Below, piece after piece: positions 1 to 45,615 of a stretch of DNA of 45,615 nucleotides. The stretch's first letter is position 1; every line of letters starts with the position of its first letter. Made by a program: the position numbers and the translations under genes. Source of the DNA: a virus. The stretch spans positions 1-45,615 of the IMG/VR virus record IMGVR_UViG_3300036846_000728; one strand, given 5' to 3'. The notes under the pieces are model-generated. The model did not search any database. It saw only the letters and a program-made list of their open reading frames with translations, and had not been told where the DNA came from.

Positions 1-73
1 ACATCGAACACCGTATCCACACGCCGGGGGCTGTCTCCACCAGCACGGTTACTTCCTGCGGTGGTGTGGTCAT
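1..73 (-). CDS. Partial CDS cut by the left edge, unknown function
   Basis: An ATG on the minus strand at 73 starts a reading frame (MTTPPQEVTVLVETAPGVWI, then RCSM) that stays open to the window edge after 24 codons. Its ATG overlaps the TGA of the next gene upstream in an ATGA junction, the same coupling used throughout this cluster, so it is likely a real gene whose remainder lies outside. Function cannot be judged from 24 residues. Its presence shows the window does not begin at a gene boundary. Confidence 0.6.
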   Translation of the reverse strand, partial: MTTPPQEVTVLVETAPGVWIRCSM

Positions 74-522
74 TCGTCTTCTGGCTGCGGCAGCGGCAGA
101 TCATCGGGGTTGAGCAGCTCCAGTTTCGTGTCTCGATACTCGCGAAACGCTTTCAGCACACCCGTTCGGGCCTCTGGTGAGAGTTCGAGATGTTCGGCGG
201 TGAATGCCACTAGGAACCCGTCAGCCGCTGCGCCGGCCGCTACCTGCAGCAGCACGAACGCATGGTGCAGTGCTTCCTTCACGTTCAGTTGCACTCTCGT
301 GTTACCCATCACCAGCGTGACGTACGGCAACCCATCCCGCATCGAGACAAGGGACCGGACTTCTAGTGTCCCCTGCCCGGCTTGGGACCGCGCATACATC
401 GCTTCGTTGCACAGCGAGAGCAGCGTGGACTTTTCAACGAGAACCGCCCCCGGAATTTCATAGGGCCGGCACGTGGCCGCTAAGGCTTCAATCTCCGACT
501 TGTCTAACTGACGAATCGTCAT
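70..522 (-). CDS. Conserved-looking hypothetical protein, 150 aa
   Basis: Starts at the ATG at 522 (MTIRQLDKSEIEALAAT), which overlaps the stop of the small membrane-protein gene upstream as ATGA. A longer frame reaching 732 is open but would cover that gene and reads as arginine/histidine-rich noise, so I reject it. The protein is soluble-looking: an acidic N-terminal helix, a mixed alpha/beta middle (about residues 30-80) and a C-terminal helix with an acidic, proline-containing tail (LNPDDLPLPQPEDE). No catalytic motif or known family is recognised. Position in the leftward cluster with the beta-helix protein suggests a tail or lysis-related accessory role, but that is context only. Confidence 0.7.
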   Translation of the reverse strand: MTIRQLDKSEIEALAATCRPYEIPGAVLVEKSTLLSLCNEAMYARSQAGQGTLEVRSLVSMRDGLPYVTLVMGNTRVQLNVKEALHHAFVLLQVAAGAAADGFLVAFTAEHLELSPEARTGVLKAFREYRDTKLELLNPDDLPLPQPEDE

Positions 523-656
523 CGCAGCGGCAGACTCTGCAACATCAGCAGGATGACCACGAGCAACACGGCGACCCAGAGCGGAGCCTTGCCCAGCGAC
601 GAGAGGATCGTGATGATGAACGCCGACACGAGAATGAGGATGGCGACTGTCAACAT
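519..656 (-). CDS. Small two-helix membrane protein, 45 aa (holin-like candidate)
   Basis: A 45-codon gene. The ATG at 656 follows a purine-rich GGGGGAAGG ribosome site, and its TGA overlaps the next ATG as ATGA, which together support translation. The product is almost entirely two hydrophobic segments: residues 2-21 (LTVAILILVSAFIITILSSL) and about 27-42 (WVAVLLVVILLMLQSL), joined by a short GKAPL turn. Small two-helix phage membrane proteins are often holins or antiholins; no charged C-terminal tail is present and no lysin lies next to it, so the holin reading is only a possibility. It could equally be a superinfection-exclusion or other envelope peptide. Confidence 0.7.
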   Translation of the reverse strand: MLTVAILILVSAFIITILSSLGKAPLWVAVLLVVILLMLQSLPLR

Positions 657-662
657 GGTGGC

Positions 663-932
663 CTACCTTCCCCCTTGGCCGCTCAGCTCCCGTTTCCGCT
701 GCGCATTGTATGCCCGCCGGCAGCGTTTGCAACGGCGCGGCTCACTGGTGCGGAAGAGTCGGCGATCTGTCACCCCGCACGTCGCGCACCAGAATGTTTT
801 CGAACACTTGCAGTGCGGCGCGACGCCGAGACACCGGTTGCAGCGCAGGACGCCGATGCCATCGACGTACGTGCCGGCTCGTGGTGGTTGGATAATTCGC
901 GCGCGTTGTTTCGGCTGCCTTCGCGTTTCCAT
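663..932 (-). CDS. Cys-rich zinc-binding protein, 89 aa
   Basis: I start it at the ATG at 932 (METRRQPKQRARII), which has GGGAG nine bases upstream; a GTG 15 bases earlier is the alternative. The sequence has three paired-cysteine motifs: CNRCLGVAPHCKC near residues 32-44, CATC near 50, and CKRC near 69, followed by a basic C-terminus. Two zinc sites of the ribbon/knuckle type are likely, as in HNH-like and nucleic-acid-binding phage proteins, but no HNH histidines are evident. Codon choice is clearly coding. Its first 163 bases overlap another open frame (770-1087). Confidence 0.75.
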   Translation of the reverse strand: METRRQPKQRARIIQPPRAGTYVDGIGVLRCNRCLGVAPHCKCSKTFWCATCGVTDRRLFRTSEPRRCKRCRRAYNAQRKRELSGQGGR

Positions 933-1087
933 TTCAGACACTCCCACGCGCGCAACGCCACCACTTCGGGGCAGACCCCTTGCGCGAGCTGTTCAATCTC
1001 ATCGTCATCGAACCCCACGAGGTACCGCACGCAGGGCTCAGAGTTTTTGACGAGGCGGACGGCTGGGGACTTTTCGTGTGGCGGCAT
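770..1087 (-). CDS. Hypothetical protein, 105 aa, with a long overlap onto the next gene
   Basis: Begins MPPHEKSPAVRLVKNSEPCV. The first roughly 55 residues look genuinely coding (acidic helix DDDEIEQLAQGV, then VALRAWECLKW). The last roughly 50 residues lie in a different frame over the downstream zinc protein, with atypical codons and a Ser/Arg/Ala-rich composition. Either the protein really has this overprinted tail, or an earlier stop was lost. The downstream frame is +1 relative to this one, so a simple -1 slip would not fuse them. Its start overlaps the preceding gene by about 50 bases. No function recognised. Confidence 0.5.
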   Translation of the reverse strand: MPPHEKSPAVRLVKNSEPCVRYLVGFDDDEIEQLAQGVCPEVVALRAWECLKWKREGSRNNARELSNHHEPARTSMASASCAATGVSASRRTASVRKHSGARRAG

Positions 1088-1235
1088 GTTTCAGTACCTT
1101 GGCCGCTGCGTTGACGTACCAGATTTGCTGCGACACCGGCAGCATCGTCCAGAGCACGGACGGGCGGCCCTGCAGCTCCATGTCGGCGAAGTAGATGCAC
1201 CCGGCCAGTCGGTCCTTGATCGCGTTCGGAGTCAT
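1038..1235 (-). CDS. Hypothetical protein, 65 aa
   Basis: ATG at 1235 lies three bases after the stop of the upstream gene. The protein (MTPNAIKDRLAGCIYFADME...) has a hydrophobic aromatic middle (VLWTMLPVSQQIWYVNAAAK) and a basic, proline-containing tail. It looks like a small helical protein, not a membrane protein, since the hydrophobic stretch is broken by polar residues. No family recognised. Tight packing within the leftward operon and good codon usage support it as real. Confidence 0.65.
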   Translation of the reverse strand: MTPNAIKDRLAGCIYFADMELQGRPSVLWTMLPVSQQIWYVNAAAKVLKHAATRKVPSRPPRQKL

Positions 1236-1238
1236 GGC

Positions 1239-1538
1239 TCATGCCAAGGTGATTCGGTCGCCGCCACCAAAGTGTTGGTTCAGGCGCGTTTCGTACCGCT
1301 CGATTTCCTCTCGAAGACCCTTCAAAATCGCGGCGAAATAATCCTGTTCATCGATGAGCCCTTTTTCGATCAAGAGGCCGACCAGCGACCCGTGGTCACA
1401 CATGTTGCAATTGATCCCCACGCGCAGATGCTTCGCGTCGGTCGATTTGTTGTTCGGGTCGTTCATTTCGTAGGCCACGCCGCTCTGGATGGCGTGGCCG
1501 AGACGTGTGTACTCCGCGAAAAATTCAGCTCGTGTCAT
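1239..1538 (-). CDS. Hypothetical protein, 99 aa
   Basis: The ATG at 1538 overlaps the stop of the beta-helix gene as ATGA, so it is probably translated by coupling. The protein opens MTRAEFFAEYTRLGHAIQSG, has a CNMCDHGS segment near residues 45-52 that could hold a metal but lacks a second cysteine pair, and ends in amphipathic helices (LKGLREEIERYETRLNQ). It resembles small phage proteins that accompany tail spikes, but I recognise no family. Function unknown. Confidence 0.75.
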   Translation of the reverse strand: MTRAEFFAEYTRLGHAIQSGVAYEMNDPNNKSTDAKHLRVGINCNMCDHGSLVGLLIEKGLIDEQDYFAAILKGLREEIERYETRLNQHFGGGDRITLA

Positions 1539-2917
1539 GAGGGATACCCACTCGCGCCGGCCGCATCCGGCGTGCCGACGCGTTCGATGACGATGTTTTT
1601 GCTCGCGTCGTCGGGGAACGTGCAGAACGCGCGCACCGCTGCCTCGCCCTGCCCGCCGCCGTCAATCTTCCACAAGTACGGATCGTTCTCGTGCGGGTTG
1701 GTGAACTCTGGCGGCACCACGATGTCGCGCATCACGCACCACGGCGGTGGCATGTCTGGCCCGAAGTAGATCGCCGCGTTGAGATGCTGGCCGCGAATCG
1801 TCACGCGCTCGATGGTGACGTGCTCCGGGGCACGCTGCAGATAGATGCAATTCCCCGTTCCCCCGGTGATGCCCCACGGATCGATCTCATCGAACAGCAC
1901 GTCTCGGATCGTGATGTTCCGGAGCATCCCGCTCGGATGCACGTAGTCGCTGCCCATCAGGGAGAGACAGCCGCCAGCAATCTCGCAGCGGCACCGTTCG
2001 ATCAGCACATCTTCGACACAGGCCCACGGCGATCCGCCATCCTGATTGCGTGGGGTGAAGACCTGATCGAACGCGCCCTGTCCTTCCGCCATGCCGGCGT
2101 ACCGCATCACGGTGTCCGCGACGTACACGTTGCGCGCGTTTTTGAGTTCGAACGCGTTTTTGATCTGCCAGCCCATTTGGTACCATTCGGGGCGCTTCGT
2201 CAGCGTGCTGCGCGTGATCCGAATGGTGGTCGGCGTCAGATCCGCTGACGGCGTGTCGCCGCCGCCGAACATCACCGCTTCCGCCGCGCCCGCCAGCTCG
2301 CTATCGTCAATCAGGATGTTGCGCCCGCCGACGATCCCGCAGAGGGCTTGCGTCTCCAGCCCCACGCGGCCGATGCAATCGACGTAGCTGCGCGCGATGA
2401 TGACGTTGGTGCCCTCTGGACGGATGCCGCGCCGCTGGCCGTAGACCGGATCGCCGAGACAGGACACGCGATCGATGAGTGAGCGCGTGGCGTCGCGCGT
2501 GATCGCCAACAGTTGATAGTCCGGGTTCGTGTTCTTGATCCCGATGCCCAAGAGCTTTTCATCGGGTCCGCGCATACTGACCGTATCTTCGGCCCCGGAG
2601 ATCAGCCACACCGGCATGTCGAGCCCCGCCCGGCCGTCACCCATCGCGTCCGCGCGCAGCGTGACGGGTTTGGTCAGGATGAACGGGCCTTGGTAGGTGG
2701 CGGCTTCGCAGCTCACGACGGCACCCGGCGGCGCTTGTTCGAGAATCGCCCGCAAGTCTTGGCCGGCCGTCACATAGATCACATCGTCGGGCGGCGGGGT
2801 GGGTTGGGTCTGATCGTACACGTCGCGGAGATGGGCCACCGCGCGGGTATGCACCGCCAGTGTGGATTCCACCGTGTCGAGTGCCTCGCCGACCGGATCG
2901 CTTTGTCGATGGCGCAT
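1535..2917 (-). CDS. Right-handed beta-helix protein, likely tail spike or surface depolymerase
   Basis: 460 residues starting MRHRQSDPVGEALDTVESTL. After a short helical N-terminus (about 1-45) comes a pectate-lyase-like repeat pattern: a cap segment DVIYVTAGQDLRAILEQAPP, then many short hydrophobic strands of the form xxIxIxxxxxxN (VTLRADAM, NVIIARSYVDC, NILIDDSEL, TTIRITRSTL, NITIRDVLFDE, HVTIERVTIRG). This is typical of parallel beta-helix phage spikes and polysaccharide lyases. No catalytic triad can be assigned with confidence. It is encoded away from the main tail genes and on the other strand, so it may be an alternative adsorption module. It heads the coupled cluster running to the left edge. 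Confidence 0.75.
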   Translation of the reverse strand: MRHRQSDPVGEALDTVESTLAVHTRAVAHLRDVYDQTQPTPPPDDVIYVTAGQDLRAILEQAPPGAVVSCEAATYQGPFILTKPVTLRADAMGDGRAGLDMPVWLISGAEDTVSMRGPDEKLLGIGIKNTNPDYQLLAITRDATRSLIDRVSCLGDPVYGQRRGIRPEGTNVIIARSYVDCIGRVGLETQALCGIVGGRNILIDDSELAGAAEAVMFGGGDTPSADLTPTTIRITRSTLTKRPEWYQMGWQIKNAFELKNARNVYVADTVMRYAGMAEGQGAFDQVFTPRNQDGGSPWACVEDVLIERCRCEIAGGCLSLMGSDYVHPSGMLRNITIRDVLFDEIDPWGITGGTGNCIYLQRAPEHVTIERVTIRGQHLNAAIYFGPDMPPPWCVMRDIVVPPEFTNPHENDPYLWKIDGGGQGEAAVRAFCTFPDDASKNIVIERVGTPDAAGASGYPS

Positions 2918-2930
2918 GAACCACCACCTT

Positions 2931-3164
2931 TCACGATTTGCGTTTGTCGATCTCGTCCGCCTTGTCGTTCAACATTTTCGCCAGCGCGCGCGCGTCGCTG
3001 CTCGCGAGTCCGATCCACGCGATGGGTTTGCCGAACTCGATCCGTACGATCGCGTTCGTGTGGTCAGCGGCGAGCGCCAGCCGCAATTCGCCTTCATCGG
3101 TGGCATCGGCTCTGCCGCGTGGGAACTCACCGGTCGCGCCTAACTTGAAGTCTGGAATTTTCAT
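2931..3164 (-). CDS. Small hypothetical phage protein, 77 aa
   Basis: Starts at the ATG at 3164 (MKIPDFKLGATGEFPRGRAD). It is a compact alpha/beta-looking protein: a strand pair (ELRLALAADHT, AIVRIEFGKPIAWIGL) and a C-terminal helix (SSDARALAKMLNDKADEIDK). The layout resembles small regulatory or structural phage proteins, but I cannot name a family. It is the first gene of the leftward cluster, 13 bases before the beta-helix gene, and lies only 56 bases from the divergent gene at 3221, so it probably uses the overlapping divergent promoter between them. Confidence 0.75.
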   Translation of the reverse strand: MKIPDFKLGATGEFPRGRADATDEGELRLALAADHTNAIVRIEFGKPIAWIGLASSDARALAKMLNDKADEIDKRKS

Positions 3165-3175
3165 CGGCCAATCAC

Positions 3176-3204
3176 TTTATACGATAGAGCCCTGCGGGTA
3201 CAAT
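3176..3204. promoter_or_regulatory. Overlapping divergent promoter pair
   Basis: Rightward: TTTATA (3176-3181), 17-bp spacer, TACAAT (3199-3204). Leftward: TTGTAC (3203-3198), 16-bp spacer, TATAAA (3181-3176). The same two boxes therefore serve as -35 and -10 in opposite directions. Both start codons are close (leftward ATG at 3164, rightward at 3221), implying very short leaders. This is motif reading only. Confidence 0.35.
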
Positions 3205-3220
3205 GCGCGCGGGGGGAACG

Positions 3221-3634
3221 ATGAACCCAACTGAACAGGCCGGTCGCCACACGGCGATCGGTAGAGTCAACGAGCGCATCGACACACTGGCCGCCGCCGT
3301 CGATTCCGAAGTGGCGGAACAGTCCCAAGCCCTTCGCCAGCTCATCGCGCGCCTGCTCAAAGCCGAACACACGGAACGCGTGAACGAGCAACTGGCCCTG
3401 CGCGCCGTGCAACTGGACGCCAGCGACGCGCTCACGCGCAACGCCACCAACATCGTCGCGATCAACTTCTACCTCAGCCAGTTTATCGCCATGACGTTTC
3501 GCGAACGGCTGCGCTGGATGGTGCTCGGCCGGCTGCCGGCGCAGTTTTCGGACTTCGCGGACGACCCCGAGTCGATTCTGTTCCTGCCGCCGCCATCACC
3601 TGACACGAACGTGGGGAGTGATTGCCCTTCCTAG
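3221..3634 (+). CDS. Hypothetical protein, 137 aa, coiled-coil N-terminus
   Basis: I choose the ATG at 3221 (MNPTEQAGRHTAIGRVNERI), preceded by GGGGGGAA; an ATG 18 bases earlier lacks a ribosome site. Residues about 10-80 are long amphipathic helices rich in Ala, Glu and Gln, likely a coiled coil. Residues about 80-110 are more hydrophobic (NIVAINFYLSQFIAMTFRER) and could associate with a membrane, though arginines interrupt them. The tail is Asp/Pro-rich. No known family. It is alone between the divergent promoter and the inverted repeat in front of the HTH gene. Confidence 0.65.
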   Translation: MNPTEQAGRHTAIGRVNERIDTLAAAVDSEVAEQSQALRQLIARLLKAEHTERVNEQLALRAVQLDASDALTRNATNIVAINFYLSQFIAMTFRERLRWMVLGRLPAQFSDFADDPESILFLPPPSPDTNVGSDCPS

Positions 3635-3672
3635 AAGGAAGAAGAAGGAAGAAGGTTTTTTCTTCTTCTAGG
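3629..3672. repeat. Nested inverted repeat before the HTH gene
   Basis: CCTAGAAG (3629-3636) pairs with CTTCTAGG (3665-3672), and inside it GAAGAAG (3648-3654) pairs with CTTCTTC (3662-3668) around a GTTTTTT loop. It overlaps the end of the 3221 gene and lies 20 bases before the HTH start. It could be a weak terminator, an operator for the HTH protein, or both. Related arm sequences recur at 4059-4072 and 6707-6719. Confidence 0.5.
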
Positions 3673-3691
3673 TGGTGGTACACTCAGCGGT

Positions 3692-4240
3692 ATGACTGAT
3701 TCCTATTCTGAACTAGGTCCGACATGGTTGACCAAGACACAGGCCGCTGAACGGCTGGGTGTCAGCACGAAGACGATCGAAAATCTCGGCGTCTCGAAGA
3801 TCACAAATCGCATGTGGACGCGCCCGACCGGCGGGCCGCCGCTTCGCGTCTACGCCACGGACGATGTGGAGCGGTTGGCCCGCGCGCGCGCCGAAGCCGG
3901 CTCGCCCAAATACGCCAACCAAGGATTTGGACCGCAGATTCCACCGGACGTACTGGCCTCACTGAGTCCGCAGCCTAACGAGTCGAAAGGGCTCGTCGTC
4001 GGGGCCGTTCATCCCATCAGTGACCAGCGCCTAGAAAGCTTCCTAGAAGCCATCAGTAAGAAGGTTTCTTCTACGAAGGTTCCTTCTTCCGAGAAGGTGT
4101 TCCTGACCATCCCCGAAGCGGCTGAGTTCGCCGGGCTCTCCGAGTCCTACATCCGGCGCGGGTGCCGGGATGGCAGCTTGCCGGCGATCCGCGATGGTCG
4201 GACGTGGCGGATCCGGCGAGCGACGCTCTTGGCCCTGTGA
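3692..4240 (+). CDS. DNA-binding protein with two MerR/excisionase-type HTH domains
   Basis: 182 residues from the ATG at 3692. The N-terminal domain (about 11-70) is WLTKTQAAERLGVSTKTIEN followed by a wing ending VYATDDVERLARAR. The C-terminal domain (about 136-182) is FLTIPEAAEFAGLSESYIRR, then GCRDGSLPAIRDGRTWRI, the classic excisionase/HTH_17 signature. The linker contains a Ser/Lys stretch encoded by DNA that itself carries AGAAG/CTTCT arms. Two HTH domains suit binding of direct or inverted repeats. Roles considered: early regulator, excisionase-like architectural protein, or unrecognised small terminase; no integrase is present, so regulator is favoured. A hairpin terminator follows. 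Confidence 0.75.
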   Translation: MTDSYSELGPTWLTKTQAAERLGVSTKTIENLGVSKITNRMWTRPTGGPPLRVYATDDVERLARARAEAGSPKYANQGFGPQIPPDVLASLSPQPNESKGLVVGAVHPISDQRLESFLEAISKKVSSTKVPSSEKVFLTIPEAAEFAGLSESYIRRGCRDGSLPAIRDGRTWRIRRATLLAL

Positions 4241-4280
4241 CCTATCCTGTCACTCACGACGACCGCTAGGACACGATCGA

Positions 4281-4313
4281 CGGCTGGGGAGCTACCCCCC
4301 CAGCCGGAATTTT
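4281..4313 (+). terminator. Rho-independent-like terminator after the HTH gene
   Basis: CGGCTGGGG (4281-4289) pairs perfectly with CCCCAGCCG (4298-4306) around an 8-base loop, followed by GAATTTT. The stem is strong; the U-tract is short (4-5 T). It lies 41 bases after the HTH stop codon. Confidence 0.5.
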
Positions 4314-4712
4314 CCCAAATTGCTCCACGGGGCTCCTAGTGGCCTTCGCGCGGTTCGATACCCCAACGATACAAAGTTATAAAAAGTCCGTAACTTCATA
4401 AATCTTGACAATTCGAAACGGCCGGGCATCGCTGGGGTAACTCAGCCAGCTTTCGCCACAAGATTCGTGTGACAACAACGTGCAGGGTGTTGCAGGATGG
4501 CGGCTCCCATAAGGTGTGTACTTTTGTCATCCTGCTAACTTTGCCAGATGCCCGATCGTTGGGGTTTTGGTAGGGTCCACCTTCTCGGCGCGTAAGTCCT
4601 CGCCCCGCGTAACAAAAATCTCCCACGCTTTCACTCTTGGGCGCTATATGGACGAGCCTCCGCTAGCGGCGCGTTGCCACGGACCCCAGATAGAGCCCTG
4701 CCTCTCGGTTTC

Positions 4713-4742
4713 GTCACAATCTGTTGACAGGTGGTATACGAT
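4713..4742 (+). promoter_or_regulatory. Possible extended -10 promoter for the replication initiator
   Basis: GTCACA (4713-4718), 18-bp spacer, TACGAT (4737-4742), with TGG upstream giving an extended -10 (TGGTATACGAT). A perfect TTGACA at 4724-4729 sits inside the spacer and is wrongly spaced to be its -35. If used, the transcript would carry a leader of about 215 bases containing both inverted repeats below. Confidence 0.3.
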
Positions 4743-4757
4743 TGGCCGGAAAAGCGA

Positions 4758-4792
4758 AACCGCCTCAAGAGTTGGGCACTCAAGAGGCGGTT
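4758..4792. repeat. Hairpin in the initiator leader
   Basis: AACCGCCTC (4758-4766) pairs with GAGGCGGTT (4784-4792). Inside, GAGT pairs with ACTC around a TGGGC loop, separated from the outer stem by an AA/AA internal loop. On the minus strand the stem is followed by a T-richer stretch, so it could terminate leftward transcription; on the plus strand it looks like a structured leader element. Confidence 0.55.
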
Positions 4793-4806
4793 GTCTTGGT
4801 CGCTTT

Positions 4807-4883
4807 GGTGACGGGAAGGGTCACCCCGCTGCAAGACGGACGATAGCACGACCGGATCGACCCGTCAAACCCTTCCCGTCACC
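4807..4883. repeat. Perfect 15-bp inverted repeat with 47-base loop
   Basis: GGTGACGGGAAGGGT (4807-4821) and ACCCTTCCCGTCACC (4869-4883) are exact reverse complements. They lie about 80 bases before the initiator start codon. Candidates are an RNA hairpin controlling initiator translation, a small RNA, or a protein-binding site near the replication region. Confidence 0.6.
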
Positions 4884-4964
4884 CCTCAACAACTGCACGT
4901 TTTGGCGTCCGCCCGTCCAGCGGCGTGAGGGGGCTACTTTGCTACGCAAAGCACTCGGTGGTTT

Positions 4965-5891
4965 ATGAACGGCGGTGGGCAATGGGGTGGAGTTCCACTC
5001 TGGCTAAGCATGTCGGTGTCCCCGCGAGCTGTGCAGGTGTTCGCTGTGATCGCAGCGGCATGGACTGACCGTGACACGGGCATCGCTCGGCCCGGCCGGC
5101 GCGCAATTGCGAAAGCGGTCGGCTGCAAGGACCGCAACACGATCACGCTCGCGATCGATGAGCTGGTAGCGGCGGGGGCGATGGAGCGTGAGCATCGGTT
5201 CGTCAACGGACGAAACGACGGCAAATCGCAACTCACGAACAGTTATCGGTTGGTCAAACCGAGTGATCCACCCCTAGGTGGAAAAAACCACCTAGGTGGA
5301 AATATCCCCCTAGGTGGAAAAAACCCCCTAGGTGAGAAAACCCACCTACCTAGGGGGAAAAAACCACCTAGGGTAGGGGGAAATTTCCACCCCCAAAGAT
5401 CAGAATTAAGTACCCAGAATCAAGTACAGAACGATCTCTGCTTCGTACCAACGGATCAGGTTGTACCAACAAAAGAGCAGCCGCGCCAAAAAACCGGCGC
5501 GGCGACTCCGGAGGTTTCTGAAGATCCGGAGACGGAGGACGCTGAACCCGACTCCGTGTGGGATCCCATCCCGCCCGGCTCGCCCGGTTGGTTCGCCCCC
5601 CGTGACCCCGCCAGCTTCAATGCTCAGCTTGCGACGATGCCGATACCGGGCCGTTTCGCCTCGCCGGGCTATGCCCGCCGGAAAGGCTACGAAATTTTCG
5701 ACGCCGCGCCTGATACGGAGCTGTTCGACCACCACGTAGACCGGCTCATGAGCGTGCTTCAAGGCGAAGGCGTTGCCACGTCTGAAGACCAGTGTCGATT
5801 GACGATGGCGGATGTCTACACCGAACGTCAGATGCGCGACCGCACGTGGGATCGCACTGCTGACCATGAACGACGGAGGGCCAGACGATGA
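4965..5891 (+). CDS. Lambda O-like replication initiator (winged-helix replisome organiser)
   Basis: 308 residues. Residues about 8-100 match the N-terminal winged helix of phage/plasmid initiators: WGGVPLWLSMSVSPRAVQVF, then DTGIARPGRRAIAKAVGCKD (recognition region), ITLAIDELVAAGAMEREHRF and TNSYRLV. That pattern argues for the ATG at 4965 over the internal ATG 45 bases later. Residues about 103-145 are a Gly/Pro/Lys hexapeptide repeat (PLGGKN type) encoded by 18-bp iterons. The C-terminal half is proline-rich and acidic and ends in a helical segment that would be the expected place to contact a helicase loader or helicase. Gene O of lambda has the same order: DNA-binding domain, iterons within the gene, partner-binding C-terminus. 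No phage helicase is seen, so host DnaB is the likely partner. Confidence 0.7.
   Translation: MNGGGQWGGVPLWLSMSVSPRAVQVFAVIAAAWTDRDTGIARPGRRAIAKAVGCKDRNTITLAIDELVAAGAMEREHRFVNGRNDGKSQLTNSYRLVKPSDPPLGGKNHLGGNIPLGGKNPLGEKTHLPRGKKPPRVGGNFHPQRSELSTQNQVQNDLCFVPTDQVVPTKEQPRQKTGAATPEVSEDPETEDAEPDSVWDPIPPGSPGWFAPRDPASFNAQLATMPIPGRFASPGYARRKGYEIFDAAPDTELFDHHVDRLMSVLQGEGVATSEDQCRLTMADVYTERQMRDRTWDRTADHERRRARR
5269..5389 (+). repeat. In-gene iterons: putative replication origin
   Basis: CCTAGG cores start at 5273, 5291, 5309, 5327, 5349 and 5367, giving spacings of 18, 18, 18, 22 and 18 bp. The best unit carries the 12-bp palindrome CCACCTAGGTGG followed by GAAAAAAC. Diverged units keep the core and the A-tract. 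The array is followed by an AT-richer stretch (about 5390-5450). All of it lies inside the initiator gene, as in the lambda origin. Confidence 0.7.
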
Positions 5892-6151
5892 TTTTTTGGA
5901 CACGAGCGGAGCGCGATTGCGTCTGCGGCGGCTGCAACAATCCGGTGGCGATCGGGGACGCGATTCGCGTCACGGAAATCGTGGGGCTGACGAGAAAATT
6001 CATCCGCTGCGCCGACTGTGCGGACGCCGCGATTCCCCCGGAGCTGGCTCCGTTCGAACCGCGCGTGCGCCCCGTCCCAGCGGACCGGCCCCCGCACACG
6101 CGGCAGTTGGCGACGGCCGGCGAATGGCTGCCGTATCGCGAAAAGGACTAG
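5888..6151 (+). CDS. Small zinc-binding protein, 87 aa
   Basis: The ATG at 5888 overlaps the initiator stop as ATGA. The N-terminal half carries two cysteine pairs, CVCGGC near residues 11-16 and CADC near 41-44, around short strands (AIRVTEIVGLTRKFIRC), forming a likely zinc ribbon. The C-terminal half is proline-rich and probably unstructured (PRVRPVPADRPPHTRQL). Coupling to the initiator hints at a replication- or recombination-related helper, but the family is unknown. Confidence 0.75.
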   Translation: MIFWTRAERDCVCGGCNNPVAIGDAIRVTEIVGLTRKFIRCADCADAAIPPELAPFEPRVRPVPADRPPHTRQLATAGEWLPYREKD

Positions 6152-6262
6152 ATGGCAAACCACTTTACAGTTTCAACCGGATGGCTCGCCGTCCCGTCGC
6201 AGTTTTGGGAGATTCGGCGATGTGGCGGCCGAGTCGTCCGGTTGAAGGGAGCCCCCGCATGA
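6152..6262 (+). CDS. Small protein, 36 aa
   Basis: A short gene between two larger ones: its ATG directly follows the TAG of the zinc protein, AAGGA lies just upstream, and its TGA overlaps the next ATG as ATGA. The product (MANHFTVSTGWLAVPSQFWE, then IRRCGGRVVRLKGAPA) is a small beta-looking basic peptide with one cysteine. Function unknown. The ribosome site plus exact coupling on both sides make it likely to be translated. Confidence 0.65.
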   Translation: MANHFTVSTGWLAVPSQFWEIRRCGGRVVRLKGAPA

Positions 6263-6669
6263 GTCACTGGACGATGGCCGATGTGAAAGCGGTGCAGGCC
6301 CGCCGCGACGCCGCGACGCCGCCCGTCGCGCGCGCGAAGTATGGCAACAAAAAAACCGTGGTGGAGAACATCGCATTCGACTCGAAAAAAGAGGCGGATC
6401 GGTATCTGTTTTTGAAGATGCGCGAACGGCTGGGCGAGATCGACCATCTGGACGTGCAACCCGTGCTGCCCATCAACACGATCAGCAACGCCGGCGTCAA
6501 AAAACACTCGGCCGACTACACCGCCGATTTTCGGTACTACGAGCACTACTGCGGTCGGTCGGTGCTCCACATCGAAGACGTGAAAAGCCCGGCGTCGAAG
6601 ACCGAAGCCTACCGATTACGCAAGCAACTGGTGGAAGACTGCCACGACATCGTGATTGAGGAAGTCTAG
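6259..6669 (+). CDS. DUF1064-family nuclease (PD-(D/E)XK fold)
   Basis: 136 residues from the ATG at 6259, with GGGAG upstream. The family signature is clear: YGNKKTVVENIAFDSKKEA (28-46), then GEIDHLDVQPVLPI, then SADYTADFRYY with Asp90, and HIEDVKSPASKTEAYRLR with the acidic-x-Lys motif Asp107-Val-Lys109. Glu45 on the first helix completes a PD-(D/E)XK site. DUF1064 proteins are phage endonucleases thought to act on branched or recombination DNA, related to Holliday-junction or T7 endonuclease I-like enzymes. All expected catalytic residues appear present. It is encoded one gene before the terminase. Confidence 0.85.
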   Translation: MSHWTMADVKAVQARRDAATPPVARAKYGNKKTVVENIAFDSKKEADRYLFLKMRERLGEIDHLDVQPVLPINTISNAGVKKHSADYTADFRYYEHYCGRSVLHIEDVKSPASKTEAYRLRKQLVEDCHDIVIEEV

Positions 6670-6705
6670 GAGGCTCAGCTAGTTAGACCACTACGAAGCC
6701 ACCAC

Positions 6706-6720
6706 GAAGAAGTCTTCTTA
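6706..6720. repeat. Short inverted repeat before gene 6776
   Basis: AAGAAG (6707-6712) and CTTCTT (6714-6719) are perfect arms around a single base. The arms match those of the repeat before the HTH gene (3648-3668) and inside it (4059-4072). It sits in the 106-base gap between the nuclease gene and gene 6776. Direct repeats CACTACGAAGC / CACCACGAAGA lie just upstream. Confidence 0.4.
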
Positions 6721-6775
6721 GACGAGACACAAGGAATGTGTAAGGTACACACCACAACTACGTGGGAGAAGAACC

Positions 6776-7162
6776 ATGACGCGCACGTTTTGGTTGTCGT
6801 TTGCGGATCCGGCAGCGGGCGGCTTTCTCGGCGTCTGCGTGATCGACGTGACGGACCTCGACGCCGAACACATCCGCGTCCCGATGCTGCGCCGTCATCC
6901 GCACGCGCCGCCGGATGGCGAGTGGCTCGCAGCCGCCGTGCAAAAGGCGTGGGATCTGGGCTGCAATCCCGGTGGGGCCATTCAAGGGTTCGACATCACG
7001 CCGGCCCATGACATCATGCTGCCACGCGGGCAGTTGCTCACCGAAGAGGAACTGGATCGCTACGCCCGCGAACGGGCGACCGATGAAGGCCACCGCGAGT
7101 GGCACCGGCTCGAAGACGCGATGCGCCCCGGCGAACGGTTGAAGGACCACATTGACGACTGA
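6776..7162 (+). CDS. Hypothetical protein upstream of the terminase, 128 aa
   Basis: ATG at 6776 with GGGAGAAG upstream. The fold looks alpha/beta: N-terminal strands (TFWLSFADPAAGGFLGVCVI), a helix (GEWLAAAVQKAWDLG), a strand region (GGAIQGFDITP) ending at LPRGQLLTEEELDRY, and a charged helical C-terminus. The position directly before the large terminase is where a small terminase is often found, but there is no HTH and I do not make that call. It overlaps the terminase start by 11 bases. Confidence 0.75.
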   Translation: MTRTFWLSFADPAAGGFLGVCVIDVTDLDAEHIRVPMLRRHPHAPPDGEWLAAAVQKAWDLGCNPGGAIQGFDITPAHDIMLPRGQLLTEEELDRYARERATDEGHREWHRLEDAMRPGERLKDHIDD

Positions 7163-8735
7163 CTGGATTCCGCGCTTCGTGTGTCACTGGTGTGGCGCGG
7201 AGTACGTCTCGCGCACGGTGAACAACGTGGACGCGTGGACGTGCCCCACGGACGCGTGTTTTAAGCGCCAGCTCAAATGGAAAATGCTCGATCAGAACGG
7301 CCACCTGTTCTACTTGCCGCTCCCGCGACAAGTCGAAGTCGAAGAGGCGATCGAGACGCAGGCATATGGCTTCATCGGCATCGGGGGGCATCGGAACTCT
7401 GGCAAATCCGCGATGCTGCGGCGCGTCTGCTATCGGCTCTGTCAACGCTTCGAAGATTTTTCGATCCTGTTTCTGCGACGCAATTTTCCCGAACTCCAGT
7501 TGAACCACATGCGCTACGCGATCAAGGAGTCGAAGCGCATCGGCGCGAAGTACTCGGCGAAGCAGATCGATTTTCCCGAGACGGGCTCCGAATTGATCTG
7601 GGGCCACTGCTACAAACCCGACGACTATAAAAACTATATCGGGGCCGACGTGGACCTGATCGTGTTCGAGCAGCTCGAAGAATTCGAAGCGATCCAGTTC
7701 ACCGAGATCAGCGCGTCCACCGGGCGCACGCGCAAGCGCCGCGACTGGCGCGGGCTCGTCTTGGCCGGCGAGAATCCCGGCGGCCCGCTCTCCGCGTTCG
7801 TGGAAGAATTCTTCATTCACAAAAATCCGAAACCGGAGCTGTACCCGGACTACGACGGATCGCAGTACCACTTCATTCACGCGTCGCTCGAAGACAATCC
7901 GTACGCCGATCCCCGGTATGTGAATAATCTCGCGACGCTGAGCCCCGCGCGCCGCCAGATGTTCCGCTTCGGTCGCCGCGATATTTTCCCGCTGCAGTAC
8001 TTCAAGACGTTCCTACGTCCCGATCGCGTGCAACGCCTGACCGTGCCGTCCACCGTGCCCCGGCTCTGTGCGCTCCATTGGGGCTTCTTCAAGCCGGGCA
8101 TTTTCCTGTGGGGCGTGGTGCTGCCCGATGGGCGGCTCTACATCGAGCGCGAATTTCCGTTTGTCGAAACCGTCGCGTCGGATCTCGCGCACGCGATCGT
8201 GAAACGCAATCGCGAGCTGCAGATCACCATCGGCGGATTCGCGTGGGCGAACGCCCCCGGCAAAGTCACCGACGATGACATCGGGGAACACACGTTCGAG
8301 ACGCTGCACCGCCACGGCTTACCGGTGGTGGAATCGACCCACGATCCGGTCGCCGGCTGGCAGCGGCTGCAGCACTGGTTCGAACCGATGATCACCGATG
8401 ACGGCCCCGTGGCCGCGCTGATCGTGAGCCCCGACTGCGACACCGTGATCCGCACGCTCCCGCAGCTCCTGCAGGATGGGCACAACGCCGAAGACATTGA
8501 CGACAACGGCCTGACCGAAGCGGCGAAAGCGTTGCGCTATCTCGTGATGTCGCGCCCGGAACCGCCGATGATGGCCGCGCCGCCGAAGGGCCGCGATCTG
8601 TCGAAGCTGGATGCGCGCACGCGCGGCGAAATTGAATATCTGCGGGCGTGCGACGCGGCGAGCGAGAACGCCGCCGCCACCGAGTCGTACTCGATGGGTG
8701 ACTTCTGGGGGGGGAGTGATCATGACCCACGATGA
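7152..8735 (+). CDS. terL: Terminase large subunit with apparently inactivated nuclease domain
   Basis: 527 residues from a TTG start with GAAGGA five bases upstream. Domains: zinc ribbon (CHWC, then CPTDAC; about 11-35); ATPase with Walker A GGHRNSGKS (Lys85, Ser86) and a Walker B-like strand VDLIVFEQ (167-174), where the usual Asp-Glu reads Glu-Gln; RNase H-like domain from about 300. That fold is recognisable (GFFKPGIFLWGVVLPDGRLY, PVAGWQRLQHWFEP, AKALRYLVMSRP), yet where active terminases have Asp there is His309 (LHWGFF), Asn367 (AWANAP) and Lys459 (TEAAKALRY). The motor packages DNA into the procapsid; here the cutting step may be lost or done by another protein. No gene for a small subunit is recognised. 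Confidence 0.88.
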   Translation: MTTDWIPRFVCHWCGAEYVSRTVNNVDAWTCPTDACFKRQLKWKMLDQNGHLFYLPLPRQVEVEEAIETQAYGFIGIGGHRNSGKSAMLRRVCYRLCQRFEDFSILFLRRNFPELQLNHMRYAIKESKRIGAKYSAKQIDFPETGSELIWGHCYKPDDYKNYIGADVDLIVFEQLEEFEAIQFTEISASTGRTRKRRDWRGLVLAGENPGGPLSAFVEEFFIHKNPKPELYPDYDGSQYHFIHASLEDNPYADPRYVNNLATLSPARRQMFRFGRRDIFPLQYFKTFLRPDRVQRLTVPSTVPRLCALHWGFFKPGIFLWGVVLPDGRLYIEREFPFVETVASDLAHAIVKRNRELQITIGGFAWANAPGKVTDDDIGEHTFETLHRHGLPVVESTHDPVAGWQRLQHWFEPMITDDGPVAALIVSPDCDTVIRTLPQLLQDGHNAEDIDDNGLTEAAKALRYLVMSRPEPPMMAAPPKGRDLSKLDARTRGEIEYLRACDAASENAAATESYSMGDFWGGSDHDPR

Positions 8736-8922
8736 ACTCGCGGCGACCGTCCAGCAATGGCGTGACGAGGCGATCGGTGTCGTCCGGCGCTATGCGGCGG
8801 CGCGGTGTCCGAACGTGCCCGATTCCACCGTGCGCGCGATCGAATGCGCGATGGGCGAGATCAGCATCGATGAGGCGTTCGACGTGCTCGATCGCCTGAA
8901 CACGGAGATTCTCCGCCGATGA
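8722..8922 (+). CDS. Small helical protein, 66 aa
   Basis: ATG at 8722 with GGGGGGAG upstream, overlapping the terminase end by 14 bases. The protein (MTHDELAATVQQWRDEAIGV...) is mostly helical with an acidic second half (MGEISIDEAFDVLDRLNTEI). No motif recognised. The start is fixed by the ribosome site; a longer upstream frame lies inside the terminase gene and is rejected. Confidence 0.7.
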   Translation: MTHDELAATVQQWRDEAIGVVRRYAAARCPNVPDSTVRAIECAMGEISIDEAFDVLDRLNTEILRR

Positions 8923-9209
8923 CGGACCATGCCATCGTGCCGGCGTCGATGTGCCCGACGTGCGGCTACGTGTTCGACGCGGCCGGGCTCGTGGACGGCG
9001 GCGACGTGACGCCGCGCCCGACCATCGGCGACATCACCGGCTGTATGGCGTGCGGGCAACCACTGTTCTATGGCCCCTCGATGCAGGTGTTCGCGATGAC
9101 GCAAGCGCAATACGACGCGTTGGACGCCGACTGCAAACGTGATTTAGCCAAAATCCGCGCCTTCGCAGACACCGGATGGTTGCGAAAAAGCCGACCACGC
9201 GCCACGTAG
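8919..9209 (+). CDS. Zinc-ribbon protein, 96 aa
   Basis: ATGA overlap with the previous gene. Two cysteine pairs, CPTC (12-15) and CMAC (about 42-45), bracket a short loop and form a zinc ribbon (MCPTCGYVFDAAGLVDGG ... TGCMACGQPLFYGPS). The remainder is a helix with an Asp/Lys mix and a basic C-terminus. Zinc-ribbon proteins between terminase and portal are seen in other phages but their role is unclear. The gene overlaps nothing downstream and precedes the coiled-coil gene at 9236. Confidence 0.75.
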   Translation: MTDHAIVPASMCPTCGYVFDAAGLVDGGDVTPRPTIGDITGCMACGQPLFYGPSMQVFAMTQAQYDALDADCKRDLAKIRAFADTGWLRKSRPRAT

Positions 9210-9235
9210 TTTTCTCCGTGATAGGATGCCCGGCC

Positions 9236-9646
9236 ATGTTCGTGAGTAAGGCGCTCTACGAACGGATCCTCGATGATCTCTCGAAGGCGCGCGCCGATTT
9301 TCAGCAGAGCACGGATCTCTTCGGGAAGCTCCACACGGAGCTGTCCGCCGAACGGGGCCGCCGCGAAATCCTCAGCCGACAAGCCGCCGTGCAGGAATCG
9401 TTCGTGGAGTTCCTGTGTGCGCGCGTGAACCAACTGGAAACCGAACGGGTGGTGCTGCTGCGCCACCTGACGACGATCGAACTCCCGACGCCGGCCGTGC
9501 GGCTGCGTCCCGCCGGTTCGGGGGAGCCGGGCGACGATGCGGCGGCGATGGCCGGCGTCTCGATGTTCGATGACGATCCCTCGCACGCGCCGAAAGGCTG
9601 GCACGCAGACGGCACCGTCAACTATGGCACCGACGACACGAAGTAA
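9236..9646 (+). CDS. Coiled-coil hypothetical protein before the portal, 136 aa
   Basis: I start at the ATG at 9236 (MFVSKALYERILDDLSKARA) rather than the in-frame ATG 60 bases earlier, which lies inside the previous gene. Residues about 5-80 are strongly helical and coiled-coil-like (DFQQSTDLFGKLHTELSAER, FVEFLCARVNQLETERVVLL). The C-terminal third is Gly/Asp/Pro-rich and flexible. It could be a head-assembly factor because of its place before portal and scaffold. No family recognised. Confidence 0.7.
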   Translation: MFVSKALYERILDDLSKARADFQQSTDLFGKLHTELSAERGRREILSRQAAVQESFVEFLCARVNQLETERVVLLRHLTTIELPTPAVRLRPAGSGEPGDDAAAMAGVSMFDDDPSHAPKGWHADGTVNYGTDDTK

Positions 9647-9707
9647 CACCCCGCCCGCGTAAGACCCGCTCGCGTACCACCCCGCCGTACCACCCGAGCT
9701 TAATGTT
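9647..9707 (+). repeat. Tandem GTAA/GTAC repeats before the portal gene
   Basis: Four imperfect units of 13-16 bases in the gap before the portal: GTAACACCCCGCCCGC, GTAAGACCCGCTCGC, GTACCACCCCGCC, GTACCACCCGAGC. Similar units recur only in the gap after the portal (12280-12327). Coverage includes the end of the preceding stop codon. Confidence 0.55.
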
Positions 9708-9732
9708 TTGCGCTCTCACATGAGGGGTAGTT

Positions 9733-12183
9733 ATGGCGTTCCCACCAAGTGCGCCCGTCCAGCCACCACCGCCGGCCGCGCCTCCCGCGACGGGGGCTCC
9801 GGCGATCGTGAAGACCGATCAGCCGATGCAGGACGCGGACTATCTCAAGCTCTATGATCGGTTCAAACGCGAAGCCTTCGCCGACCGGTGGCGGTTCGAA
9901 CGCGTGTGGACGCGCAACATTCACTATGTGAATTTGCGGCAGTGGTTGGGGCAGTACGATCAGGCCAACGGCTGGCGGGATGCCCGCGTCGCGCGCGGCG
10001 TCCCGAAACCGGTCACCTCGAAACCGAAAGAAGCGGTGCAAGTCATCCGCTCGATGTTCACCGCCACGACGCTGGGCGTCGATGTGCGGCCCCTCCGCAA
10101 CGACGTGAAGAGTGTGACGACGGCGACGACGGCGACGAAGATGGCTCCGCTGCTCGCGAAGTTGAACGCGATGACGGACACGATGAGCGAAGGGGATTTC
10201 TGGTTCATCGTCACCGGCAACGTGATCTATCACGTCGGCTTCGATGACAACGGCAAGTACGTCGGCGTCCCGGTGGAGCACTGTGTGACGTGTGGGAACG
10301 AAGTGACCAGCGACCAGATCGCGCAAGCCGGGCAGGCGTGCCCCAAGTGTCAGACGCCAGCGGCCGGCAACTTCACGCCCGCGCTCGATCAGGCCGGGCA
10401 GCCCCGCAAGCAGTTCAACCCGCAAGGGCAGACGGTCACGACGGCGCTGTCGCCGCTCGAAGTCGCGTTCCCGTTCATGCGCGCGCGCTGGAAGGACGTG
10501 GATTTCCTGATCCGGATGCGCTGGCGCACGAAGCGGTACTACGAGACGCATCCGGCGCTGCAGCCGTACCTGTCGCGCATTTCGTTCTCAAAAAATTCCA
10601 CCGAACGCTCGCTGCAAATTTTTCAGTCGCTGCCGTTCCAGACCGAGATCAACCCGATCGCCAGCGGCGTGAGCGGGAGCGCCGAAGAAGAAGGCGTGGC
10701 TGAGTACGAGCTGTGGATGAAGCCCACGCCGGATCATCCCGAAGGGCTCGTGCTCCGGGTGGCCGGTGACAGCTCGCCGATCGTGCTGCACCTCGAAGCG
10801 TCGGAAGGGATCCCCGGTCCCTTGCCGTACCACGACGCCAGCGGCGATCCGCGCTGGACCTTTCATCACGCGGGCTACGAACAGGTCGGCGGCCGTGTCA
10901 TCGCGAGCAGCGCGATCGATCCCGTCATCCACAAATTCGATCAGCTCAATCGGCTGGATTCGATTGTCGAAATGATGATGACGCGCATGGCGATCCCGCA
11001 GATCCTCAAACCCAAGGGCCAAGAAGTGATGTGGTTGGGTGACTCCCCCGCGATGCCGGGGCTCGTCGCCGAGTACGCGCCCGGCCCCGGTGGCGGCAAA
11101 CCGGAGCTGTGGCGCGGCGCAGAACCGCCGCGCTCGTGGGCGGTCTTGCGCGAGCAGATTGTAGCCGAGATCGATGCCGGCATGGGCATCTCCGACATCC
11201 TGAAAGGCAAACAGCCGCAAGGCGTCGAAGCGTTCTCGGCGATGCAACTCTTGGTGGAAGCCGGCGAAGCGCGCTTCGCGGGTGCGTTCCAGTCGCGCGC
11301 CAATTGCTATCGCGATATCTCCCGCTCGCAAATGGAGATCGAACGCGAGTACGGGCCGCCGTCACGGACCGCGTCCGTGCTGAGTGAGTCGCGATCGTAT
11401 GCGTTCGACACCTACCAGACCGCCGATCTCGATGGGGAAGTGGAATTCGATGTGGCGGACGGATCGACGCGGCCGAAAACCTCGCTCGGCGAGCGCGCCG
11501 CGATCGAACATCTCCACCAGCTCGGGGGCATCGATCTGAAAAATCCCGAGACGCAGTACACGATTTACCAGAAGTTCGGCCAGACCGATCTGATTCCCTC
11601 GATCGACAAGCAACACCAGTGTGCGCTCCAGAATCAGGATGCGTTCGTGAAGTGGGTGAAGAGTACCAACATTCAGCAGTACATCCCGCCGCCGCCCCCG
11701 CCGCCGCCGCTCCCCGGTCAGCTCCCGCCGCCGCCGCCCGCGCCGCCGCCGGATCCGGAAACCGATCCGACCTACCCGCTCAAGATGCGTCAGTGGTACG
11801 ACACGCCGATTCATCGGCTCGAACTGGTGAAGTGGGCCGTCAGCGATGTGATGCTCGATCTGTTCAAGCAACTGCCGCCGGCCGAATTTTTCGTGGGCCG
11901 GTACTTGGCGCAGCTCGAAGGGCGCATGGCTCAAGAGCACAAGATACCGCCGGAACCGTTGCGGACCAGTCTCACGCTCAACGGGGCGGATCTGCAGACC
12001 GATCCGCAAGTGCGGATGGCCTTCGATCAGGCCCAGCAATTACCGCCGCCGCCCGCGCCGTCCACCGCTGGCCCCGCGCCGCCGCAAGGGGGAGCCGGGC
12101 GCGCGATGGCGAACTCCTCGCAGAACAGCGCCCCGGTGGGCAACACGCCACAACCGGGCTCGCCCGCGTTGGTGGCGCACTGA
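9733..12183 (+). CDS. Portal protein (P22-like), 816 aa
   Basis: ATG at 9733 with GAGGGG upstream. A proline-rich head (1-30) precedes the portal core: DADYLKLYDRFKREAFADRW, then NIHYVNLRQWLGQ and KEAVQVIRSMFTATTLGVDV, typical of the long portals of P22-like podoviruses. A cysteine pair insert at 184-206 (CVTC and CPKC) likely binds zinc. The middle has helices and strands of the clip/stem region (RLDSIVEMMMTRMAIPQILK). Around 650-680 is a polyproline tract, then a helical C-terminus and a Pro/Ala/Gly/Asn tail. The dodecameric portal sits at one capsid vertex, binds the terminase, and is the exit channel. Its length is above the roughly 725 residues of P22, mainly because of the low-complexity parts. 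Confidence 0.85.
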   Translation: MAFPPSAPVQPPPPAAPPATGAPAIVKTDQPMQDADYLKLYDRFKREAFADRWRFERVWTRNIHYVNLRQWLGQYDQANGWRDARVARGVPKPVTSKPKEAVQVIRSMFTATTLGVDVRPLRNDVKSVTTATTATKMAPLLAKLNAMTDTMSEGDFWFIVTGNVIYHVGFDDNGKYVGVPVEHCVTCGNEVTSDQIAQAGQACPKCQTPAAGNFTPALDQAGQPRKQFNPQGQTVTTALSPLEVAFPFMRARWKDVDFLIRMRWRTKRYYETHPALQPYLSRISFSKNSTERSLQIFQSLPFQTEINPIASGVSGSAEEEGVAEYELWMKPTPDHPEGLVLRVAGDSSPIVLHLEASEGIPGPLPYHDASGDPRWTFHHAGYEQVGGRVIASSAIDPVIHKFDQLNRLDSIVEMMMTRMAIPQILKPKGQEVMWLGDSPAMPGLVAEYAPGPGGGKPELWRGAEPPRSWAVLREQIVAEIDAGMGISDILKGKQPQGVEAFSAMQLLVEAGEARFAGAFQSRANCYRDISRSQMEIEREYGPPSRTASVLSESRSYAFDTYQTADLDGEVEFDVADGSTRPKTSLGERAAIEHLHQLGGIDLKNPETQYTIYQKFGQTDLIPSIDKQHQCALQNQDAFVKWVKSTNIQQYIPPPPPPPPLPGQLPPPPPAPPPDPETDPTYPLKMRQWYDTPIHRLELVKWAVSDVMLDLFKQLPPAEFFVGRYLAQLEGRMAQEHKIPPEPLRTSLTLNGADLQTDPQVRMAFDQAQQLPPPPAPSTAGPAPPQGGAGRAMANSSQNSAPVGNTPQPGSPALVAH

Positions 12184-12279
12184 ACCGTCAAAAGTACCAG
12201 AAGGCTTGCAACGCGTCGCCGTACGGCGTAAAGTGCGCGATTAATCAAGTGCTTTGCTGCTGAAAGTAAGTCCCCCGTT

Positions 12280-12327
12280 GTAACACCTCGACCGCGTAAG
12301 AACCTCGACCGCGCGTAACACCACATT
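12280..12327 (+). repeat. Tandem GTAA repeats between portal and scaffold
   Basis: Three units: GTAACACCTCGACCGC, GTAAGAACCTCGACCGCGC, GTAACACCACATTC. They match the array before the portal gene in motif (GTAASACCYCG) and spacing. The rest of this 158-base gap (12184-12279) shows no gene. Confidence 0.55.
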
Positions 12328-12341
12328 CAAGGGTCAACCAT

Positions 12342-13250
12342 ATGTTCACGCGAATGCTCTCTCGTTCCATCCTGTCGTCACCGGACGGATTCTTGTGGTA
12401 TCCAGAGGGAGACGGGGGCACCGTCACGCCGCCGCCCGCCAGCGGGACCACACCACCGCCCGCGAGTACCACCCCGCCGCCGTCCAGCTCTCCCGCTTCA
12501 GCCGGCACGCCGCCGCCCGCACCCACCACGCAGTTTACGTATGGTGAAGATCGCTCGCGGTGGGTACCGCCGGATGTGTTCAAGAAGGCCGAGAGCCTGA
12601 CGAATCGCACGGCTGCCGAACTCGCGAAGCTGCGCGCGGATCTGACGGAGCGGGATCGACGCATCGCGGTGCTGGCCGGCGTCACGCCCCCGTCCCCGGA
12701 AGAAGCGGAAGCCGAGAAGGTGGCCGCCGCGTTTTATTCGCTGCCGCAGTTTGCCCATCTCCGTGGGGTCACGCCGGAACTCCTGCAACGGCTGACGGCG
12801 CTCGCGCAGCAGGGCGAGACGTTCACCGAAGCCCGCGATTCCGTCTGGAACGGTCAGGCGGATAAGTTTCTGCGCACGATGGAACAGGCGTTCGCCGATG
12901 AGATCGGCGCACAGACCCTGACACCGGGCCAGTCACGCAAATTGCGGGCGGCGTTCGGCGCATGGATTCCGGATCAGCGGACGGATCCCGACGGACACGC
13001 GGCCTTTGACAAACGCTACAACGCCGGGGATGAAAATCTCATCGCCGAGTTTTTGAAAGAATTCGTCGCCGACCTGCTCGAACCCGCGCGACGACAAGCC
13101 ACGATTCCGTTCGCCCAACGGCGAGCGGTCCCGCGCGGCGGCCCGTCCGCACCTGTGGTGTCCCAGAAACAAAAACCCGATTTGACCAAGATGACCGCGC
13201 AAGAAATGCTCGACTACGCCGAGAAGGAAGCAGAGGCTCTCGGTCGATGA
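12342..13250 (+). CDS. Scaffolding protein, 302 aa
   Basis: ATG at 12342 with AAGGGT upstream. N-terminus: MFTRMLSRSILSSPDGFLW, a motif shared with the capsid protein and gene 15832. Residues about 25-65 are a Pro/Thr/Ser-rich low-complexity linker. Residues about 75-250 are charged helices (TAAELAKLRADLTERDRRIA, TDPDGHAAFDKRYNAG, EFLKEFVADLLEPARRQ), and the tail is basic then helical (MTAQEMLDYAEKEAEALGR), as in scaffold C-terminal capsid-binding helices. Position between portal and major capsid protein, and the helical composition, make scaffold the best call. No protease motif is seen. Confidence 0.75.
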   Translation: MFTRMLSRSILSSPDGFLWYPEGDGGTVTPPPASGTTPPPASTTPPPSSSPASAGTPPPAPTTQFTYGEDRSRWVPPDVFKKAESLTNRTAAELAKLRADLTERDRRIAVLAGVTPPSPEEAEAEKVAAAFYSLPQFAHLRGVTPELLQRLTALAQQGETFTEARDSVWNGQADKFLRTMEQAFADEIGAQTLTPGQSRKLRAAFGAWIPDQRTDPDGHAAFDKRYNAGDENLIAEFLKEFVADLLEPARRQATIPFAQRRAVPRGGPSAPVVSQKQKPDLTKMTAQEMLDYAEKEAEALGR

Positions 13251-13296
13251 CGGACGGGCGTTTCGTTCCTCGGTCGCTCGGCAGAGGTACACGCCC

Positions 13297-14703
13297 ATGC
13301 AGTTGTTTTTCTACACGGGACTTCGCCGCGTGGGCGATGTCCTCACCAGCCTGACCCAATCGCCTGACGGCCTGTTCTGGGCCGGTCCCGGTTCTGACGC
13401 GTCCACGGAAGACGGCCTGCTCAAAAACACGTACGAAGACGTAATAGCGGAAGGCGTGCTGAAAAAATTTCAGCTCCGCGACGCGTTCAAACTCAAAGAC
13501 AGTCCGTGGGACGGCGGGCGCGGGAAAGAGTGGAGCGCCCACGTCGAACGCAACAACTCGCCGATGGCGGTCGGATCGGACAGTGCGATCCCCGTCGCGG
13601 ACAACCAAAAATATATTTCCGGGTTCGTGTCGCAGAAAAAAATCATGGCGCGGTGGCGCGTCACCAACGAGCAGCTCGATGACACGCAGTCGCGGGAAGG
13701 CTCCTATCGCTCCTCACGCACCGAGAACATGGAGCGGATGATCGATGACCTCGCGTTCAGAAACGAGTTCTACCTCGGGACCGATGGACGCGCCGTGTTC
13801 GGCATTGTCGATGCGACATCGGTCGGCACCACCGTGGAATTGAACTCGCCGGGCAATATCTCGTCGGCCGGTGTCCCCATTGCCAGCGCCTTCGGCAATC
13901 GTTTCGTCAAGAAGGGCATGGCGATTGCCGCCATCAATCCCAGCAACGGGCAGATCCGCCCCAACGTCGTCAAAGTCACAGCGGTCAACAGCGACGGCAC
14001 CGACGTGACCGTGAGTGCCGCGCCCGGCTGGACGACGGGCGACTATGTGGTGCAAGCCGCGAACGTGACCGTCACCGATGCGCTCGATACCGCGTACGAG
14101 AAAGCGCCGTGGGGTCTGACGGCGATCATCGATGACGGCACGTACCGGCAGAACTACTTCGGCGTCGATCGGTCGCTGTGGACGAACTATCAATCGTACG
14201 TCTCGGCGAACACGGGCGCACTCTCCTTCGATTTGCTGCAGCGCGTCTCCGATATCGTGAACCAAAAATTGGACGGAGAAGTGGACGGGATCTGGTCGCA
14301 CCATTCCGTGCGGCGCGTCTACATCCTGCTCACGCAAGCCGATCGGCGGTACGCCGATGCGGCCAGCCGGCGCAATCCGGACGGCGGCACGGCGGCGTTC
14401 CAACAGGAAGATCTCACGATGGGCAGCGTCAACTACAAAGCGATCCGCACGCTCGGCTTGCGCCAGATGTTTTTGGTGGACAGCAAGGGCACGGACTTCG
14501 TGCGGTACACGAGTGAGAAAGGCAAGTGGGTGTCCGGATCGTCTGGCGAGATTCTCGTGCGCGATGGGACCGGCATCAACGCGCGGCATAGTTGGGAAGC
14601 GTGGTACTTCATGCGGTTCCAGCTCTTTGGTCGGAACCCCGGCAAGTGCGCACGCCTCGATGCCTTGACGGGCATGACGTTCGTGGTGGTCCGGGGCGAA
14701 TAG
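13297..14703 (+). CDS. Major capsid protein (HK97 fold), 468 aa
   Basis: ATG at 13297 with AGAGGT upstream. After the shared N-terminal motif (QSPDGLFW, 21-28) comes a typical capsid sequence: an N-arm (EDGLLKNTYEDVIAEGV), an E-loop region (GGRGKEWSAHVERNN), spine and P-domain (RTENMERMIDDLAFRNEFYL), a Gly/Val-rich beta domain, then A-domain segments (SFDLLQRVSDIVNQKLDGEV, HSVRRVYILLTQADRRYAD). It ends ARHSWEAWYFMRFQLFGRNP and ALTGMTFVVV, close to P22/other podovirus-type capsid C-termini. It builds the icosahedral shell. No scaffold domain is fused to it. Confidence 0.85.
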   Translation: MQLFFYTGLRRVGDVLTSLTQSPDGLFWAGPGSDASTEDGLLKNTYEDVIAEGVLKKFQLRDAFKLKDSPWDGGRGKEWSAHVERNNSPMAVGSDSAIPVADNQKYISGFVSQKKIMARWRVTNEQLDDTQSREGSYRSSRTENMERMIDDLAFRNEFYLGTDGRAVFGIVDATSVGTTVELNSPGNISSAGVPIASAFGNRFVKKGMAIAAINPSNGQIRPNVVKVTAVNSDGTDVTVSAAPGWTTGDYVVQAANVTVTDALDTAYEKAPWGLTAIIDDGTYRQNYFGVDRSLWTNYQSYVSANTGALSFDLLQRVSDIVNQKLDGEVDGIWSHHSVRRVYILLTQADRRYADAASRRNPDGGTAAFQQEDLTMGSVNYKAIRTLGLRQMFLVDSKGTDFVRYTSEKGKWVSGSSGEILVRDGTGINARHSWEAWYFMRFQLFGRNPGKCARLDALTGMTFVVVRGE

Positions 14704-14736
14704 TAACAAAGATTGTCGCGTCACACAAGGTTCGTC

Positions 14737-14831
14737 GGAGCCTGAGTCGGGCCACTCGTTCCGGACGGAACTCTCCGGTTCATCCCTTGGCCCGCGATTC
14801 TCCTGAGAACGATGCCGCGATCTCAGGCTCC
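14737..14831 (+). promoter_or_regulatory. Alternative hairpins between capsid gene and gene 14854
   Basis: The arm CTCAGGCTCC (14822-14831) can pair with GGAGCCTGAG (14737-14746, 10 bp perfect), and its overlapping neighbour TCTCAGG (14821-14827) can pair with CCTGAGA (14802-14808, 7 bp). The two folds exclude each other. No U-tract follows. It lies in the 150-base gap after the most highly needed virion gene and could set the drop in expression of downstream genes. Confidence 0.4.
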
Positions 14832-14853
14832 GGCGGAAGAGAGAGGCAGTCAC

Positions 14854-15255
14854 ATGGCGCAGTTCGGCGACAACGTGGTCATCGTCAATCGCACCAAGCG
14901 CAGCACGCTCACGGCGACGTGGGACGGGACGCACTACCACTTCGAACCGGGCGAGCATCAGAACGTCCCGCTCACGATCGCGATGGCGGCCTACAGACAG
15001 AACCCGCTGCACGGGAGTGAGGATCCGTTGGGCGATCCCGAGATCATCGAATCGCTCATCGGGATCAAAGGGGCGCAACCGCCGTTTGGCAACGTGACGC
15101 CGCTGGAACAAAGCGCGGCCGGCGAACGGATCGATCGCAAGAAGGTCATGGGCATCGGCGGGAAGGTCAAGCCGCTCGATGCGGGCGGGGCCACGTACTT
15201 CGACGCGAAGATGGGATCGGACAAGGTCGATCTCCACGACGACACGCGGAAGTGA
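14854..15255 (+). CDS. Hypothetical head protein, 133 aa
   Basis: I use the ATG at 14854 (MAQFGDNVVIVNRTKRSTLT) with GAGAGG upstream; an upstream ATG in frame lacks a site. The N-terminal third is beta-rich (VVIVNRTKRSTLTATWDGTH), followed by a helix and a Gly/Lys/Asp tail. A small protein directly after the capsid gene is often a head decoration, stabilising or completion factor; no specific family is recognised. Confidence 0.75.
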   Translation: MAQFGDNVVIVNRTKRSTLTATWDGTHYHFEPGEHQNVPLTIAMAAYRQNPLHGSEDPLGDPEIIESLIGIKGAQPPFGNVTPLEQSAAGERIDRKKVMGIGGKVKPLDAGGATYFDAKMGSDKVDLHDDTRK

Positions 15256-15259
15256 GCCC

Positions 15260-15835
15260 ATGGAACTCGGCGAGATTTACCTGCCGGATCTGAACCCCTT
15301 TCACCTCGTGCCGCCGCCGTTGTGGTGGCAGCAGGGGTTGTGGGCCTTCGATGCGGATCTGCGGATCCTGCCGGGCCGAAAAAAACCCCGGTTCCATCTC
15401 GCCCGCGTGAAGAAGTACAGCCGGGGACTGACCGGCGAAGCCATCACCGACGATCAGGACGATACCGCGATGTTCGTGCAGTACAACCTTGTGCCCGTGA
15501 CATGGATCGCGAGCACGGAGGGGTGGTCGGAAGGCTTCCTGCAGTACGTCGTCGGTCAACTCATGGAACGCGACACATGGGCGATCGAAGGGCAGCCGCT
15601 CACCGACGACTTGGTACGCAAAGCGATGTTCGAAGGGGGCAGCAAGTACGGCAAGGCGCTCGATCAACGCGATGAGGACGAACGCGCGGCCATCGACAAG
15701 GACGTGCATGACGACGTGTATCACGCGACGGGTGAGGCATGGCGGTCGCTGCAAACGCAGACGGGCGAACGCATCCTGAACGCCGGCCGCCCGTCTGAGT
15801 TGGCGGATTCTCTTCAGAAGAAGGACGCATCATGA
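15260..15835 (+). CDS. Hypothetical virion protein, 191 aa
   Basis: ATG at 15260, four bases after the previous stop, with GGAAG upstream. N-terminus is aromatic/proline-rich (NPFHLVPPPLWWQQGLWAFD), the middle is mixed (KYSRGLTGEAITDDQDDTAM, VPVTWIASTEGWSEGFLQYV), and the C-terminus is a long charged helix (DQRDEDERAAIDKDVHDDVY). No family recognised; likely a structural or assembly protein of the head. Confidence 0.75.
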   Translation: MELGEIYLPDLNPFHLVPPPLWWQQGLWAFDADLRILPGRKKPRFHLARVKKYSRGLTGEAITDDQDDTAMFVQYNLVPVTWIASTEGWSEGFLQYVVGQLMERDTWAIEGQPLTDDLVRKAMFEGGSKYGKALDQRDEDERAAIDKDVHDDVYHATGEAWRSLQTQTGERILNAGRPSELADSLQKKDAS

Positions 15836-16428
15836 CGAATTGGATCAAGCAGTTTACGCAGTCTCCCGATGGTCTGCTGTGGGCCGCGCTCGCGCCGCTG
15901 CCGACGACGGAAGCGGAGAACCTCACGTGGCAACGCGTGGATATGCTGCTCGCGGGCGCGACGCCCGGCGCAGTGTCCGCGTTTCAAGGCTTGCGTAAAT
16001 GGCTCACGCAGCAAAAATCCTGTCCCGATCTTCGGATGACGCAGCTCGGGAACAACGCCGTCGCCCCGCTCGGCCTCATCACCGCCGGTACGGGCGGCCT
16101 CTACGGCGCGACGACCACCGCGCGCCTCTTCGGCGTCTACATCAAAAAAACCGCCGTGGCGGGATCCGCGCTCCCGTCGTATCTCACGCTCACCGATGAT
16201 GGCACCGATAGCGCCCTGTCGGGTCTTGCGGGATCGCAAAAACTCGCGATTCCACTCGGAGCCGTGAGCAGCGGCGCACCGGGCACGATCTACGAAGGGC
16301 TGTTCATCGATCCGAACGGCCTGCCGCTGGCAGCGGGGCTGCGCTTCGCGCTCGTCACCGCCGTGGGCGGCGTGACCATCAGCGCAGCGGCAGACGGCGG
16401 CGACGGCTTCTGCATCACATCGCCCTAG
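15832..16428 (+). CDS. Virion protein with shared SPDG N-terminal motif, 198 aa
   Basis: ATGA overlap with the previous gene. The N-terminus MTNWIKQFTQSPDGLLWA matches the motif of the scaffold and major capsid proteins. After a helical part (NLTWQRVDMLLAGATPGAVS) the protein becomes beta-rich and Gly/Ala/Thr-rich (GGLYGATTTARLFGVYIKK, SYLTLTDDGTDSA), ending GGVTISAAADGGDGFCITSP. This composition suits a capsid decoration protein or minor capsid/tail protein. Family unknown. Confidence 0.75.
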   Translation: MTNWIKQFTQSPDGLLWAALAPLPTTEAENLTWQRVDMLLAGATPGAVSAFQGLRKWLTQQKSCPDLRMTQLGNNAVAPLGLITAGTGGLYGATTTARLFGVYIKKTAVAGSALPSYLTLTDDGTDSALSGLAGSQKLAIPLGAVSSGAPGTIYEGLFIDPNGLPLAAGLRFALVTAVGGVTISAAADGGDGFCITSP

Positions 16429-16531
16429 CTCGCCCGCGCTCGACAGGAGAGCGCCCCTCGTGACGACGGTGCGCCAGCATGGCGACGGATGCCTGTCCAT
16501 CCGTCGCCCCAGTGGCGCGTGGAGAGACATC

Positions 16532-16861
16532 ATGCCGACACGTCGCATTCAACGCGGCCCACAAACCGGCGGCCCGCCGGTCGGGTTCCAGAATTCCCCG
16601 GCCTTCAACGAACTCTACGTGGATGGCCTCACCAATCAACTGATGGTGGGCACCGGCATTTCGGGCGCGACCGCCGTCCAGCAACAGCAATTCCCGGCCG
16701 TCGTCACGTTCGCCAATCTCCCGACGCCCGCCGTCGAAGGCACGCTGGCCGTCGTCACTGATGCGACCTTGGCGACGTGGGGCAGCGTGATCGTGGGCGG
16801 CGGGGCGAATCGCGTCTTGGCGTACTACAACGGGACCGCATGGACGATCGCGGCGCACTGA
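16532..16861 (+). CDS. Small virion protein, 109 aa
   Basis: Start set at the ATG at 16532 (MPTRRIQRGPQTGGPPVGFQ) because GGAGAG precedes it; a GTG 72 bases upstream is weaker. After a basic, glycine-rich arm the protein is beta-rich (NELYVDGLTNQLMVGTGISG, PTPAVEGTLAVVTDATLATW) and ends LAYYNGTAWTIAAH, a pattern common in phage fibre/attachment modules (a strand-turn unit with NGTxW). Probably structural. Confidence 0.7.
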   Translation: MPTRRIQRGPQTGGPPVGFQNSPAFNELYVDGLTNQLMVGTGISGATAVQQQQFPAVVTFANLPTPAVEGTLAVVTDATLATWGSVIVGGGANRVLAYYNGTAWTIAAH

Positions 16862-16873
16862 CGGGGAACCGCC

Positions 16874-17248
16874 ATGACGGATGCCTATCAGCGCAACAAA
16901 GAATTCTACGGGAACATCGGTGGCTACTATCACGTGGCCGCGACCGACAACAACGTGATTCCGCTCGTCGCCGCGATTCCCAAGCACACGATTTTCGTGC
17001 AACGGATCCACGTCGAAGTGACGACGCTGGCCGCGTCCGAACTCTGGACGTATCAGGACGGCGCGGCCATCCCGATCGTGCCGGCCGTGTCGGCGGGGGC
17101 CATCGCGCATTTCGATTTTGACTTCGGTCCCGATGGTGCGCCTTGCACGGAAGGCACGCCATTTAATCTGAACATCACGGGCGCGACAGGCGCTGTAGGG
17201 TGGACGACGTGGGAAGGGTACAAAAAACTCACCAGCGCGGTTCCATAG
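16874..17248 (+). CDS. Small beta-rich virion protein, 124 aa
   Basis: ATG at 16874, 12 bases after the previous stop. Sequence MTDAYQRNKEFYGNIGGYYH followed by alternating hydrophobic strands (TIFVQRIHVEVTTLAASELW, GAIAHFDFDFGPDGAPCTEG, FNLNITGATGAVGWTTWEGY). It resembles a single jelly-roll or Ig-like beta domain. Genes 17542, 17993, 27554 and this one share that size and style, so they may be related decoration/tail proteins. Function unknown. Confidence 0.75.
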   Translation: MTDAYQRNKEFYGNIGGYYHVAATDNNVIPLVAAIPKHTIFVQRIHVEVTTLAASELWTYQDGAAIPIVPAVSAGAIAHFDFDFGPDGAPCTEGTPFNLNITGATGAVGWTTWEGYKKLTSAVP

Positions 17249-17280
17249 ACATGCGCCGCCGCGCACAGAAGGATCAGCAC

Positions 17281-17538
17281 ATGACGAAAGACGACGCGCC
17301 GCCGGTTGAGAACACGAAGCATCGGCCCTCGATGGCCGAACTCGGGAAAAAGCTGGACGCGGCGCTGCGCGATGCCGACGCCAAGCAAACGGCGGTCGAT
17401 GTGGCCAAGACCGCGCTCGCTGCCGCCACGACGGATCACGCCGCCGCCGTACAAGTCATCAGCACGCTGAAGCAGCAGTACGACGAACTGATGAAGGACG
17501 TACTCAGCTTCGGCGGCACGGTCCACGTCGCGCAATGA
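17281..17538 (+). CDS. Small coiled-coil protein, 85 aa
   Basis: ATG at 17281 with AAGGA upstream. Almost entirely helical with Ala/Lys/Asp heptads (AELGKKLDAALRDADAKQTA, AVQVISTLKQQYDELMKDVL), then a short tail FGGTVHVAQ. A structural spacer, chaperone or assembly factor is plausible; no family recognised. Lies four bases before the next gene. Confidence 0.7.
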   Translation: MTKDDAPPVENTKHRPSMAELGKKLDAALRDADAKQTAVDVAKTALAAATTDHAAAVQVISTLKQQYDELMKDVLSFGGTVHVAQ

Positions 17539-17541
17539 CCC

Positions 17542-17982
17542 ATGAGCCATACCGTCCCGTCCCATCAGGTGGATACGCAAGGAGGGGACTGTACTGATCC
17601 CACCACCCACACCGTGCGCGTGTCATCCGTGCTCGGCAGCGCGGGTGGTGGCGGCATCACGCTGAAGACCGCTGCCTTTACGCTCTCGGCGAGCGGCACC
17701 GTCGTCCCCGCCGTGTCGGAGAAACGGGTCAAAGTCTACGCGTACAAACTCGTGCCTTCGGCCCCCGGCACCAACACGACGGTGACGCTGAACTGGCGCG
17801 ATGGCTCCGCGACCGACCTCGAAGGTCCGCAGGTCGCGATCAGTCAACAAGCCCTGATCGAAACGGTGTCTCCCCCCGCGTTTCTCTTCGCAACCACGGC
17901 GGGCAACAGTTTGGATCTCGTGATCACCGGTACCGGCAGCGTGGCGGGCCGCGTGAGCTATTGGGACGGCGACGACGCCTGA
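17542..17982 (+). CDS. Beta-rich virion protein, 146 aa
   Basis: Begins MSHTVPSHQVDTQGGDCTDP. Successive strands (ITLKTAAFTLSASGTVVPAV, KRVKVYAYKLVPSAPGTNTT, VTLNWRDGSATDLEG, LDLVITGTGSVAGRVSYWDG) suggest an Ig-like or jelly-roll domain. The ribosome site lies in the preceding gene. Likely a decoration or minor tail component; family unknown. Confidence 0.75.
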   Translation: MSHTVPSHQVDTQGGDCTDPTTHTVRVSSVLGSAGGGGITLKTAAFTLSASGTVVPAVSEKRVKVYAYKLVPSAPGTNTTVTLNWRDGSATDLEGPQVAISQQALIETVSPPAFLFATTAGNSLDLVITGTGSVAGRVSYWDGDDA

Positions 17983-17992
17983 AAGGAACTCC

Positions 17993-18346
17993 ATGCCGAC
18001 TGCGAGCGCCCGCACGCAAACGATCGTCTTCACGGGCGATACGACCGCCACGCAAACCAACGCGGCCGGATCGAATCCGAACAGCCCCGGCATGAACCAA
18101 CTGATGTCGCTCGTGCCGGGCGCGAACACGATTCTCGTGCCGGCGGGCGGCTCCACGCCCGTCGCGGTGACCATCATCCCGCCCGCCGGCAATACCGTGA
18201 CCCTCACGTTGAAAGGCATCGCGGGCGATACCGGCATCCTGCTGCATCTGACGGATCCCTGCACGATCTCGCTTGGCGCGTCGGTGGTCAACTTCGTGCT
18301 GAACGCGGCGGCGGCCGTGACGGGCATCCGCTTCATTTGGAGTTGA
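17993..18346 (+). CDS. Beta-rich virion protein, 117 aa
   Basis: ATG at 17993 with AAAGGAA upstream. The sequence MPTASARTQTIVFTGDTTAT, then PGANTILVPAGGSTPVAVTI and PPAGNTVTLTLKGIAGDTGI, is a run of hydrophobic strands with Gly/Thr/Pro turns, ending AAAVTGIRFIWS. It resembles genes 17542 and 27554 in style and could be a paralogous decoration protein. Separated by one base from the next gene. Confidence 0.75.
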   Translation: MPTASARTQTIVFTGDTTATQTNAAGSNPNSPGMNQLMSLVPGANTILVPAGGSTPVAVTIIPPAGNTVTLTLKGIAGDTGILLHLTDPCTISLGASVVNFVLNAAAAVTGIRFIWS

Positions 18347-18347
18347 G

Positions 18348-19133
18348 ATGCCGACGCCCCTCAAAGCGATTGTGGCGCGCACGCGGACGCAGATCCTTGC
18401 GCCGCTGGTGCAGACCGGGGCCATCACCCCGGATCTCTTCTGGTCCGATGACGAGCTGCTGGCGCACACGATCGCCGGCTGTCGCGATCTCTGGCGCGCA
18501 CTGGTCGATCTGCATCAAGAGCATTTCCTCACGATCGATACGACCAACGTGTCCTACGTCTCGGGCACGGACCGCTTGACCGGGGTGCCGCCCGATGTGT
18601 TGCGCGTGCTGCTGGTGCAACCCCGTGACACGTCGTCGTCCAGTGTGGTGCGCCAATTGCGGTTCGTGCCGCGTCGCTACACGTCCACCGATTTCATCCG
18701 GGCGCTCGGGCGCGATCCGTTCGATCCCGGCCAGCCCGGCGACATCTATTACGCCGTGGTGAACGCGGGATCGCCCGTGGTCGCCCCGGCCATCTACATC
18801 GCGCCGGTCCTCACCGCCAGCGTGTTGCTGCGCTTCGTCTACGTCCCGACGCTGCCGGGCACGATGGACGGCGACACGATGAACCCGATCCCCGGCGAAT
18901 CGGATCAGGCGCTCATGGCGTGGACCGCCGCGTACGCCCTCGGGAAGCAAGCGCCCGATGGGCCGTTCACGCCGGATGCCACGTGGCTCTCGGTGTACTC
19001 CACGGAGAAGCAAGCCGTGATGATCATCAGTGAACCCCGGCAAGAACAGCAGCCCGTGATCGTGCAGGGCGTGTTCGATGAACTCTGGGGCGGCGGCCTC
19101 TCGGGTGATGGTCGCAATCGGGGATGGGACTGA
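18348..19133 (+). CDS. Head-tail adaptor (neck) protein, 261 aa
   Basis: ATG at 18348. N-terminal helices (PLKAIVARTRTQILAPLVQT, DLFWSDDELLAHTIAGCRDL) followed by a beta insert (VSYVSGTDRLTGVPPDVLRV, RQLRFVPRRYTSTDFIRALG), strands (ASVLLRFVYVPTLPGTM) and a C-terminal helix (SDQALMAWTAAYALGKQAP). Helical bundle plus beta insert, in a gene just before the nozzle proteins, matches adaptor proteins that sit under the portal in podoviruses. The family assignment is by layout, not by a diagnostic motif. Confidence 0.65.
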   Translation: MPTPLKAIVARTRTQILAPLVQTGAITPDLFWSDDELLAHTIAGCRDLWRALVDLHQEHFLTIDTTNVSYVSGTDRLTGVPPDVLRVLLVQPRDTSSSSVVRQLRFVPRRYTSTDFIRALGRDPFDPGQPGDIYYAVVNAGSPVVAPAIYIAPVLTASVLLRFVYVPTLPGTMDGDTMNPIPGESDQALMAWTAAYALGKQAPDGPFTPDATWLSVYSTEKQAVMIISEPRQEQQPVIVQGVFDELWGGGLSGDGRNRGWD

Positions 19134-19396
19134 TGGGCACGTTGAAGGTGTACGGCATCGGACGCAAGGGCGTGAACACGGATGCGGATCCGCTCTCGCT
19201 CGATGATCAGGAATGTACCCGGATGCGGAACGCCGTCGATAGCGTCACGGGCGGCGGCCTGATCAGTCGGCACGGCTTCGCGCCGTTCAATGGGATCGCA
19301 GCGGGCGCGGCCGTCACCGGGGGTGTCGGCGTGCCCCTCTCCAATCTCTCCAATTCGGGGACGCGATTCGTCTTCATCGGTCGGGGACCGATGTAA
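19133..19396 (+). CDS. Short protein resembling the N-terminus of a tail-nozzle protein, 87 aa
   Basis: I choose the ATG at 19133, which overlaps the previous stop as TGATG; an ATG nine bases earlier is possible. The sequence MGTLKVYGIGRKGVNTDADP, then LSLDDQECTRMRNAVDSVTG and GGLISRHGFAPFN, has the look of the opening of podovirus nozzle/stabilisation proteins, which state the ligand-free propeller start, but here the frame stops (TAA at 19394-19396) one base before the next ATG. It may be an intact small protein or the detached head of the nozzle protein encoded at 22366. Confidence 0.65.
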   Translation: MGTLKVYGIGRKGVNTDADPLSLDDQECTRMRNAVDSVTGGGLISRHGFAPFNGIAAGAAVTGGVGVPLSNLSNSGTRFVFIGRGPM

Positions 19397-22366
19397 ATGT
19401 CCATCTCTTGGACACAACCGTCCGTCACCCTCGGCGGCGTCGTAGTGAATGACGTGTGTTGGGCGGATACGCTCAATCTCTTCGTGGCTGTCGGTCAGGC
19501 TAGTACCCCAACGACCGCGTGTGTCTTCACCTCGCCTGACGGTACCACGTGGACGACTCGCACCGCCTCACAAGCCAATAACTGGCGGGCCATTGCGTGG
19601 TCGCATAGCCTGAGCCTGCTCGTCGCCGTCTCCAACAACGGCACCAATCGGGTGATGACCTCGCCCGATGGCATCAACTGGACGAACCGCACCCAAGCCA
19701 CGAACCTCTTCGGCGTCGCGTGGTCGCCGACGCTCAACCTCTTTGCCGCTGTCGGCTCGAACAACATCCAGACTTCACCTGACGGTGTGAACTGGACGAC
19801 GCGCACGCCCATCAACAAATCGTGGCACACGGTCTGTTGGGGCAACGGCCTCTTCGTCGCCGCCGCGACCGACTCCGGGACCGCCAGCGTCATGTCCTCC
19901 GCAGACGGCATCACATGGACCGGTCGGACGACCCCGACGTGGGTGAGTGGCGTGGTGAATTCCGGCAGTGCCCTCAGTTGCTGGGGCAGTTTCGCCGCCA
20001 AATTCTGTGTGGCCGTCCGCACGGACTCCCCCAATGTCGGCAACTACCAATTCTTCACCTCACCGGATGCCGTGACGTGGACCGCGCAGAATTCCGCCAC
20101 ATCCGGTTCGACGGCGGCCCCGTTCTGCGTCCTCGCGGATACGACCAACAATCAATTTCTGTCCGTGGGCTTCGGCGACTGCTATAGCTCGCCTGACGGC
20201 GTGAGCTGGACGCGTACCGCCACGGCGCTGGGCAGCTTCTTTAGCGGATCACAGCCGATCGCCTCCAATGCCTCCGTGATCGTCGCCTTTGATAGTGCCG
20301 GTTCCAACTCGGTCATGGTGGGGACGTTTGGACCCGCCGGGGGGCTTTCGCCGGCCACGGATCTCGGCAGCGGTGGCGTCACGGTCACGATCACGCACGT
20401 CGGTTCGTACCCCGCGTTTCGCCCCGCCGGCAGCTATCTCGTCATCTTCGGGAACACCCCGTTTCCGGTGGATTACGATCCCGTGGTCGGGTACGCGCCG
20501 TTCGGCGAACCCTACATGGCCAACGCCCCCGGCACGTACGTGTCGCCGACGCAGATCACGTGCATCGCCCCGCCGTACTTCAACACCAATGGCCCGGTCG
20601 ATGTCGTTGTGGTGGATCAGAATCCGACCGGCCTTGCCCACGATCCGGTGACGGGCTTTCCCCTCAATATCTCGTTCTACCTCCCGGCGGCATGGAGCTG
20701 GAAGCAACCCACGATCGTCAGCATCGCGCCGGGGACCGGCGGCGGCGGCGGCGGCACGCCCTTTACCGTCACCGGGATCAATCTGTATCCCGGCGTGGCC
20801 GGCTTCACGGCGCAGGTGTCGAACTACATCCGCTTCGGCAAGAACAAAGTGCCGACCACGTTCGTCAACAGCACGACGCTGACGGGCGCGTCCGCGCCGT
20901 ACTCGGGCGATGTCGTTGTGGACGTGACGTTGATCCCGCCGCTCCTGCCGGTGCCCCTCTTCGATCAGAATCGGACGCAGCAAGCGCCGACGACGCTGAT
21001 CGGGGCGTGGACCTACACCAAAGTGTGGTGGCTCAGCCTCCCGGATTTCGACTTCACGTACTTCAGCCCCGATACCTGCTTGTACATTTTCGGCGACTAC
21101 AAGACGTTTCTCGCCCTCTACGCACTCTACTTCGGCGAACCGTTTGAGAGCGTGATTCCGATCTGCGCGAACAGCGGCGAGCCGTGGGACTTTCAGGGGA
21201 TTGGGCACTACACGTACCAGTGGTGGCATCTGAACTATGACCCGCCCGGCCCCCCGAATTGGCGCTATCCCGGCGTCGCGCCGGATCCCAATGGCTGGTG
21301 GTCCTCGGTGTCGGGGTTTCGCGGCGATGTGATGGTGGTGGCCGGCGTGGCGGGCGACAATTCCGCCGTCCGTCCCCAGAGTCCGCGCAGTTGGACGGAC
21401 TTCGCCGCGTTCGCCTCGGGCACGGCGGCCTTCCTCGGCGGATCGCCGGGGATCGCCGTCACCATCCGCAATCGCGTGGTGTATGCGGCGAGCAACTACA
21501 GCGGGACGGCCCCGCCGATTCGCATTTTCGACGGCTCCTATGATCGCCAATTGACGACGGTGCCCCCGGCCATCGGGGGCGGCGTGCCCAAAGCGATCGT
21601 CTCGATGTTCGCCGCCAACGGGCGGATCTATGTCGCGACCCTCGATGCCGGCACCTCCTCCAGCGACTTCGTGGGACGTGTGTTCGCGCTCGACATCGAG
21701 AGCGCCGCGCTCACACCGATCGGCGCGCCGTTCCCGGCGGGCCATGTGCCGTACGCGCTCGCGTGGTGCAACGGCTTTCTCTGGTGTGGCACCCATCGCC
21801 AAGTCTCCACGGCGATCGGCAAAGTGTTTTCCATTCGGCCGGACATCGACAGCGCGTGGGTGGCCGATTACGACCTTACGGGCTCGGGCGTGGCCGGCGT
21901 GTCGGCGCTCGCCAGCTTCCAAGGATCGCTCTACGTGGGCACGACGGCGGCGGCCGGCACGTTCGCGAAGATCCTGCGGCGGAACCCCGCCGGCACGTAC
22001 ACGACCGTGGACACGATGAGCGGCGGGACCGCCACCGCGAACAACGGGTACTTGTCGATGAAGGAATTCAAGGGCTCGCTCTATGCGGGTTATTGGAACA
22101 ACGACACCCCGCCCGTCGCGGCCATCCGCGTGTCTGGCGATGGGACGACATGGGTCAGTCCCGCCGGGAGCGGCACGGCGACACCCCACCGCCCGATCCT
22201 CGTCTTGGGTGTGGACGATGGGACGCTGTTCGCCATCGGCGGCGGCCCGAGTCTCGCCATCCAACTCCTGAGTACGCAAGACGGCGCGCTGTGGACCGAC
22301 CTGACGCCGCAGATTCCGGACACGACGGAAACCGCCGTGCCCGCCTTCGGCGTGGTGGTGCTCTGA
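19397..22366 (+). CDS. Beta-propeller and TIG-domain virion protein, 989 aa
   Basis: ATG at 19397, immediately after the previous stop. Residues about 1-300: six units carrying S[PA]D[GA]xxW boxes (FTSPDGTTW, MTSPDGINW, QTSPDGVNW, MSSADGITW, FTSPDAVTW, YSSPDGVSW) about 40-50 residues apart, an Asp-box-like propeller. About 320-540: two IPT/TIG-type Ig domains (GGVTVTITHVGSYPAF; GGTPFTVTGINLYPG, then NKVPTTFVNSTTLTGAS). About 540-700: aromatic-rich segment. About 690-989: a second propeller (NGRIYVATL, FLWCGTH, SLYVGTT, SLYAGYW). Such proteins are tail-tip or receptor-binding structures at the virion surface. No sialidase catalytic residues can be assigned. Confidence 0.75.
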   Translation: MSISWTQPSVTLGGVVVNDVCWADTLNLFVAVGQASTPTTACVFTSPDGTTWTTRTASQANNWRAIAWSHSLSLLVAVSNNGTNRVMTSPDGINWTNRTQATNLFGVAWSPTLNLFAAVGSNNIQTSPDGVNWTTRTPINKSWHTVCWGNGLFVAAATDSGTASVMSSADGITWTGRTTPTWVSGVVNSGSALSCWGSFAAKFCVAVRTDSPNVGNYQFFTSPDAVTWTAQNSATSGSTAAPFCVLADTTNNQFLSVGFGDCYSSPDGVSWTRTATALGSFFSGSQPIASNASVIVAFDSAGSNSVMVGTFGPAGGLSPATDLGSGGVTVTITHVGSYPAFRPAGSYLVIFGNTPFPVDYDPVVGYAPFGEPYMANAPGTYVSPTQITCIAPPYFNTNGPVDVVVVDQNPTGLAHDPVTGFPLNISFYLPAAWSWKQPTIVSIAPGTGGGGGGTPFTVTGINLYPGVAGFTAQVSNYIRFGKNKVPTTFVNSTTLTGASAPYSGDVVVDVTLIPPLLPVPLFDQNRTQQAPTTLIGAWTYTKVWWLSLPDFDFTYFSPDTCLYIFGDYKTFLALYALYFGEPFESVIPICANSGEPWDFQGIGHYTYQWWHLNYDPPGPPNWRYPGVAPDPNGWWSSVSGFRGDVMVVAGVAGDNSAVRPQSPRSWTDFAAFASGTAAFLGGSPGIAVTIRNRVVYAASNYSGTAPPIRIFDGSYDRQLTTVPPAIGGGVPKAIVSMFAANGRIYVATLDAGTSSSDFVGRVFALDIESAALTPIGAPFPAGHVPYALAWCNGFLWCGTHRQVSTAIGKVFSIRPDIDSAWVADYDLTGSGVAGVSALASFQGSLYVGTTAAAGTFAKILRRNPAGTYTTVDTMSGGTATANNGYLSMKEFKGSLYAGYWNNDTPPVAAIRVSGDGTTWVSPAGSGTATPHRPILVLGVDDGTLFAIGGGPSLAIQLLSTQDGALWTDLTPQIPDTTETAVPAFGVVVL

Positions 22367-23979
22367 TGTTTACCGTCATTCAGGCCGGCACGACGTTGCA
22401 GTTTGTCAATCCGCTCGGCGTGCTCACGCCGCTGACGCTGCCGAGTGGGATCACGTTGCGGACCGATGTGCCGCCGCGTTGGGTGGTGTACGGCCGGTTC
22501 GCCGTGCTCGTCAATACACCGACGCGGCCGATCACGATCGATGAGACGGGCACCGTCCGCCCGTTGACGCCGCTGCCCCCACGCCTCGCGCCCGTGCTGG
22601 CGGGCGTGGCCGGCGGGGCATTGAGCGGCACCTACAATCACGGGCGCTACACGTTCGTGATCCGTGACGACGTGGGCAACCTGATTGCCGAGAGCGATTT
22701 CAGTCCCGCGTCGTCGGCCGATGTGGTCATCGCCTCGCAGGATTTGCAGTACTCCGGCCTCGATCTCTCGACGGACACGATTAGCGCCCGCCGCTGTTAT
22801 CGCGTCACGACCAACGGCGCGGTGCTGTTCCAGTGGGTCGATCTCGATGGCAACGTGCTCACCGCCGTGCAAGACGATCTGCCCGATGCCGGCTTGAGTG
22901 AAACCGCCGCGCCCACGCTCGGGACGCCGCCGCGTCTCACACTCATCGCCGAATTTCGGGATCGCTTGTTCGGCGTCGGCGATCTCGACATCGATAACGT
23001 CGCCTACACCGAAACCGGCGTCATGTACGCGTGGCCCGCGCTGAACCGGCTTCCGATTCCGCGTGTCGGATCCGATCTGTTCGGCATCATGGGTTTTCTC
23101 GGGCGGCGCGAATCGCTGGGCGTCGGACGCCTCAATCGGTTGTCGGCGATTACCGGAACCGGGGAAGAGAGCGCGGCAGGCGATCTCGATCTGCGCGTGA
23201 TCAAGCTGAGCGATCAGTGTGGCGTGGTGAGCAATGAGAGCGTCACGATCTGGCGCGACGTGGCGACGTGGCTGTGGCTGGACGGCGTGTACCAGTGGGA
23301 CGACAACGGGCTGGTCTGCGTGTCGGACGGACAGGGCGGCATCGGCCGCGTCCGCTCGTGGTTCACGACGGACGACTATTTCGATCGCACGAAGTTCCCG
23401 CTCGCCTTCGCGCAGATCGACACCATCACGAACAAGTACCGCCTCTTTCTCTACGCGCCCGATGGCTCGCGGCAATTTGTCGAATTCGATCTCACGACCC
23501 GCACGTGGGACGGGCCGCATACGATCGCCGCCTTCACGCCGATGTGCGCCTTCACCCGCAGCGGCGATCAATCGGTGCAGATTCCCATGCTCGGCGGGGC
23601 CGATGGCGGGTTGTACCAACAAGTCGCCACGAAAGCGAAAGATGTCTCGGTGGCGCAGCAGCCCTACGGCATTGATTTCGACGTGGACACCAAGTTCTAT
23701 CCCGGCTCCTCACCGGATCGCGATCAGTACTTCGGCCAATTGTCGATGCTCGGCCAAGTGCAAGCGGCGGGCACCGTGGCGATCACGCCGCGCGTGGGCT
23801 ATCTCGATGCGCCCGCGCAACCCGCGATTCCCTACGACATGCGGCGCGGTCGCCAGCGGCTCCGTCGTCTCGGGTTCGGCAAATTGGCGCAATTGAATTT
23901 CAAACACACGACGGTGGATGAACCGGTCACGCTCTACGGCTTCGAGATCAGCGACGTGCATGAAGGGGGGCGGCGGTGA
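22366..23979 (+). CDS. Tail-nozzle-like protein (P22 gp10-type), 537 aa
   Basis: ATG at 22366 overlaps the previous stop as TGATG. The sequence starts [20 protein letters not shown] and has propeller blades ([60 protein letters not shown]) and a run of WxW features ([35 protein letters not shown]). This is the pattern of podovirus nozzle / DNA-stabilisation proteins. If so, it forms the hexameric tail tube end below the adaptor. It lacks the usual N-terminal opening, which may instead be gene 19133. Confidence 0.7.
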
Positions 23980-26975
23980 AACCGCAACCGTACCGGCTCG
24001 CGTGGCCCGCGCAACAAGCCCTGAAGCCCGAGACGAATCGGGCGCTCGCCAACCAACTCGCCAACGCCGATCAGATGTTCGAACTGCTGTTCCACGATGC
24101 GGGCAGCGGCCACGGCGGCGCGCCGGATCCGCATGCGCCGACGCATGAACCCGGCGGCAGTGATCCGCTCACCGTGGATGCCGCGCCCACGGTCGGATCG
24201 TTGCGGACGCTGGGCACGGGGGCGACGCAAGCGTGCGCGGGCAACGATGCGCGCCTCTCCACCGGGGGCGTCGCCGGGCCACCGGGACCGCCGGGACCGA
24301 CCGGTTCCACCGGAGCCACGGGACCGACCGGCGCACAGGGCGCGACCGGCGCGATCGGCCCGCAAGGCGCAACCGGCGGCCTTGGCGCGCCCGGCCTCGA
24401 TGGGGAACCGGGGCCAGAAGAATCGTGGTTGCCGTACGGCCTGACGAGCGGCGGGGTAGTGACTGGCGGCAGCACGTCGGAGCTTGAAGTCGTCGGCGTC
24501 ACGATCGACGCGGGCATCGGGACCATCACGCCGGGCTCGAAAGGCTATCGCCAGATCCAGACCGCCGGCACGCTGGTGGGCTGGTCGATCCTGTCGTCGC
24601 AAGTGGGATCCATCGTCTTCGATGTCAAGAACGCTCCCGCCGCGAGTTATCCGCCCACCGCCTCGATCGTCGCCGCCGCGCCGCCGACGTTGACCGCCGA
24701 CGATTACGCCGCGTCGGTGACACTGCCCGGCTGGACGACGGCGCTCAACGTGGGCGATGTGCTCGGGTTCGCCGTCACGTCGGCATCCGGGGTGAGCCGC
24801 GTCACGCTGGAACTCCAGATCCGCGTGCTGGGCCCGCCCGCTGGCGCGACGGGACCGATCGGCCCGACTGGTCCCACGGGGCCGACCGGCGCGACCGGAT
24901 CGACCGGGCCGACCGGACCGACTGGCGCGACTGGACCGAGCGGATCGACCGGCGCAACCGGCCCGATGGGGGCGACTGGCGCGACGGGCGCGACGGGACC
25001 GGAAGGTCCGGAAGGACTGGAAGGGCCAGAGGGGGCGCTCGGACCGCCCGGCCCGATCGGCGCGACGGGGCCAACGGGCGCGACGGGACCGATGGGACCG
25101 ACCGGCCCGACCGGGCCAGCGGGATCGGGATCGGGCAACGTGAACGGCCCGGCCTCGGCGGTCGATACCGATGTGGCGATCTTCAATGGGACGACCGGCA
25201 CGCTGATCAAGGACAGCGGGATCGCCATCGCCTCCCTCGCGCCGCTGGCCTCGCCCGCGCTCACCGGTACGCCCACGGCCCCGACGCCGGCCACGGCCGA
25301 CAATTCCACGACGCTCGCGACGACCGCCTACGTGAAAGCGCAAGGCTACGCGACGACGGCGAGTCTGGGCACCTACGCCCCGCTCGCGTCCCCCGCGCTC
25401 ACCGGCACGCCGACTGCGCCGACAGCGGCCACGGCGGATAACTCCACGACGATTGCGACCACGGCCTACGTGAAGGCGCAGGGCTATGCGACGACGGCGG
25501 CGCTCAGCGGCTACGCCCAACTCGCCGCCGCGAATCTGTTCACCGCGAGTCAAACGATCTCGGTGGCCGGGCCACCTGTCATCACGCTGCGAGACACCAC
25601 GCAGGGGGCGGACCTCAAAATCTTCCGCATCTACAACGCCACCCAAATTTTCACCGTCGATACGGTGAATGATGCCCAGTCCTCCATCCTCTCGACCCCG
25701 CTGCAACTGACTCGTGCGGGTGACGCCACCATCGGCCGGAACCTGATCGTCACCGGGACCGGCACGCTCGGCGGGGCACTGACCGTCAATGCGGTGATTG
25801 TGACGTTGAATGGGATCTATCCCGGCCGCGTCGATATCGCCGCCACGCAAACCTCGTGGTACCTCGCCTCGCATCCCAGCTACGGGCTGTGGACGAACTC
25901 CGGGATGTGGTTCGCGGCGGGGATCACCGCGAATGCGGCCAGCAGCATCCTCACCTCGATCACCTCGCGGCCCCTCGGCTTACAGGGCTCGGACTCCGCG
26001 ACCTCGGGCGTGGTGCTCAGTTGCTACAGCACGATGGGCACCGGGAGTGCGCGTCCCTCCGTCGTCCACCTCAGCGATGCCCTCACGTACAACCTCGCCA
26101 TCGGCGCGGCGACGAACGGATCGTTCGGGATCTGGAACGGTCGCTACCCCGGCGCGGTGGGCACGTTCCTGTTCGGGATCTCGACCACGGGGCTGCTCAC
26201 CGCCGCCGGGTTCGGGTCGCACACCTTTCAAGCGAGCGGGGCGGGCGAGCAATGCCTCTACGTCCAGAACAGCGCGGCGGGGGCCGGGAATTTCACGACC
26301 GTCGCCATCGGGAACAATCTCGACAGCCGGCGGTGCGTCATCGCCACGGCCTCGTCGGACAACACGAGCGGCCCGCCGTTCTATGCCGATGGCACGGTCA
26401 TCTACCAAGGGGGCGCGGGCGGGATCACCTTGGATGCCGCTGCCAGCGCCCGGATCGAATTTTGGACGAGCAACACGAAACGCTGGATCATCGAGACGAA
26501 CGGAGTGCTCTACGCCGGGACGCCCGTGACCGGATCGCAATACACCTATTGCTACTCGGGGGGCGGGACGATCCAACTCGGGTCGGCGGGGACGGCGGCG
26601 TGGAACGACATGCTGTTCTTCAATGCCAACGGCCAAGTGGGCGGCATCGCCACCAACGGCACCACGACCGGCTACTACACCACGTCCGATAAACGCCTGA
26701 AGCGGGATCGCGGGATCGCCCGCGCCACGACCGTGCTGGCCCAGACCGAGATCCACGACTTCGAGTGGATCAGTGATGGCACACCGGGGCGCGGGGTGTT
26801 CGCGCAGGACGCCCACGCCAGCGCGCCGTCGCACGCGATTGCGCCCGGCACCGCCACCAGCCCGTGGCAGATCGACTATGCGAAGTACATCCCCGACCTG
26901 ATCGTCGGCTGGCAACAGCACGCCGCCGAGATCGCCGCGCTGCGCGCCGAACTGGCCGCGCTGAAAGGACGCTGA
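23976..26975 (+). CDS. Tail fibre with collagen-like stretches and S74 self-cleaving chaperone, 999 aa
   Basis: GTG start at 23976 overlapping the previous TGA (GTGA), with GAAGGGGGG upstream. N-terminal adaptor ([11 protein letters not shown], then [15 protein letters not shown]). Collagen-like Gly-X-Y repeats at about 103-148 and again at about 287-387. Two copies of a P2-type fibre repeat ([10 protein letters not shown] and [13 protein letters not shown]; about 425-510). A beta-rich shaft and head follow. The C-terminus has the Peptidase_S74 motif TSDKRLKRD with Ser904 and Lys in RLK, then a C-terminal coiled coil. The chaperone trims itself off after trimer folding, releasing roughly 96 residues. 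This is the likely receptor-binding fibre. Confidence 0.88.
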
Positions 26976-27313
26976 TGGCGAACACCGCACAGACGCAACA
27001 AGCCCTTGCTCGTGACGCGCACTTCTGGACGCGGCTCCAAGATGCGATGGTCACCGTCGCGTGGGTGGTGCTCGATGAAGATCCGGCGACCGCGCATCAC
27101 ACCGAACGCGTGGCCTTCGCGCGACAGGTGACGGCCAACCCGATCAACATGGCGCAGACGCTTGCCTTGTCGTTCGTCAATCGGCCCAACGTGATCGATT
27201 TTGAAACCTCGTACGACTTTCAGGTCGGCGCAGTCGTCACCGCCAGCGGGGATCCCGACATGCAATCGCAACTCACCTCCGACTGGAACACGCTGGCCGG
27301 CGTGGTCGCATGA
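26975..27313 (+). CDS. Hypothetical protein, 112 aa
   Basis: ATG at 26975 overlaps the fibre stop as TGATG. Mixed helix/strand: ARDAHFWTRLQDAMVTVAWV, TERVAFARQVTANPINMAQT, LALSFVNRPNVIDF, QSQLTSDWNTLAGVVA. No family recognised. A similar small protein following the fibre is often a fibre-assembly helper or virion component; function is not determined. Confidence 0.75.
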   Translation: MANTAQTQQALARDAHFWTRLQDAMVTVAWVVLDEDPATAHHTERVAFARQVTANPINMAQTLALSFVNRPNVIDFETSYDFQVGAVVTASGDPDMQSQLTSDWNTLAGVVA

Positions 27314-27552
27314 CGATCACGCTCGATGCCGTCGTCTTCTGGAAGCTCCGCGCGATCACGTCGGAGAACCAGCGGCACGGGATGATCGCGGTTCACGCGC
27401 AAGAGGCGGCGAAGATCGCGCAGCAACGCCAAGACGCCTTCGTTGCGGAACTGGCGCAGCAACACGGGTTCGATCCCAAGGTCGCGGGGTTCTTCCTCGA
27501 TGACGCGGCTTGCACCCTGACCATCGAGGACGCGCCGAGAAAGGCCGAGTGA
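27310..27552 (+). CDS. Small helical protein, 80 aa
   Basis: ATGA overlap. The protein (MTITLDAVVFWKLRAITSEN...) has a long central helix (AVHAQEAAKIAQQRQDAFVA) and a short C-terminal strand (CTLTIEDAPRKAE). Nothing specific recognised. Close coupling on both sides supports translation. Confidence 0.7.
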   Translation: MTITLDAVVFWKLRAITSENQRHGMIAVHAQEAAKIAQQRQDAFVAELAQQHGFDPKVAGFFLDDAACTLTIEDAPRKAE

Positions 27553-27553
27553 T

Positions 27554-27880
27554 ATGCCACGCACCCCGAAACGGCTCCACGGTCCCGCGCTCGTCACCAA
27601 CGCGGCGGCGACCAAGTACACCGTGCCCGCCGTCACCAAGACGATCATCCGGCACATTCATGTACAGAACCCCACGGGCGGGGCTGTCACCTTCACGCTG
27701 TCGATTGGCGCGGATGCCGCCGCCGTGCGGATCTTCGATGCGCTCTCGCTGCCGGCGGGCACGCCCTTCGAGCATTTCTGTTACTACGTGCTGGAAGCGG
27801 CGGAAGTGATTCAGGCGCTCGCCGGGACCACCAACGTGCTGACGCTCACCATCGACGGCGACGAATACACACTCGGATAA
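27554..27880 (+). CDS. Beta-rich virion protein, 108 aa
   Basis: ATG at 27554, one base after the previous stop. The sequence MPRTPKRLHGPALVTNAAAT, TKTIIRHIHVQNPTGGAVTF, TLSIGADAAAVRIFDALSLP, NVLTLTIDGDEYTLG is a compact beta-sandwich pattern with a conserved-looking PxGTPFEHFCYY loop. It is similar in size and style to the head/tail proteins at 17542 and 17993. Probably structural. Confidence 0.75.
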   Translation: MPRTPKRLHGPALVTNAAATKYTVPAVTKTIIRHIHVQNPTGGAVTFTLSIGADAAAVRIFDALSLPAGTPFEHFCYYVLEAAEVIQALAGTTNVLTLTIDGDEYTLG

Positions 27881-27885
27881 CCGCC

Positions 27886-28743
27886 ATGAGTCTCGCTGTC
27901 ACGACCGCCATCACGCCGACCAACGCCACGGACGCGCAGTTCCGCGCGTGGGGGAGTGCCATCGGCGTCAAGCTCGCCGCGATGGGCCTGATCCAGACCG
28001 GCGACACCGGACAGATCAATTGGACGACGGTGCTCGCGCCCACCATTGGCAGCACGGTGCAAGGGTACGAAGTGTGGCGCTTCAACGACACGTTGCAAGC
28101 GACGGTACCGGTGTTCTTCAAATTCGAATACGGATCCGGCGCGTCCCCGGCGAACCCATCGATTCACGTCTCGGTCGGCAACGGCAGCAACGGATCGGGA
28201 TCCTTGAACGGCGTGCTGTCCACGCGGCAACAAGTCACCTGCGGGGCGAGCGGCACACCCATCACGGCGAACTGGAGTGGGGACACGAACCGACTGGTGT
28301 TCGCATTTCAGGGCGGGTCTGCGGCGGCGTCGCTGATGATCTCGCTGGAACGCTCCGTGGACACCACGGGCGCGGTGACGAGCGAAGCGGTGTTCATTGC
28401 CTTGTGGGGGAGCAGTGCGCCCAACCAACGGGCGTGGAATTGTGTCACCGGCCCCTATTCGAACTTCGAAGCCACGTTCGGCGCGATGGGGTCGGCGCAA
28501 GCGCCGTACGGCACGGCGGGGACGCAAGTGGCCGTCTATCCAATTTTTTTCAACAAGGGTGTGCTCATGCCCTATGGCTTGAACCTCTTCGGGTACGTGG
28601 ACGCGACGATCGGGGCGAACGCGACGATTAGCTTTGCCGTGTATGGGGCCACGCATACCTTCATGCCGCTGGGCAACGCCACGATGGGGAGCGTGCTCGC
28701 CCGCACGACCGCCGCGACGGCCATGATGATCCGGTACGAGTGA
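27886..28743 (+). CDS. Virion protein, 285 aa, beta-rich
   Basis: ATG at 27886. N-terminus MSLAVTTAITPTNATDAQFR, then AWGSAIGVKLAAMGLIQTGD, is a helix-turn pattern often seen at the start of minor tail proteins; the remainder is beta-rich with Gly/Ser/Thr (VQGYEVWRFNDTLQATVPVF, HVSVGNGSNGSGSLNGVLST). Likely a tail or decoration protein. The C-terminal four bases overlap the next gene. Confidence 0.75.
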   Translation: MSLAVTTAITPTNATDAQFRAWGSAIGVKLAAMGLIQTGDTGQINWTTVLAPTIGSTVQGYEVWRFNDTLQATVPVFFKFEYGSGASPANPSIHVSVGNGSNGSGSLNGVLSTRQQVTCGASGTPITANWSGDTNRLVFAFQGGSAAASLMISLERSVDTTGAVTSEAVFIALWGSSAPNQRAWNCVTGPYSNFEATFGAMGSAQAPYGTAGTQVAVYPIFFNKGVLMPYGLNLFGYVDATIGANATISFAVYGATHTFMPLGNATMGSVLARTTAATAMMIRYE

Positions 28744-28934
28744 TGGCGACGACCTACATCGTGCAACTGGACGGGATGGCCGGGCTCGGGCTCGCCTCAC
28801 ACGTCATCGTGGTGGGCTCGGCGATCGTGCCGCAACTCAAGCTGACCGTCGATGTGACGCGGCAAGTGCGGATCGAACCCAACAACGTCGGCGTGCCGAG
28901 TGGCGGCGGCGGCGAAACGTCCGTGGTGTTCTGA
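28743..28934 (+). CDS. Small hypothetical protein, 63 aa
   Basis: I take the ATG at 28743, sharing a TGATG overlap with the previous stop; a GTG three bases earlier is an alternative. The sequence MATTYIVQLDGMAGLGLASH, VIVVGSAIVPQLKLTVDVTR shows hydrophobic strands and a polar Gly-rich end (VPSGGGGETSVVF). Function unknown. Confidence 0.6.
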   Translation: MATTYIVQLDGMAGLGLASHVIVVGSAIVPQLKLTVDVTRQVRIEPNNVGVPSGGGGETSVVF

Positions 28935-28946
28935 AGGAAGGCTGCT

Positions 28947-29855
28947 ATGGCGTCAAATTCAACTGGTCCAGCAGCAAGTGGCGGCGGTATCGGCGCTCCG
29001 ACTCCGTGGTGGCAACTGCCCGGACAAGGGGGCGCGCTCACCAACCTGACCAGCTCCGCGCCGGCCGGGTACCAGTACGACCCGGTGCAAATGAATTATG
29101 TGCCGGTCATCGGATCGGCCACGGACGCCCTCACGCAACGCGCCCGCACGCAAGGGATCGAAGACAAATTACTGTCCGGGCTCACGGGGTTCGGCGGCAC
29201 GGGGGCGGCCGGGGCGGATATTCCGTTTAGCTATTCCGGCGGCGGCGGGGGCAGTGCCGGTGGGGGAGGCATGGCCTCGGTGCCCTACACCTACGACCCC
29301 AAAGGCGAGACGTTGAAGCTGCCCGCGATCCCCACGATCCAAGCGCCGGACACGTCAGCGGCACAAGCCGCGATCTTCGCGCGGGCGAAAGATCAGGTCG
29401 GACAGGAGACGAGCGGGAGCTTGGCGGCGTTGCGCAGCGCGCTCGCGGCGCGCGGCATGGCGGGCAGCGGCGCGGAAGTCAAAGGCACGTCGAACGTGTT
29501 GACCAGTGGGCAAGGGCAGCTCGGCGACACCACGCGCGAGCAGGCCGTGCAGGAAGCGCAGCGGCAGAACGATTTCGCGAAGCTGGGCTACCAAGGCGCG
29601 ATTGAACAACGGGGACAGGACATCACCACGGTGGAAGGCGCGGCGAATCGCGCGCTCGCGGCGGCCAACGCGCAATTCAGCGGCCAGATCGCGGAACGCG
29701 GCCAAGATGTCACGATGGAAGAAGGGTCCGCGAATCGCGGGCTGAGCGCCGCACAGACCGGGTACCAAGGACTGATCACGCAACGGGGCCAAGACATCAC
29801 CGCGAACCAAGGACGGCTCGGCGCGCTCACCACGCTGATGTCGAAGTTGTACTGA
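28947..29855 (+). CDS. Internal virion/ejection-type protein, 302 aa
   Basis: ATG at 28947 with GAAGGAAGG upstream. Gly/Ser/Ala-rich N-terminal third, then a helical C-terminal part with a repeated ~28-residue unit (YQGAIEQRGQDITTVEGAAN, then SGQIAERGQDVTMEEGSANR, then YQGLITQRGQDITANQ). It ends LGALTTLMSKLY, sharing a C-terminal motif with the next two genes. Such helical, repetitive proteins in this position are typically ejection proteins carried inside the capsid. Family not recognised. Confidence 0.65.
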   Translation: MASNSTGPAASGGGIGAPTPWWQLPGQGGALTNLTSSAPAGYQYDPVQMNYVPVIGSATDALTQRARTQGIEDKLLSGLTGFGGTGAAGADIPFSYSGGGGGSAGGGGMASVPYTYDPKGETLKLPAIPTIQAPDTSAAQAAIFARAKDQVGQETSGSLAALRSALAARGMAGSGAEVKGTSNVLTSGQGQLGDTTREQAVQEAQRQNDFAKLGYQGAIEQRGQDITTVEGAANRALAAANAQFSGQIAERGQDVTMEEGSANRGLSAAQTGYQGLITQRGQDITANQGRLGALTTLMSKLY

Positions 29856-29856
29856 C

Positions 29857-30492
29857 ATGGCCACGCAGTACCCTTCGGCCCTCGCGGCGTTGCAAGCGCG
29901 CATGGGCGTCCCGCTCAGCGGGCTGGATGTGAAAAACATCGCGGATCAATTTCACGATGCGAGCGTCGCCGACTATCGCGCGAACCGATCCCAACAACCG
30001 CTGCCAGCGGGCACGGATGCGGCCCAGCAAAACTACTTCAACACCGTCAACGACGCGGCCCAAGATGCCGCCACCGGTCCCGCCGGCTACAACCGGCAGT
30101 GGGTACCGCTACTCGAAGGGCTGGCCGGCGCGGACAAGTACGATCTGGGCTCCAACCTGCCCACGGAAACGTACGGCAATCCGGACGCGACGCACGTGTT
30201 GCAGCGGCTCGCCGATCCGCCGTCGAACGTCGGACCGCAACCCGTGACGATGCCGAGTGTCGCGATGCCGCGCGTCACGATGTCGCGCGTCACCCAGCCG
30301 AACGCGCCGCCGGTCGCGCCGACCGCCACCGCGCCGCCGCCGTCCGCGAGTGCGACGACCACGCCGCGCGTCAGCACGCTGCCCACGACGGTGCAACCGC
30401 CGCTGGGATCCCTCACCCAGAATTACGATGGCCCCACGAGCGTCGATGCGCTCATGAAACGGTTGTACGGACCTGCCCAATGGCTAACATAA
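29857..30492 (+). CDS. Ejection-type protein, 211 aa
   Basis: ATG at 29857, one base after the previous stop. An N-terminal helical domain (about 1-60, YPSALAALQARMGVPLSGLD), a middle helical/loop part, then a Pro/Thr/Val-rich disordered region (about 125-180). Near the end: TSVDALMKRLYGPAQWLT, matching the C-terminal motif of its neighbours. Likely an internal virion protein. Its last 13 bases overlap the next gene. Confidence 0.65.
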   Translation: MATQYPSALAALQARMGVPLSGLDVKNIADQFHDASVADYRANRSQQPLPAGTDAAQQNYFNTVNDAAQDAATGPAGYNRQWVPLLEGLAGADKYDLGSNLPTETYGNPDATHVLQRLADPPSNVGPQPVTMPSVAMPRVTMSRVTQPNAPPVAPTATAPPPSASATTTPRVSTLPTTVQPPLGSLTQNYDGPTSVDALMKRLYGPAQWLT

Positions 30493-30743
30493 AACCGCCG
30501 ATCAAAGTCTCCGCGCCCCCGACCAACGTGATGACCCCGCTCCAACGACCGGGCGGACGGACCGTGCATGTGCCCGCCGCGACAGTGATCCCGGCCGGCG
30601 CGGAAGGGGAAAAAATTCTCTCGGCGCATGTCGGGCTGCCGCCGCCGCTCGGCAAAATCACCGCCGCCGCGCATCTGCGCAAACGCGCGATGCCGCAACC
30701 GGGCTCGCACGCCGCGTTGATCAAGCGCCTCTTTGGAGGGTAG
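30480..30743 (+). CDS. Small internal protein, 87 aa, C-terminal LIKRLFGG motif
   Basis: ATG at 30480 within the end of the previous gene, an arrangement that suggests coupled re-initiation. The protein (MANIKPPIKVSAPPTNVMTP...) is proline- and glycine-rich with a short strand (GRTVHVPAATVIPAGAEGEK) and ends in a basic helix, SHAALIKRLFGG. The C-terminal motif aligns with the two preceding proteins. Longer upstream frames are shadows of the previous gene. Function unknown; ejection-associated is inferred from position. Confidence 0.6.
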   Translation: MANIKPPIKVSAPPTNVMTPLQRPGGRTVHVPAATVIPAGAEGEKILSAHVGLPPPLGKITAAAHLRKRAMPQPGSHAALIKRLFGG

Positions 30744-30745
30744 CC

Positions 30746-32092
30746 ATGCCGACCGCACAAGACGCCGCCGCGATCCTGCAACGCTTCCTCGATGCGTCGC
30801 GCGGGTCGGACATTGAACTGCCACGCGATCCGACCGCGCTCGATACCAACCGTTTGCCCGAATCGAGCGCGATGCCCTCGGGCGCATCCCCCCAACGCGG
30901 GATCGCCGACTGGCCGATGGCTCCCCTCGCCGATCCCACGCCTCGGCCGGATCCCGCCGACGCCGCTGCGGTGCTGAGCAGTGACCCGATGCGCGCCAAC
31001 GATCCGCTCAAGCTGGCCGCCGCGCGCATGGAGGAAAAAGATCGCCTCGAACACCAGCGGGACGCGTACATCGCGCAGGCGATGATCCCGCGTGAAGGGT
31101 TCGTGCCGGGTGATCCGGGCCGGCGTTACGTCGATCAGTCCGCCGCCGCCAACGCCTTCGGCGCGCAGCAAGACCTGTCACGCGTCACCAGCGACATGGC
31201 CGAAGATCCGAACACCGGCACAGCGGAAGCCGCGCGCGTCGCCGGCATCCGCAAATCGGTGGATGACGCGATGACGGCGCAGCGGCCCGAAGTGGCCGAC
31301 GCCGCCGCGACGAAGGCCAAGCAGAACGCGTTCGCCGAATTCCTGAAAGCGCAAGGCGTGAAGCTCGGCGAACTCAGTGCCGCCGGATCGCCCGAAGCGC
31401 GCGCAGCGGCGCAAGTCCCGATCGATGCGCAGATCAGCGATGCCGCGCAAGCCGGCAAGAATCTTGATCTCGAACGCGCTCAGAAGCTGCGTATGTCGCC
31501 GCAGCTCGTGCCCGGCCAGATCCCGGACGAGCAAGGCAACTACGGGCTGCCGCCGAATCTAAAACCGCTCGACGCCACCGAGAAAAGCATCGTGCGATCG
31601 ATCGATGAAGGACTGCCGATGATCGGCGATCTCAAGTCGCTGCTCGATCCGACCAAGAACGCCGTCACGGATTCCGCAATGAACCATCTGCGGTGGGGGA
31701 TGTACGAAGCCGGGATCCCGCCGTCGTTCGCATCGCTGGGCGACGCCAACGCGCAAAAGCGGATGCAGCTCGGGAAGCTGATCGAAGTGATCGGCTCCGC
31801 GCCGTACGCGAACCAGTCGCGCAACTACCGGTTCATTCAGGACGTGCGGCAACACCTGACCAACCCCTTGGCGTCTGACGCGTTCCTCTATCAGCAGATT
31901 GAAGAACTCGAAAAACGCTGGCCGGAAATTCGCAAGACGGTGATGCAGGTTCACACCAATCCCAGCGCCGCCCCGATCATCGTCACGCCCGGCGCGGATA
32001 AGTTCGCGCCGCCGACCGCGAGCGAATGGCAGGGCGTCGGTGGATCGCTCGATGATCTGCTGCGCTCAGCCGATGCACTCAGAAGGCAGTGA
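30746..32092 (+). CDS. Large ejection-type virion protein, 448 aa
   Basis: ATG at 30746 with GGAGGG upstream. Starts with an amphipathic helix (MPTAQDAAAILQRFLDASRG), then a Pro/Asp-rich linker, then long Ala/Glu/Lys-rich helices (EAARVAGIRKSVDDAMTAQR; ATKAKQNAFAEFLKAQGVKL; DAFLYQQIEELEKRWPEIRK). It resembles the helical internal proteins that form a conduit for DNA during infection. No enzymatic motif seen. Confidence 0.65.
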   Translation: MPTAQDAAAILQRFLDASRGSDIELPRDPTALDTNRLPESSAMPSGASPQRGIADWPMAPLADPTPRPDPADAAAVLSSDPMRANDPLKLAAARMEEKDRLEHQRDAYIAQAMIPREGFVPGDPGRRYVDQSAAANAFGAQQDLSRVTSDMAEDPNTGTAEAARVAGIRKSVDDAMTAQRPEVADAAATKAKQNAFAEFLKAQGVKLGELSAAGSPEARAAAQVPIDAQISDAAQAGKNLDLERAQKLRMSPQLVPGQIPDEQGNYGLPPNLKPLDATEKSIVRSIDEGLPMIGDLKSLLDPTKNAVTDSAMNHLRWGMYEAGIPPSFASLGDANAQKRMQLGKLIEVIGSAPYANQSRNYRFIQDVRQHLTNPLASDAFLYQQIEELEKRWPEIRKTVMQVHTNPSAAPIIVTPGADKFAPPTASEWQGVGGSLDDLLRSADALRRQ

Positions 32093-32095
32093 CCT

Positions 32096-34243
32096 ATGCC
32101 GCAAGCGTCGATGCGTCCCACGCGCGTGGTGGATGGCGTCAAGTACGAATTCGATCCCACGAAGACCGACACCCCGACGAAAGGGTGGGTGCCGATCAAC
32201 GCCGCGCCGACGCCGCCGGGGATGCCGTCCCCCGTGCTGCCGCCGCCGGGCTCGTGGGGCCAAGGCAACAAGATCGACTACGCCGGGCTGAAACAGGCGC
32301 TCGGGATCGGCGGCATGGTCGCCGGCAGCGCGCTCATGGGACCGGAAGAGGCAGCGGTGGGGCTCGCGCGCTACGGTCCCGCCTTCCTCAGCTCGATGGC
32401 TGGCGGCGCGACGGGCCGCATGGTCGGGCATATCCCGGAAGCGATGACCTCGGCCACTACCGGACAACCCACCACGTCGTTTGTGGATGAGGGGCTCGAA
32501 GGGGCCAAGCAGGGCGCGATCGGGGAAGGCACGTCACTCGCGCTCGGCCCCGTGATGTCGGCCGCCGGGAAGGTCGGCCAATTCCTCGGGAAAGCCGGCG
32601 GCCACATTCCCGGCGCACCGTGGTGGCAAAACTTGGCGGCGGCCGGCGGTCGGGGCGAGATCGCCCGCCGTCTCGGCCTGCCCAACTGGGCGACCGGCGT
32701 GATCACGGCTGGCCCGATGGCCGCTGGCAAGGTCGGTGAGGGGCTCGAAGCCACGGGGAATGCTCTGGAGAGCCAGACGCTCGGCGAACGCGCCAGCGGG
32801 GCGCTGGACTGGCTGAAACAGCGTCTGGGGATGGGGGCGGAAGGGGAGGCGGCCACCGCGACCGCTGGCCCGCGCGCCGTGGTCGATACGCCCGCCGGCC
32901 CGCGCACGAAGTGGTACCCGAAAAACGACGTGACGGGGATGAGCAACGAAGATTTCGTGACGCAGCCCCCGCCCGGCCCGCAGCCGGGCCGGCCCGGCCC
33001 GAATCCCCCGCCGCCGCCGTCGCCGCCAGTTCAGCCCCCGCCCGGCCCGCAGCCGCCATACGCAGCTCGGCCGTCCCCGCCGCCGCCGGCTGAACCGCCG
33101 TTCCAGCCCCCGCCCGGCCCGCAGCCGGACTATCCCGGTGGTCCGCGACCGGGCGCGCCGGTCAGTGCCACCGACGCGCTCATGGAACGCTCGCTGCAGC
33201 AGCAGGGCGCGTATGACCCCGCGCAGCCGGTGTCCTTCCGGCGGTGGTTCACCGACGCCACGGGACCGGGGACGCCCGTGGACCCGAACGCCGTCAACCT
33301 GACCGCCGATCAGCTCGTGGACCGTATAGGCGGATCCGCGCCGACGACCGTGCCGGCGAACGCGGCTGAGGTTGATCGCGTCACGCAACAGGCGCTCGAC
33401 AACCTGACGCGCCAACAGCGCGCGAAGACGGCCACCGACGTGCTCAAGCAACAGCTCGATGTCCCGCACTCAGGGACCGCCGCTCCGGTCGCACCGGAAG
33501 TCCCGGCTGCCACGCCGCCGTCCGCTGCCCGCACGATCACGTTGCCCGATGGCACCACGATGCCGTTGGACGATGAGGCGGCGCGCGCCGCCGCTGAGGC
33601 GTTCGATCCGGTCGCCTCGTTCAACGAGCGGTACCAGACCGGAGAACCCATTGCGCGCGAGAAGCTCGCGCTGCCGCGTCGCGATCAGGCGCTCGTGAAC
33701 AAGACCGTGGCCGCCGATCAGTTGCCCGCGTCCAGTGGCCTGCAGGGCGCGGGCAAGAATCTGGGACTCGATCCGACGACCGGCGAGATCGTGGATCTCG
33801 ATCAAGCCCCGAAAACCGCGCTCGATGCGTTGCTCGCCGCGACGAAGCGGAAACCTCCACCCCCTTTTGAACCGATGACACTGCAGAGCGGCCAGAGCGG
33901 AGACGCCGGCTTTGTCTATCACGCGACAAACGCCGAACGTGCCTCCGAGATTGCCGAAAGTGGAAAACTGAGCACGTTCAAACCATCGGAGTTTACTGAT
34001 CAGGATGTTTGGCCGGATGGCAGCACGGAAAAGCGGGCCTACTTCACGGCATCGCCTGAACATTCCTATCAATTTGCTCCCGAAGAGGGACAACCGGTGT
34101 TGTTAAGAACTCCGATGGGTTCAGCTATTCAACGTGAGTCAACCGGGGATCTGTATACAAAAACGCCCATCGACGCATCAGCGATGGAAATTCTCGGCGC
34201 GAATGGGCAATGGCATCCGGTTTCTGCCCTTCGCAAACCATAA
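32096..34243 (+). CDS. Large ejection-type protein with C-terminal ADP-ribosyltransferase-like domain
   Basis: 715 residues from the ATG at 32096. N-terminal region with Gly/Ala-rich, possibly membrane-active helices (IGGMVAGSALMGPEEAAVGL, LSSMAGGATGRMVGHIPEAM), a long Pro/Gly-rich tract (about 290-355), a helical section (about 400-590) and a C-terminal domain (about 600-715). The last reads GFVYHATNAERASEI (His609), KRAYFTASPEHSYQFA (Tyr649), VLLRTPMGSA and DASAMEILG (Glu698). The order His, Tyr, Glu in a small beta domain is that of PARP/KptA-type ADP-ribosyltransferases, so the phage may inject this enzyme. The DNA for this domain is visibly less GC-rich than the rest of the gene, suggesting recent acquisition. 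The assignment is by motif only. Confidence 0.55.
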   Translation: MPQASMRPTRVVDGVKYEFDPTKTDTPTKGWVPINAAPTPPGMPSPVLPPPGSWGQGNKIDYAGLKQALGIGGMVAGSALMGPEEAAVGLARYGPAFLSSMAGGATGRMVGHIPEAMTSATTGQPTTSFVDEGLEGAKQGAIGEGTSLALGPVMSAAGKVGQFLGKAGGHIPGAPWWQNLAAAGGRGEIARRLGLPNWATGVITAGPMAAGKVGEGLEATGNALESQTLGERASGALDWLKQRLGMGAEGEAATATAGPRAVVDTPAGPRTKWYPKNDVTGMSNEDFVTQPPPGPQPGRPGPNPPPPPSPPVQPPPGPQPPYAARPSPPPPAEPPFQPPPGPQPDYPGGPRPGAPVSATDALMERSLQQQGAYDPAQPVSFRRWFTDATGPGTPVDPNAVNLTADQLVDRIGGSAPTTVPANAAEVDRVTQQALDNLTRQQRAKTATDVLKQQLDVPHSGTAAPVAPEVPAATPPSAARTITLPDGTTMPLDDEAARAAAEAFDPVASFNERYQTGEPIAREKLALPRRDQALVNKTVAADQLPASSGLQGAGKNLGLDPTTGEIVDLDQAPKTALDALLAATKRKPPPPFEPMTLQSGQSGDAGFVYHATNAERASEIAESGKLSTFKPSEFTDQDVWPDGSTEKRAYFTASPEHSYQFAPEEGQPVLLRTPMGSAIQRESTGDLYTKTPIDASAMEILGANGQWHPVSALRKP

Positions 34244-34263
34244 CCACACCGGAAGGACGTGTC

Positions 34264-34551
34264 ATGTATTACCGCTTCCTGATCACCGATCCACTCCCCG
34301 TGCTCGTGCCGTGCGATCTCCAACCGTCTACCGCTGCGCCCGGCAAAACGATCTGCTACAACGAAGACGGGAGCGCGCTCGTGGTGGAGCCCCTGAGCGC
34401 GGGCGGCAAGATCCGCGATTCGCGGCCCGACGAAAATCCTGACTCGCCGTGGTGCTGGTGCGATCGGGCGGGCGACCTGATCGTCTACCGCCCCGATCAG
34501 GAGCATGAATCCACGCGGCTCGTGGGGTTCCACGTCTCGGAGCAGTCATGA
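34264..34551 (+). CDS. Hypothetical protein, 95 aa
   Basis: ATG at 34264 with GGAAGGA upstream. The protein (MYYRFLITDPLPVLVPCDLQ...) is beta-rich with an aromatic patch (SPWCWCDRAGDLIVYRPDQE). Two near-adjacent cysteines (CWC) may be structural. Its stop overlaps the next ATG as ATGA, coupling it to the TIM-barrel-like gene. Function unknown. Confidence 0.7.
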   Translation: MYYRFLITDPLPVLVPCDLQPSTAAPGKTICYNEDGSALVVEPLSAGGKIRDSRPDENPDSPWCWCDRAGDLIVYRPDQEHESTRLVGFHVSEQS

Positions 34552-35594
34552 AGGCCGGATCGCTCGTGCTGCTCTCGACGCAGGCGAGCGGCGGCGGGGG
34601 CGTGCTGCCGATCGTACGCCCGTTTCCGGACCCCCCATCCGGCAGCTACGATCATGTGCTGCCGTGGATGCCGCCGCAGGCGCGCGATTTTCTGCGCGGC
34701 GATTTCTGGGCGGTGGTCTGTCCCGGCTTGCCAGCGGTCCCCGGCGGCCCCTCGGGCGGCTCGTCGGAATTTCCGGAGCGCGTGATCACCGGGCTCGATT
34801 ACAAATACGATCGCAAAATCTGGTGGCCGCAGATGGTCGATCAGCAGCTCGCGCGTGGCTATACGCACTGGCTGCGCTGGTCGAGCAACGCGTTGTACGA
34901 CGGCCCCGAGTTCGGCGGCAATCCCTCTGTCAACAAGTTCGTGGATGATTGCGGGCTGCTCAAACGCTTAGGCATGGCGTACGTCAAGGTGTCGCTCACC
35001 TCGAAGGTGTTCGATCCGCGCGATCCCACGCTGCAGCAATATCAAGATCGCGTCGGCCCGCTGCTCAGCGCGTTACTCAGCGCGCGCGTGGTGGATGAAG
35101 TCCTTCCGGGGTTCGAGTTCGATGCCTTCAATGTACCGGGCGCGCCCACGATCGACATTTTCAAGTGGGTCGGGCAACAGGTGCATCCGTACGGCGTGTC
35201 GAATTGGGCGCACTTCTTTCCGGAGCACACCAGTTGGTTCGCGGACGGCGATCCGCGCGGGCGGTACGGCTTCTGGGAGGACTTGGGCAGCGACGTGGAC
35301 GGCCTCGACTATCAGGCCGATTCTTCGTGGGACGTGCCGATGCTGCAAGCGAAGATCGTGGACACGCTCAGTCAGTTCGGAAAGCAAGGCAACGTCCACA
35401 AGATCCGGCTCTGTGAGGATCAGGCGATCCGACAGTTCAGCGGGTACCCGACGAACAATCCGCATCCGGACGAATACGATGGCGCGGCGCGGGGGTTTTA
35501 CGCGTGCTGCACGATCGACAACGTGGCCCACACCGACGCGAAGCTGTGGGGCTATGGCAACGGCGGGATGTACGACGATGGGACGTGGCTCTAA
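34548..35594 (+). CDS. TIM-barrel-like hydrolase candidate, 348 aa
   Basis: ATGA overlap with the previous gene. The protein has barrel-like segments: YTHWLRWSSNALYDGPEFGG, LLKRLGMAYVKVSLTSKVFD, VVDEVLPGFEFDAFNVPGAP, VSNWAHFFPEHTSWFADGDP, GLDYQADSSWDVPM. An acidic pair in a strand (GFEFDAFN) could be catalytic, as in glycoside hydrolases. In this position near the end of the late region it may be a lysin or a virion hydrolase, but no lysozyme or amidase motif is present. Call is tentative. Confidence 0.5.
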   Translation: MKAGSLVLLSTQASGGGGVLPIVRPFPDPPSGSYDHVLPWMPPQARDFLRGDFWAVVCPGLPAVPGGPSGGSSEFPERVITGLDYKYDRKIWWPQMVDQQLARGYTHWLRWSSNALYDGPEFGGNPSVNKFVDDCGLLKRLGMAYVKVSLTSKVFDPRDPTLQQYQDRVGPLLSALLSARVVDEVLPGFEFDAFNVPGAPTIDIFKWVGQQVHPYGVSNWAHFFPEHTSWFADGDPRGRYGFWEDLGSDVDGLDYQADSSWDVPMLQAKIVDTLSQFGKQGNVHKIRLCEDQAIRQFSGYPTNNPHPDEYDGAARGFYACCTIDNVAHTDAKLWGYGNGGMYDDGTWL

Positions 35595-35806
35595 CTAGCG
35601 TGGTGCTGCTCGTGCTGCTCGCGCTCGCGTCGGCGAGCTGCGCCGGGCTGCGCGTGATCGACGTGGCGCAGGGGCTCCACGTCAGTCACGATCTGATGTG
35701 TCCGGACGGTGCGCCCGTCCGGATCTTTCAAGATCCCCGCTGCAAGTCCGGGCTGTGTGGATTTACCTGTGCGCCCGATCGCTGGGCAAGCGCGTGGGGC
35801 AAGTGA
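35585..35806 (+). CDS. Small secreted or lipoprotein-like Cys-rich protein, 73 aa
   Basis: GTG start at 35585 overlapping the previous gene by ten bases. The N-terminus is a signal sequence (ALTSVVLLVLLALASASCAG) with a cysteine at the expected lipoprotein position, though the -3 residue is Ser rather than Leu. The mature part holds five more cysteines in CPDG...CKSGLCGFTC spacing, suggesting disulfides in the periplasm or outside. Position at the end of the late genes is where spanin subunits often lie, so an Rz1-like role is possible but unproven. Confidence 0.6.
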   Translation: MALTSVVLLVLLALASASCAGLRVIDVAQGLHVSHDLMCPDGAPVRIFQDPRCKSGLCGFTCAPDRWASAWGK

Positions 35807-36199
35807 TCAGCTTTCGATCGGGAGCGGTTGAATGTGGGCGCATTGCATACAGATCATCGGCGTATCCGGTGGCACGCTCACGAGTCGCTTCGGGTTGAAC
35901 ACGATCGCACAGCCGCAGTTGCGGCAGGACGCGATCCCCGAGTCCAGCGGCACGGGTGACGGTGCGTAGTCGCGCAGCCGCCGGCAGACCCACACGTCGG
36001 CGAAGCGCGTGTCCGGTGTGGCCGGTGTCATCTTGCCGTTGGGCGACCGGTCATAGAACTGGCCGGGCACGATATCGGGAATCGGGTTCTGGCCGAACGC
36101 CTCCGGATGGTCCGCCAGCAGCTCGCGCATCGTGGCTTCGATGCAGAACGGACAGTCCTCCGGATCCTTCACCCACTGCGGGTGCGTGGGGCAGCTCAT
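35807..36199 (-). CDS. Zinc-finger protein, 130 aa
   Basis: ATG at 36199, overlapping the previous minus-strand stop as ATGA. N-terminus MSCPTHPQWVKDPEDCPFCI carries the first Cys/His set; the C-terminal part has CRNCGC and CMQC. The middle (PDIVPGQFYDRSPNGKMTPA) looks like an enzyme or binding domain. Two zinc centres are likely. A longer frame upstream covers the next gene and is rejected. Last gene of the leftward right-hand operon; its stop abuts the stop of the convergent gene with no terminator seen. Confidence 0.7.
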   Translation of the reverse strand: MSCPTHPQWVKDPEDCPFCIEATMRELLADHPEAFGQNPIPDIVPGQFYDRSPNGKMTPATPDTRFADVWVCRRLRDYAPSPVPLDSGIASCRNCGCAIVFNPKRLVSVPPDTPMICMQCAHIQPLPIES

Positions 36200-36384
36200 G
36201 ACTGCTTCTCCTTCCGCGCCGCCGCAAGGTCGTCGTACTTCGTGAAGTACTTCGCGAAGCTCGCGGCAAGGGTCTGCCGATTGTCCGCATCTGCGGCGCG
36301 GTAAAGCCGCGCGAGCTGCTGAACGAACGAACCGCCGTACATCTCCATCGCTTCGAGGATTTCCCACTCGGTGCAGCGAAACAT
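36196..36384 (-). CDS. Small helical protein, 62 aa
   Basis: ATG at 36384 follows a strong AGGAG ribosome site eight bases upstream, so this gene is independently translated. The product (MFRCTEWEILEAMEMYGGSF...) is helical with an aromatic/hydrophobic face and a charged C-terminus. No family recognised. A GATC repeat pair lies just upstream. Confidence 0.7.
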   Translation of the reverse strand: MFRCTEWEILEAMEMYGGSFVQQLARLYRAADADNRQTLAASFAKYFTKYDDLAAARKEKQS

Positions 36385-36397
36385 TGAACGTTCTCCT

Positions 36398-36427
36398 CGC
36401 GCGCGCGATCAGGCGTACGCGATCAGG
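36398..36427. repeat. GATCAGG tandem repeat, copy set 1
   Basis: Two GATCAGG units at 36407-36413 and 36421-36427, 14 bases apart, in CG-alternating flanks (CGCGCGCGCGATCAGGCGTA). The array fills the 38-base gap between genes 36423 and 36196 and runs into the stop codon of the former. Copies with the same 14-bp period occur at 39404-39438 and 41120-41188. Confidence 0.6.
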
Positions 36428-37043
36428 ATATCCCGCCGGTTGGCATCTTCGTGGAGACAGGCGCGTCGAGCGCCAGTTCAAGCGCCGTATCCAGCGCGCG
36501 CTTGCCGGCCTTCCGCTTGGCGTAGGCGTCCCTGATCTCGCCGAACACGGATTTCGGGACGCCTTCACCCACCACCTTCGTGCGGCGTGTGGTCTTCTTG
36601 GTGGGCGCGTCGAACGTCAGCCGCGTCAGCCGCGCCGATCGTTCGGCCTTCGTGTGCCCGTCCCAATGGCTGTCTGTGATCTCGTCCATGCCGGCGAACT
36701 GGTCGAGTTCGAGCTTGTCGATCACCCAGCAGAGTTGTTCCGGTGCGTGGACGCAGACCGTGCGCCGATTCGACAGCGGTTCGAGATGTCCTGACACGGG
36801 CATGAGGTGTGTGTAGAACCGCTTCGCCAACACGCGGATCAGTTCGTTGCGTTCGGCGACGAAGCGCGCGCGCGCGCGGCGGGCTCCCATCATCTTCCCG
36901 TGCGTCGTCTCGGGCTCATAGCGGCCCGGCCGCGTCGCTTTGAGCACGGCCTTGACGGCGAGATCGGCGATGTCTTCCGGAATCTTGGCGGCGATGAGGG
37001 TGGCGCGGAGCTTGGCTCCCGGCTTCGGTGTGTGTATGCTCAT
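36423..37043 (-). CDS. Hypothetical basic protein, 206 aa, leaderless
   Basis: Starts at the ATG at 37043, placed six bases after a TAGGGT -10 box, so the mRNA is probably leaderless. The protein (MSIHTPKPGAKLRATLIAAK...) has an N-terminal helix, a basic middle (HGKMMGARRARARFVAERNE), a segment with two cysteines (RTVCVHAPEQLCWVIDKLEL) and a basic tail (TKKTTRRTKVV). DNA or RNA binding is suggested by charge. No family recognised. Confidence 0.7.
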   Translation of the reverse strand: MSIHTPKPGAKLRATLIAAKIPEDIADLAVKAVLKATRPGRYEPETTHGKMMGARRARARFVAERNELIRVLAKRFYTHLMPVSGHLEPLSNRRTVCVHAPEQLCWVIDKLELDQFAGMDEITDSHWDGHTKAERSARLTRLTFDAPTKKTTRRTKVVGEGVPKSVFGEIRDAYAKRKAGKRALDTALELALDAPVSTKMPTGGIS

Positions 37044-37078
37044 ACGCTCACCCTACCAATCGCAATCATGATTGTCAA
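37044..37078 (-). promoter_or_regulatory. Leaderless promoter with palindromic operator
   Basis: On the minus strand: TTGACA (37078-37073), 17-bp spacer, TAGGGT (37055-37050), then six bases to the ATG at 37043. The palindrome CAATCATGATTG (37063-37074) overlaps the -35 and the spacer. Upstream of the -35 is the same ACGTGACAGGC block as at the 40178 promoter. Confidence 0.7.
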
Positions 37079-37098
37079 CATCGCCTGTCACGTCGCTG

Positions 37099-37566
37099 CT
37101 AGGCGTTGGCTTTCGCAGCGGCGATCTGGCGGGCGATCTCACCACTGGCGTGCCGGCGCTTCATGTTGAGACTCATCTTGCGCCGTGTGGCGGCGCTGAC
37201 TGTGCGCTTCTTTTTCAGCACGCGGGTCTTGACGGCTTCGCCGAAGTCCGCCGTGGCCTTGCGGACGCTGCGCTGGGCGTCGGCCTTGGCCTTCAGCTTC
37301 CGGCGGTACCGGGCTTCCCAGAGCTTCCGCTTGGCCCGGCGTTCCGGCGACCAGTGCTCCTGACTCTTCGGTGCGGTGACTTCGATCGCCGGCCAGTGGC
37401 CGTTGCCGTTGCCGTTCTTGGTGGGCACGGTCAAGAGCTGCGGCGGTGTCTTGCTCACGAACTCTTCCGGCCAGCCCTTGAAGTACGTCAGCAGTTCGCG
37501 TTCGATCTCGCCGATGCGGAGTCGGATGCCCGGCCTCGCCAGTGCGTGCAATTCTTCCTTCGTCAT
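37099..37566 (-). CDS. Basic DNA-associated protein, 155 aa
   Basis: ATG at 37566. Arg/Lys/Ala-rich; the C-terminal part TRRKMSLNMKRRHASGEIA resembles NUMOD3-like nucleic-acid-binding repeats. The middle is a helical basic segment (RKLWEARYRRKLKAKADAQR). The first third (LARPGIRLRIGEIERELLTY) may form a small helical domain. Likely binds DNA or RNA; function unknown. Confidence 0.65.
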   Translation of the reverse strand: MTKEELHALARPGIRLRIGEIERELLTYFKGWPEEFVSKTPPQLLTVPTKNGNGNGHWPAIEVTAPKSQEHWSPERRAKRKLWEARYRRKLKAKADAQRSVRKATADFGEAVKTRVLKKKRTVSAATRRKMSLNMKRRHASGEIARQIAAAKANA

Positions 37567-37571
37567 GGTGG

Positions 37572-37997
37572 TTATCCCTTGTTGTGACGTGATCGTCGTT
37601 TCCGAGTGGGTGAATCCTTCTGTTGTTCGCGGATCGCGCGCTTCTTCACCGTGTCGTACGTGACATCGACGTGGTGGATGTCGTTCACCTTGTAGCCGGC
37701 GCTGCGGAGAATCGCCAGCACGGTCCAGTACGCCGTGATGCCGCAGCCCTTGTAGGTGCCGATCTCCTGTGCGCGATCGGCCAGTTCTTCGAGCGTGCGG
37801 ATCTTGAGCTGGTCGATGACGCGGTTCAGTGTGGCCGCTGCGACCGGGTGGGGGCAGCCCATGCGGCCCAAGTCCCAGCGGTTCCAGACGCGGTTGCCGA
37901 TCACCAAGAGCGGCAGCCGTTCATGACGCGCGAACGTCTTGCCGATGACCCGGATGTGTTCATCCGGATCGATCGGCGTGAGGTTGGGGCGCGGCAT
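37572..37997 (-). CDS. RNAP alpha-CTD-like helix-hairpin-helix protein, 141 aa
   Basis: ATG at 37997 shares a TAATG overlap with the RHH gene upstream. Residues about 58-105 (TLNRVIDQLKIRTLEELADR, then GTYKGCGITAYWTVLAILRS) fit the helix-hairpin-helix pattern of the RNA polymerase alpha C-terminal domain, which binds UP-element DNA and activators. A tail of basic residues follows (SPTRKRRSRHNKG). The phage may use it to redirect or copy host polymerase contacts. The match is by pattern only and other HhH proteins remain possible. Confidence 0.55.
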   Translation of the reverse strand: MPRPNLTPIDPDEHIRVIGKTFARHERLPLLVIGNRVWNRWDLGRMGCPHPVAAATLNRVIDQLKIRTLEELADRAQEIGTYKGCGITAYWTVLAILRSAGYKVNDIHHVDVTYDTVKKRAIREQQKDSPTRKRRSRHNKG

Positions 37998-38173
37998 TAT
38001 CGCTTCCGGCGCTTCGGCGCTTTCAGCGTCGTACCCGTCCAGTCGGCCAGCAGGATGCAGATGACGTTCTTGATCGACAGCTTCTCGTTCGCCGCCTTGA
38101 CCTTCACGCGATGCCAGAGATCGCTATCGACCTCCCGTAGCACGTAACTCGACATTTTTGCGACAGTCGCCAT
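37997..38173 (-). CDS. Ribbon-helix-helix DNA-binding protein, 58 aa
   Basis: I choose the ATG at 38173 (MATVAKMSSYVLREVDSDLW); a TTG nine bases upstream and an inner ATG at codon 7 are alternatives. The sequence SYVLREVDSDLWHRVKVKAA, NEKLSIKNVICILLADW has the strand-helix-helix signature of Arc/CopG-type repressors. A basic C-terminal tail follows. It may be the repressor for the palindromic operators found nearby, but that is inference. Confidence 0.7.
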   Translation of the reverse strand: MATVAKMSSYVLREVDSDLWHRVKVKAANEKLSIKNVICILLADWTGTTLKAPKRRKR

Positions 38174-38207
38174 TGGGTGCAATCACTCCTCTCGTGGTTG
38201 GTGCGTG

Positions 38208-38618
38208 TTAAGTGCGCGTTCGTCGGCTCGGCCGATTTCCCGTGAGCGCATGGAGTCGCTTCACGGCTCTGATGTAGTTCGCATCGCCCTTCCGGTCGCG
38301 TGTCGGCTTCACGAAAAAGATCGACTTGAATTCCTCCATCTGGTTCAGGTCGATTCCGAGTGCCTGCGCTTCCACTGCACCGGGCCAGAACCCCGTCCAT
38401 CGCGCGAACGTGGGATCGTGCTTGCCTTCGCAGGGGTCTATTCCCGGTGGATCATCGGGTCCAAGGTCGCCCACGTGAAGGCCACAACTGAATCGTTGTC
38501 CCCCGCAGTGCGAGCATCGCTCAATATCGCAGCCGGGGCGGTGAACAGAACCGGGGAGCACGTGGCAGTCCGGACATTCGAAAAACTCCAGCTTCGTGGC
38601 CGCTTGTTTCAGGGTCAT
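38208..38618 (-). CDS. Phage zinc-finger protein, 136 aa
   Basis: ATG at 38618, overlapping the previous stop as ATGA. The N-terminal part is [20 protein letters not shown], then [12 protein letters not shown], a zinc-binding layout common in phage and plasmid proteins of unknown role. A C-terminal helical/basic segment follows ([20 protein letters not shown]). Likely binds nucleic acid or protein; function unknown. Confidence 0.75.
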
Positions 38619-38836
38619 TGCGTGGTGTCTCCCGTGTTCGGTTCGATGCCTTCATCCATCAGCCGATTGAGTAGCTTCAACGCGCGCTGGTTGGCTTCGA
38701 TGACCCACACGAGCGCCGCATCGTGCCCCTCGAACGCCTGTTGCATCGCCGTGTGCGACGTGCGAATGGCGAGCAACATCTCGGCGTGTGAATTGAAAAT
38801 CGCGTGCAGCTCTTGCCGGATCGCGCGTTCGTTCAT
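38615..38836 (-). CDS. Hypothetical helical protein, 73 aa
   Basis: The ATG at 38836 has a GGAGG site seven bases upstream, which is why I use it rather than the earlier in-frame ATG. The protein ([20 protein letters not shown]...) is nearly all helix ([20 protein letters not shown]). No motif recognised. ATGA overlap with the downstream gene. Confidence 0.7.
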
Positions 38837-39036
38837 CGCCCGACCTCCGCACACGCCTCACACGTTGCTCTCAGGCACGCGGCGCACACGCAGGGCTCGG
38901 GTGGCGCGTCGCTGTCAGGCGCGCGGTCGTACGCCACGATGCGCCCGTTGGTGAAGCTGCCGCCCTTCGCGGGCAGCAGGCGACCGGAGAGTTTCAGCCC
39001 GCAGTGAATGCACACGAACCGCTGGCGGCCTTTCAT
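38833..39036 (-). CDS. Zinc-binding protein, 67 aa
   Basis: ATG at 39036 overlaps the upstream gene's TGA as ATGA. Two cysteine sets: CIHCG near residues 9-13 and CVCAACLRATCEAC near 51-64, around a short basic segment (LLPAKGGSFTNGRIVAYDRA). A compact zinc protein; role unknown. Upstream in-frame ATGs fall inside the neighbouring gene and are rejected. Confidence 0.7.
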   Translation of the reverse strand: MKGRQRFVCIHCGLKLSGRLLPAKGGSFTNGRIVAYDRAPDSDAPPEPCVCAACLRATCEACAEVGR

Positions 39037-39353
39037 AGCCCGTGCTCGTCCACAAATCCGGCGTCGTCGTCTTCGAGCGGCTCGGGCCGGTCCGCGTTCA
39101 CGTCCAGCTCGATGACGCCGCCGAAGATCTTGCGCAGTACCACGAACTCGCCCACCGCCTTGGCGGTCAGCTCCGGGTTCTTGTCGCGAATCTCGTCCCA
39201 CTCTTCGCGGGTGTCCACGAACTCGTTCAGTTGGTGTTTGCCCATCGGGACTTCGGGGTGCGCCGTCAGGTAGTCGGCCAGTTGCCGCAGCCCCAGAATG
39301 GCGGCCTGTCGGTTCAGTTCACGTTCGTCGGTGGGTAGCTCGAAGTCAGTCAT
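39033..39353 (-). CDS. Hypothetical acidic protein, 106 aa
   Basis: I use the ATG at 39353 (MTDFELPTDERELNRQAAIL), which has AGGAG upstream at a rather long spacing; an ATG four codons earlier abuts that site and is less likely. The protein is helical and acidic (EFVDTREEWDEIRDKNPELT, NADRPEPLEDDDAGFVDEHG). Its composition resembles DNA mimics or adaptor proteins, but no family is recognised. Confidence 0.65.
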   Translation of the reverse strand: MTDFELPTDERELNRQAAILGLRQLADYLTAHPEVPMGKHQLNEFVDTREEWDEIRDKNPELTAKAVGEFVVLRKIFGGVIELDVNADRPEPLEDDDAGFVDEHGL

Positions 39354-39395
39354 CGTGTTTGGCATCTCCTGTGACGTGGGTGGTGCGTGAGGCGC

Positions 39396-39438
39396 GCGCC
39401 CGCGATCAGGCGCGCGCGATCAGGCGGGCGCGATCAGT
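39396..39438. repeat. GATCAGG tandem repeat, copy set 2
   Basis: GATCAGG at 39404-39410 and 39418-39424 and GATCAGT at 39432-39438, each 14 bases apart, with alternating CG flanks. It lies upstream of the 39033 gene on the minus strand. The unit is GATCAGGCGNNCGC, as in the other two arrays. Confidence 0.6.
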
Positions 39439-39478
39439 ACGAGTCTTTCGTGCTCCTTCCGGTGAAGAGTGCAACTGG

Positions 39479-39670
39479 TCATCGGTTCGCTCCACGTTCG
39501 TGTGGCGTGAGCTGCGCGCAGTGTTCGCACGCGGTACAGGCCCAGAACGGCCGGGCCACGAGCTTCATCGGAATCGGCCAATCGCGCCGATGAAAGGCGG
39601 GCGCGAACGGGATCAACATCTCGCCGTCGTCCACCCGTTCGAGTTCGCCGCCGCACGCGGGGCACGTCAT
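39479..39670 (-). CDS. Zinc-ribbon protein, 63 aa
   Basis: ATG at 39670 with AAAGGAG upstream, overlapping the previous stop as ATGA. CPACGGELERVDDGEML near the N-terminus and CTACEHC near residues 47-53 form one zinc site; the middle carries an aromatic patch (FHRRDWPIPMKLVARPFWAC). Small zinc ribbons of this kind bind nucleic acid or other proteins; the role here is unknown. Confidence 0.7.
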   Translation of the reverse strand: MTCPACGGELERVDDGEMLIPFAPAFHRRDWPIPMKLVARPFWACTACEHCAQLTPHERGANR

Positions 39671-39780
39671 GGCTCGCTGGCTCCTTTGAGGACTGCGCCA
39701 CACGCGCAGCAGCCGATGCACAACACACCATCGACGGCATACCACGCGTAGAGACGCGTCGGCGGATGCGGGCACGTCAT
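39667..39780 (-). CDS. Tiny zinc-binding protein, 37 aa
   Basis: A short gene: ATG at 39780, stop overlapping the next ATG as ATGA, and its own start overlapping the upstream stop in the same way. The peptide MTCPHPPTRLYAWYAVDGVL continues CIGCCACGAVLKGASEP, so CPH plus CIGC/CACG can bind one zinc. Coupling on both sides and the metal site make it credible despite the length. Confidence 0.65.
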   Translation of the reverse strand: MTCPHPPTRLYAWYAVDGVLCIGCCACGAVLKGASEP

Positions 39781-39968
39781 CGGCGGCCCTTCCTGTCACG
39801 TGCGTGTGGTGGGATCGCGCGGGCCGGGTCGCGGGTCGGTCGGCCTTCGAGATGCAGCGCCGCGTTGAGCAGCCAGCAGTCGCCCACGGTCGGACAGACG
39901 TGCGTGAAGTCCACGCGGTTGCGCAGCAGCACGATCGCGTCGCGTGTGGCCTCTTGGTGGGTGGTCAT
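39777..39968 (-). CDS. Hypothetical protein, 63 aa
   Basis: ATG at 39968, overlapping the upstream stop as ATGA. The sequence MTTHQEATRDAIVLLRNRVD, FTHVCPTVGDCWLLNAALHL has a CPTVGDC pair that may be structural. The tail is basic (PHARDRKGRR). Upstream in-frame ATGs would cover the next gene. No family recognised. Confidence 0.65.
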   Translation of the reverse strand: MTTHQEATRDAIVLLRNRVDFTHVCPTVGDCWLLNAALHLEGRPTRDPARAIPPHARDRKGRR

Positions 39969-40177
39969 TGTCCGGTGATCTCCGCGAGCGCGCTTTCGGC
40001 GGTGCGCTGAATCTCGGCGGCCTTGTGCATCATCCACAAGTCCACCGTGGTGGTCCGGTGCAGCACGCCTTGCCGCACGAGCTTGGCTTGCTCTTTCAAC
40101 AGGCGCGCGGTCTTTTCGAGCTGCTGCGCTGCGCCAATCATCTTGTCGGCCATCTGCTGTTCTTCGGTTCTCGTCAT
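39965..40177 (-). CDS. Small helical protein, 70 aa, leaderless
   Basis: ATG at 40177 lies six bases after a TAGAGT -10 box, so its mRNA is probably leaderless. The protein (MTRTEEQQMADKMIGAAQQL...) is one or two long helices (EKTARLLKEQAKLVRQGVLH) ending in a short helical tail. First gene of the coupled zinc-protein operon 40177 to 39479. Function unknown. Confidence 0.7.
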   Translation of the reverse strand: MTRTEEQQMADKMIGAAQQLEKTARLLKEQAKLVRQGVLHRTTTVDLWMMHKAAEIQRTAESALAEITGQ

Positions 40178-40213
40178 GCACTCACTCTAGAACGCGACAA
40201 TCATGATTGTCAA
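40178..40213 (-). promoter_or_regulatory. Leaderless promoter with perfect 16-bp operator
   Basis: On the minus strand: TTGACA (40213-40208), 18-bp spacer, TAGAGT (40189-40184), six bases, then ATG at 40177. GACAATCATGATTGTC at 40196-40211 is a perfect palindrome overlapping the -35 box. The upstream ACGTGACAGGC block is shared with the 37044 promoter. Confidence 0.75.
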
Positions 40214-40240
40214 CACAGCCTGTCACGTGCGTGTGGTGTG

Positions 40241-40525
40241 TTAGGTGTGCCCGTCTAAGCGTGTCCACAGCTCGCGCACTTCGCCCCGAAGGCTCTGTAT
40301 CTCTGTGCGTTGTTCGCGGTACTGCTGGCCTTGCTCGATGATCAGCCGTTTGAGTTCATCGATGCTTTCCGTGAGTTGATCCTCATGCTCCCCCACACGG
40401 ACCAACGTATCGAGGTATTCGGCCACGCCTTGCTGATGGGCCTTGATCGCCGTCAGCATCGCCTGTTGAAAGCGATCATTCGATTCGAGAAAGCGCGCCT
40501 TGTCGTCTTCGTATCGATTCGCCAT
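40241..40525 (-). CDS. Coiled-coil protein, 94 aa
   Basis: ATG at 40525 with AAGG upstream, two bases after the upstream stop. The sequence is almost wholly heptad-like (DKARFLESNDRFQQAMLTAI, DQLTESIDELKRLIIEQGQQ, EIQSLRGEVRELWTRLDGHT). Such small coiled coils are often inhibitors or adaptors that bind host proteins; no specific family is recognised. Confidence 0.7.
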   Translation of the reverse strand: MANRYEDDKARFLESNDRFQQAMLTAIKAHQQGVAEYLDTLVRVGEHEDQLTESIDELKRLIIEQGQQYREQRTEIQSLRGEVRELWTRLDGHT

Positions 40526-40527
40526 CC

Positions 40528-40749
40528 TTATAGCTCCGGGGTGAAGAGTTCGCGCCGCCGGCCATTGAGTTTCGTGATGATCAGGCCGGCCTTAATGGCC
40601 CGGTGAACTGGCCCGTACCCGTACGCCCAATTCTGTTCAGGCCGGGGGCAGGGCGAAACGAACCGCGCCGCATCCACCGCCAGACAGCCGGGGTGATTGG
40701 CGACGTAGCGCGCCGCCTCCCGCATCTTGTAGCCCACGCGCTTCGTCAT
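40528..40749 (-). CDS. Winged-helix-like DNA-binding protein, 73 aa
   Basis: ATG at 40749 overlaps the upstream stop as TGATG; a GTG three bases earlier is the alternative. The pattern MREAARYVANHPGCLAVDAA, then VHRAIKAGLIITKLNGRRRE with a strand wing (LFTPEL), fits a small winged helix. The loop contains two cysteines (PGC, SPC). Likely a regulator; family uncertain. Confidence 0.65.
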   Translation of the reverse strand: MTKRVGYKMREAARYVANHPGCLAVDAARFVSPCPRPEQNWAYGYGPVHRAIKAGLIITKLNGRRRELFTPEL

Positions 40750-41006
40750 CACTTCCCCTGCTTGTTGACGGCCGCGCGCATCTCGATCAGTTCGGCCTGC
40801 ACTTCGGCGAGCTTCACCAGCCGCCGATCCATCTCGGTGCGGGCTTGCGGGTACGCCGCGTCACCCTGCACGTAGTAGTCACGTCCGTGAACGGTGACCT
40901 GCCGCAGCGCGTCGTATGCGCCGTTGAGCGCCGCCACCGCCGTGTCGAGTTCGGCCAGCAAGTTGCCCTTGCTCGTGCCGTTCAAGTGAACCGTGGGAAT
41001 CATCAT
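40749..41006 (-). CDS. Hypothetical protein, 85 aa, leaderless
   Basis: The ATG at 41006 lies seven bases after a TAAGCT -10 box and is followed by a second ATG, consistent with a leaderless start. The protein (MMIPTVHLNGTSKGNLLAEL...) has helices with heptad character (DTAVAALNGAYDALRQVTVH, RRLVKLAEVQAELIEMRAAV) and a HGRDYYVQGD loop. No family recognised. Heads a three-gene operon. Confidence 0.7.
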   Translation of the reverse strand: MMIPTVHLNGTSKGNLLAELDTAVAALNGAYDALRQVTVHGRDYYVQGDAAYPQARTEMDRRLVKLAEVQAELIEMRAAVNKQGK

Positions 41007-41043
41007 GGCGGCCAGCTTAGTGGCCGACAATCAAGGTTGTCAA
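41007..41043 (-). promoter_or_regulatory. Leaderless promoter with imperfect operator
   Basis: On the minus strand: TTGACA (41043-41038), 18-bp spacer, TAAGCT (41019-41014), seven bases, ATG at 41006. The operator GACAATCAAGGTTGTC (41026-41041) is an imperfect version of the 16-bp palindrome in the other two promoters. Confidence 0.65.
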
Positions 41044-41097
41044 GGATTCGTGGCAACTTCGTGCTGGATGGTCGGCCGGCAGAGCTTCGGGCCTCGC

Positions 41098-41190
41098 GCG
41101 GCGGTCCCGCCGCGCGCGCGATCAGGCGTACGCGATCAGGCGCGTATGGCGGTCCCGCCGCGCGCGCGATCAGGCGGGCGCGATCAGGCG
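41098..41190. repeat. GATCAGG tandem repeats, copy set 3, inside a 48-bp duplication
   Basis: GATCAGG at 41120-41126, 41134-41140, 41168-41174 and 41182-41188; the two pairs keep the 14-base period. The block beginning GGCGGTCCCGCCGCGCGC is duplicated 48 bases apart (from about 41100 and about 41148), each copy ending in a GATCAGG pair. It lies in the gap between genes 41199 and 40749. Confidence 0.65.
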
Positions 41191-41198
41191 CGCGGGGG

Positions 41199-41432
41199 CT
41201 AGGTGAGGGGTGGGCGGCCCGGTTTGCCCGGTCGCCATGCGTTCGTGCCTTGACGCTGCCGATCGCGCTGCCGTTCACGCTGTCGGCAGTCGGCGCAGAG
41301 CAGCGGATCGCCAGCCCCGCGCCGATTGGAGCACAGCCGACAGCGCCCCCGTTCGGCGTTGCGCTGTTGGTACAGCGACTGCCGATCGGCTGGTGTCGCT
41401 GCGGGGGCTGCGTTGCGTGCAGACTTCGCCAT
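41199..41432 (-). CDS. Small zinc-finger protein, 77 aa
   Basis: I use the ATG at 41432 (MAKSARNAAPAATPADRQSL). The cysteine set CRLCSNRRGAGDPLLCADC near residues 34-52 is a classic zinc knuckle, followed by a strongly basic helix (RQRERQRDRQRQG) and a GRPP tail. DNA or RNA binding is likely. No clear ribosome site or promoter is seen for it. Confidence 0.65.
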   Translation of the reverse strand: MAKSARNAAPAATPADRQSLYQQRNAERGRCRLCSNRRGAGDPLLCADCRQRERQRDRQRQGTNAWRPGKPGRPPLT

Positions 41433-41901
41433 ATGGCCACCATGATCGGCCGAACCGATCGACCGTGGCAAGGCAGCGCCACACGTTCGTGTGACGTGTT
41501 CGAACGCCACCACACCACACGGAGTTGTCAGCCGATCGCGCAGCCAGCCCGGCAGCCGGGAAGAACAAAGTCAGCCCCCGCATACTTCATTACTGCATGT
41601 CAACAGGTATCTGCGTCCAAAACTGCACACTTTTACCGTTTTGGCGATACCGCTAGAACGCGTCAGGATGACTCTGGAGCGACGCAAATTCGATCCAGCC
41701 ACCTTGGTATTACCCGTTTACCGTTCGTCAATCGTGGGGCAAATGTCCACTAAAGTGGAATGCAACAGTTACAGGGATCTGCGACTGTCCCGGCTGGGCA
41801 CACTACCTATAGGCTGTCGATCGTGCTTGACTCATTACCCGTTGACATGGGAAGATACCCGTTGACGTTTGGATGAACCGAACGCAAGGGAGTTAGATGA
41901 C
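41433..41901 (+). other. Non-coding divergent region before the MoxR cassette
   Basis: This 469-base gap holds no convincing gene. It contains a palindrome TCCACT-AA-AGTGGA (41746-41759) that looks like an operator, a perfect CACACGTTCGTGTG inverted repeat near 41482-41495, repeated TACCCGTTGAC words (41836-41846 and 41856-41866), and several TTGACT/TTGACA/TTGACG boxes (41827, 41842, 41862) without a well-spaced -10. The cassette's promoter is probably here but cannot be pinned. Confidence 0.5.
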
Positions 41902-42924
41902 ATGTTGATCGATGACTTGAAAGTGCTGCTCAGTGAAGCGATCGAGAACCGGGATCCCGTCATGGTGACAGGGGCACCGGGGATCGGAAAGTCTGATCTG
42001 TTTTGGTGGGCTGCCAGCGACGCAGACGCAGACATCATCCTGAGTCATCCGGCGGTCAGTGATCCAACCGATATCAAGGGGCTGCCGTGGGTAGTAGACG
42101 GCGCTGCGTCGTTTCTGGCGTTCGGGGATCTGCGTCGTGCGATCGAAGCAACGCGTCCGACCGTTTGGGTATTTGACGATCTGGGGCAAGCGACACCAGC
42201 CGTACAGGCGTCTGCGATGCAATTGTTTCTAGCGCGCGAAGTGAACGGACACAAGATCAGTCCGTTCGTGACGTTCTTTGCTGCCACCAACAGACGGACC
42301 GATCGCGCGGGTGTTTCGGGGATCCTTGAACCGGTTAAATCCCGGTTCATCACGATCGTAGAACTGCAGGCTGACATCCTGTCATGGTGTCGCTGGGCAC
42401 TCGATCATGACGTACCGCCGGAGTTAATCGCTTTCCTGCGATCGTTTCCCGATCTGCTGTCCGCGTTCGTCCCATCGGCCGATCTGACGAACAGCCCCTG
42501 TCCGCGTACGTGGGCACACGCAGCGCGCCTACTCCGTTACAAGCGACTGTCAGCCAGCGCGCGCCATGAAGCACTATCGGGGGCTGTCGGCGAAGCCGCA
42601 GCCAATCAATTGTTGGTGTACCTGCGGATGTACGCCGAACTCGTGAACGTCGATCAGATCCTTCTGAACCCAGCGACAGCCCCGATCCCGACCAGCCCAT
42701 CGCAGCTATACGCGATCGTGTCGGCGCTGGCGTACCGTGCCACGGCTGGCAACTTCGATCGGATCGGTCAGTACATCACGAGACTCATGGACGGACACCG
42801 GGAGTTCGCTGCGCTCTGCGTCAAGGACAGCGTACGACGCCACCCGGAAACAACGCAGACGGCTGCATATGTTCGGCTGGCTGTTGGTGACTTTGGGCAA
42901 TTGCTGTCAGGGAGCGCACTCTAA
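41902..42924 (+). CDS. MoxR-family AAA+ ATPase, 340 aa
   Basis: I start at the ATG at 41902, nine bases after AAGGGAG, rather than at an upstream TTG. Walker A GAPGIGKSD is at residues 24-32, Walker B VWVFDDLGQA at 88-97, and the sensor-1 region FFAATNRRTDRAG follows, with LEPVKSRF as the likely arginine-finger segment. The C-terminal helical lid completes the fold. MoxR ATPases act as remodelling machines, often together with a VWA-domain partner. Here the partner gene follows two genes later, so the three probably form one complex. TAATG overlap with the next gene. Confidence 0.85.
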   Translation: MLIDDLKVLLSEAIENRDPVMVTGAPGIGKSDLFWWAASDADADIILSHPAVSDPTDIKGLPWVVDGAASFLAFGDLRRAIEATRPTVWVFDDLGQATPAVQASAMQLFLAREVNGHKISPFVTFFAATNRRTDRAGVSGILEPVKSRFITIVELQADILSWCRWALDHDVPPELIAFLRSFPDLLSAFVPSADLTNSPCPRTWAHAARLLRYKRLSASARHEALSGAVGEAAANQLLVYLRMYAELVNVDQILLNPATAPIPTSPSQLYAIVSALAYRATAGNFDRIGQYITRLMDGHREFAALCVKDSVRRHPETTQTAAYVRLAVGDFGQLLSGSAL

Positions 42925-43817
42925 TGGATACCACCACGAACGCCACCACGATCGGATCTGCCATCCATACGCGCGCGCTGCTCGTCTGGCTGCATATCAG
43001 TACATGGTCCGCACGCAAGTACGACAAGCGCGCCACGGCCGAATTGACGCAGCGGTACAACGCATCATCGGACGGCGCGCGCGTGAACAAGTTGTTGCTT
43101 CCGGGTGAAGCACGCGCCTATAAGACTCTGACCAGCTTAGCCACCACGATCCGCGCGCAGCACTACGCGAATACCCTTGCATGGTCCGATGAAGGGTGGC
43201 GTCTGTTGCCAACAGCGAACTATGCGACCTATACCGCATGGCTGCGCACGCAACAGCGCGCATTCGGTACGGCGCTGACAGAGTTCACGGATGACTACCC
43301 AGCACTACGCGGGCTGGCGATGCAACTTCTAAACGGCCTGTACTCCGATGCGGATTACCCATCGGTACAGGATCTGCGAACACGGTTCGCGCTGTCAGTC
43401 GAGTACGCGCCTGTCCCGGCTCAGGGTGACATCCGGGTGGACCTTGGATCCGATCAAGTGGCGCTGATCGAGACTGCGATCGCCGAACGCCACCAGCGCG
43501 CCACGGCTACGGCTGTAACGGACGCATGGTCCCGGCTGCATGAAGTTGTCAGCAAGATCGCCGAACGCCTGTCACAGCCGGATGCAATCTTTCGCGATAC
43601 GTTGATCAGCAACGCGGAAAACGTGTGTGATGTACTCAAGCGACTGAACATCACGGACGATCCCGAACTCGAACGAATGCGCGAACGCGTGCGGAAAGAA
43701 CTGACCCGGTACAGCCCCGAGACTCTGCGCGATGTGCCCGCGCATCGTCAGCAGACCGCCGATCGCGCTGCTGACATCCTGTCCGCCATGTCGGGATTTT
43801 TTGAGGTAGCCAAGTGA
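42924..43817 (+). CDS. Helical partner protein of the MoxR-VWA cassette, 297 aa
   Basis: ATG at 42924 overlaps the ATPase stop (TAATG) and its own stop overlaps the next start, so the three genes are coupled. It is almost entirely helical (LLLPGEARAYKTLTSLATTI, SRLHEVVSKIAERLSQPDAI, PELERMRERVRKELTRYSPE), with a central beta-poor stretch. It resembles the DUF3150-type middle protein seen between MoxR ATPase and VWA-metallopeptidase genes; I am not certain of the family. Likely a substrate adaptor or structural partner. Confidence 0.65.
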   Translation: MDTTTNATTIGSAIHTRALLVWLHISTWSARKYDKRATAELTQRYNASSDGARVNKLLLPGEARAYKTLTSLATTIRAQHYANTLAWSDEGWRLLPTANYATYTAWLRTQQRAFGTALTEFTDDYPALRGLAMQLLNGLYSDADYPSVQDLRTRFALSVEYAPVPAQGDIRVDLGSDQVALIETAIAERHQRATATAVTDAWSRLHEVVSKIAERLSQPDAIFRDTLISNAENVCDVLKRLNITDDPELERMRERVRKELTRYSPETLRDVPAHRQQTADRAADILSAMSGFFEVAK

Positions 43818-45046
43818 TGAGTACACAAGCCACGCAACGAGTGACAGCGGCGCGCGCTGCGCTCGTACTCGATCAGCCGTTCTTCGGAGTGCTGGCGCTG
43901 CATCTGCGGCTGCAGGAAGATACAACCTGCAACACGGCATGGGTAGACGGTCGGACACTCGGGTATAACCCATCGTTCGTCAACAACCTGTCAGGTAATG
44001 AACTGGTCGGGCTGATCGCGCATGAAGTACTACACTGCGCGTTCGGCCACCCGTGGCGCAGGGAGGGACGCGACGCAAAGCAGTGGAACATCGCGTGTGA
44101 CTACGCGATCAATTCCGTGCTGCGCGATGCAGGCTTCACGCTGCCATCTGGCGCGCTGCTGAGTGACGAATTCAGCGGACACCATGCTGAGTACATCTAT
44201 GACCGCTGCGGACAGCCAGAGCAGCCGCAGCCGCAGCCGCAGCCCGGCAGCCAGCCGGGACAGCAGCCGCAAGGACAGCAGCCGCAGCCCGGCAGCCAGC
44301 CCGGACAGCAGCCGCAGCCCGGACAGCAGCCGCAGCCCGGACAGGGAAGCGATCAGGGTGAAGTACGCGACGCCCCAACAGACGCAGACGATCCCAACGG
44401 CATGACGGAAAGTGATTGGAAAGAAGTCGAGAAGCAAGCCGAAACACTGGGCCGTGGTTCGCTGTCGGCTGGCGCTGCGCGCGGGCTGTCCGAACTGCAG
44501 CGGCCGTTAACGGATTGGCGGTCACCGCTGCGGCGCTTCATGCAGGAGATCAACACGGCGGATTATTCGTGGCAGCGGCCGAACGTCCGGTACATTGCTA
44601 GCGGCATGTATCTTCCATCGCTGCGCAGCGAAGCATGCGGAGTGCTGGCTGTTGGTGTGGATACCAGCGGTTCGGTCGATCGCGTGTTGCTGTCGCAGTT
44701 CGGCGCTGAACTGCGATCGGTGATCGCAGAGGTACAGCCAAGGAAGGTGTACGTCATTTACTGCGACTACGATGTATGCGGATTCGATGAGTACGATCCA
44801 TGCGACTACGATTCGATCGAACTCGATCCGCGCGGTGGTGGTGGTACCAGATTTTCGCCAGTGTTCGATCGTCTCGCTGCTGAAGCGATCGAACCGGCTG
44901 CGCTGGTGTACTTCACGGACCTTGACGGTCCGATCCCCAGCGCCGTACCACCGTACCCGGTTCTCTGGGCATGCTCAGCCAGCAACGCAGCGCAACGATC
45001 GCGCTGCAGCCAGCCCGCGTTCGGCGACGTGATACCTCTCGTGTGA
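43817..45046 (+). CDS. VWA-domain putative zinc metallopeptidase (DUF2201-like), 409 aa
   Basis: ATG at 43817 with GAGGTAG upstream; a GTG three bases earlier is possible. The N-terminal domain carries HEVLHCAFGH (His69, Glu70, His73; HExxH plus downstream His78), a zinc-peptidase signature. Residues about 132-178 are a Gln/Pro/Gly low-complexity linker (QPQPGSQPGQ...). The C-terminal domain is VWA-like with the MIDAS motif DTSGS starting at Asp282 and a later DLDG. Proteins of this domain pair work with MoxR ATPases. Whether the peptidase is active is unknown. Confidence 0.85.
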   Translation: MSTQATQRVTAARAALVLDQPFFGVLALHLRLQEDTTCNTAWVDGRTLGYNPSFVNNLSGNELVGLIAHEVLHCAFGHPWRREGRDAKQWNIACDYAINSVLRDAGFTLPSGALLSDEFSGHHAEYIYDRCGQPEQPQPQPQPGSQPGQQPQGQQPQPGSQPGQQPQPGQQPQPGQGSDQGEVRDAPTDADDPNGMTESDWKEVEKQAETLGRGSLSAGAARGLSELQRPLTDWRSPLRRFMQEINTADYSWQRPNVRYIASGMYLPSLRSEACGVLAVGVDTSGSVDRVLLSQFGAELRSVIAEVQPRKVYVIYCDYDVCGFDEYDPCDYDSIELDPRGGGGTRFSPVFDRLAAEAIEPAALVYFTDLDGPIPSAVPPYPVLWACSASNAAQRSRCSQPAFGDVIPLV

Positions 45047-45069
45047 TCGGCTGGCGCTGCGGTTGGTGT

Positions 45070-45354
45070 CCAGCCAGCCGCAGCGCAGCCCCCAGAGCGA
45101 CGCAGCCCGCAGCCAGCCCAGAGCCCCAGCCCAGCCCCGAACGCAGCCCCCAGCGCCAGCCAGAGCCCCGCAGCGCGCCAGCCCAGCCAGCCCGGCAGCG
45201 CCGCAAGCCAGCCAGAGCCCCAACAGAGCGACGCAGCCGCAGCCAGCCCCAGAGCCCCAGCCCAGCCCCGAACGCAGCCCAGCGCGCCAGCCAGAGCCCC
45301 GCAGCGCGCCAGCCAGCCGCAGCGAGCAGCGCCGCAGCCCAGCCAGCCCGGCAG
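45070..45354 (+). repeat. 285-base T-free low-complexity tract
   Basis: From 45070 to 45354 the plus strand contains no T at all; it is built from words such as CAGCC, GCAGC, AGAGCCCC. Two ~30-base blocks (one beginning AGAGCCCCAGCCCAGC, one GCCAGCCAGAGCCCCGC) each occur twice about 130 bases apart. No stop codon can arise in several frames, so long open frames here are artefacts. The same vocabulary encodes the QP linker inside the preceding gene (about 44210-44350, also T-free). Confidence 0.8.
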
Positions 45355-45481
45355 TGAGCAGCGCCGCAGCCTGACACGTCCGTGTCACGAGTGCCCAGCG
45401 AGCAGCGCCAGCCCGGCAGCGCCAGCGAGCAGCGACGCAGCGCAGCGCCTAGCACACAAACAAAGTACAACGCAAGAAAAA
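45355..45481 (+). other. T-poor non-coding tail with a small inverted repeat
   Basis: Continuation of the T-free tract with few T. GACACG-TC-CGTGTC near 45374-45387 is a perfect short inverted repeat, matching the CACACG-TT-CGTGTG element near 41482. The end (45440-45481) turns A-rich. No gene is seen. Confidence 0.5.
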
Positions 45482-45488
45482 TAAAATG

Positions 45489-45518
45489 TTGACACGAACT
45501 CTGAGCGTATGCTATGGC
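45489..45518 (+). promoter_or_regulatory. Promoter candidate P1 near the right edge
   Basis: TTGACA (45489-45494), 18-bp spacer, TATGGC (45513-45518) with TG upstream of the -10. The -35 is perfect and the -10 is weak. It fits the promoter style of this genome and points out of the window. Confidence 0.4.
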
Positions 45519-45581
45519 GCAGATGGTTAGCCTAGCTAACGAACGCAGCAACGCGAGCGGCCCGGGGGACGGCCCGGCCGG

Positions 45582-45611
45582 TTGACAGGGTTCCACCGAA
45601 TGTGGTACGGT
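45582..45611 (+). promoter_or_regulatory. Promoter candidate P2 at the right edge
   Basis: TTGACA (45582-45587), 18-bp spacer, TACGGT (45606-45611), with an extended TGG before the -10. By analogy with the leftward promoters, a gene probably starts within a few bases beyond the window. Confidence 0.5.
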
Positions 45612-45615
45612 GAAG

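Follow-up and report, generated by a model that had tools for sequence, protein, structure and literature searches.

Can the large terminase (TerL) of a tailed phage serve as a packaging motor when its nuclease domain has lost the catalytic acids? The question is raised by one gene of the IMG/VR record IMGVR_UViG_3300036846_000728, which comprises 45,615 bases and is called the window in the following. A first-pass annotation had described His309 (LHWGFF), Asn367 (AWANAP) and Lys459 (TEAAKALRY) in the places of the three nuclease aspartates, here called catalytic positions 1, 2 and 3, and these residues are indeed read in the translation of the open reading frame. We consider it probable, at roughly 0.78, that the protein is the translocating packaging motor of an uncultured tailed-phage family and that its RNase H-like domain cannot cut DNA.

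The terminase gene and its family

The gene product matches Pfam Terminase_3 (E 3e-5) and the PHROGs group phrog_979 'terminase large subunit' (E 2e-15). It adjoins portal and capsid genes, as phage large terminases do, and the order TerL, portal, capsid is identical in the seven related records that were compared. The genes of this region are:

4965-5891, upstream of TerL: replication-initiator-like gene (PHROGs)
6776..7162, plus strand: small gene, possibly the small subunit by its position; weak match to phrog_13485 (function unknown)
7152..8735, plus strand: TerL, 527 aa, TTG start (Pfam, PHROGs, open reading frame without internal stop)
9733..12183, plus strand: portal protein (phrog_156), kept in the seven related records compared
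13297..14703, plus strand: major capsid protein (phrog_14242), used as query for further family members

The start of TerL is the Met directly before the first aligned residue of the relatives L002 and L005. The small gene lies directly upstream and overlaps TerL by 11 bases.

Viral contigs were searched with the TerL protein, a family profile, a C-terminal profile, the capsid protein and a capsid profile. Besides the TerL of the window, 13 further distinct family TerLs with identities of 40-93% were found. Left out of all family counts are L003, whose TerL is the same as that of L002, and L016, a second copy on the contig of L015; in the record G065 the capsid gene is present and a TerL match was not found. 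A mixed profile matched 222 relatives; among the best 80 of these are 9 family loci, and the other 71 are more distant. Identities between 31% and 64% were absent from the best 80 of the 222 relatives in this viral profile scan, a gap which the scans with the C-terminal domain and the capsid protein filled with members at 40-52% over the whole TerL. The scan of genome contigs yielded no relatives of the window TerL. Ten records of a plasmid collection matched the TerL search; in the three of these that were inspected (L018, L019, L020), Asp occupies both position 1 and the Asp-x-x-Arg-Tyr position.

The alignment A5, made with MAFFT, contains the 14 distinct family TerLs and 51 of the 71 distant relatives, which are called canonical here and are 23-29% identical to the window TerL. 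The 20 that were dropped are 14 with a protein identical to a kept one, the truncated L033, the close copies L047, L080 and L089, L091, which was simply omitted, and L099, whose open reading frame did not align. L033, L047, L080, L089 and L091 do align, likewise with Asp retained at positions 1 and 3. In the phage collection, the nearest named TerLs among the matches listed (40 of 277; 15 of 95) are those of HMO-2011-like and Arthrobacter phages with about 25-30% identity. Four of them were aligned (Jinkies, HTVC115P, Slicky01 and KBurrousTX), and positions 1 and 3 are the canonical Asp in each.

With the TerLs of P22, SPP1, G20c and D6E and with the 51 relatives the family shares the two-domain architecture, the Walker A motif, the NPGG motif and the fold. 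It differs from canonical TerLs in the pair Gln174 and Glu176 and in four N-terminal cysteines, each found in 12 of the 14 members. Throughout the 51 canonical relatives Asp stands at positions 1 and 3 and Glu at residue 174, whereas the family lacks the three acids of the nuclease. No report of such a TerL family outside phi29-like phages was found in the literature searched by title and opening of the abstract, a search that left subscription journals mostly outside.

Loss of the catalytic acids in a conserved fold

The features of the nuclease domain, placed by the A5 alignment and a structural model, are:

8019..8576, plus strand: RNase H-like (nuclease) domain, residues 290-475 (model compared with solved TerL nucleases)
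8076..8078, plus strand: His309, catalytic position 1, in strand beta1
8250..8252, plus strand: Asn367, catalytic position 2, directly after beta4
8526..8528, plus strand: Lys459, catalytic position 3, in the C-terminal helix 456-466

Position 1 is occupied by His in 12 and by Gln in 2 family members, position 3 by Lys in 11, Asn in 2 and Thr in 1, which means no acid in any of the 14, whereas both positions are Asp in all 51 canonical rows. The A5 profile aligns the columns of these two positions with the Asp of the D6E and P22 terminases. Asn367 at position 2 is invariant (14/14). MAFFT set the canonical second Asp two columns further on, at 369, which is Asp in 50 of the 51 canonical rows and P (10), L (2), I (1) or E (1, in L005) in the family. 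The Asp-His pair that precedes position 3 is largely gone as well: column 455 is acidic in 51/51 canonical and 2/14 family rows, and column 456 is His in the same proportions. No family-wide acid was gained at any of the three positions among the 14 members.

A close relative with Asp, which would make the window protein a lone degenerate copy, was looked for and not found, and the loss is common to all 14 distinct members. An alternative register with three acids was likewise sought by sequence alignment and predicted secondary structure, and none appeared. The H/N/K pattern itself is kept in part: the acids are lost in all 14 and Asn is invariant, but positions 1 and 3 vary, with Gln at the former and Asn or Thr at the latter.

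The structural model of TerL was computed from A5 (65 sequences) and reached a mean pLDDT of 85.2 and a pTM of 0.61. It has a two-domain fold with an ASCE ATPase and an RNase H-like domain. The nuclease domain (residues 280-468) matches the P22 TerL nuclease 4dkw with Z 16.9 (2.5 A over 168), G20c 5m1o with Z 15.2 (2.8 A, 169 residues) and SPP1 2wbn with Z 15.1 (3.0 A, 165 residues), and the ATPase half (40-279) matches P74-26 4znl with Z 19.5 (2.9 A over 212). For the whole chain Foldseek gave low TM-scores, the highest being 0.37 when normalised by query length, in our opinion because the two domains probably sit differently, and we therefore relied on the domain matches. In the nuclease domain strands are predicted at 304-311, 314-323, 329-337, 360-366 and 392-394 and a helix at 456-466. 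H309 falls in beta1 (304-311), N367 just past beta4 (360-366) and K459 in the C-terminal helix. Compared with the general layout of an RNase H active site, the model puts the three residues at the active-site positions, a placement drawn from predicted secondary structure and sequence profiles.

The dN/dS ratios of six pairs (Nei-Gojobori, own script) are 0.05-0.20 for the ATPase (residues 58-285) and 0.11-0.28 for the nuclease domain (residues 290-475). Both halves are therefore under purifying selection, and neither is decaying freely. This selection also speaks against simple decay, which had already been thought unlikely from the intact surroundings. Together with the loss of the acids in 14 of 14 members and the kept RNase H fold, this selection supports the proposal of a packaging ATPase that does not cut DNA itself, as far as the residues allow such a function to be read.

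Two observations count against a non-cutting domain, the single Glu at column 369 in L005 and E332 (window 8145-8147, beta3), which is invariant in the 14 family members and acidic in none of the 51 canonical relatives. The domain might accordingly still cut DNA with other residues, a relocated active site to which H309 and N367 could in principle contribute by binding metal. We regard this as unlikely. Of the columns between 290 and 475 with an acid in 13 or all 14 family rows, only that of E332 is non-acidic in the canonical relatives, and from the general RNase H layout we take it to be too far from the active site. Moreover, the exchange of His for Gln at position 1 and of Lys for Thr or Asn at position 3 does not look catalytic.

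The ATPase half

Three features of the N-terminal half are needed here:

7182..7259, plus strand: N-terminal Cys4 motif C11-C14-C31-C36, zinc-finger-like (alignment of family rows)
7383..7409, plus strand: Walker A, GGHRNSGKS, residues 78-86 (A5)
7668..7679, plus strand: end of Walker B, E173-Q174-L175-E176 (A5)

Walker A is intact as first described, with K85 and S86 in all 14 family TerLs. The first-pass annotation had also noted that the Asp-Glu of Walker B reads Glu-Gln (VFEQ), and only half of this is unusual. Residue 173 is Asp in 9 and Glu in 5 family members; Glu is ordinary at this place because it also occurs in 19 of the 51 canonical rows (Asp in the other 32). Q174 does stand out, since residue 174 is Gln in 12 and Glu in 2 family members and Glu in 51/51 canonical ones. 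Residue 176 is Glu in 12 and Thr in 2 family members, and in the canonical rows it is Thr (37), Gly (11) or Cys (3) and never Glu (0/51). The rows with Gln174 and those with Glu176 are the same 12, and the two that keep Glu174 have no Glu176.

In such ATPases the glutamate that follows Walker B has a catalytic role, and Gln at 174 by itself would be expected to stop ATP hydrolysis. If the ATPase works with a shifted glutamate, the gain of a glutamate two residues on in exactly those members that lost Glu174 is the expected pattern. Judged from these alignment columns, ATP hydrolysis probably persists, with residue 176 in place of 174 providing the catalytic glutamate, and the pair is better read as such a shift than as a defect.

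The two exceptions, L110 and L111, have neither Gln174/Glu176 nor the N-terminal cysteines, and they differ from the window TerL unevenly along their length: the ATPase half is 30% identical and the nuclease half 55%. For each of the other 11 relatives the identities of the two halves lie no more than 8 points apart. In our reading, L110 and L111 have exchanged the front half and kept the dead back half. That the dead domain is shared by L110 and L111 despite an ATPase half of another type was counted in favour of a motor without cutting activity.

Cys4 motifs bind zinc, and the motif of TerL, with all four cysteines in 12 of the 14 family rows, is by its sequence possibly zinc-binding. The pattern CxxC-N16-CxxxxC occurs exactly in the Gln174/Glu176 members, that is the window and 11 relatives.

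It is also conceivable that TerL is no motor at all: the terminase may have decayed or been put to another use while the DNA is packaged by a different ATPase. The block of hydrolysis expected from Q174 would agree with this, as would a HerA-like DUF87 ATPase that is encoded in 5 of 14 records (G002, G003, G012, G063 and G064). No DUF87 match was obtained in the remaining 9 records, the window among them, and the HerA-like ATPase was rejected as the alternative motor for this reason. As both TerL halves are under purifying selection, E176 covaries with Q174 and TerL precedes the portal and capsid genes in an unchanged order across the 8 records compared, we hold a terminase without motor function to be very improbable.

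In the preferred reading of a motor with a dead nuclease domain, TerL would bind ATP and translocate DNA through the portal, and the C-terminal RNase H-like domain would no longer cut. The domain may have been retained for DNA binding, as measured for the phi29 domain, and for docking to the portal, as is believed for other terminases. The genome ends would then be made by means other than TerL, either by another nuclease or by a replication that gives unit-length molecules.

Formation of the genome ends

Phage phi29 offers a close comparison, because its gp16 also combines a packaging ATPase with an RNase H-like C-terminal domain without catalytic acids. PMC7672431 connects the loss of these acids with a unit-length genome and reports that DNA binding by the domain persists. 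The phi29 domain has been reduced by a strand of the sheet and a helix, and its sequence can no longer be recognised as similar to TerL nucleases. In contrast, the nuclease domain of the family is of full size, and its TerL is 23-29% identical to canonical TerLs. As a full-size two-domain TerL it is not a member of the phi29 gp16 family. Genes for a protein-primed replication (terminal protein, type B polymerase) were not found among the open reading frames of the window scanned with Pfam and PHROGs.

A replacement cutter was sought among the 16 family records. Profiles of canonical TerLs and of the nuclease domain (E up to 1) gave no second TerL or TerL-type nuclease domain in any of them; they found one TerL in each of 15 records and none in G065. 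Since 8 of the 16 records are fragments below 30 kb, a further nuclease could be missed. One candidate lies upstream of TerL:

6247..6669 as scanned, plus strand: DUF1064 (PF06356), predicted PD-(D/E)XK nuclease (Pfam E 3e-15)

The first internal ATG of this stretch is at 6259, and the longest open reading frame starts from 5812. The assignment of DUF1064 to the PD-(D/E)XK nucleases was made as a proposal in PMC1189080. Such a protein could cut the concatemer in trans while TerL only translocates. Of the 15 TerL-bearing family records, 12 have DUF1064 upstream of TerL at a distance of up to 4 kb (in G011 below the cut-off), as against 6 of the 27 canonical relatives that have at least 4 kb upstream; these counts are not independent because the family members are related. 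The copies from 11 records, the window included, keep the predicted catalytic E, [AP]DF and D-x-K. On the other hand, DUF1064 was not found in G063, G064 and G010, all with the same dead nuclease; at 48 and 44 kb, G063 and G064 are about as long as the longest records of the family. For lack of a match in these three records, DUF1064 was downgraded from a universal replacement nuclease to a candidate. It also occurs in 9 of 50 canonical relatives, and a cut by DUF1064 in trans appears rather doubtful for the family. An open reading frame of G063 is DUF559-like and one of G064 homing-endonuclease-like, both by matches below the Pfam cut-offs only.

A different solution, with the logic of phi29 and another kind of end, would be a unit-length linear genome with palindromic, possibly hairpin-closed ends, for which no terminase cut is needed. 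It was considered because of the contig ends, of which that of the window carries the following element:

45582..45615, plus strand: right-end element, outward TTGACA-N18-TACGGT-GAAG at the last base (comparison with family ends)

The right ends of the window and of G001 lie 5 bases apart, and with the additional 5 bases G001 completes a 10-bp palindrome, TGAAG|CTTCA; a scan for the right tip of the window matched only G001. G012, in TerL orientation, begins with a perfect palindrome of 60 bp. G008, the contig of L015/L016 with 84,424 bp, is an inverted dimer about its left end with halves of about 42 kb and one TerL per half; around the centre, 5,576 bases were compared and match perfectly between the halves. 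TTGAC[AG] in outward orientation, followed by a hexamer starting with TA 17-18 bases on, is found in the window, G001, G063, G008, G009 and at the left of G012. Within 60 bp of the end the outward motif occurs at 10 of 32 family ends and the inward one at none, where by density about 1 of 32 would be expected; at 40 control ends from 20 canonical records the numbers are 2 and 0. The 32 ends come from 16 family records including fragments, the left end of G008 is the dimer centre, and the right ends of window and G001 mark one place. The left tip of G012 is not among the 10, because the palindrome places its motif over 60 bp away from the contig end. Direct terminal repeats of at least 12 bp are present in 0 of 16 family and 4 of 20 control records (12, 77, 107 and 127 bp). 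Two contig-end matches, L242 and L258, obtained with a query whose spacer was one base shorter than in the tip of G008/G009, were discarded, as they gave no tblastn match to family open reading frames.

The palindromes, the inverted dimer of G008, the end shared by window and G001, the excess of outward motifs and the lack of terminal repeats all favour such ends, as does G063 (L205), which has close to its left end, at 597-1529 in TerL orientation, a ParA ATPase and after it a ribbon-helix-helix gene, a hint at a plasmid-like state in one member. Several points oppose them. ParA is above the cut-off in just 1 of 14 records, 22 of the 32 family ends have no TTGAC[AG] within 60 bp, and one of the four control repeats measures only 12 bp. 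Inverted contigs can arise as artefacts of assembly or amplification, dispersed repeats may likewise break contigs, and the end pattern also fits assembly breaks at palindromes. Unlike in N15-type telomere phages, the telomere resolvase (protelomerase, PF16684) was not found in 13 family records at E up to 1, several of them fragments and with G063-G065 outside the search. A circular molecule with an inverted junction was weighed against a linear one: the two tips of G012 differ, which speaks against a single palindrome in a circle, but the right contig end of G012 is perhaps not natural. The contig-end element and the palindromic tips are thus an unproven hint of defined, possibly hairpin-closed genome ends, and we treat the unit-length linear genome as a tentative alternative, possible though not favoured. 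The fuller proposal is a little more tentative still. It holds that the family packages unit-length linear genomes with palindromic or hairpin-closed ends and outward promoter-like elements, and it would follow from such genomes that the nuclease of TerL has been lost permanently, with the domain serving as a docking piece. If true, the family would have reached a non-cutting motor by a second route, independently of phi29; its virion genome ends would be of a kind new to tailed phages, and the catalytic glutamate of its motor would have moved.

The findings suggest that the family packages its genome without the usual cutting. It is an apparent counter-example among ordinary two-domain TerLs, which separates cutting by the nuclease domain from the other roles of this domain, and it makes testable how a phage fixes its genome ends without a terminase cut. 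Surveys that demand the nuclease residues before a TerL is accepted may discard such proteins; in one published pipeline, as described in PMC7947584, these residues were used with others to judge a few sequences that did not align.

The right arm of the window contains an identical 30-bp repeat at 36398-36427 and 41111-41140, 4.7 kb apart. Near the right end an AAA ATPase, with weak AAA_5/AAA_16 matches below the cut-off, shares a block (41869-45046) with a DUF2201 metallopeptidase/VWA protein that is strongly matched; in our view this block is uncommon phage cargo. A protein of 460 aa, encoded at 1535-2917 on the minus strand and without a PHROGs match, is 30% identical to the product of 15854-17170 (plus strand) in G009, at a quite different location.
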